39,937 nt of DNA from Leucothrix mucor (GTDB lineage: Bacteria; Pseudomonadota; Gammaproteobacteria; Thiotrichales; Thiotrichaceae). Positions 1 to 39,937 of the stretch are shown piece after piece. Made by a program: the position numbers and the translations under genes. The notes beneath the pieces are model-generated. The model was not told the origin of the DNA, did not search any database, and worked only from the letters and a program-made list of their open reading frames with translations. Each line of letters opens with the position of its first letter. Position 1 is the stretch's first letter. The DNA lies in assembly GCA_015663245.1 (NCBI GenBank), contig DQSN01000138.1, positions 1-39,937 on the forward strand, given 5' to 3'.

Positions 1-806
1 TTTTTTGTATATGCTTTAGTTTTGTAATGCTTTGGAGCATTTGTTTGGCATATCACCTGACGCCAGGCGTATTTAGCAGAAGCCGTTTTTACACGATATT
101 TTTTTGTAGTATAACGAGCAGGGCTACGAACTGTTTTATATTTGGCGGGAGAGATTAGTTTTTTACGCTTAATATTTTTATAAACAGCAGGACGTGGTGT
201 TTTTATTGTCTGAGCAGCTCGTACTAAGACTTTACGACTAACATTTTTATAAATAGCTGGGATTTTTACACGACAAAGAATTTCTCCTGTGTTGTTGTCA
301 ATTCTTGTTATTAAACCTTTGCCTTTTTTCCAAGTAAGGTAACTAGGTTTAACCATGACACGCTTTGTTACAGTCTTATATTGAGCTGGGATAACTCGTT
401 GCGTGTAGCTTGCTGCTCTAACTAATACTCGTTTTGTAGTCCAACCATATTGAGGACCTCGTACAAATACTCGTTTTGATGTTGCTTTTTTAGTTAAAAC
501 TCGTTTATTTAATGTTTTATAGGTCGCAGGGCGTTTAACCTTGGCGTAGCACTGCCCAGGCTTTGCAGGCGGTAAGCCTATATTGCTTTTTTTACTTGTC
601 TTTTTTACACAAGTGCGACAAACAAGCTTTTCAACAACGCGAGTTTTAATGATTACGAGTGGTTTTTTAACTTGTTGTTTTACGCTAACTTGCCCCCCCC
701 CATAATTATTACTTGTATGGTTAGGCTGTATTTGTTGTTGACTACAACCTGCCATTATTCCAGCTAGAAGGATGCTTGAAACGGAAAGTTTTATGGGGGT
801 ATTCAT
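1..806 (-). CDS. Lipoprotein with Tyr/Lys-rich 'PAxYKxVxxxVLVxxA' repeats (peptidoglycan-binding-protein-like N-terminal region), truncated by left window edge
   Basis: My reverse-strand translation from ATG at 806: MNTPIKLSVSSILLAGIMAGC (lipobox)...GQCYAKVKRPATYKTLNKRVLTKKA...PAQYKTVTKRVMVKP..WKKGKGLITRIDNNTGEILCRVKIPAIYKNVSRKVLVRAA. The frame appears open to position 1; it is absent from the ORF track because no stop lies in the window. Confidence 0.75.
   Translation of the reverse strand, partial: MNTPIKLSVSSILLAGIMAGCSQQQIQPNHTSNNYGGGQVSVKQQVKKPLVIIKTRVVEKLVCRTCVKKTSKKSNIGLPPAKPGQCYAKVKRPATYKTLNKRVLTKKATSKRVFVRGPQYGWTTKRVLVRAASYTQRVIPAQYKTVTKRVMVKPSYLTWKKGKGLITRIDNNTGEILCRVKIPAIYKNVSRKVLVRAAQTIKTPRPAVYKNIKRKKLISPAKYKTVRSPARYTTKKYRVKTASAKYAWRQVICQTNAPKHYKTKAYTK
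693..701 (-). repeat. Homopolymer G9 tract (minus strand) inside the lipoprotein CDS, codons 36-38
   Basis: + strand reads tgcccccccccataa; 806-701=105, so the tract occupies exactly three in-frame GGG codons. Confidence 0.9.
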
Positions 807-1059
807 GGCTCATTTCCTGTTTAATTCTTGTTTTGAATATGCCGCCACTAAAATGCTTATGAGAACGAAGTATCAGCAAGTTTTGATAGCGACCTAATTT
901 GTATGGTAACCAGTCTATGCATTGCTAAAAATAATCGAAGGGAATTCTTGCTAAACGGTCTTGTTTTGCGTATGGGGTATTTTGCTAATCTGTGGAAGAA
1001 GTGAATTGTGGGGTAAGATGAAAGATTGTACAGGGTGGTGTAATTTATTGGGTGGATGA

Positions 1060-1091
1060 GCTTGGGTATAGTATAGGGTCATACCCAAGCG
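1060..1091. other. Intergenic inverted repeat (perfect 10-bp arms)
   Basis: GCTTGGGTAT (1060-1069) / ATACCCAAGC (1082-1091), 12-nt loop; no U-tract. Confidence 0.7.
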
Positions 1092-1134
1092 ATAGATGAC
1101 TTAATTTTCTGATCTATGAATTAATGTGTTCTCT

Positions 1135-2916
<1,782 letters not shown>

Positions 2917-2954
2917 TCAAACTCGTAATGGAAACTTATAGTTGTTAGTATTGA

Positions 2955-3401
2955 ATGATGATTCTAGAAAAGCAAAAAAAGTCTACTTTTTCTCCTCGAC
3001 CACAATCATTTTCAGGATTAATGGAAATGTATGAGGCAAATTATATACGCCTCCGTTTACTTTGTGGAGATATTAGAACACTTCCTGATGAATCAGTGTC
3101 GATTTTGTCTGCAGGTGGGATTCCAGTCCAGTTAAAAATTTTAGAACGCTCTAGTCATACAACAATTTTGTTGCTGACTTATTTATTTGATGATGAAAAC
3201 AAGCGACCTGATCTTAAGGTGCAGGTATATCATGATTCCCGTCAGGCAGATGTTATTAGTCGTAGTTGTCGCTTTAGCCAAAAGAATATACGGGCATGGG
3301 AAAAGGGTGCTGATAGTATTCTTCTGTGTCGCTGGCGTTTGAACCGTTTTCTGTTTAAGTGGGTGAATTATCTGCACCGCCAAGGTCACCATTTTAAATA
3401 A
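2955..3401 (+). CDS. DUF1249 (YqiB-like) family protein
   Basis: SFSGLMEMYEANYIRLRLLCGD...LKILERSSHTTILLLTYLFDDE..RPDLKVQVYHDSRQADV pattern of DUF1249 proteins. Confidence 0.8.
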   Translation: MMILEKQKKSTFSPRPQSFSGLMEMYEANYIRLRLLCGDIRTLPDESVSILSAGGIPVQLKILERSSHTTILLLTYLFDDENKRPDLKVQVYHDSRQADVISRSCRFSQKNIRAWEKGADSILLCRWRLNRFLFKWVNYLHRQGHHFK

Positions 3402-3418
3402 ATAGGCATATTAATCTT

Positions 3419-3461
3419 GACTAATACACTAGGTTTTCTAATAATACCTAGTAAGTCAGTC
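3419..3461. promoter_or_regulatory. Dyad between the DUF1249 gene and iscR; possible operator
   Basis: gactaatacACTAGGT (3419-3434) / ACCTAGTaagtcagtc (3446-3461): 12/16 inverted match with a perfect 7-bp inner arm. Confidence 0.45.
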
Positions 3462-3653
3462 AGGATTTAATCTGTTTAATAAGCTGACCTAATTATTAAA
3501 TTCTATTACGCTTATTCTTTTTATCCCCAGAAAGAATAGGGGGTATATATTTGATTTTATTAAATAACCTCTATATAAGCTACCGTACTGTTAGGGAAAT
3601 TCTAAAGTGATTTAGTGACTTTGGTATTTTTTTACGGACATCAGGAGAAACAC

Positions 3654-4136
3654 ATGAAATTATCAACCAAAGGACGTTACGCGGTTACCGCGATGATGGA
3701 CTTAGCGATACACGATAGAGAAGGCCCTGTGACATTAGCGGATATATCGCATTGTCAGGGAATATCTTTATCCTATTTGGAACAGCTTTTTGCAAAACTA
3801 AGACAAGCAAATTTAGTTGAAGGTGTACGAGGTCCAGGTGGTGGTTATCGTTTAGGTAAACCATCTCATCAAATTAGTGTTGCAGATATTATCCTTGCCG
3901 TTGATGAGTCGATTGATAATACAAAATGCAAAGGAAATGAAGACTGTAATGGTGGCAAGAAGTGTTTAACACATAAGCTTTGGGCTGATTTGAGTGACCG
4001 ACTTTTTGAATTTTTGGATGGTATTACATTGTCTGAGTTCATTAGTCGCCCAGAAATTAGAACCATATCGCGCCGCCAAGATACGACAGCAAGCCGTATA
4101 GCTAATATGTTTCCTCCTCACGCTATTGCTTCTTAA
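3654..4136 (+). CDS. iscR: Rrf2-family Fe-S cluster regulator IscR (track start 3615; ATG at 3654 preferred)
   Basis: [21 protein letters not shown]...[32 protein letters not shown]; three cysteines in C-x5-C-x5-C ([13 protein letters not shown]). Confidence 0.93.
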
Positions 4137-4141
4137 GAAGC

Positions 4142-4169
4142 CTTTGATCAAACATCGGTTTGATCAAAG
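4142..4169 (+). terminator. Strong hairpin immediately 3' of iscR, probable terminator or mRNA-stabilising stem (no clear U-tract)
   Basis: CTTTGATCAAAC-atcg-GTTTGATCAAAG: perfect 12-bp stem with 4-nt loop. Confidence 0.55.
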
Positions 4170-4236
4170 TAAGCTCTAAACTTTACCTATCTAGTTGTTA
4201 GGGAGTTTGTAGTCACTTATACCATTCTCGGAAACC

Positions 4237-4439
4237 CTAAGGACTCAGAAGTAAATAACGTACGAAACTTAAATTTGCCTTTTTGCTCCATATTGAATGA
4301 TCTCAAATCGTTGCGTAGAAGGACTATGCGCCTGCTGAAGCTTCTAAGTTTCGCTAAAGCTCAGCTAAGTTTTGAGATCATTCAATCTGAAAAAAATTCT
4401 ACGTCAAGTTCCGCATCTTATTTAATCCTGAGTCCTTAG
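4237..4439. mobile_element. MITE-like nested inverted-repeat element (~203 bp)
   Basis: Outer TIR CTAAGGACTCAG (4237-4248) / CTGAGTCCTTAG (4428-4439), 12/12. Inner arms ATTGAATGATCTCAAA (4292-4307) / TTTGAGATCATTCAAT (4371-4386), 16/16. Central palindrome GAAGCTTC (4337-4344). No transposase ORF. Confidence 0.75.
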
Positions 4440-5184
4440 CAGTTTTACTTGTGAGCTTTTCAAAGGTTGATAGTTGGTGAACTTCAAGCTCAGGGTGTAT
4501 TTGTAATAAGGTCAAAGTGGATAAGTTTTTATTATCAGTGTAAGTTGCACCTGTATCAATATAGAAAATATTTTCCATATGTAGAGGGGCTTTATGCGGA
4601 GTATGCCCCATTACTACAAGCTGAATGCCGTCAATAGGGTTTGTAGTGTTTGATACTTTCATTTTTTTATGGCGTAGACGGGACCATAAAACATACTGTT
4701 TCAACTCATGATCTGTTGATATTGTTTTGATAATATCAACCCAGTTTCGATCGGAAGGCAGGTCTGCGTGTGCAATACCTATACATCCGATTGCTGTTTC
4801 AATCTCGAAAAGGTAAGGAAGCTTGGCAATTTTATGATGGATATTATCTTGAGTTTCTTTTGATAGCTCTTTCCACCAAGCTCCCCCATTATACTTTGTC
4901 CAGTTGTGTAGGTTATGTTCAGATACTCTTGAGTCGAGTAACATGCTTTCGTGGTTGCCCATAATAGAAAAAAACCACGGTTTATTTAAAAACTCAAGGA
5001 TACGGTATGATTCATTGCCACGATCAATCATATCCCCAACAGAGAAAACTCGATCAATATTAGGATCAAAAGATACTTTTTCTAGCAACTCTTCTAAGCT
5101 ATTAAACATTCCATGTATATCACCCACTACGAAATCTCTGCCTGAGCGATTTATAGTGTGATATTTAAAAAGAAAATTTTGCAT
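4399..5184 (-). CDS. Metallophosphoesterase, PPP-type serine/threonine phosphatase (PrpA/PrpB-like)
   Basis: GDIHGMFNSLEELLE, VGDMIDRG, MGNHE and MGHTPH metal-binding motifs. Confidence 0.9.
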   Translation of the reverse strand: MQNFLFKYHTINRSGRDFVVGDIHGMFNSLEELLEKVSFDPNIDRVFSVGDMIDRGNESYRILEFLNKPWFFSIMGNHESMLLDSRVSEHNLHNWTKYNGGAWWKELSKETQDNIHHKIAKLPYLFEIETAIGCIGIAHADLPSDRNWVDIIKTISTDHELKQYVLWSRLRHKKMKVSNTTNPIDGIQLVVMGHTPHKAPLHMENIFYIDTGATYTDNKNLSTLTLLQIHPELEVHQLSTFEKLTSKTAKDSGLNKMRNLT

Positions 5185-5281
5185 GAAGATAGAATGATCC
5201 TGAAATTAAAGCCATTTTTTGATTTGTTTGTTACTTTTGATGCGTAATTAAGCACATTTAAGGCTCAATAATATAAGCTAT

Positions 5282-5680
5282 TTGGAAATACAGCGAATGA
5301 AGCGACAAGATGTACTCCAGTTTTATCCTCAGTTGAAACTACTCTTGCGTCAATTAAAGTTAGTAAACCTGTCTTTCATTACTTTAATTATCATACTATA
5401 TATGACCGCAGCTTATTGCTTACTTAAAGGACAAATGGTGGCAGCTGTGGTACTAGCTACTTTTGCGTTTTTACTTTTTCATTTTACACAAAAGTACATT
5501 TTACTTGGGTTAAAGTTTTTTTTGTATCGAGAAAAAAATAATCGGGAGATGTTGAGTTTTTTGGATAAAGAGATGCAATTGAGGTTAGATAAAACCAAAG
5601 GGACGATAAAGCGAGGCGAGGAAGTGAAAGACTTCTTTTTGTTGTTAGATAAGGTAATGCAAGCTGTGGATCAAAAGTAA
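5282..5680 (+). CDS. Small membrane protein of unknown function
   Basis: Two hydrophobic segments (LVNLSFITLIIILYMTAAYCLL and MVAAVVLATFAFLLFHF) followed by a charged tail; no recognised family. Confidence 0.6.
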   Translation: MEIQRMKRQDVLQFYPQLKLLLRQLKLVNLSFITLIIILYMTAAYCLLKGQMVAAVVLATFAFLLFHFTQKYILLGLKFFLYREKNNREMLSFLDKEMQLRLDKTKGTIKRGEEVKDFFLLLDKVMQAVDQK

Positions 5681-5707
5681 GCCACAACTTGCTTGTTAAC
5701 TTTCCTA

Positions 5708-7411
5708 TTAAATTTTTTCGGCAATAAAGGTTAGCATATTTTCACTTGCGATTTTCTCCGCATCACCGCCTGTACGTGCTTTATACTCAAGAGTGTTTTC
5801 TTTCAAGCCGCGATCAGAGATAACAATACGATGGGGTATGCCTAGTAGCTCATGGTCGGAGAACATTGCACCAGCACGCATATTTCGATCATCTAGTAGC
5901 ACGTCATAACCAGCATCAAGCAAGTCTTGGTATAAACTATTGGTGACTGATTTAACTTGCTCTGATTTATGATAATTCAAAGGCACGAGGCTTATTTGGA
6001 AAGGAGCTAAAGCAGCAGGCCATATGATACCTTGCTCATCAAAGTTCTGTTCGATACTCGCTGCCACAAGGCGTGATACACCAATACCATAACAACCCAT
6101 TGTGACGACTTCTGCTTTGCCATTTTCATTAAGAACTGTCGCATTTAGGGCTTCTGAGTATTTTTTTCCAAGTTGGAAGATGTGTCCTACCTCAATGCCG
6201 CGTAAAATAGATAAAGTTCCTTTGCCATCAGGGCTAGGGTCGCCATCGATAACATCGCGAATATCTATGAATTGTGCTTCTGGTAAATCTCTTTCCCAGT
6301 TAACGCCTGTTAGATGCTTGTTATCTTCATTGGCTCCACAAACAAAATCCGCCATTTTTTGTGTAGAATAATCAGCAAAAATGGGAATCTTTAAGCCAAG
6401 TGGACCAACAGAGCCAGGTTTGCAACCTGTTGCCTCAATCACTTGTTCTTCGCTTGCAAACTCTAAGGGGGCTGCAATACCTTCAAGCTTTTCAGCTTTG
6501 ATTTCATTGAGTTCACGATCACCACGAACTAATAAGGCAACGACGTTATCATCATCCCCTAATACGATCAGTGTCTTGATAATTTTATCAGCTTCAATCT
6601 TTAGGTAATCGGCGACCTCCTCAATGCTATGTTGATTAGGTGTATCGATAGTTTGCATCTCAGCATTAGGAGCTGGACGGTCACCAGTAGGCGCTACGGC
6701 TTCTGCTAGTTCAACATTTGCGGCATAATTACTCTCAGAGGAAAAGGCAATACCATCTTCGCCAGAGTCTGCAAGCACATGAAACTCATTGGATGCATTA
6801 CCACCGATAGAGCCAGTATCAGCATCAACAGGACGATAATCTAAGCCCATACGCTCAAAGATACGGCAATAAGTAGCATACATTGTATCGTAGGTTTCTT
6901 GTAAAGACTCTTGGGAAAGATGGAATGAATATGCATCTTTCATTAAAAACTCACGGGCGCGCATGACACCAAAGCGAGGACGAACCTCATCACGAAACTT
7001 CGTTTGGATTTGATAATAATTAACAGGTAGCTCTTTATAGCTTCTTAACTCTTTACGCACATAATCTGTAATAATTTCTTCATGTGTTGGCCCATAGCAA
7101 AACTCACGACCATGGCGGTCTTTCATGCGTAATAATTCTGCGCCATATTGTCCCCAACGATTTGACTCTTCCCATAGCTCTGCGGGTTGAATAGATGGCA
7201 TGAGTAATTCTATAGCGCCTGCTTTATTCATTTCTTCACGAATAATAGCTTCTACTTTGCGTAAAACTTTCAGACCAAATGGCGCCCAAGTGTATAGGCC
7301 CGAAGCTAAGCGACGAATTAAGCCTGCTTTAAGCATGAGTTGATGACTAATGACTTCTGCATCGGCAGGGGTTTCACGAAGAGTAGAAATAGGAAACTGA
7401 GAAACTTTCAT
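5708..7411 (-). CDS. proS: Prolyl-tRNA synthetase (bacterial type with insertion/editing domain)
   Basis: [99 protein letters not shown] motif. Confidence 0.97.
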
Positions 7412-7597
7412 AGATTTAAACGCTTTAAAGTAATAACGAAAACGGGTGATTATACGTTGAAACAGGCTCTACAGAAAGATTTTGTCGTTGATGATCTCGT
7501 GTAAGTTATTTGCCATTAATCGAAGTGCTATTGTTAAGTCGAAAACTACACATTAGGCTCAGACAGAATATAATAATAAAAATAACAACTATATACT

Positions 7598-9565
7598 ATG
7601 TCATTACGCAACTTATTACCCCAAGGATACAAAAGTGTATTACCGATTGGTTTTACGCTAATTATTTTTCTGATGATATTCACATCGTTCTTTGTAGCGA
7701 TGCAAACGAAAAATAGTTCCGAATTAATACTAGAAACCGTTAAGCAACATAATCTAAATAGCAAGCTACTTAATAATATGTCCCAAGCAGTGATCAATCG
7801 TTCAATTATTTTGGTTGAAATGTTACAGGCAGATGACCCTTTTGTTATTGATGAGCTATATATTCAACTCCTTACAGAAGCGAGTAATGTAACGGTTTCT
7901 AGAGCAGAATTTATGCAGCAAGACCATGATGATGAGACTCATCGTTTGCTTTATCAGCAGGGGAGTATATCTCGGGTTAATGAGCCGTTACAGAATCAAG
8001 TCTATGACTTAGCGTTGAATGAAGAAAAAGAACAGGCAATATTGCTTTTTTCAAAGAAAACTTTACCGCTACAGAAAAAAAACTTTGAGCTTATTAAAGA
8101 GATGGAAGCTCATCAATATTTAAAGGCAAAAAAGGCTTTGCAGCAATCAACAGAGAATAACTACTCTGTATATTCTACTGTTTTCATGGTTGATGTTTCA
8201 AGTATTCTAATAAGCATATTGCTGGCTTTATACCTTTTGAAGCAACAGACAAAAAATAACCGTGAGTTATCCGTTCTGGCAACAACCGATGCATTGACAG
8301 AGCTACCTAATAGGGCAAATTTTATTGAAAATATAAATGCACAGATTAGCAGAAATCCCCAGTCTATTTTTGCAGTAATATTTTTTGATATAGACTATTT
8401 TAAGAGTATCAATGATAACTATGGTCATGAAGTTGGGGATGAAATCCTAAGAAAATTTGCTGCTAAGCTTAAATCGAATATTAAACACAATGATGTTTTG
8501 TCACGCTTTGGTGGTGATGAGTTTGTTTTATTGTTGCAAAGTATACATTCCAAGGAAGAGGCCATCACCTTTATTAGTCAGCTATCAGAAAGCTTGGATA
8601 CGTCCTTTATGATTAATAATAATGAAATATTTGTCTCTGCCAGTATTGGTGCAAGTTTATATATTAAGGATGGTTCGGATGCAAAGGCACTACTAAAAAG
8701 CGCTGATATTGCTATGTATTCTGCGAAAGATTCAGGTAGAAATTGCTACCAGTTCTTTTCTAAAGCAACCAGCGACAGATTGGAGAAAGAGCATCGCATT
8801 AGTCATGCGCTTCATACTGTTCTTAAAGATAAAAATAGTAATAAAGAACTACGTTTAGTCTATCAACCACTTTTGAATATCGCTCAAGGTGATATGACAG
8901 AATGCGAAGCGCTAATCCGTTGGACAACGGCTGATGGAGAGATGGTTCCTGCCGATGACTTTATAGCTCTTGCGGAGAAGAGTAATTTAATAGAAAAAAT
9001 CAACCTTTTTGTTATCGATGAAGTGTGTAAGCAACAATGTGAATGGCAACGTTTGGGCGTGAAAAACATGCGTATTAACATTAATTTATCAGGCAATAAA
9101 ACCATTTTTGATAAACTATTGCGTCAGTTTAAAGGGCATTTAAAAAGATTAAACTTAAACCCCGTAATGTTTGGTATTGAGCTAACCGAACGAACACTCT
9201 ATGAAATATCCCAGGAGACCATTGATGAGCTTGATGAGATTCGTCAGCAAGGCATGAAAATATCAATTGATGATTTTGGAACGGGATATTCATCATTAAG
9301 CTACTTGAAAAAATTACCCATTACGACACTTAAAATTGATAAAGAATTTATAGCAGGCTTGCCTGATGATAAAGATGATCAGGCACTCGTGAAAACAATT
9401 ATAGCCTTAGGGCATGCTTTAGATCTTGATGTTGTCGCAGAAGGCGTCGAAACATTAGAGCAACTAGAGTTTCTAAAAAATCATTCTTGTAATATCGCAC
9501 AAGGGTATTATTTCCATCGTCCACTAGAGCATAAGCAAATACCGCATTTGAAGTTGGTTGCTTAA
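7598..9565 (+). CDS. Membrane-anchored GGDEF-EAL protein with N-terminal periplasmic four-helix-bundle-like sensor
   Basis: TM near N-terminus and at ~200 aa; intact FGGDEF site; EAL domain with CEALIRW, IDDFGTGYSSLSYLKKLP and VVAEGVET. Confidence 0.93.
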   Translation: MSLRNLLPQGYKSVLPIGFTLIIFLMIFTSFFVAMQTKNSSELILETVKQHNLNSKLLNNMSQAVINRSIILVEMLQADDPFVIDELYIQLLTEASNVTVSRAEFMQQDHDDETHRLLYQQGSISRVNEPLQNQVYDLALNEEKEQAILLFSKKTLPLQKKNFELIKEMEAHQYLKAKKALQQSTENNYSVYSTVFMVDVSSILISILLALYLLKQQTKNNRELSVLATTDALTELPNRANFIENINAQISRNPQSIFAVIFFDIDYFKSINDNYGHEVGDEILRKFAAKLKSNIKHNDVLSRFGGDEFVLLLQSIHSKEEAITFISQLSESLDTSFMINNNEIFVSASIGASLYIKDGSDAKALLKSADIAMYSAKDSGRNCYQFFSKATSDRLEKEHRISHALHTVLKDKNSNKELRLVYQPLLNIAQGDMTECEALIRWTTADGEMVPADDFIALAEKSNLIEKINLFVIDEVCKQQCEWQRLGVKNMRININLSGNKTIFDKLLRQFKGHLKRLNLNPVMFGIELTERTLYEISQETIDELDEIRQQGMKISIDDFGTGYSSLSYLKKLPITTLKIDKEFIAGLPDDKDDQALVKTIIALGHALDLDVVAEGVETLEQLEFLKNHSCNIAQGYYFHRPLEHKQIPHLKLVA

Positions 9566-9584
9566 TCAGAGGCTCCTTTAAGCG

Positions 9585-12290
9585 TTATTTAAAATAAGCT
9601 GATATTAATTCGTCAATAGGAAGGTGCTTAAGTCTAGCGAGCAATAAAGTCATCATCGAGGCTAATAAAATCATAATCATAAGTAGTTGTGGGCGTGTGA
9701 ATATCTGCTTTATCAATATGAATATCGCACTTTTTAGGCTACTAGAATTCAATACGTCACGTTTTGTGAACTCTACGATGTAGAGCAGAATAAGCAATAT
9801 GGTAATGGTGATTAAAAAAAGTAAGAGGTTAGTGTAATAACCATAACTATTTTCATAGACATCTTTATCAAAAGCCCCCGCAGTTTCCTGTTGAATACTT
9901 AATAGCGCTAATAGTTTATAACGAACTTTATCGATTAGGCTAAGGTCGCGTGTCTCAATGTCATCATTAATGATCTTTAGTAGCTTATTTATATCCTTCG
10001 TGTTTTTCAGTCCCTCGGCGTTGATAATTTCATTGTAGTGTTTTATTTGATCAATGGAGGGTGGAACTAGTCGACGAATTGTGGTGGGTTTATCTTTAAA
10101 GGCAACGCCTAGTGAGTTTTGCAAGTTGCTGGGGATACGGCTGATACTGGCTTGAAATTCTTCAAACTTTTTACTCAAACTCTCCTTGTCTTCTTCTAAT
10201 TCTAGGATAATTAAGTCATTGGTAATGGTTTTTACATGACCTATATCATAATTAAAAATAGGTATTTTCGATTCTGGTTTTGGGATATTTATAGACGCTG
10301 ATTTTTGCTTGTATTGAATGGTTAGTGCAGCATTTTTTTGTGGTGATAAATCTCCATTAATCATTTGTATATCAATTTGATAGGATAAATTGTGAGTAGT
10401 AAAAGCGCCCATAATACTGATGTTTTCATTATCACTGATTATTTTAGGAATAATGACGGGTGTTTGATGTAAGAGTACATAAATGCTGACAGCTTTATCT
10501 TTAGTAAAATGTATTATATTTTCTAAACGGTCAATATCATCTTTTTTATTGGCTTCAAAATAAATTTGTTGGCAGTTGTTAGTATCAAGAAAACCTTTAA
10601 TAGGTTTCTGTATACGTTTTAAATAATCAGAAATGGACTCATTTTCCAGTGTCCTTTCTTTGCTATGTGCCGAGTTGCTGATATGTATGCGGTCATATTT
10701 TGTTTTTAAAGCTTCGTAGTTTGTGCTGTGCTCTGTGAAAAAGCAGGATGTTTGTTGGTTGAAGCGTGTAATGTTGGGCGCACTTCCTTGCAGTAAGACA
10801 TAAGATTTAATAATGGTCTCACGGTGTAAATTTTCTATCTTTTGTGTATCAATATAACCGTCATCACTTTTAATGATACTCGGTGGAATGATGCGGCTAT
10901 TAATAACTTTTTTCATTCGACCTTTGATAAAATTATCAATGCTACCACCGTGAAGCTTATAGCTATAAGCTTTGGCTTGTAAAATACGGCGTAAAGATTT
11001 GCGAAAACTTTGTTGATTCCCGCTGCGAATATAGTTTGATAGACGGTTTTTTACGCGAATAATTTCTTCAACAGTAATAACGCCGTACTTATTAATACCT
11101 GTGTATTTATGTTTTTCACTGGATAGAATGACTTTGGCAAACATTAAAATATCATGCCCTGCGTCAAAGGCATCAATTGCTAATGCGGCATAGTCAATAC
11201 CGCTATAATAATCATTATTGGATATTGTACTGTCGCCATTTCCTGAGCGATTTTTTTCGTACTCAGTAATTGACCCCATTCCCATATCATCAGTAATCAC
11301 TAATTTATCATCATATTTTAGAGAATTAATATTACTGAGAGAGTTGTTGTTTGTACGAATAATGCCTGTAATTTTTTTGCTAATAGTCGCGGGTGTTTTT
11401 CCATCAATAAAGTCGATGGCAATATGTGATGTCATTATGCCATTAAGGTAATCTTTCAAGGCATAATAGGGCGTCATTTGTTGCTTGAAATCTTGTTCAG
11501 TTCCCATAAAACTAGCAACACCTGCATGTGGATTAACATCAATTTTTCCTAAACCTGGAAAGTGTTTGCCGATGACGGTAATACCTGCTTCGCGTAAGCC
11601 TTTGATGTAATAAGCAGCAATACGACTCACACCTTCTGGGCTACTGGAAAAACTACGGTTTTTGAGTAATGAGTTATAACTACCTTGTAGGCTCTCCTCG
11701 ATATCCAAAACAGGACCCAAAATCATGTTGATGCCACTACTTGCTAGTTGGTAGCCAACTACCTTCCCTGTATCTCCAATTAAGTCTTTGTCTTGTGTAG
11801 TCGCTAAAGTGAGTGCTGGTGGGGGAGGGGTGAGAACACTTTTTATCGGGTTAAATCGTGGTCCTTCAAAGTCAGCAGCAACAAATAAAGGGGTCTTTAA
11901 ATGCTTGTTTGCAAGGGCGCGATATTGCATGTTGGATACAAAATTAGTCACAATACTGATGCGTTCTTCCTCCGTCTCAGCTCGTTTTTTTAAATAATTA
12001 AAATTAGAGCCACGTAGGATGATAGAACCAAAACCTTCATCTTCGATCAGTTTCTTATGGACAGGATTTCGATCTTGAGTTTTAGAAAAGTGAATGGGAA
12101 TGTTGATCATAAAGAGTTGACCAACACCGTCATCTACATTAATAGTTTGCACCCATTCTTTAATTTTTTGTTGTTCCGAAGTGCTTAGTGCTAAAGAGTC
12201 TGCATTGGCGTTGAAGCTCAAAAATAAGCCACATATTATCAAGCATACGCTTTTGATAAATGTTTGTTTTAGGAGTCTATTGTTTTTCAT
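9585..12290 (-). CDS. Glycoside hydrolase family 3 (NagZ-like) secreted protein with long C-terminal extension and C-terminal TM helices
   Basis: N-terminal signal peptide (TFIKSVCLIICGLFLSFNANA); GH3 motifs GKHFPGLGKIDVNPH and LVITDDMGMGSI; ~400 aa unassigned region; hydrophobic segments near the C-terminus (YYTNLLLFLITITILLILLYIV, LLMIMILLASMMTLLLA). Confidence 0.85.
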   Translation of the reverse strand: MKNNRLLKQTFIKSVCLIICGLFLSFNANADSLALSTSEQQKIKEWVQTINVDDGVGQLFMINIPIHFSKTQDRNPVHKKLIEDEGFGSIILRGSNFNYLKKRAETEEERISIVTNFVSNMQYRALANKHLKTPLFVAADFEGPRFNPIKSVLTPPPPALTLATTQDKDLIGDTGKVVGYQLASSGINMILGPVLDIEESLQGSYNSLLKNRSFSSSPEGVSRIAAYYIKGLREAGITVIGKHFPGLGKIDVNPHAGVASFMGTEQDFKQQMTPYYALKDYLNGIMTSHIAIDFIDGKTPATISKKITGIIRTNNNSLSNINSLKYDDKLVITDDMGMGSITEYEKNRSGNGDSTISNNDYYSGIDYAALAIDAFDAGHDILMFAKVILSSEKHKYTGINKYGVITVEEIIRVKNRLSNYIRSGNQQSFRKSLRRILQAKAYSYKLHGGSIDNFIKGRMKKVINSRIIPPSIIKSDDGYIDTQKIENLHRETIIKSYVLLQGSAPNITRFNQQTSCFFTEHSTNYEALKTKYDRIHISNSAHSKERTLENESISDYLKRIQKPIKGFLDTNNCQQIYFEANKKDDIDRLENIIHFTKDKAVSIYVLLHQTPVIIPKIISDNENISIMGAFTTHNLSYQIDIQMINGDLSPQKNAALTIQYKQKSASINIPKPESKIPIFNYDIGHVKTITNDLIILELEEDKESLSKKFEEFQASISRIPSNLQNSLGVAFKDKPTTIRRLVPPSIDQIKHYNEIINAEGLKNTKDINKLLKIINDDIETRDLSLIDKVRYKLLALLSIQQETAGAFDKDVYENSYGYYTNLLLFLITITILLILLYIVEFTKRDVLNSSSLKSAIFILIKQIFTRPQLLMIMILLASMMTLLLARLKHLPIDELISAYFK

Positions 12291-13573
12291 ATCAAGCCCC
12301 GTATTAAATTATAAAGTCCAAGTGCAAAAACAGAGGAGGCGAAAATGGCGATAAGCGTAACGATAAAAATAGCAAAGGTGATTTTAGCAGGTCGTTTGGG
12401 CGCTAATGGATTATCACCTGATAGGTGAAATTTCTTCTTATCTTTACCAAATAACCGTCCACTTTTAGCTCGCATGTAAAGAGCGGCAGTTCCAAACTCT
12501 ATCTCATTGGGTTGGTTGTAAATAGCTAGGCGTGCCATGCTCAAAGAGGTGTCGATAGGGCTACCTCGTGATAAAGCACCATAAAGCGTTTCGGAAAAAA
12601 TAATGGCAGATCGGTCGGTAATCACATATTGCATAGCTAGTACAGCAGGTACACCTTTTTTGACCACACTTTGTGCTACACCCGAGAAAATATTCTCTTT
12701 GGAGGTAATGCCACCCTCGCAGGCATTAAGGACGATAAGCCTAGAGGCATCACTACTCTGAAAAATAGTAGCAATACGTTGTGAACTTACTTGTAAGCCA
12801 TTGCCATCATCGTCTTCAATAACAAGTACGCCTTCCTTACGGCGTTGATTAAAATCACCATGACCGATGAAATGGATGATATGAAAATCATGTTTATTGA
12901 TAGTTTTAGTAATCTTGCGCAAAGTAGCATGCTCAATACTTTTGAAATACACACGGCTTTTATTTTCTAATGGCATGAGTGCTTGTTTTAATTTTGATAG
13001 TTCTTTTTTGACATTAAGTGGAGGGTAATCTTTAGGGTTAGAACTAATAACCAATATTTTTAATGGAGGGGTTATTTGCATCTGCTTTACAGCAATGCTG
13101 AGCTCCATATAGCGAACAATAGAGGTGTCACCAGACAAGGTCAGAAAAACATCGGAGTGAGAGTCAAATAAATACTCCCAAGGAATGTTGATTAGCTCAG
13201 GGTTTTCGGGGAAACGTAGACGAATACGTAAACCCGCTTTCTTGTTTTTGGCAGATATTTTGCTCTCACGATAGATTTCGGAGACATTTTTTTGGAATAC
13301 CGCATTAAAAAGTTTTTTTCCAAAATCACGTATTTCTTCAGCAATAACTTCAACAGAGCCATTACGCAGGTTTAAATCATTATTGGGGGCGTTTTCATTG
13401 AGAATGAAACTACGTGTTTGTGAAAGTCTGCGGCTATAGTGTTCTAGCTCATGCTGCTCAAAGGGAAAGTCAAAGAGATGACGTGCCTCACCATTGGGTG
13501 ATGCAATAACGCGTGCTTGATATTTGTCGCTACGCTTAGTGATTTCCAAGTCAAAATTTAAGTATTTATCCAT
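12287..13573 (-). CDS. CHAT-domain (caspase-like) protein with C-terminal TM anchor
   Basis: ILVISSNPKDYPPLNVKKEL...IIHFIGHGDF (catalytic His) and RLIVLNACEGG (catalytic Cys); C-terminal ITFAIFIVTLIAIFASSVFALGLYNLI. Confidence 0.9.
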   Translation of the reverse strand: MDKYLNFDLEITKRSDKYQARVIASPNGEARHLFDFPFEQHELEHYSRRLSQTRSFILNENAPNNDLNLRNGSVEVIAEEIRDFGKKLFNAVFQKNVSEIYRESKISAKNKKAGLRIRLRFPENPELINIPWEYLFDSHSDVFLTLSGDTSIVRYMELSIAVKQMQITPPLKILVISSNPKDYPPLNVKKELSKLKQALMPLENKSRVYFKSIEHATLRKITKTINKHDFHIIHFIGHGDFNQRRKEGVLVIEDDDGNGLQVSSQRIATIFQSSDASRLIVLNACEGGITSKENIFSGVAQSVVKKGVPAVLAMQYVITDRSAIIFSETLYGALSRGSPIDTSLSMARLAIYNQPNEIEFGTAALYMRAKSGRLFGKDKKKFHLSGDNPLAPKRPAKITFAIFIVTLIAIFASSVFALGLYNLIRGLI

Positions 13574-13609
13574 TAATACCTTATAAAGAGAGGTTGGCTG
13601 TTAAGTCGA

Positions 13610-13675
13610 CCGCCATTCATTATTTTTTCACCTAATTAAACCCTCAATACAAAGGTGAAGAATAATGAATGGAGG
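13610..13675. promoter_or_regulatory. Long near-perfect hairpin ~37 bp upstream of the CHAT start codon
   Basis: CCGCCATTCATTATTTTTTCACCT (13610-13633) vs AGGTGAAGAATAATGAATGGAGG (13653-13675): 23-24 bp arms with only a couple of differences, 19-nt loop. Confidence 0.75.
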
Positions 13676-14076
13676 TTTCCTTAAATACATCCAAGTTGAA
13701 GTCTCCCAACGCAACTTTGGATCTTATTACTGAAAGCGTGTTTATTTGTGCTGATAGCTCAAGAATAGTAAAAATTATCGTTAATATATTTTTATAAGGT
13801 GATTTTTTATAAATTTTTTTGATAAACAGAGGTAACCACCTTGATTAAAGGTGATTTTGATTAAGTTGATTGGAGTTTGGTGCAGAAAGAACCGTTACTA
13901 TTTATCACGAAGTGAGTCGTAATAGTTGCTTTATAACGTCGATTTTCGTGAGAAATAGTGGGAGTTTTAACAAACTGCAAATAATCTGATTTGATTAGAG
14001 TTTTCTGAAAGGGCAGAAAAAATATTTGCATTGAGGGAGCAGAAGAGGTTGTTTGTGAGCAAGTCCTTCTGTGTTT

Positions 14077-14283
14077 TTACTGGAGAGAGCCTAGTCTTTC
14101 ATTGAATGAGTTATGCAACGTGCCTTCGAGGTCTTTGGCTTGTTCTAGTGTTTTTAGCTCAAACTCAAGGAGGTTAGTGTGTTGATCTCTATCTGATGAT
14201 ACGCTGTTACTTTCGCTACCACAGGCAGATAAAAGTAATAAAGATGTAAGTGCTAATAGCACTGAATATGATAATTTAGACAT
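14077..14283 (-). CDS. Small lipoprotein (68 aa)
   Basis: MSKLSYSVLLALTSLLLLSACGS signal peptide with LSAC lipobox. Confidence 0.7.
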   Translation of the reverse strand: MSKLSYSVLLALTSLLLLSACGSESNSVSSDRDQHTNLLEFELKTLEQAKDLEGTLHNSFNERLGSLQ

Positions 14284-14443
14284 TATATGACCTTATTTTA
14301 TTTTTATTATAGGCTCCCAGTTTAAGGTGATATAGCAATCAATTAATAGTCATATTTGATAAGAGGCTTTGTTGACACTTCCGCTTTATCGGTTAGTACG
14401 TCAGTATACATTTGGCTATTACAGGACTAGGAATAAGGTTTTA

Positions 14444-15571
14444 TTAGATGTCCTTATAGGGAGATTTTAAATTACTCATATAGTCTTTAACGGCTTCTTT
14501 CTCATGTTCTACAAACTGCTCAATAGAGGTTTGAAAGGGTGAGTCATTTAGCCAGTGATTTGATCGTGTTAGTGTTGGCACAAAGCCTCGTGCAATTTTA
14601 TGCTCACCTTGAGCGCCTGGCTCAAAGTGTTGAATATTATGTTTAATGCAGTACTCAATACCTTGATAGTAACAAGCTTCAAAATGTAGTTTATCAACCT
14701 GCTCGATAGCTCCCCAATGACGTCCATAAAGCGTAGTGTCACTGATAAACATAAGTGAGCCCGCAATACATTCCCCAGCTTCGGTATCGGCTAGGATGAG
14801 TAAAACTTGTTTGGGCAATTGCTGTGCTACTTCGTGAAAAAATTCATAGTTTAGAGTTGCCATACCATGTTTTTCTTCAAAGGTTTGGTTATAAAATTGT
14901 GTGAAACTATACCAATCTTTATCCGTTGCCGTGTGACCATTTAGACAACGTAAGGTGATATTTGCTTGCTCAACCCGACGGCGTTCTTGGCGAATATTTT
15001 TACGCTTTTTTGCCGTTAAAGCGGACAGGAAGTGATCGAAATCAGTGTAATGGTTATTGTGCCAATGAAATTGACAGTCGTGGCGTGTCAGTAAGCTCTG
15101 TTGCTCCAGCCACTTATGTTGTGATTGCAGAGGGAATAAGCAATGAAAACCGCTGTAGTTTTGTTGTTCACACAGTTGTTGTGCTGTTTTTAGCAAAATC
15201 TCAAAAATTTCATCTTGCTGTTTCTCTACAGCCAATAAACGTTGCCCCGTGGCTGGTGTGTAAGGAATAGAAGACACTAGCTTCGGAAAGTATCGTAAAC
15301 CATTGCGCTGATAGGCATCTGCCCAAGCATGATCAAATACAAACTCCCCATAGGTATTATGTTTTTCATAAAGAGGCATTGCGCCAATTAGTTTTTGACT
15401 ATCATAAACGGCAATATGACAGGCTATCCAGCCATATTTTTCACTGACGCAGTCATGGTTCTCAAGTGCAGTAAGAAACTCATGGCGTAAAAAGGGATTG
15501 TTATCGGTGACTAATGCATTCCATTCAGCGGAAGGTATTTCATTAATATGGCTGTGAAGCATTATTTTCAT
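14444..15571 (-). CDS. GNAT-superfamily N-acyltransferase, DUF482/COG3146 family
   Basis: HSHINEIPSAEWNAL..NPFLRHEFLTALE; KKRKNIRQERR; YGRHWGAIE...LHFEACYYQGIEYCI; FEPGAQGEHKIARGF. Confidence 0.9.
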   Translation of the reverse strand: MKIMLHSHINEIPSAEWNALVTDNNPFLRHEFLTALENHDCVSEKYGWIACHIAVYDSQKLIGAMPLYEKHNTYGEFVFDHAWADAYQRNGLRYFPKLVSSIPYTPATGQRLLAVEKQQDEIFEILLKTAQQLCEQQNYSGFHCLFPLQSQHKWLEQQSLLTRHDCQFHWHNNHYTDFDHFLSALTAKKRKNIRQERRRVEQANITLRCLNGHTATDKDWYSFTQFYNQTFEEKHGMATLNYEFFHEVAQQLPKQVLLILADTEAGECIAGSLMFISDTTLYGRHWGAIEQVDKLHFEACYYQGIEYCIKHNIQHFEPGAQGEHKIARGFVPTLTRSNHWLNDSPFQTSIEQFVEHEKEAVKDYMSNLKSPYKDI

Positions 15572-15679
15572 ATGTCTTTAGGAAGTATCTAATTCAGCTT
15601 AAAGGAAGGAGGTTTTATGTAAAATAGTTGCCTCAGCGTTCAGGCTGAAGTATAAATGAATATAGGGTAAATCATAAAT

Positions 15680-16519
15680 TTGTACATCATTCGTAGTAGC
15701 ATTATGAAGATTAATCGTTTTATTCATAGGGGGACTGTGGATAAAGAACAAAATATACAAATGACAAGGGTCGCAATATTGGCAGACTCCAAGCGTGTAT
15801 TGCCTAAATTTTTGTTACGACCGCTTATTAAGTTGCTTAAATTTTTCCAATGGTTGTTTTTAATTAGCTTAGTTTTGTATTTAGCCGTTCTTATTCTTTT
15901 TCGCTGGTTACCATTGCCGACCTCTGCTTTTATTTGGCATCAAAATCAGTTGGCCGCTCATGAGCCAAATATATACAAGCCTGCTAGTTATGAATGGATA
16001 AACTGGGAAGATATATCTCCAGAAATAGCCATCGCTGTTATCAGTGCTGAGGACCAGCGTTTTCCTAATCACTGGGGAATTGATACGGTTGAATTGCGCA
16101 AAGTAATATCTAGCGCTTATAGAGGGGAAGCTTCCTTTCGGGGAGCTAGTACTTTAACGCAACAATTAGCTAAAAATTTATTTTTATGGAATGGGCGTAG
16201 TTATGTGCGTAAGGTCATGGAAGCGTTTATAGCGGTGTCTTTAGAATTGGTTTGGTCTAAAAAGCGTATATTGGAAGTCTATCTAAATGTTGCACAATTT
16301 GCACCAGTCACTTTTGGGGTGAAAGCTTCTAGTAAGCGCTTATTTAATAAACTACCAAAGAATTTAACACTAGAGCAGGCTGCTTATCTAGCGGCCGTAC
16401 TTCCCACTCCTGCAAAATCAAATGTACATAAACCTAGTGAAAGCTTAAAGAAACGACAACGCTGGATATTGCAGCAAATAAAGCAATTAGGTGGTGTGAA
16501 TTATTTGAAAAAATTGTAG
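15680..16519 (+). CDS. mtgA: Monofunctional biosynthetic peptidoglycan transglycosylase (true start may be internal, e.g. 15704 or 15761)
   Basis: AVISAEDQRFPNHWGID, RGASTLTQQLAKNLFLW and KKRILEVYLNVAQF: GT51 motifs. Confidence 0.93.
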   Translation: MYIIRSSIMKINRFIHRGTVDKEQNIQMTRVAILADSKRVLPKFLLRPLIKLLKFFQWLFLISLVLYLAVLILFRWLPLPTSAFIWHQNQLAAHEPNIYKPASYEWINWEDISPEIAIAVISAEDQRFPNHWGIDTVELRKVISSAYRGEASFRGASTLTQQLAKNLFLWNGRSYVRKVMEAFIAVSLELVWSKKRILEVYLNVAQFAPVTFGVKASSKRLFNKLPKNLTLEQAAYLAAVLPTPAKSNVHKPSESLKKRQRWILQQIKQLGGVNYLKKL

Positions 16520-16528
16520 ATAGCCTTG

Positions 16529-17146
16529 TTAATTTATTACGTTAGCTATTTGTGTTTTTGAAATGAGTTGTGGTGTTGAAGGTGTGAAGAGTATTAAGCC
16601 AAAAACTATAATTGTGAAGGTGATAATGCTGATTTTTAAGAAGCTTATTTTTTGTGATTTTGCTAAGGTTTTTGCTTTACCTGAATGATAGCTTTTGGCT
16701 TGTGATGTCGCGGTGTTCAGTTGAGACGTAGTGTTTGATATATTCTTAGGGCTGTTTTGTATAGCTTTGTATGCATGTAATATAATTTGTGAAAGCCTAG
16801 GGTTAACGTCTTTTGCTGATTTGTCGGGGTGAAATATATTCATTAGAAGTTTGTAGTGTAACTTTACTTGTAAAGTATCAGAGTTCTGATCAAGTCCCAA
16901 CTTTCTTCTATTAGTGTTATCGCTCTGAAGTAAAATAAGCTGTATATAGTTAACGAGTATTTCTCTGAGACGAGAAGCATGAAGATTATTTTTAGCTGAC
17001 ACTTTTGTTAATGCACTTTCGGAAGAGACTATACGTAATAATTCTGTAATCCCTCTTGGTAATTTTTTAAAGGGGTCATCAAAGCGAGCCAACAGAGTTG
17101 GCTCGGAATATAGCTTAATCGCACAGCGTATTGCTTCTGATTTCAC
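16529..17146 (-). CDS. J-domain (DnaJ-like) protein with C-terminal TM segment
   Basis: LHYKLLMNIFHPDKSAKDVNPRLSQIILHAYKAIQ (HPD motif in J-domain context); TM ISIITFTIIVFGLILFTPS. Confidence 0.7.
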   Translation of the reverse strand: MKSEAIRCAIKLYSEPTLLARFDDPFKKLPRGITELLRIVSSESALTKVSAKNNLHASRLREILVNYIQLILLQSDNTNRRKLGLDQNSDTLQVKLHYKLLMNIFHPDKSAKDVNPRLSQIILHAYKAIQNSPKNISNTTSQLNTATSQAKSYHSGKAKTLAKSQKISFLKISIITFTIIVFGLILFTPSTPQLISKTQIANVIN

Positions 17147-17225
17147 GGTATAGCATTGCCCAAAATGAATATTCTAAGTATTTTGAACTGTGTTTGCTGA
17201 ACAGTGAATGAATGAAGCTATAGTA

Positions 17226-19487
17226 TTAAGCACTTTTATGTAGTTTTAAAGGAACAACTACAGGGTTTTTAGCGCTTTCTGTCTCATCCTTATCGCCAGT
17301 ATAAGGGTAGTGATAATCTTCGTGATAGTCTGAATCTACCGAGCGATCAACACGAGTAAATAATAAGCCAACTAAGTTACTGTGTGCTCTTTCTAGACGT
17401 TTTAAACTTTTCATTAACGTCACTTTACGAGTTTTCCCCGCCTCTACTGTTAAAATAGTTGCATCACATAATCCTGAAATTACGAGAGCATCGGCAAGAC
17501 CTAGAACGGGTGGCCCATCAATGATGATGTAATCAAAATCAGCAGAAGAATTACTTAAAAGCGTACCCATCCGTTTTCCTGATAACAACTCAACAGGGTC
17601 AGGTGGGATTGGACCTGAGGTAATAACATCTAGATTTTTTATCATCGTAGGGTGGTAAATATCGCTACTTGAGCCGCCGCCTGCTAGATAATTTGTTAAA
17701 CCCCTGTAATTTTCCAATCTAAATAACTTATGCAGTGTTGGATTACGTAGATCAGCATCGATTAATAGTATTCTATTTCCCGCTTGGGCATAAGCTGTTG
17801 CTAAGTTTAAAGCAACAGTACTTTTGCCTTCTCCAGCCGCAGAGCTGGTGATGAACATACTCTTAGGAGCGCCTTCTTGGGTTGAGAATCTCAAGCTAGT
17901 TCTAAGAGAGCGTATTGCTTCTGCTAGAGGTGATTTTGGCTCATTGAAGGTTTGTAATGCAACAGTACGTGGGCTTTTTGATGCTTGTGCAGGTAACATT
18001 CCTAATACGGGAAGTCCTGTTAGTCTCTCTAATTCATCAGGGTTTTTAACACTGTCATCCATAAACTCACGTAGGAAGGCGGCGGCCATACCTAATAGCA
18101 ATCCTAATAGAAGACCAAAAGCTATATTGGTTTTAAAGTTAGGCTTGAATTTTTTGTATGGAATTCCTGCTTTATCAATAATTGAGATATTATTACTATC
18201 AACATTTCCTGCAATATTTACTTGTTTAAGTTGTCCTAGAAGGTCTTTGTATAAATCACGATTAGATTGAACTTCACGTAAAAGAGTATTGTACCTGATA
18301 CTTTTTTGCTGGGTTTCTAAGGCATCTTTCTTCAGTTGTTCAAGCTGCTTCTTAATCATGCTTTCTTTTTGCTTAGCAGCAAAAAACTCTGATTTTAAGG
18401 CGCTTTTAATTGCGTAACTTTCAATATTGATCTGCGAACGAACTTCATCTATTTGCTTTCTAATCCGCTTTGCTCTTGATGAACGTGGAGAGTATGTTCG
18501 TAATATTTCTTGGGAATTTGCTTCAAGTCTCGCTAGCGTTTTCTTTAATGACTGTATGTAAGGGTCTTTTAATATACGCACAGAAGTAGCATTTTTGTCG
18601 TCTGCTGTTTGTTTGGACTGTTCGTAAGCCGATTCTGCTTCAATACGCTCTTTGCCAGCAGTGATAAGCTCTTCAGTCATTTTTTTCAGAGAATGAGTGT
18701 GGTTATCTTCACCGTCCGCCATTTGAATAATGCTGTACTTAGTTGCATATTGGTTCAGTACATTTTCAGATGTTTCGAGATCTTTTTTAGTTTTGTTGAT
18801 ACTTGTAGTTAAAAACTCTTTGGAGTATGAGGCGGTATCAAAGCGACGTTCTAAGTTCATTCTTACAAATGTTTTAGTGACGGCATTGGTAATTTCTGCT
18901 GAAAGTTTAGGATCTGTTGATTCGTAATTTATCTGTACGAGTTGGGAGTTACTTACAGGAGTTACGCTAAGGCTTTCTAGGAAAATGGTTTCAATAATAC
19001 TAGGGTTCATTTTATCAGTATTATTTTGTAAGCCTATCAATGACTTGAGTTGAGAAAATATTCCTGCTGAGGCAACATTTTTTTCCAAATTAAGTTGATT
19101 GATAACACGGCGAGCTAAGGCTCTACTTTGAATAAGTTGTCGTTGTGTTTCATAGAAGTCTTTATCGCTGCGTGACTCTTGTGAGTTAAACATATCGATA
19201 TTCACAACTTTTTTAGCATTTCTTTCTATTTGTAACGTAGAACTGGCTCTATAGACAGGTTCCATCGATAAGGTAATGATAATAGAGAGTAATAATGTTG
19301 CTAAGGTAAAACCAACGAGGAGAGTTTTATGCCGACTTAAGGTGTTTATAAAGTCTCGTAAATTTAGACCTGATCGATGCTCCAAAATTTCTTCAGGATA
19401 AATTTCATTAGAAGGTACAACTAGTTGATCATGCCTACTTGTACTTGAAAGATTGGCGGGAAATCTTTGGCTATTTTTTGAGCTCAT
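17226..19487 (-). CDS. Wzc-like polysaccharide co-polymerase / tyrosine autokinase (BY-kinase)
   Basis: Wzz-type N-terminus, coiled coil, TM; Walker A SSAAGEGKSTVALNLA, LLIDADLRNP, YIIIDGPPVLGLADAL; Tyr cluster YHEDYHYPY at C-terminus. Confidence 0.93.
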   Translation of the reverse strand: MSSKNSQRFPANLSSTSRHDQLVVPSNEIYPEEILEHRSGLNLRDFINTLSRHKTLLVGFTLATLLLSIIITLSMEPVYRASSTLQIERNAKKVVNIDMFNSQESRSDKDFYETQRQLIQSRALARRVINQLNLEKNVASAGIFSQLKSLIGLQNNTDKMNPSIIETIFLESLSVTPVSNSQLVQINYESTDPKLSAEITNAVTKTFVRMNLERRFDTASYSKEFLTTSINKTKKDLETSENVLNQYATKYSIIQMADGEDNHTHSLKKMTEELITAGKERIEAESAYEQSKQTADDKNATSVRILKDPYIQSLKKTLARLEANSQEILRTYSPRSSRAKRIRKQIDEVRSQINIESYAIKSALKSEFFAAKQKESMIKKQLEQLKKDALETQQKSIRYNTLLREVQSNRDLYKDLLGQLKQVNIAGNVDSNNISIIDKAGIPYKKFKPNFKTNIAFGLLLGLLLGMAAAFLREFMDDSVKNPDELERLTGLPVLGMLPAQASKSPRTVALQTFNEPKSPLAEAIRSLRTSLRFSTQEGAPKSMFITSSAAGEGKSTVALNLATAYAQAGNRILLIDADLRNPTLHKLFRLENYRGLTNYLAGGGSSSDIYHPTMIKNLDVITSGPIPPDPVELLSGKRMGTLLSNSSADFDYIIIDGPPVLGLADALVISGLCDATILTVEAGKTRKVTLMKSLKRLERAHSNLVGLLFTRVDRSVDSDYHEDYHYPYTGDKDETESAKNPVVVPLKLHKSA

Positions 19488-20010
19488 ATATTGTATTTGG
19501 TTAGGGGTGTTGGTTGGTTATTAGCACTAAAAATACTGCCATCCTTGGGTTTATCAAGAAGTTAATAAACTTTTAAAGGGTAGTAATCGCTACTTTATAG
19601 TACTAGGTATAAAAACATGGCTTTCTATTCTCACCGCAATGGCTAGTGCAGTTACCCATATTTTAAACTTATTAAAATAAAATATGTCCTTATTGGAGTC
19701 TTAATATTAACGTTCATTACATTTTATATAATGAGAATTTTTCTTGATGTCTTCCTTAGGTAGTAAGTCTCCACCTTGTTACCTTTTTACGCAAATATAA
19801 GCCGATAAACTTGGTCTTATAATCGACGAATTAACATCATTTAATCCCATACAATAAGTAATATTTTTTAACATTGAATGATAACAAATATTAAAAAATG
19901 TAACAATGAAGTGAGGGATAAATAAACAGCTTTTGGCTATCTAATTTATTGATAAGTGTAGAAAAAATATTTCTAGTTTAAAAGTCTATCTGCGATAGTA
20001 TTGTCTATTA

Positions 20011-21081
20011 TTATGATTTATAAAGGTTGTTTATAGTTTTACGCATTGGTGTTTCAAAGTATTTGTAAGATATAATTGAAGCTATGATGAGTAGAGCTAA
20101 GAAAATATAAAAATGTAACTCGTCAGACAATGATACTGTGTTGCCAATAAGTTTATCGTAAACGCCATGCAAAGGTTTTTGTAGTATGTAGAGTGAAAAA
20201 CTAGCTTCACCGAGTAATACCAGCCATTTATTGCTAAATATAGATACTATTTTCCCCTTTTCTTGTGCGAGTAAAATAATAAATAGTAAAAAAGCAGGGG
20301 CAATTAGACCGTTGGTAAAGGCTAGCTTAATACCAATAATATTTTCTATTGATGGTCTGAATGCAAGTAAGGCGGTGATTAGAATTACAGAAAAAACTAG
20401 CCAAGCTGAGTTGTATTTTGAGATCTTAGTTTTTTTATTTTTGAAAAATACACCTGTTAGAAACCCAGCAATGAAGGCGTTAAGGTGCATCAATGGATTG
20501 TAATAAATAAAGTCATGCAGGAGTGATTTTGCTACATATGCATCGCTATTGAGTAAGGTTAATAGGGTTGCTTGGGTTGCTAGCCATAATAGTACAGCAA
20601 ATATTACTAGACGTTGAGTGCCGTACTTATAGATGCTTAAAAGCAGAAAGGGAAAGCATAAGTAGAAGAATGCTTCAACCGATAGTGACCAGCCAGGAGT
20701 ATTTAAGGTAATTGGATAGCCAGGAACCCAAGCTTGGAGCATTGTTAAATGCAAAGGAAGGGTGAGAATATCGTCTGAAAGTGTTTTGTATTTTACGACG
20801 GCTATTAATAATAGAGCTATTAGGTAAATAGGATATATGCGGGCAAAGCGTGCTAGCCAATACTTCCATTTGTTGAAGTTAGATGCTTGTTGAGGCTGAT
20901 AATAGGCGATAGCCATTATGAAGCCAGATAGTATGTAAAAATAATTTACAGCTATCGGTCCAGCGGTTACTGCTTCATGCAAATATGGGATGTTTGCGGG
21001 GAATACATCCATACCATAATGAAAAAATACAACCGATAGAGCGGCAATAAAACGGGTAAATGTTATTTGATCTAATTGCAA
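20011..21081 (-). CDS. Acyltransferase family 3 (OafA/YrhL-like) membrane acyltransferase
   Basis: LDQITFTRFIAALSVVFFHYG; NYFYILSGFIMAIAY; RFARIYPIYLIAL; LNTPGWSLSVEAFFYLCFPFLL. Confidence 0.92.
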   Translation of the reverse strand: MQLDQITFTRFIAALSVVFFHYGMDVFPANIPYLHEAVTAGPIAVNYFYILSGFIMAIAYYQPQQASNFNKWKYWLARFARIYPIYLIALLLIAVVKYKTLSDDILTLPLHLTMLQAWVPGYPITLNTPGWSLSVEAFFYLCFPFLLLSIYKYGTQRLVIFAVLLWLATQATLLTLLNSDAYVAKSLLHDFIYYNPLMHLNAFIAGFLTGVFFKNKKTKISKYNSAWLVFSVILITALLAFRPSIENIIGIKLAFTNGLIAPAFLLFIILLAQEKGKIVSIFSNKWLVLLGEASFSLYILQKPLHGVYDKLIGNTVSLSDELHFYIFLALLIIASIISYKYFETPMRKTINNLYKS

Positions 21082-21158
21082 ATGAGTTACTTTGATAAAA
21101 ATGAGCGAGTAAAGGGGAGGAGTATTAATGGAAAAAACATCAATTAAATTACTTGTTT

Positions 21159-22550
21159 TTAATAGGCATTTTTATCTATAAATGCACGTGAAATAGTTAG
21201 AAATATAATTTTAATATCTAGCCACAATGTCCATTCACGCATGTATTCAAGATCAAATTCAATACGTTTTTCCATTTTATAAATAGTATTAGTCTCTCCG
21301 CGCCAGCCATTAATTTGAGCCCAGCCTGTTATGCCAGGTTTGACTAAATGTCTTAACATATAGCCAGAAATTCGTGAGCGATATTCTTCATTGTGTGCGA
21401 CAGCGTGGGGTCTAGGTCCTACAATAGACATATGTCCTTGCATGACATTTATAAACTGTGGCAACTCATCAAGCGATGTTTTGCGTAAGAATTTTCCTAT
21501 TGGGGTAAAGCGGCTATCATTTTCACATGCTTGAGTTACAGTGTCCCCATCTTCGCATACTGTCATGCTGCGAAATTTCCAAACCTTTATTTTTTCCCCT
21601 TTTAGTCCATAGCGGGTTTGTTTGAAAATAACAGGTCCTTTTGATGTGAGCTTAACAGCTACTCCTATAGTAAGCATGATAGGAGATATTAAGGTAAGAA
21701 TAATACCACCAATTAGTATATCTTCGATACGTTTGAGGAAGGCGTGATCTGCGGAGAATGGAGAGTCATAGATGCATAAAACAGGTGTTTCTGCTATTTC
21801 CATGTATTTGCTTTGTAGTAAGTTGGTTGTGAAATAGTCAGGCAATAAGCGAATAGGTGTGGCGCTGTCGGATAGAGCATCGAGAAGTTTCATCATTCTA
21901 TCTTTTGCTTCAACAGGAAGAGCAAAGTAGATTTGATCCCATTCACCTTTTTGTGCAGATGCTATTAGATCATCAAAATCACCTAAGTGTTTGTATGGAC
22001 TTCCCTCAATACCTTTTTTTCGATTTTTATCACACCTTTCGTCATAGAAACCTGCAACATGATAGCCATACTCAGGTCTGCTTTCTAAGTCGTGGGCAAA
22101 ACGTAATCCATTTTCTGTTATTCCAACAATTGCAACAGTACGGTTGTTAATGCCAATACGGCGTAAGTGGGAGAATATTTTACGCAAGGTGTAGCGAGAA
22201 ATAATAAGCAACAATGGGGTGAATATTGACCAAGAAATTAATACAATACGTGAAAAATCTTCACTAGTTTTGCTGATAAAGGCGATAAAAATTAAGGAGA
22301 AAAAGGTAAGAGTCCAAGTGATAAATATACGAATGCCTTCATCTTTAAAGGGGCGACCACTCCATGATGCATATATCTCAGTAAAGCGACCAATTAGACC
22401 AAATAAAATAACAGCACTTAGCCCTGCAATAATATAGCTATTTAGATTGTAGAACTTAGTGTAAAAGGCACCCAGCGATAGAGTCAGTAAAATAGTCAGA
22501 TTATCTGTACTACGATAAATTAGTTCTGAGCTGATTCTTTTATCTTCCAC
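21159..22550 (-). CDS. Undecaprenyl-phosphate glucose phosphotransferase (WcaJ-like initiating transferase)
   Basis: GPVIFKQTRYGLKGEKIKVWKFRSM; FLRKTSLDELPQFINVMQGHMSIVGPRPHAVAHNEEYR; LVKPGITGWAQINGWRGET. Confidence 0.93.
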   Translation of the reverse strand: MEDKRISSELIYRSTDNLTILLTLSLGAFYTKFYNLNSYIIAGLSAVILFGLIGRFTEIYASWSGRPFKDEGIRIFITWTLTFFSLIFIAFISKTSEDFSRIVLISWSIFTPLLLIISRYTLRKIFSHLRRIGINNRTVAIVGITENGLRFAHDLESRPEYGYHVAGFYDERCDKNRKKGIEGSPYKHLGDFDDLIASAQKGEWDQIYFALPVEAKDRMMKLLDALSDSATPIRLLPDYFTTNLLQSKYMEIAETPVLCIYDSPFSADHAFLKRIEDILIGGIILTLISPIMLTIGVAVKLTSKGPVIFKQTRYGLKGEKIKVWKFRSMTVCEDGDTVTQACENDSRFTPIGKFLRKTSLDELPQFINVMQGHMSIVGPRPHAVAHNEEYRSRISGYMLRHLVKPGITGWAQINGWRGETNTIYKMEKRIEFDLEYMREWTLWLDIKIIFLTISRAFIDKNAY

Positions 22551-22664
22551 TTAGACTCTCTCAAATTAATGTTTAGTTACTGTAATAATAGCTAAGTATT
22601 ATTGTTTATCAGGTATTAATATAACCAATGGCTATATTTTGATGACCTTATGTATGTAGAAATT

Positions 22665-23501
22665 TTATCTAGATGATAAATCTTTTTCCCACTTATAGTT
22701 TTGCAACTGTTTTAGTTGCAACTTGGAACGTACTCGTATGATCGTAGCAATTGCTATATAAAATGAGGCTGGTATAAATTCTTTGCTTAATAATCTGGAG
22801 ACCATAACATTACCGTAATGTTTAGCTTCTTTAACAGGGCATTGTTTGGTGCGGGATAGTTCCATATTTCCCAAGCGTGCCCGTGTTTTGATTTTGATGA
22901 GTGAAATAATATCCTGAGGTGCTCGGATATAAATTTCTGTGCCTGTAATATTAGATATTTCACTATTTTTAAAATGGCAACGAACATAGCCATCATCATT
23001 TATAATGGCAGGGAATTTTTCAAAACGTTGGCGACCTTTTTCTGTAATGATATAACTGCAAGTTGCGATAACACCTTCTTTTATATAAGGTAAATTGACC
23101 CATATCTGATAGTATTTTTTAACTAACCATGATGATTTGGAGGTGTCGATAATAGGTGTAGGTGCTGCAAGCAGCGTATCACTATTGCTGAGTTCTTGAG
23201 TTATTTTACTAATGCAATTCTCACTAAGTTGAGTGTCGGCATCGATATAAAAAATAGGGTAGGTAATGCCTAAGTCTTTTGCCGTATTTTCAGCTTTGTT
23301 TAGCGCATTAACTTTGGAAGGCTTTTGTATCTCAAGACAAATAGCAGAAGGGAAATTTTCTTTTACTATTGTGGCAGTGTTGTCGGTACAGCCATTGCAC
23401 GCAACAATCAGGTGGTCAACACCATCCTGTTTGATAATGCTGTTGAGGCAATCTTTGATTACTCCAGCTTCATTGTGTGCAGGCACGATTACTGTTGCCA
23501 T
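22665..23501 (-). CDS. Family 2 glycosyltransferase
   Basis: MATVIVPAHNEAGVIKDCLNSI; IFYIDADTQL. Confidence 0.88.
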   Translation of the reverse strand: MATVIVPAHNEAGVIKDCLNSIIKQDGVDHLIVACNGCTDNTATIVKENFPSAICLEIQKPSKVNALNKAENTAKDLGITYPIFYIDADTQLSENCISKITQELSNSDTLLAAPTPIIDTSKSSWLVKKYYQIWVNLPYIKEGVIATCSYIITEKGRQRFEKFPAIINDDGYVRCHFKNSEISNITGTEIYIRAPQDIISLIKIKTRARLGNMELSRTKQCPVKEAKHYGNVMVSRLLSKEFIPASFYIAIATIIRVRSKLQLKQLQNYKWEKDLSSR

Positions 23502-23502
23502 G

Positions 23503-24438
23503 TTAGCGATATCCTTTTAGCCAAGAGTGACGTTGCTGAAATATAGTACGCCATTCTGATAATATGACTTCCTTGTCTTTTTTTATCAAAGCCAAGATAG
23601 TGTAGGACAAATACTTGTTAATTACATGTGTTAATAGCAATTTTTTATACAAAGGCTGTTTCCAAGGCTTGGTATGCTTATTAATTAGTTCTGCTTTTCC
23701 TTTAAGAAGCTTAATCATTTTGCCTGAAAAATTAGCTTCGCTAACCCCGCCATGATGAATAATACGCGCATCGGGAGTAACGATTGGCTGATAGCCTTTT
23801 TTGATAGCTCGAATACAGTAGTCAGCTTCTTCGGCATACATGAAAAAAGTATCGTCAAGTCCTTGTAGTTCATCCCAAAGTGATCTTGGGGTAAGAAAAA
23901 AACAACCTGTAATAACATCAACTTTTCGGATGCTTTTACGATCCCAGCAACCATAGTTGTCATGATTGAAAAAACAGCTGGAACGGAATATTTTACTTAG
24001 GCCTAGGGCGCTAAATACCAGTGTTTTGAACGATATTCTAGCCCTTGCATTATTTGGATTGAGGGAGAGGTCATCGTTAAGTGTAATGCCACCCCAAACT
24101 CCTGCATTAGGCTTCTTTTTTGAAAATTGCATCAGTTTATCAATCGCACCTTCAAGAATTAGAGTATCAGGATTGAGCAATAAAATATAATCAGAGCTAC
24201 TGGCTTTTGCTCCAAGGTTAACGCCTCCTGCAAAACCTAAGTTTTCTTTTGATTCGATTAGTTCTACATTAGGAAAATTGTTGCGAATAACTTCAACCGA
24301 GTTGTCGGGAGAGGCGTTGTCGACAACGATAATGTTGAAGTCTGTTGCCTTTGTTTCATCGTAGATGGACTGAATAGCACGCTTGGTATATTCAGCGGTA
24401 TTGTATGAAACAATGACAATGTCTAGTTGTTTTTTCAC
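23503..24438 (-). CDS. Family 2 glycosyltransferase (WbbL/rhamnosyltransferase-like)
   Basis: LDIVIVSYNTAEYTKRAIQSI; VDNASPDNSVEVI; ENLGFAGGVNLG; LLLNPDTLI; ITGCFFLTPRSLWDELQGLDDTFFMYAEEADYCIRA. Confidence 0.9.
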   Translation of the reverse strand: MKKQLDIVIVSYNTAEYTKRAIQSIYDETKATDFNIIVVDNASPDNSVEVIRNNFPNVELIESKENLGFAGGVNLGAKASSSDYILLLNPDTLILEGAIDKLMQFSKKKPNAGVWGGITLNDDLSLNPNNARARISFKTLVFSALGLSKIFRSSCFFNHDNYGCWDRKSIRKVDVITGCFFLTPRSLWDELQGLDDTFFMYAEEADYCIRAIKKGYQPIVTPDARIIHHGGVSEANFSGKMIKLLKGKAELINKHTKPWKQPLYKKLLLTHVINKYLSYTILALIKKDKEVILSEWRTIFQQRHSWLKGYR

Positions 24439-24884
24439 TCAGCAAGCATCCCATATTCAATGGTTTGAATATCTGTTCTTAGAATTTTGGCGGGGTTTCC
24501 TGCGACGATACTGTTGGCTGGCACATCTTTAGTAACAACACTGCCCGCAGCAACAATGACATGATTACCAATGGTTACATTAGGTAAAATAATGGAGCCA
24601 CAGCCAATAAAGCAATGTGTCCCTATCACTGTTTTTGCTGCATGTTTACGAGAAGCATAGTCATGGGAAAGTATAATGGTATCAAAAGTTACCATGGTTT
24701 TTTCACCAATGGTTAGACCTTTGGGATTGGTTTTATCTAATCTTGCCTTAAATGATATACGAACATCTTTGGCAATATTCATGCCATACACAGTACGAAA
24801 ATACCATGTTCTGGCATAGAGTAATTTATTACGCAAACCTACTAGGTGCATAAACATTCGTTGATTGACAAAACGTAAGCGCAT
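24435..24884 (-). CDS. Left-handed beta-helix (hexapeptide) O-acyltransferase, WcaF-like
   Basis: VIGTHCFIGCGSIILPNVTIGNHVIVAAGSVVTKDVPANSIVAGNPAKIL. Confidence 0.9.
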   Translation of the reverse strand: MRLRFVNQRMFMHLVGLRNKLLYARTWYFRTVYGMNIAKDVRISFKARLDKTNPKGLTIGEKTMVTFDTIILSHDYASRKHAAKTVIGTHCFIGCGSIILPNVTIGNHVIVAAGSVVTKDVPANSIVAGNPAKILRTDIQTIEYGMLAE

Positions 24885-24888
24885 AAAT

Positions 24889-26178
24889 TTATAACCGTGG
24901 TTGTTGTTTTTGTCGAGCTTTTATCTGGGCTTTTCTTACTAGCTTTGAAACTGTTTTATTAAGCTCTGGATAATACCTAGCCCAGCCTATAGAACCAAGT
25001 ACAAAAAAGAACAACGGTTGTATTTTGCCGAAATAATCTACAGTAAAGCCAATCAGGATAAGAGACATAAAGGCTAGTATCCAAGATTTTACCATCCAGC
25101 GTGTGGCTGGGTGATGTTTATGGAGATCGCCTAAAACATGGAATACAGCGTATACAGAGCAGGAAAATAAAATAAACCCTGCAAAGACACCGTGTTGCAT
25201 AGTCATTAATAACCAAAAGCTGTCAATACTGGAGTTCATCCACTCTGGTCGAGTCCAATCATGGAGTCCAATGCCGAATACGGGGCTACCTGCTATATCG
25301 TCCATTGAATACTTCCACTGCAACATTCGGTAATAGCCTGTAACAGGATTGAATGTTAAATATGAAATAAGAATGGCAAAAACACCACGATTGGATAGCG
25401 CTTCTATAATCAGAAAAATAGATAAGCCAAAGAATGCCGCTGCTGCCCAGAGACGTTTAGCGCCAGACCAGTATTGAGCTAGTAACGCTGTCATTCCTTG
25501 AAATGCAATTGATAATAATGGCGCTGATGATAATGTTGAAACCATTCCAAGGAGTAAGGCGAGGGTTTTCAGCAAATTACTAACTTTATAGCGGTACAGG
25601 ACGAGCAATACAATGAAGGGGAAGAACATAGCGCCGATTGTTCCATACAAAATAGGATGGGCAAATAAGTTGGTGGTGCGCATAATGCCAAAGCGGATGT
25701 AATAGTGGGTATAAAGTTTCCAATCCAGAGATTCATGACCTGTCAAACGAGTTGCCCACTCGTGCAATATGCGGTGTTGGGCAATAGCTTCATAGACAGA
25801 AATAATGACAAGAAATGCCAGTATTGTTACGAATAACATGTTGATATTATAGTATATTTTAGGTGTGGTGATAAGTCCGCGTGCTAGATAGAATGCTCCG
25901 AGAATTTCAATGGTCAATATGCCCGATGATTCGATGCCTTTTTGCACTCCATGATTATATATTAAGCTGGCACTTGCGAGGAGGATGAAAATAAACAACA
26001 AAATATCAACTAAATCAGCGTTTTCTAGCACATCTTTGATATTGATAATGGTATATATTAGCGCTAGACCTAGTACAACACGATAAGCTTCAATACGCAG
26101 TGATCCAACAAGATAGTGGAACTCAACAGGAATAAAAATTGAGATAACGAACAGAATGCCCAGTATTCTATAAATCAT
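24889..26178 (-). CDS. Polysaccharide polymerase / O-antigen ligase-like (Wzy) membrane protein
   Basis: Polytopic; FGIGLHDWTRPEWMNSSIDSFWLLMTMQHGVFAGFILF resembles O-antigen polymerase loops; position in EPS operon. Confidence 0.75.
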   Translation of the reverse strand: MIYRILGILFVISIFIPVEFHYLVGSLRIEAYRVVLGLALIYTIINIKDVLENADLVDILLFIFILLASASLIYNHGVQKGIESSGILTIEILGAFYLARGLITTPKIYYNINMLFVTILAFLVIISVYEAIAQHRILHEWATRLTGHESLDWKLYTHYYIRFGIMRTTNLFAHPILYGTIGAMFFPFIVLLVLYRYKVSNLLKTLALLLGMVSTLSSAPLLSIAFQGMTALLAQYWSGAKRLWAAAAFFGLSIFLIIEALSNRGVFAILISYLTFNPVTGYYRMLQWKYSMDDIAGSPVFGIGLHDWTRPEWMNSSIDSFWLLMTMQHGVFAGFILFSCSVYAVFHVLGDLHKHHPATRWMVKSWILAFMSLILIGFTVDYFGKIQPLFFFVLGSIGWARYYPELNKTVSKLVRKAQIKARQKQQPRL

Positions 26179-27467
26179 GCAAGCTCTGTCCTTGGTAGGA
26201 GTTTATGGTATAGAAAAATTGCTATAATTGTCATGCTGAGAAAAATATTGGTAATAAGCGTTGCTATAGCCGCTCCTTCGATGCCATATTTTGGAATCAG
26301 GATGATATTACTAATTAAATCTACCATTAGTGATAGCAGCAAAACAATATTTAAATAGCGTACTTTTTCATGAATTATAAACATAAAAGAGAATGTTAGG
26401 CTGGTTGCGCGTAAAAACTGAGCAAAGAGCAATAAAACCAGTGTCATTCTAGCACTAACGTATTGATCGTTAAAGGCAAGTAATAGCCAATCTGAGAAGA
26501 ATAGCATGATGAGTGTAACCCCTAGTAGGGTAATAATGACTAGAGATGTTGATTGCCAGAAAAAGCTTCGTAGTTTTTCTTTATTGTGATGAAAAATAGA
26601 TAGTAGGCGAGGGTAGATTGTTGCATCTAGTGCGCCAAGAAAAAATAAACTAATGAAAGATATTTTAGCAGCGACGTTATAAAGAGCGACTTCTTCATTT
26701 TGGAGAAACCAAGCCACCATCAAGCTATCGATCCATAACATAAAAAAAGCGGCAAAGGAGATGGGCGCAAGTGGCAAGGAGTCTTTGAAGATTTTTAGAG
26801 GCGAGGGAGTATTTGTATCAAACTGTTTTTGAATTTTTAAATGTGGGAGTACCACAAATACTGAAAGTATGCCCGCAAGTACAATAGAGAATGTATATAG
26901 ATTAACGATTAATTGATTGTCTTTAAAAGAAGTCCAAAAGAGGGCAATTAAAAATAGAAAGCTAATTGCAGGCACTGCATTTTGCACTAACACCGATGAC
27001 GAGCTGCGTTTTAAGCCTTTCAAGTAAAAGCTATTAGTGGTGATAAGGTTAAAAAATAGTAGGGCAATCCCTGCGAGCCTTAAGTCATTTAAGTTAATTT
27101 CATTATGAAAAAAGGCTTCGCGTATCCAAGGGCTGGCAATAACCCAGATTAGAATAAAAATTAAGGAGGTGATGGTCAGCAATTTATAGCTATTTAGTAA
27201 AATTGCAGTGCATTGTTCTGTTTTATCATCCGCAATAGTTGCAACAGACTTAACGATTAGTTGATCAACCCCTATACGGCTAATCAACGACACGCCAGTT
27301 ACAAATAGCATGAGCATAAAGACAACACCAGCCTCTGATATTTGTAACTGGCGGGTGATAATGATGGAGGCTGCAAAATTTAAAGCGACTCCCGTAAAGC
27401 GGGCAATAATAGAGAAAAAACTACTGACCAACAGCGGGTTGCTAACAATTTTTTGTAGCAGACTCAT
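26175..27467 (-). CDS. Oligosaccharide flippase (Wzx, MOP/PST family)
   Basis: LNFAASIIITRQLQISEAGVVFMLMLFVTGVSLISRIGVDQLIVK; many TM helices; IPKYGIEGAAIATLITN. Confidence 0.9.
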   Translation of the reverse strand: MSLLQKIVSNPLLVSSFFSIIARFTGVALNFAASIIITRQLQISEAGVVFMLMLFVTGVSLISRIGVDQLIVKSVATIADDKTEQCTAILLNSYKLLTITSLIFILIWVIASPWIREAFFHNEINLNDLRLAGIALLFFNLITTNSFYLKGLKRSSSSVLVQNAVPAISFLFLIALFWTSFKDNQLIVNLYTFSIVLAGILSVFVVLPHLKIQKQFDTNTPSPLKIFKDSLPLAPISFAAFFMLWIDSLMVAWFLQNEEVALYNVAAKISFISLFFLGALDATIYPRLLSIFHHNKEKLRSFFWQSTSLVIITLLGVTLIMLFFSDWLLLAFNDQYVSARMTLVLLLFAQFLRATSLTFSFMFIIHEKVRYLNIVLLLSLMVDLISNIILIPKYGIEGAAIATLITNIFLSMTIIAIFLYHKLLPRTELA

Positions 27468-27952
27468 TAAGCTGTTTTTCCAGTGTTAATATAATCACCT
27501 AAAAACTGGGTTAATGTATCGAGCTTTTCTGTTTCAATAGTCTTTGATATTTGTAGGGCTGGGGTGTCTTCTAGTAGTGAATATAAGACTTCTTGAGTCG
27601 GGGCAGCATACACACCTGATAACTCTGCCATCCATTTAATACCATCGGCTTGATGATTATTACGGTGCTCACCTAGCTCGTATTGCCTATTCATAACAAT
27701 GATCGGTGTATTATTATTACGTGCGCTAATAATATTGCCCATGCCAGCATGAGAGACAAATACGCTAGCTTCTTTTATGTAAGCATTGTACTGCTCACCA
27801 TTTAAAAAGCGTTCCCATTTTACGTGTTTGGGTGTGTATTCACCACCTGCTATTTGAGTAATCACCTCTTCATCATTTGCTTGTGCCCATTCATCCATTG
27901 CTTGAATTAAACGATCAAATGGGAATTGTGTGCCGACAGCAACGAAAATCAT
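27467..27952 (-). CDS. PssE/Alg13-like glycosyltransferase catalytic subunit (GT28 C-terminal type)
   Basis: MIFVAVGTQFPFDRLIQAMDEWA; VFVSHAGMGNIISARNNNTPIIVMNRQYELGEHRNNHQ. Confidence 0.9.
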   Translation of the reverse strand: MIFVAVGTQFPFDRLIQAMDEWAQANDEEVITQIAGGEYTPKHVKWERFLNGEQYNAYIKEASVFVSHAGMGNIISARNNNTPIIVMNRQYELGEHRNNHQADGIKWMAELSGVYAAPTQEVLYSLLEDTPALQISKTIETEKLDTLTQFLGDYINTGKTA

Positions 27953-28416
27953 AAAACAGAGCCTCGATAAAATATCTTTTGATTGTCACTCAACTCTTCC
28001 CATTGCGTAATGACAAGGTCGGCATGTTTTTTTACCATTTTTCCTGAGCGCGACAACGTTTTTACATTGGCGATACTATCGATCCAAATGGTTTTTATGG
28101 GTAAAAACTTCCCAATTAATACCGCCATAACTCCTGGTGCTGCCCCTGTGGTAATAATGGTGTTAGGGCGTTCGCGTATGAAAATTATTAAGAGTTGCAG
28201 CGTGACAGGAATTAGGTTTAATTTGCTATCGGCGCTGGCATCCGTAATGGCGTAGACTTTTTTACCATCCTTATTCTTTGAGCTCGATTTGTACTCTGCA
28301 TTAGGTGTTGCATACACCACATCAAACTGGTTTTCTAAAGGATTGCAAATTTTGTTTAGTTGTATCCAATGTCCACCAGGGGACGAAATAGCTAAAATTT
28401 TGGTTTTTTTATTCAT
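27949..28416 (-). CDS. PssD/Alg14-like glycosyltransferase accessory subunit
   Basis: KILAISSPGGHWIQLNKI; IITTGAAPGVMAVLIGKFLPIKTIWIDSIANVKTLSRSGKMV; overlaps the PssE-like gene by 4 nt. Confidence 0.9.
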   Translation of the reverse strand: MNKKTKILAISSPGGHWIQLNKICNPLENQFDVVYATPNAEYKSSSKNKDGKKVYAITDASADSKLNLIPVTLQLLIIFIRERPNTIITTGAAPGVMAVLIGKFLPIKTIWIDSIANVKTLSRSGKMVKKHADLVITQWEELSDNQKIFYRGSVL

Positions 28417-28423
28417 TTTTTAG

Positions 28424-29401
28424 TTAATTCTTAGTTGCATATTGTGCTAGTTTTTTAAGATAAAAAGCAGCTTGATCACCTTGGTTATTCTGATTTAATT
28501 CGATGCTTCTTTTTTTAAAGCCTGTAATGTCATCTTTAGAAAAAGGTGAGTTATCAGGATTTACTGCGTAAGAGCGTTTGTCATTAAGAGGAATATCTTT
28601 CTCATATTGCTCACTGCCCCAAAGTTGAAAAGCAAAAGAGTCATAAACAACCTCTTCCATTTTTAAGCCCACTTTTTTCGATAGTAGCTTCATGCTATCG
28701 ATAGAGTGTAAAAATAAATGACGGGGTGCATCAAGCTGCACCCAGTTTACGCCGTAGTGTTTCCATGCCCATGATGAAGCTGTCGGTACTCGTACCAAAC
28801 ACGTACCACCTTCTTTTAATAGGCTGGTAGCTTTTGCTAGTGTTTCAAGTTGGTCGGCAACATGCTCGAAAGAATGGTGAAACATGATTAAGTCCCAACC
28901 ACCTTGTTCAAGCTCGTGGATTGATTTTTTCTCAATCTTCAAGCCATTATCGTAATGAATATCTTTTGTATTAAAAGGGTCAATACCCAATAAGTTATTA
29001 AACCCTGATTCTTGTAATGAGTGTAATAAATGACCTGCACCGCAGCCAACATCTAATATGCGTGAATTAGTTGTGATGCCTACCTTTTGCAAGGTGTGAA
29101 TTTTGCTATGGGGCATAAACTTGTGAACTACTTTTCCTAGAAAGCAGTTGCCTGTAGCAGCATAAAGGTCACGCTTGTTGATGAGAAATTTCTTAAAACC
29201 TGTTGGCGACTGAATTTTATCGTAAGAGTAATAATCATCATCAGGATAATAGCTAGGCAAGTTTTCAGGGATTTCTGCTATTTGTAGGCAATCACAGGCA
29301 CCACATTGAATATAAGTGTGTTTATCACGAATACCCAGCATCATTTCTGTTGCTTCATGGTTTGTGTTGTTGTCGCTGTTACCGCAAATTTTACACTGCA
29401 T
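28424..29401 (-). CDS. Class I SAM-dependent methyltransferase with N-terminal zinc-ribbon-like Cys motif
   Basis: MQCKICGN...CGACDCLQ; ILDVGCGAGHLLHSLQESGFNNLLGIDPF; FHHSFEHVADQLETL. Confidence 0.9.
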   Translation of the reverse strand: MQCKICGNSDNNTNHEATEMMLGIRDKHTYIQCGACDCLQIAEIPENLPSYYPDDDYYSYDKIQSPTGFKKFLINKRDLYAATGNCFLGKVVHKFMPHSKIHTLQKVGITTNSRILDVGCGAGHLLHSLQESGFNNLLGIDPFNTKDIHYDNGLKIEKKSIHELEQGGWDLIMFHHSFEHVADQLETLAKATSLLKEGGTCLVRVPTASSWAWKHYGVNWVQLDAPRHLFLHSIDSMKLLSKKVGLKMEEVVYDSFAFQLWGSEQYEKDIPLNDKRSYAVNPDNSPFSKDDITGFKKRSIELNQNNQGDQAAFYLKKLAQYATKN

Positions 29402-29419
29402 TACTATTCTCTATTTTTA

Positions 29420-30313
29420 TTATTGTGATTGTTTTTTTGCAATATTAATTAAATACTGTCCGTAGCCACTTTTCTTTAGTGGTTCCGCTAATGACAGTAA
29501 ATTCTCTGTACTGATAAAACCCATATGCCAAGCAACTTCTTCGGGGCTGGCAATTTTAAGCCCTTGACGATCTTCGATAATGCGAATGTAGTTTGCGGCA
29601 TCTAATAAAGCAGCATGAGTACCTGTATCTAGCCATGCGGTGCCACGTTTTAGCATTTCTACGTCAAGGTTTCCTTGCTCAAGATAGACTTTGTTTACAT
29701 CAGTGATTTCTAACTCGCCACGCGGAGAAGGTTTGATGTCTTTAGCAATATCTAGTACGGCATTATCATAAAAATATAAGCCTGTTACCGCATAGTTTGA
29801 TTTAGGTTGCGGCGGCTTCTCTTCCAAGCTAAGCGCTTTACCACTTTTGTCAAATTCAACGACACCATAGCGCTCAGGGTCATTTACATAATAGCCAAAT
29901 ACCGTTGCGCCCGACTCTTGTTTTGCAACACACTGTAAACGCTCTGATAAGCCCTCACCGTAGTAAATATTATCACCTAAAATTAAGGTGACAGGATCAC
30001 TGCCTACAAATTCACGACCTAATATAAAGGCCTGTGCGAGTCCTTCTGGCTCTGGTTGGATGGTGTATTGAATGTTCACCCCCCATTGAGAGCCATCACC
30101 CAAAAGGTTTTGAAACTGCTGGCTATCATGGGGAGTGGTGATAATAAGAATGTCTTGAATACCAGAGAGCATTAACACTGTTAGTGGATAATAAATCATC
30201 GGCTTATCATAAACAGGCATTAATTGCTTGCTGACAACTTGCGTTAATGGATGTAAGCGTGTGCCACTTCCCCCTGCGAGGATAATTCCTTTTCTCATAA
30301 GTTTTTCAATCAA
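29420..30313 (-). CDS. rfbA: Glucose-1-phosphate thymidylyltransferase (start probably MRKGI at 30298)
   Basis: [69 protein letters not shown]. Confidence 0.95.
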
Positions 30314-30409
30314 TTATTAATATGGCGCATAGGATACATGATAATACTGTGAAGTATCCAATAAGAGATGGATAAACTGCTTAAATTTTGATGATTGAAG
30401 GTGAATTGC

Positions 30410-31018
30410 TTAAGTGTTTTTAATAGAATCAAGATCCGTCTGCAATTTTTCTAAGCCAATATCTCGTGCGAAAGCAATGTTTCTGTCAGGAATAGCTTCT
30501 GCATCAGGGTGGTTTTTTATTGCACGAGCCAAGCTTTTTTCACGAATGATATGCAAAGTGGGATAGGGCGAACGATTGGTATAGTTAGCAGGATCATCAT
30601 TATCAGAATCAGCAAAACAATAATCAGGGTGGAAGCTTGCTAGCTGATAGATGCCTAAATAGCCTTGATCTTCTAGCAAGGCATTAGCAATTTCGACTAA
30701 ATCAAGATAATCATTAAAATCATTAAAGCCGTTAGGAAATATGACTAAAGTAGTTTCTATTTTTTCTTGTTGATCAAGAAGAAAAAACTCTTCTGCTAAT
30801 GCTTGAAGTCCAACTTCCATATCGCTTGATTCAACAGCCTGATAGTGAATGCTGTCACGTAGTAATTCTTTTTTTGCGAAAGGGCAAAAATTGTGTTTTA
30901 TAACAACTTCTTCTAGCCATTTTTTTGTGTGACGTATGATTTTTTCCATGTTGATATTTCTCTGCTTAAGATTTGCTGTACGGTGTGATTTTCGGTGGAA
31001 TATGAATAAAAAATGCAT
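30410..31018 (-). CDS. DUF1415 family protein (likely start MEKII at ~30949)
   Basis: TKKWLEEVVIKHNFCPFAKKEL; TLVIFPNGFNDFNDYLDLVEIANALL; YQLASFHPDYCFADSDNDDPANYTNRSPYPTLHIIREKSLARAI. Confidence 0.88.
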   Translation of the reverse strand: MHFLFIFHRKSHRTANLKQRNINMEKIIRHTKKWLEEVVIKHNFCPFAKKELLRDSIHYQAVESSDMEVGLQALAEEFFLLDQQEKIETTLVIFPNGFNDFNDYLDLVEIANALLEDQGYLGIYQLASFHPDYCFADSDNDDPANYTNRSPYPTLHIIREKSLARAIKNHPDAEAIPDRNIAFARDIGLEKLQTDLDSIKNT

Positions 31019-31182
31019 CCTGTAATTTATATTCTATGAGTAAAGGTGGTTTAGCCGCTATAATGGCGAGCTTTTTATTACTAGAGACTTTTACACGAAA
31101 GGTATGAGCGATAAAAATAGCCTGAATCCCCAATATTTAGTTTATTCTTTTTTGCCACTCCTTCGTATAAATAGCTGGGCAT

Positions 31183-31312
31183 AATAAATCTAACAAAATT
31201 TCGATGTTTATTTTTGATATTCAAGACATTGTTGAGGCGCATAGCAGGGCTATGCAACGATAACAATAATGCAGAAGATCGGAAACTAAACGAGTAAAAT
31301 GCTAGATTTATT
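31183..31312. repeat. ~130-bp imperfect palindromic intergenic element
   Basis: AATAAATCTAACA (31183-31195) vs reverse complement of 31300-31312 AATAAATCTAGCA (12/13), concentric with the centre GCATAG-CAGGG-CTATGC (31239-31255). Core resembles 4307-4333. Confidence 0.65.
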
Positions 31313-31357
31313 GTATTTACCTACTTAAAGACCTCTATTAGAATTTGAGTATTCCCT

Positions 31358-32695
31358 ATGACATTTTCTTCTCTCGGACTTTCCGAGCCTTTGTTGCGTG
31401 CTGTTAAAGAGCAAGGCTATGATAAACCATCTCCCATTCAGCTACAGGGTATTCCTGCTGTTTTAGCAGGTAAAGATGTTATGGCGGCGGCGCAGACGGG
31501 TACGGGTAAGACGGCGAGTTTTACACTGCCTTTATTGCAACGCTTAGCGAAGGGAAAAAAGGCGGGAGCAAATCAAGCACGCGCTTTGGTGCTTACTCCG
31601 ACCCGAGAGCTTGCCGCTCAAGTTGCAGATAGTGTAGCCACTTATGGAAAATATTTGCCATTGACCTCGACGGTTGTATTTGGTGGGGTAAAAATTAACC
31701 CTCAGATGATGCGTTTGCGTAAAGGTACTGATGTATTGGTGGCGACGCCAGGACGTTTGCTTGATCTCTACAATCAAAAGGCTGTGAGATTTGATCATTT
31801 AGAAGTGCTCATTCTTGATGAGGCTGATCGTATGTTAGATATGGGCTTTATCCATGATATTCGTAAAATTCTCTCTTTTCTCCCTCAGAAGCGACAAACT
31901 TTATTATTTTCAGCAACTTTCTCTGGTGATATACGAGCATTAGCAGAAGGTTTTTTACACAAGCCTGTAAAGATTGATGTGAGTCCCCGTAATACTGCGG
32001 CTAAAACAGTTACACAATCAGTATTTGAGGCAGATAAAACCAAGAAGACAGCATTATTAAGTCATCTGATTCGTGATAATGATTGGCAGCAGCTGCTAGT
32101 TTTTATGCGGACTAAGCATGGTGCTAACCGTCTAGTTAAGCGCTTAGAAAAAGATGGTATCAAGTCCGCAGCTATTCATGGTAATAAAACTCAAGGCGCA
32201 CGTACACGTGCCTTGGCTGATTTTAAAGCAGGTAGAGTGCGTGTGTTGGTTGCAACCGATATTGCGGCACGTGGTATTGATATTGTCGATTTACCGTTGG
32301 TGATTAATTTTGAATTACCTAATGTGCCTGAGGACTATGTACATCGCATAGGGCGTACAGGTCGTGCGGGGATGACGGGGGAAGCAATATCTTTAGTGAG
32401 TGCTGATGAGGTTAAGTTGCTACAAACAATAGAGACTTTGATTGGGCAAACCTTGGTACGTGAACAAGAAGTAGGGTTTGTACCTAGTCATACTGTGCCA
32501 TTAACTAAGCATAATCCTAATGGCAGTAAGCCTAAACGTCCTAAAAAATCTAAAAAACCTCAGCAGAATGTTTCTGGCAATGTCGGGGGCGACTCGAAGA
32601 ATAAATCAAAAAATGGTCAAAATGCAGCGCAGAATAGAAAGCCTCGACATAAAGGTTTCGGGGCTAAGCCTAAGGCACGTAGAAGCTCAAATTAA
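31358..32695 (+). CDS. DEAD-box ATP-dependent RNA helicase (RhlE-like) with basic low-complexity C-terminal tail
   Basis: [93 protein letters not shown]. Confidence 0.95.
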
Positions 32696-32699
32696 TTTA

Positions 32700-33149
32700 T
32701 TATGGTGATTTTTTTGCTAACAGGCGATCAAGTTGGTTAGCAAAGTTTTGCCGATCAGCTTGATTAAGTGGTGGTGGGCCACCAGTATTTACGCCACTTG
32801 AGCGCAGCGTTTCCATAAAGTCGCGCATATTTAACCGTGCTTTAATATTTTCTTTGGTATACAGCTCGCCGCGTGGGTTGATTGCAAGCCCCATCTTCTC
32901 GATAACTTCATCGGCAAGGGGAATGTCAGCGGTGATAACAAGATCATCCGCTTCTAATCTTTTGACAATTTCATTATCAGCAACATCAAAACCAGCAGCT
33001 ACTTGGATGAATTCCACATAGTTAGATTTTGGTATGCGTATAAATTGATTTGCAACTAAAATAACGTGTGTTTTCGTGCGATTAGCCGCTCTAAATAAAA
33101 TTTCTTTGATAACGACAGGGCATGCGTCGGCGTCTACCCATATTTTCAT
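32700..33149 (-). CDS. YaiI/YqxD (DUF188) family protein
   Basis: [57 protein letters not shown]. Confidence 0.95.
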
Positions 33150-33172
33150 TCTTTACTCCTCGGCTCTTAGAG

Positions 33173-35191
33173 TTAACCATCTAAAAGATCTTTTAAATTA
33201 GCGATATAAGACTGTGCTGTCTGTTGCATCTCTTCATGTGTCGTTACTTTACGGTTTGCCCATTCTAGATGTTTTTCTGGGAGTTCTTCGAGGAAACGAC
33301 TAGGTTCGCAGGTAATGCTCTCGCCATAGCGTTTACGGGTTTTGGCAAAGCTAATGGTGAGTTGTTTTTTTGCACGGGTAATGCCTACGTAGGTAAGGCG
33401 GCGTTCCTCTTCAAGCCCGCTTTCATCATCAATACTATTGGCATGGGGGAGAATATCTTCCTCTACTCCCACCATGAAGACATAAGGAAATTCAAGACCT
33501 TTTGCGGTATGCAGAGTCATTAAGCTAACATCATCTTGCTCTTCATCTTCGCCCTTATTTCTTTCTAATATATCGAGAAGTGCCATATGGGAGACAATTT
33601 CTGCGAGTGTTTCTTTACCTTCTCCATCATTGTAAAGACGTTTTACCCAATCCGCTATTTCAAATACATTTTCCATACGGCGCTCAGCCATTTTAGGCGA
33701 TGTGCTGGTGTGCTGTAGCCATTCCGAATAGTCAGTTTCAGCAATAAATTTATTGACAATAGCATGAGGCTCAAGCTCATTATTTGCCAATATCATCTCA
33801 TTTATCCAGTAGGTGAAACGCTCTAAACGTGCTTTGGCGCGCGTGCTAATTTGTTCCGCAAATCCAAACTCAGTACTGGCGGTAAATAAGCTGACATTAC
33901 GCTTGTTAGCATACTCACCTAGTTTTTCTAAGGTGCTAGCACCAATCTCACGTTTAGGTGTGTTGACGATACGCAAAAAAGCGGCATCATCTGCGGTATT
34001 ACTGATAAGACGCAGATAAGCCAGCGTATCTTTCACTTCGGCGCGTTCAAAAAAGGAGGTGCCACCACTAATTTTATAACTGATATTATTTTCGCGTAAA
34101 GCGCGCTCGAATAGGCGACTTTGGTGATTGCTGCGGTAGAGAATGGCAAAGTCTTTGTTCTGAGCACGATCACGAAATACATATTTCATAATCTCACCCA
34201 CCACTTTTTCAATTTCATGCTCTGCGGTACGGCAAGGCAGTATATTGATGCGCTCACCTTCGCCCAATGCGCTCCAGAGTTTTTTGTCGTAGAGGTGTGG
34301 GTTGTTGGCGATAAGGTGGTTGGCACTCTCAAGTATGCGTGAGGTAGAGCGATAGTTTTGCTCAAGTTTAATCACTTTGAGAGCAGGGTAGTCACTTTGT
34401 AATTGACCAATATTTTCAGGGCGAGCGCCACGCCACGCATAGATAGACTGATCATCATCACCTACAACAGTAAGTCCTGAGCGTATGCCAACCAATTGTT
34501 TTACCATATGGTATTGGCAGGCATTGGTATCTTGATATTCATCGACTAAAAGGTAGCGGAGCTTTTGTTGCCATTTTTTTAATATCTCTGGATACTCATT
34601 AAAAAGCTGTACAGGCAAGACAATTAAGTCATCAAAGTCCAAGGCGTTGTAGGCTTTTAATTGACGTTGGTAGCGTTCATAGACCTTTGCAGCCAATAAC
34701 TCTTGTGGAGTCGTCGCAATTTCATAGGCTTTTTGTGGTGATATAAAGTCATTTTTCCAACGAGAAATAGTCCAGCGGAGATCGTCGTCATTATCGTCGG
34801 CATCAGTATCCACTTCTTTTAAGGTAAGTTCTTTGATGATGGTATTGCTATCTTGTGCATCAAAGATGGTGAAGCCCGACTTATACCCAAGTGTTTTGTG
34901 CTCACGGCGAATAATGTTTAAACCTAAAGTATGAAACGTCGCAACGGTTAAGCCTTTGGATTCTTCTTTGCTCAGTAGGTTGCTCACACGTTCTTTCATT
35001 TCTCGTGCGGCTTTATTGGTAAAAGTGATAGCGGCAATATTTTTGGCGTTAATATCTGCTTTGCGAATAAGCCATGCTATTTTGGTGATAATGACGCGTG
35101 TTTTACCACTGCCAGCGCCTGCTAGTACCAATAAGGGAGAGCCGATATGCTCTACCGCTTGTTTTTGTGGGGGGTTGAGATCGCTGGACAT
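33173..35191 (-). CDS. rep: ATP-dependent DNA helicase Rep (UvrD/Rep SF1A)
   Basis: LNPPQKQAVEHIGSPLLVLAGAGSGKTRVI; LLVDEYQDTNACQYHMVKQLVG; VVGDDDQSIYAWRGARPENI; SLMTLHTAKGLEFPYVF. Confidence 0.95.
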   Translation of the reverse strand: MSSDLNPPQKQAVEHIGSPLLVLAGAGSGKTRVIITKIAWLIRKADINAKNIAAITFTNKAAREMKERVSNLLSKEESKGLTVATFHTLGLNIIRREHKTLGYKSGFTIFDAQDSNTIIKELTLKEVDTDADDNDDDLRWTISRWKNDFISPQKAYEIATTPQELLAAKVYERYQRQLKAYNALDFDDLIVLPVQLFNEYPEILKKWQQKLRYLLVDEYQDTNACQYHMVKQLVGIRSGLTVVGDDDQSIYAWRGARPENIGQLQSDYPALKVIKLEQNYRSTSRILESANHLIANNPHLYDKKLWSALGEGERINILPCRTAEHEIEKVVGEIMKYVFRDRAQNKDFAILYRSNHQSRLFERALRENNISYKISGGTSFFERAEVKDTLAYLRLISNTADDAAFLRIVNTPKREIGASTLEKLGEYANKRNVSLFTASTEFGFAEQISTRAKARLERFTYWINEMILANNELEPHAIVNKFIAETDYSEWLQHTSTSPKMAERRMENVFEIADWVKRLYNDGEGKETLAEIVSHMALLDILERNKGEDEEQDDVSLMTLHTAKGLEFPYVFMVGVEEDILPHANSIDDESGLEEERRLTYVGITRAKKQLTISFAKTRKRYGESITCEPSRFLEELPEKHLEWANRKVTTHEEMQQTAQSYIANLKDLLDG

Positions 35192-35278
35192 TTAGTTTAG
35201 CCGTTGAGATGAAGAGGTATATAATGCCGTTTGTAATTGAAAACTCAACCACAACACTCATCGTTTGAGATAAAAAAT

Positions 35279-36484
35279 ATGCAAAAAAAGCTAGGTCTTG
35301 ATGTAAATACGGGGCTGCTGAATGAGGCGCGCCAATGTCCATCACCTAATTTTGATGATCGTCCTGATAGTGATATTAGTTTGATTGTTATTCATAATAT
35401 TAGTTTGCCCCCTGGAAAATATGGTGAGGATTGGATAGATCGCTTATTTGCGAATAAATTACCTGAAAATGCACATCCTTTTTTTACAGAAATTTATGAG
35501 TTGCGCGTCTCCAGTCATATACTCATCCGTCGTGATGGTGAGGTGGTGCAATATGTGCCTTTTAATAAGAGAGCTTGGCATGCGGGGATTTCAAGCTTTA
35601 GAGGTAGGGAGGCCTGTAATGATTTCTCGATTGGAATTGAGCTAGAGGGAACAGATGATGAGGCTTTTACTGAGATTCAATATGTGCAACTTGAGCATGT
35701 CATAAAGGCTTTGCGAGCAGCTTATCCCAGTTTAAAAAAGGGCTATATAACAGGGCATCAACATATTGCACCTGAACGTAAAACGGACCCAGGAGCTTAT
35801 TTTAATTGGCAACAGTTATCAGCAAGTTTAAATGAGATTTTACCTGCCGATGCGAGAGAGTTTGAGCAGCATAATGATATTGTTGAGTCGGTGACAATTA
35901 TTGATTTATTGCGTCATGGAGAGCCTGTTGGTGGCAGAATGTATCGAGGCGGCGGGACAGATCATCCTTTGAGTAGTGACGGGTGGGCACAGATGTGGAG
36001 TAGTGTTGCTTCGTATGTGTCTTCTGAAGGAATGGTGCCGTGGAAGTCTGTCGTTAGCTCGCCAATGTCACGTTGTTGTGTGTTTGCCGATGAACTTAGT
36101 AAACAGTATCAATTGCCTTTGGTGATTAAAGGTGATTTGCAAGAAGCAGGTTATGGAAGCTGGGAGGGACGAACGCCCGATGAGATTGAAGCAAATGACT
36201 ATGATGAGTATTGGGCTTTCTTTGCTGACCCTGTAAATAATCGTCCAAGTAATGCAGAACCCTTAGCGGAGTTTACTGAAAGAGTCTCTAAGGTGTTAAA
36301 TGAAGTTTTAGTAGAGTATGCAGGGCAGCATGTTTTGTTGGTTTCACACTTGGCAGTGACACGTGCCATTATTGCTGAGGTTTTATCCTTTTCCTTAGCT
36401 AATCAGCAATTGATTGATTTGCCGTTTGCGGGGATGCTGCGTTTAATTAAGGATAAAAAAGGGCTACGGATTTTATTTCGTTAA
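35279..36484 (+). CDS. AmpD-type N-acetylmuramyl-L-alanine amidase fused to a histidine-phosphatase (phosphoglycerate mutase-like) domain
   Basis: N-terminal: RQCPSPNFDDRPDSDISLIVIHNISLPPG..AWHAGISSFRGREACNDFSIGIELEG..GHQHIAPERKTDPGAYF. C-terminal: VTIIDLLRHGEPV..GGGTDHPLSSDGWAQM..SPMSRC..LLVSHLAVTRAII. Single uninterrupted ORF; track start 35237 is TTG, ATG at 35279. Confidence 0.92.
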   Translation: MQKKLGLDVNTGLLNEARQCPSPNFDDRPDSDISLIVIHNISLPPGKYGEDWIDRLFANKLPENAHPFFTEIYELRVSSHILIRRDGEVVQYVPFNKRAWHAGISSFRGREACNDFSIGIELEGTDDEAFTEIQYVQLEHVIKALRAAYPSLKKGYITGHQHIAPERKTDPGAYFNWQQLSASLNEILPADAREFEQHNDIVESVTIIDLLRHGEPVGGRMYRGGGTDHPLSSDGWAQMWSSVASYVSSEGMVPWKSVVSSPMSRCCVFADELSKQYQLPLVIKGDLQEAGYGSWEGRTPDEIEANDYDEYWAFFADPVNNRPSNAEPLAEFTERVSKVLNEVLVEYAGQHVLLVSHLAVTRAIIAEVLSFSLANQQLIDLPFAGMLRLIKDKKGLRILFR

Positions 36485-36500
36485 AGGCTATTAGGTGGGG

Positions 36501-36977
36501 CTACTGTAAATCTAAAATATTGGTCACACCTGTACTTGAGTCGAGGCTTTGATTATTTTCTTCGGTGTTTGGAGTGTCTAAAAAATTGAGGTCGGTAATA
36601 TTACTACCGTCGGCTGATGATGAGTCTAACGGTGTATCTGTAAAAGCATCAGCAGAGCAACCCTCAGGGTTATTTCTTCCTAAGCTTTCAATTCCACAGC
36701 CACCTTCATCGCCCGAAGAGGGTACTATTGTTGTTATTGATTGAAGCTCTGCAATAGGGGCTGACTTTATGGAGGAGGGTTGTTGCGCCATTGAGGGTTG
36801 GGTTTGTGTTAAGCCACTATTGTTTTCATTCCAAAGTGAGATAATAAGTGCGCCAACAAAAATACCAATTAGGAAGAAAAGAATGCCAGAAACTAGTTTC
36901 TTGGCATTTCCTTGTTTTCTTCCAGTACTTTCGTGATCAAGAATAACTAGATCATGGTATCTTTTTCGCATTGCCAT
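36501..36977 (-). CDS. Single-pass membrane protein with Ser/Asp/Asn-rich low-complexity tail
   Basis: TM LVSGILFFLIGIFVGALIISLW followed by low-complexity sequence. Confidence 0.6.
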   Translation of the reverse strand: MAMRKRYHDLVILDHESTGRKQGNAKKLVSGILFFLIGIFVGALIISLWNENNSGLTQTQPSMAQQPSSIKSAPIAELQSITTIVPSSGDEGGCGIESLGRNNPEGCSADAFTDTPLDSSSADGSNITDLNFLDTPNTEENNQSLDSSTGVTNILDLQ

Positions 36978-37150
36978 GGTGAATTATCGTTTGGAATATT
37001 GTTTAAAGAATATAGCATTTACTATAAAGGATAGTTATCTAGATTTGGGCATTAAAGACAAAGAGCTATAAAAATAGAACAAAATGACTTTAACTGCTGA
37101 TGTTTTGCTCTATAGCGGTAGCATCATTTGCGAACTTTAAGTAAATACAT

Positions 37151-37176
37151 AAAAAAGCCACAACAATGTGGCTTTA
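37151..37176 (-). terminator. Rho-independent terminator of the thioredoxin-like gene
   Basis: Minus strand AAAGCCACA-ttgt-TGTGGCTTT followed by a T run: perfect 9-bp arms, 21 bp 3' of the stop. Confidence 0.85.
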
Positions 37177-37197
37177 TAGAATATCTATAGTTTCAAT

Positions 37198-37683
37198 TTA
37201 TCTTGGCTGCTTACTTATAAAAGCTTTAATTTGTTGTGGAGAGATTTTCCCTGATTGGTAAGCAACTAGTTGTCCTTTTGGAGAAAAAATCATAAAGGTT
37301 GGGACACCAGTTAGTTTTTTATTTGCGACTTTTTTGACGTATTGATCAAACTCTTTAACATTGGAAAAAAATGTAGGGAAGTTCACTCGATATTTTTTGA
37401 TAATGCTTTGGGCTATTCGTGGGTTTCCATCTAAAGATACGCCTAAGACCTTAGCATTGGGGTAAGTCCCTATTGATTTAACCATTTCAGGCATACTGGT
37501 CATACAAATTTTGCACTTAGAATGCCAAGCTTCGATTATAGTCCATTTACCTTTGCCTATTTGATTGGAGATACTGGCAAGCTTTGCATTGGCTCCATTT
37601 TTAGCAAGTAGCGGCGAGCTAAAAAATAATGAGGTTAAAATGAGGATAGGGAGTGAAGTTTTTCCAATGCGGAAGGCTTTCAT
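37198..37683 (-). CDS. Secreted TlpA-like thioredoxin-fold protein
   Basis: Signal peptide; WTIIEAWHSKCKICMTSMPEMVKSIG (CxxC); TGVPTFMIFSPKGQLVAYQSG (cis-Pro). Confidence 0.88.
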   Translation of the reverse strand: MKAFRIGKTSLPILILTSLFFSSPLLAKNGANAKLASISNQIGKGKWTIIEAWHSKCKICMTSMPEMVKSIGTYPNAKVLGVSLDGNPRIAQSIIKKYRVNFPTFFSNVKEFDQYVKKVANKKLTGVPTFMIFSPKGQLVAYQSGKISPQQIKAFISKQPR

Positions 37684-37815
37684 GAATGCACCGTAGGTAT
37701 GTTAAAAGCTCTTTGAATAGTGTGTTTCATCTAGGAAACAAGGTTTATAGTAATCGTTAGTTTTATCCAAAGCCCTTTGATATTAGCATGGGAATTATTG
37801 TTTTGTTAAGCTTTT

Positions 37816-38637
37816 TTAAGATGGCGAAAGTGATTTTTTGTTGTGAAATGATTTTAAGATGATTTTGCTTGCATTGGGAGAGTCGTTCCAAATAACATTA
37901 AAGCGCTGTTTATTGATGCCTTTTTCAGTGAAAAATTTTGTAATAATATTGCTACGTTTGACGGCAATGGCAGGGTTGCTATGAAATGAAGACATTTCAA
38001 TATACAGTAAAGAGTCGTTATTTAATTGCGTAACAATTGGGTTTAAAACAGTAAAGTGTTTTGGCAAAAGTGTAGTTTCACTTATTTCATAATGAATTGT
38101 CACTTCCTCTATGATAGCTTGCTCTGTTATTTCTGTAAGATTTTGCAAGGGGCTTTGATCTTCAATAACCTGATAATTGTCAATATCCGAGTCAGATGGG
38201 GTGGAGCTATTAGGTGTTGATGAGGTAATTAGATCGTCGATAGATTCTACTAAAATAGCATTTTGATCTGCATTATTGGTTATTCCCGATAAGCCTGTAC
38301 TTAAATCGTTCGTGATAGGGGTAGAGGAGGGGGGAGCACTCACGGTGATTTCATTCTTTATAGTGCGAACACCTTTGATGCTTTTAGTAATTGCTACTAT
38401 TTCGCGTATGGTCTTCTCATCATCGGCATTACCGCCTATTGTCCCATCCCTGCCATCAAAGTCTATACTAACTTGATAGCCTTCTTCATCAAGACGTTCA
38501 CGCACATCAGTTATTAGTGTGAGTTCAATATCGTCATGTAAGACATAAAATGAAATACCTAGTAAGACAAGAAGAGAGGCGAATAAAAGAGAAAATATTA
38601 GAACTACGCCATCAACATGTATATGTGTAGCTGACAT
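37816..38637 (-). CDS. Membrane protein with BON-like and OmpA-like regions
   Basis: TM VVLIFSLLFASLLVLLGISFYVL; BON-like VSIDFDGRDGTIGGNADDEKTIREIVAITKSIKGVRTIKNEITV; OmpA-like PIVTQLNNDSLLYIEMSSFHSN..AVKRSNIITKFFTEKGINKQRF. Confidence 0.65.
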   Translation of the reverse strand: MSATHIHVDGVVLIFSLLFASLLVLLGISFYVLHDDIELTLITDVRERLDEEGYQVSIDFDGRDGTIGGNADDEKTIREIVAITKSIKGVRTIKNEITVSAPPSSTPITNDLSTGLSGITNNADQNAILVESIDDLITSSTPNSSTPSDSDIDNYQVIEDQSPLQNLTEITEQAIIEEVTIHYEISETTLLPKHFTVLNPIVTQLNNDSLLYIEMSSFHSNPAIAVKRSNIITKFFTEKGINKQRFNVIWNDSPNASKIILKSFHNKKSLSPS

Positions 38638-38850
38638 TATTATTATCCATTTCAGTAAAATACTTTTAGAAATTTTGAAATAAGAGCACTTTCAATAAAA
38701 CAGGCTATCACATTGTAAAGGCTAATAAAGTGATATTTCGTCGTATAAAAACCACAATAAGTATTTTATTGGAGAGGGTTTGGAAGCTGTAGAGTATATT
38801 AGTTTAAGTCTATATCTTTTAATAAGCTTCTCTCAAACCCAATAATTAAT

Positions 38851-38889
38851 AATTCGCTCACCAATGTTAATGCGCTAGGTGAGCGAATT
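38851..38889 (-). terminator. Probable terminator hairpin of the META-domain gene
   Basis: AATTCGCTCACC (38851-38862) / GGTGAGCGAATT (38878-38889), perfect 12-bp arms, 15-nt loop, AT-rich downstream on the minus strand. Confidence 0.6.
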
Positions 38890-38907
38890 GTTAAAGCCCA
38901 AGATTAT

Positions 38908-39726
38908 TTAAAATCCGATTTTCTTAAAAAAACTACTGATTAGATCACTATCATCAGTATTGATTTTTCTGATGATTGGCTGTTGTTCTTCAACTTTTTG
39001 GGGACTGGGTTTTTGTTGTTGCTGGGCTGGAACAGCCTTTTTAATGATGGTTTGCTGTTGGACAACTTTAGGTGCAACCACCTTTTTAGGTGCAGGAGCC
39101 GTCTGTGCCTGTTTGTTTTCATCAGCTATTTTTCTAAGAATAATGCCTACTTTTCCATTACGGTCAAAGAAGTGTAATTTTCCATTTTCCATTTGACGTA
39201 CGCTACCCATACGCCTCAATATTCTAAGATAGCTTCCTTCAATACGTCCAATATCTATTGATTTTGCAGTTTTGTAAGGGATAAGTACCCGACATTTTTT
39301 CTTTGTTTGGACAATTTGTCTAACTTTAAATCCTGTATACCCAATACGGTTGAATGTAGCAGAGTATTTGTTACAACCAGCTTTGCCACTTAGTGCATGA
39401 GTGCTAACACGCATATCCATTTTTAGTGGGTGAGGCACTCTATTGCCATATAATGTTTCTAGCAGCCATGTTGTACCGAGTAGTGAAGGACCACCACTAT
39501 TGAGTGGACATTCTGCTGTTGGGGTCGGGGTTATGCTTTGGACAACAGGAGCTACACTAGGTGTTTTCGCTGTTGTATTTGTACTGATTGATTGTATTGA
39601 AGTAATTGCAGTGGAGTTATCTGCTGCTATGGCGGTGTCTATAAAAAGACAGCTACTTAAAATAGCAATGGGTAGCAGGTAGTAGAGGGGGGAAGTAGAA
39701 GTCTCGCAGGGTAATTTGTTTGTCAT
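38908..39726 (-). CDS. Secreted META-domain (HslJ-like) protein with Gln/Lys-rich C-terminal region
   Basis: LLGTTWLLETLYGNRV...LSGKAGCNKYSATFNRIGYTGFKVRQIVQTKKKC matches the META layout (G-C-N-xx-x). Confidence 0.75.
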   Translation of the reverse strand: MTNKLPCETSTSPLYYLLPIAILSSCLFIDTAIAADNSTAITSIQSISTNTTAKTPSVAPVVQSITPTPTAECPLNSGGPSLLGTTWLLETLYGNRVPHPLKMDMRVSTHALSGKAGCNKYSATFNRIGYTGFKVRQIVQTKKKCRVLIPYKTAKSIDIGRIEGSYLRILRRMGSVRQMENGKLHFFDRNGKVGIILRKIADENKQAQTAPAPKKVVAPKVVQQQTIIKKAVPAQQQQKPSPQKVEEQQPIIRKINTDDSDLISSFFKKIGF

Positions 39727-39937
39727 TTTTATGCTCTCTGTCCTTGAGTGTATAATTCTTGGCTAAATTGAAGTCTAAAAAATAGCTGTGCGAAAAGTAT
39801 AGTACATTTTCTAGACGATTTTTTTTACTTGTTGTAAAAAACACGAAAAAAATGATGGAAAGTCAGCAAACGTATTATTTTTACTACAAATTATTTTTTG
39901 ATTTTTTTTTGAAATAGGCTACGGCTTTCAAAAAAAA

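Follow-up and report, generated by a model that had tools for sequence, protein, structure and literature searches.

Leucothrix mucor carries an operon of two genes, one encoding a CHAT protease with a membrane helix and the other an exported protein with a NagZ-like GH3 barrel. It is quite possible, though short of probable, that this operon is a split transmembrane receptor-protease, in which a disabled NagZ-like sensor of GlcNAc or muropeptides in the periplasm would control CHAT in the cytoplasm. The sequence comparisons suggest an undescribed type of membrane sensor, one that would detect fragments of the wall and in response activate a protease. The operon lies in the window, which is the whole stretch of 39,937 nucleotides that was analysed, and its features are collected in Table 1.

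Table 1. Features of the CHAT–GH3 operon, in window positions.
Feature	Positions	Strand	Basis
GH3 membrane-protein gene	9585..12290	-	901 aa; ORF and Pfam PF00933 (E=2.2e-40); 5 orthologues 64-79% identical
CHAT gene	12287..13573	-	428 aa; ORF and Pfam PF12770 (E=1.9e-26); 5 orthologues 69-80% identical
Overlap, CHAT stop / GH3 start	12287..12290	-	4 nt; from ORFs
CHAT N-terminal domain, residues 1-75 (FDLEI..YQARVIASPNGEA)	13349..13573	-	Alignment
CHAT peptidase domain, residues 83-356	12506..13327	-	Pfam
Predicted catalytic His238 (HFIGHGD)	12860..12862	-	Invariant in 5 orthologues; conserved in relatives
Predicted catalytic Cys285 (LNACEGG)	12719..12721	-	Invariant in 5 orthologues; conserved in relatives
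CHAT TM helix, residues 400-418	12320..12376	-	Hydropathy
GH3 signal-peptide-like segment, residues 1-30 (...NANA|DS)	12201..12290	-	Hydropathy
NagZ-like GH3 barrel, residues 52-390	11121..12137	-	Pfam and sequence comparison
K242-H243, NagZ GlcNAc-binding residues, retained	11562..11567	-	Alignment; KH role from PMC5063960
N253-P254-H255, replacing NagZ Asp-Ser-His catalytic motif	11526..11534	-	NPH 5/5 vs DSH 16/16 aligned; NPH in 8/8 long proteins
D334-D335, NagZ nucleophile position, retained	11286..11291	-	Alignment
GH3 residues 480-660, predicted alpha/beta region, possibly diverged GH3 C-terminal (ABS-type) domain	10311..10853	-	Unrecognised by Pfam, HHalign, and fold search
GH3 stalk, residues 661-820, mostly helical, lowest conservation	9831..10310	-	Conservation and model
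GH3 TM1, residues 821-839	9774..9830	-	Hydropathy
GH3 basic inter-TM loop, residues 840-868, predicted cytoplasmic	9687..9773	-	Net charge +3 to +4 in 5/5
GH3 TM2, residues 869-887	9630..9686	-	Hydropathy

The gene pair and its predicted topology

The CHAT gene is located upstream and the GH3 gene downstream, both on the minus strand, as judged from the ORF coordinates. An earlier sequence-only reading had described two co-directional ORFs with a 4-nt overlap, and both ORFs and their coordinates agree with this. The Pfam matches of the two proteins exceed the curated cut-offs. CHAT scores 93.6 bits against PF12770 (cut-off 24) and contains the His and Cys dyad, as expected of a CHAT peptidase (clan CD, caspase-like), and GH3 scores 139.5 bits against PF00933 (cut-off 27), as expected of the N-terminal barrel of NagZ. 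The signatures HFIGHGD and LNACEGG, which had been picked out earlier in CHAT, contain the invariant H238 and C285, and the C-terminal membrane segment proposed for this protein is recovered by hydropathy as a single helix. The CHAT chain stops 10 residues past the helix, and GH3 is a separate chain. The protease domain is predicted to be cytoplasmic and the GH3 protein periplasmic, and CHAT would presumably act by proteolysis.

For the partner, Pfam and hydropathy bear out the signal peptide, GH3 domain, and C-terminal membrane segments that had been read from the sequence. The unassigned region reported in this protein also exists, but it spans about 430 amino acids (residues 391–820) rather than about 400. 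The basic loop between the membrane segments is 29 amino acids long, compared to 8 in the relative from genome G901, which lies outside the genus. AlphaFold modelled the GH3 protein at full length with a mean pLDDT of 36, which is too poor for use. A fragment comprising residues 475–659 (model pLDDT 59) has no fold match at E<=0.001, so these residues are not assigned to a GH3 C-terminal domain. HHalign of the C-terminal halves gave no match among window-type, Vibrio-type, and ordinary two-domain GH3 proteins. By eye alone, the end of the fragment resembles a GH3 C-terminal domain, and its collinear BLAST alignment to the G901 protein is weak (E 0.2–0.9).

A NagZ-like barrel with an altered catalytic dyad

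The sequence-only reading held that a NagZ-type GH3 acts on wall material, and overlooked that the catalytic triad is altered in this protein. The D-(S/T)-H motif of NagZ is replaced by NPH: all five orthologues have Asn, with an adjoining Pro, where the Asp-His dyad of NagZ has its catalytic Asp, while all 16 canonical NagZs have DSH. The protein also scores 84.6 bits against NCBIfam PRK05337, below the cut-off of 207 that defines NagZ equivalogs. In the alignment, D140, R212, K242, H243, H255, and D334/D335 match positions conserved in the 16 canonical NagZs. The dyad has been reported to be essential to NagZ catalysis (PMC5063960), and an Asp-to-Gly change in B. subtilis NagZ, as quoted in PMC12176254, lowers catalysis and raises affinity. 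Because the Asp is replaced, with Pro adjoining, GH3 is more likely to bind a GlcNAc ligand than to cleave it efficiently, although some hydrolysis could persist, since H255 and the nucleophile are kept. A separate, ordinary NagZ is found in four of the five genomes that carry the pair (the fifth, G019, is 69% complete), which suggests that wall recycling is independent of the NPH-GH3 protein.

Compared to NagZ, including the two-domain B. subtilis NagZ (YbbD), the window GH3 shares the barrel by sequence, the KHFPG motif, the GlcNAc-binding residues, and the nucleophile, and possibly an alpha/beta second domain. It differs in having NPH for DSH and in being predicted to be exported and tethered by two C-terminal helices. 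Fungal Ngs1 (Candida, Trichoderma) is a GlcNAc sensor with a NagZ-like GH3 in which the dyad is broken and the GlcNAc pocket kept (PMC5063960, PMC12176254), and in its residues the window GH3 appears to be of the same kind, with a disabled dyad and retained GlcNAc-binding positions. However, Candida Ngs1 lost the His, while the window GH3 lost the Asp and keeps the His. Moreover, Ngs1 is an intracellular acetyltransferase fusion, while the window GH3 has a predicted cross-membrane CHAT partner and no Pfam match to the GNAT acetyltransferase domain.

Conservation, distribution, and relatives

Within the genus, five genomes, each a different species, have CHAT or GH3, and every one of them has both, directly adjoining. 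The idea that the two genes might be neighbours in no other genome is thereby set aside, and the adjacency across lineages that the earlier reading proposed to look for holds for five species, but within one genus. The gene ends overlap by 4 nt in three genomes, abut in one, and lie 11 nt apart in one. Wherever dS is computable, dN/dS is about 0.07–0.13 for both genes, which indicates strong purifying selection and that neither gene is decaying; together with the invariance, this rules out pseudogene drift of GH3. Two sublineages have the pair at unrelated places in the chromosome: three genomes carry it on the proS side, and two carry it next to other housekeeping genes. In G020 and G024, the proS locus is without it. 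These unrelated places suggest that the pair moves as a unit, and its adjacency in five species argues that the association is not due to chance. Of the nine genomes examined in the genus, four show no copy, and three of these four are at least 90% complete. The DNA upstream of the operon shows partial similarity in three orthologues only and has no Rfam match.

Long relatives of the window type were absent from viral contigs and phages, from E. coli genomes (by DNA search), and from 387 genomes of the class and 311 genomes of another order, and a genome-wide scan returned only the same four orthologues. Beyond the genus, three more long GH3 proteins combine Asn-Pro-His with a signal peptide and a pair of C-terminal membrane helices. 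Vibrionaceae plasmids encode two of them (WP_012548893, WP_277685966) and G901 encodes the third; none of the three genes has a CHAT neighbour, so the wider family does not require CHAT as a partner. The barrels of the Vibrionaceae proteins and the window GH3 are monophyletic (support 0.99), while the region between barrel and membrane helices cannot be confidently aligned between them. In the sampled set, two C-terminal membrane segments occur in 8/8 NPH proteins versus 0/56 DSH/DTH proteins, which indicates that losing the Asp and being tethered to the membrane go together. It is a more speculative and rather unlikely proposition that a disabled NagZ has become a membrane-spanning muropeptide receptor gating a cytoplasmic caspase-like protease, and that NPH-GH3 proteins with two C-terminal helices make up a general family of sensors, so far undescribed, that serves several systems.

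CHAT proteases are known mostly for acting as executioners in the cytoplasm, with nucleotides or RNA as the trigger. The window CHAT shares the His/Cys peptidase domain with TPR-CHAT, which acts with gasdermin or CRISPR gRAMP (Craspase), and with SAVED-CHAT, and its sequence is distantly similar to the CHAT protein of structure 8tl0 (E=1.3e-9). It differs from these systems in lacking TPR, SAVED, gasdermin, and adjoining CRISPR or CBASS genes: no Pfam TPR family matches it, its partner is GH3 with no gasdermin match, and the PADLOC SAVED_CHAT match spans residues 213–344 alone, with no cyclase alongside. Another comparison is with single-chain membrane CHATs, in which a cytoplasmic CHAT precedes a TM and then a module predicted to lie outside the cytoplasm. 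Among those of the same bacterial family, these modules are LprI-like or FGE and predicted to be periplasmic, and the proteins share the N-terminal domain of the window CHAT; a Nostoc protein fuses CHAT to CHASE2. The difference is that the outside module of the window system is a separate protein from the next gene of the operon. A search of the available literature found no paper joining a CHAT protease and a glycoside hydrolase, CHAT and CHASE2, or RADAR and a glycoside hydrolase.

Proposed mechanism and alternative explanations

We infer ligand binding, contact between CHAT and GH3, the direction of the signal, the protease target, and the biological purpose as follows. The GH3 protein would be exported, with its two C-terminal helices fixing it in the inner membrane. 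Its barrel would bind GlcNAc-containing wall fragments, with poor or no cleavage owing to the Asn. Binding, or a changed status of the wall, would then be relayed to CHAT by way of the membrane helices and the basic loop on the cytoplasmic side. CHAT would also be anchored in this membrane, by a helix of its own, and its His/Cys protease domain would face the cytoplasm. Once activated, CHAT would cut one or more cytoplasmic targets, and the outcome would probably be cell arrest or death, or an envelope response, after attack on the wall. Ngs1 offers a precedent for the sensor, and the single-chain CHAT relatives also favour this reading. Counting against it are the shortness of the basic loop, the lack of a CHAT neighbour beside the NPH-GH3 genes of Vibrionaceae and G901, and the housekeeping genes around the operon.

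The purpose of such a pair can be read in other ways. A role in anti-phage defence is possible, and what points to it, indirectly, is the NPH-GH3 gene on one of the two Vibrionaceae plasmids, that of Aliivibrio, the only one sited among defence genes, where it lies between CBASS/Abi and RADAR genes. In the window, the neighbours of the operon are housekeeping genes, and PADLOC detected no defence gene among those tested, which does not match the defence-island setting that the sequence-only reading proposed to look for. This setting, repeated in the other carrier genomes, and the steady purifying selection on both genes would also fit a sensor-protease pair that serves envelope homeostasis, adjusting how the wall is made or recycled, instead of acting in defence or cell death. 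Such a role is unlikely: absence from four of nine genomes is unusual for a core wall function, and plasmids carry the nearest relatives known beyond the genus, one of them within a defence island.

Slightly less likely still is that GH3 remains an enzyme, either an effector or a wall-remodelling hydrolase, which CHAT controls by cutting its cytoplasmic loop or a membrane helix. CHAT proteases do cut partner proteins in known systems (TPR-CHAT with Csx30, TPR-CHAT with gasdermins), and the nucleophile Asp, dyad His, and sugar-binding residues are all kept in GH3. However, the change in the dyad on which NagZ catalysis reportedly depends is found in all eight NPH-type proteins, and only the 29-residue loop is within reach of a cytoplasmic CHAT. 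It is very improbable that CHAT is a non-proteolytic scaffold and that the pair acts by conformational coupling alone, given that the His/Cys dyad and its surrounding motif are invariant across five species at 69–80% identity, and that residues 281–320 are 93% invariant. The least credible explanation is that functionally unrelated genes are neighbours by chance. NPH-GH3 proteins do occur without CHAT in other lineages, but overlapping or abutting gene ends, co-occurrence in 5/5 carriers, and the persistence of the pair at different places in the chromosome strongly disfavour it.

The combination of NPH, a signal peptide, and two C-terminal helices in a GH3 protein defines a recognisable protein type that is searchable and directly testable. 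If the more speculative reading of a muropeptide receptor gating the protease is true, the operon would represent bacterial pattern recognition of the cell's own wall breakdown, whether by phage, predators, or antibacterial enzymes, answered by regulated proteolysis. A pair with a disabled wall-sugar hydrolase beyond the membrane would show how CHAT proteases could respond to damage outside the cytoplasm.

Gene order and retention in the genus

Both genes lie on the minus strand, CHAT ahead of GH3, and the CHAT stop overlaps the GH3 start by 4 nt, at the positions which the sequence-only reading had assigned to them. The Pfam assignments (CHAT and Glyco_hydro_3) lie far above the cut-off, and the catalytic dyad H238/C285 is present, in agreement with that reading. 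Hydropathy, on which the topology of both proteins is based, supports one transmembrane helix (TM) at the CHAT C-terminus; for the GH3 protein it supports a signal peptide and two TMs near the C-terminus. The GH3 region between the barrel and the TMs has no family assignment, and the structure models are too weak to use.

The window's genome (G000) comprises 2.7 Mb in 252 contigs. Its orthologous loci lie in metagenome assemblies that bear the names Thiotrichaceae, Cocleimonas, Leucothrix and, evidently wrongly, Aquificaceae. Five of the nine genomes of the genus contain the CHAT gene, and the long GH3 gene directly follows it in the same five. Identity is 69–80% for CHAT and 64–79% for GH3, and dN/dS is about 0.07–0.13 for both where computable (dS is saturated for three GH3 pairs). 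The pair lies on the proS side in G000, G019 and G026; in G020 and G024 it is found elsewhere, and the proS locus has different neighbours. That the pair is kept together despite relocation is the strongest evidence that the two genes form one functional unit. The adjacency expected in other genomes thus holds within the genus; outside it no orthologous pair was found, with sampling beyond the family partial, such that some members could be missed.

The proS-side site is variable in the genus: where the window has the operon, G021 and G025 have a different gene set. The GGDEF-EAL gene that separates the operon from proS in the window is missing between them in G019 and G026. The DNA upstream of CHAT (CGCTTTC...GTTGCGTTGGGAGACTTCAAC) has no Rfam match; the three orthologues on the proS side share part of it, whereas it is not conserved in G020 or G024.

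Coordinates of the gene pair, its surroundings and related loci
Feature	Location	Strand	Description
CHAT gene	window 13573 to 12287	-	
GH3 gene	window 12290 to 9585	-	
68-aa ORF	window 14077-14283	-	between FemAB-like and CHAT genes; lipoprotein-type signal LLLLSACGSES; no Pfam match
CHAT-upstream DNA	window 13690-13760	-	
GGDEF-EAL gene	window 7598-9565	+	between operon and proS
proS-side set, G021	L096 7356-14495		712-aa lipoprotein-like gene; OmpA-like, membrane, sigma-factor-like, kinase-like genes (by eye)
proS-side set, G025	L098 1649-3181		712-aa lipoprotein-like gene
Split CHAT-TM-LprI, G000	C98 (L069 16772-17936) + C164 (L126 37-699)		
CHAT pair, G059	L071 9245-14983		one TM-FGE; other long charged coiled region and four TMs
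CHAT-CHASE2, Nostoc punctiforme pNPUN01	L128 1-4692		
Defence island, Aliivibrio salmonicida pVSAL840	L164 8206-29617		PD-T4-5 Abi, CBASS cyclase with SLATT effector, toxin-antitoxin, NPH-type GH3, RADAR rdrA-rdrB, GTPase-associated genes, metallophosphoesterase

CHAT proteins with membrane modules

The N-terminal domain and CHAT of the window protein also align with single-chain proteins from the same family of bacteria, namely CHAT-TM-FGE (L071, L072) and CHAT-TM-LprI (L074 in G024). Since LprI proteins are a family of lysozyme inhibitors, modules related to the wall are found repeatedly on CHAT. In a protein encoded on a Nostoc plasmid, CHAT is fused to CHASE2. From these architectures, a predicted cytoplasmic CHAT tied across the membrane to an outside module is a recurring design; in the window, by contrast, a separate protein supplies that module.

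Three of these loci have further features. In G000 the CHAT-TM-LprI gene, its second for a membrane CHAT, is apparently interrupted where one contig ends. Next to the CHAT-CHASE2 fusion lie another CHAT gene and a trypco2 gene, and in G059 a transposase-looking gene lies between two related CHAT genes of differing C-terminal design.

The altered NagZ motif

The GH3 protein had been considered NagZ-type, but its alignment, as five orthologues, with 16 canonical NagZs indicates that it is not an ordinary NagZ. It retains D140, R212, K242, H243, H255 and the D334/D335 nucleophile site, but N253-P254-H255 (NPH) occurs in all five species where the NagZs universally have Asp-Ser-His (DSH). NagZ uses an Asp-His dyad, carried on a mobile loop, as its acid/base (PMC5104943), and this dyad has been called essential (PMC5063960). 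Replacing the Asp by Gly in B. subtilis NagZ, as quoted in PMC12176254, raised affinity and lowered catalysis, and in fungi the GlcNAc sensor Ngs1 is a NagZ-like GH3 whose dyad is broken (PMC5063960). Of the five pair-carrying genomes, four also have a separate ordinary NagZ gene; the other (G019) is 69% complete.

Two Vibrionaceae-plasmid long GH3 proteins (WP_012548893, WP_277685966) share NPH, two TMs at the C-terminus and a start resembling a signal peptide. Their barrels and the five of the window type form a single clade (SH-like support 0.99; 0.998 without the NPH columns). The same traits occur in a third protein, from G901 elsewhere in the phylum, whose barrel has no clear placement in this clade. 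Two C-terminal TMs occur in 8/8 NPH proteins and 0/56 DSH/DTH proteins of the sampled set, although the Fisher p of 2e-10 overstates the case because the eight represent two or three lineages and are not independent. A CHAT neighbour is absent at all three outside loci, and these three are the basis for regarding the wider family as lacking CHAT.

A candidate split receptor-protease

The A. salmonicida NPH-GH3 gene lies in a dense defence island, with a PD-T4-5 gene and a CBASS cyclase plus SLATT effector to one side of it and RADAR rdrA-rdrB to the other. This single locus suggests a defence link by association; a homeostatic role of the pair in place of a defensive one is also possible, as is an active GH3 hydrolase under CHAT regulation.

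The pair is best read as a putative split receptor-protease. The sequences show how the genes are arranged and conserved, the topology predicted for both proteins, the altered motif and the kindred architectures, and from these we infer ligand, contact, activation, substrate and outcome. The disabled NagZ-like periplasmic domain would bind GlcNAc or muropeptides, and the signal would pass via the membrane helices and a basic loop to the CHAT protease.
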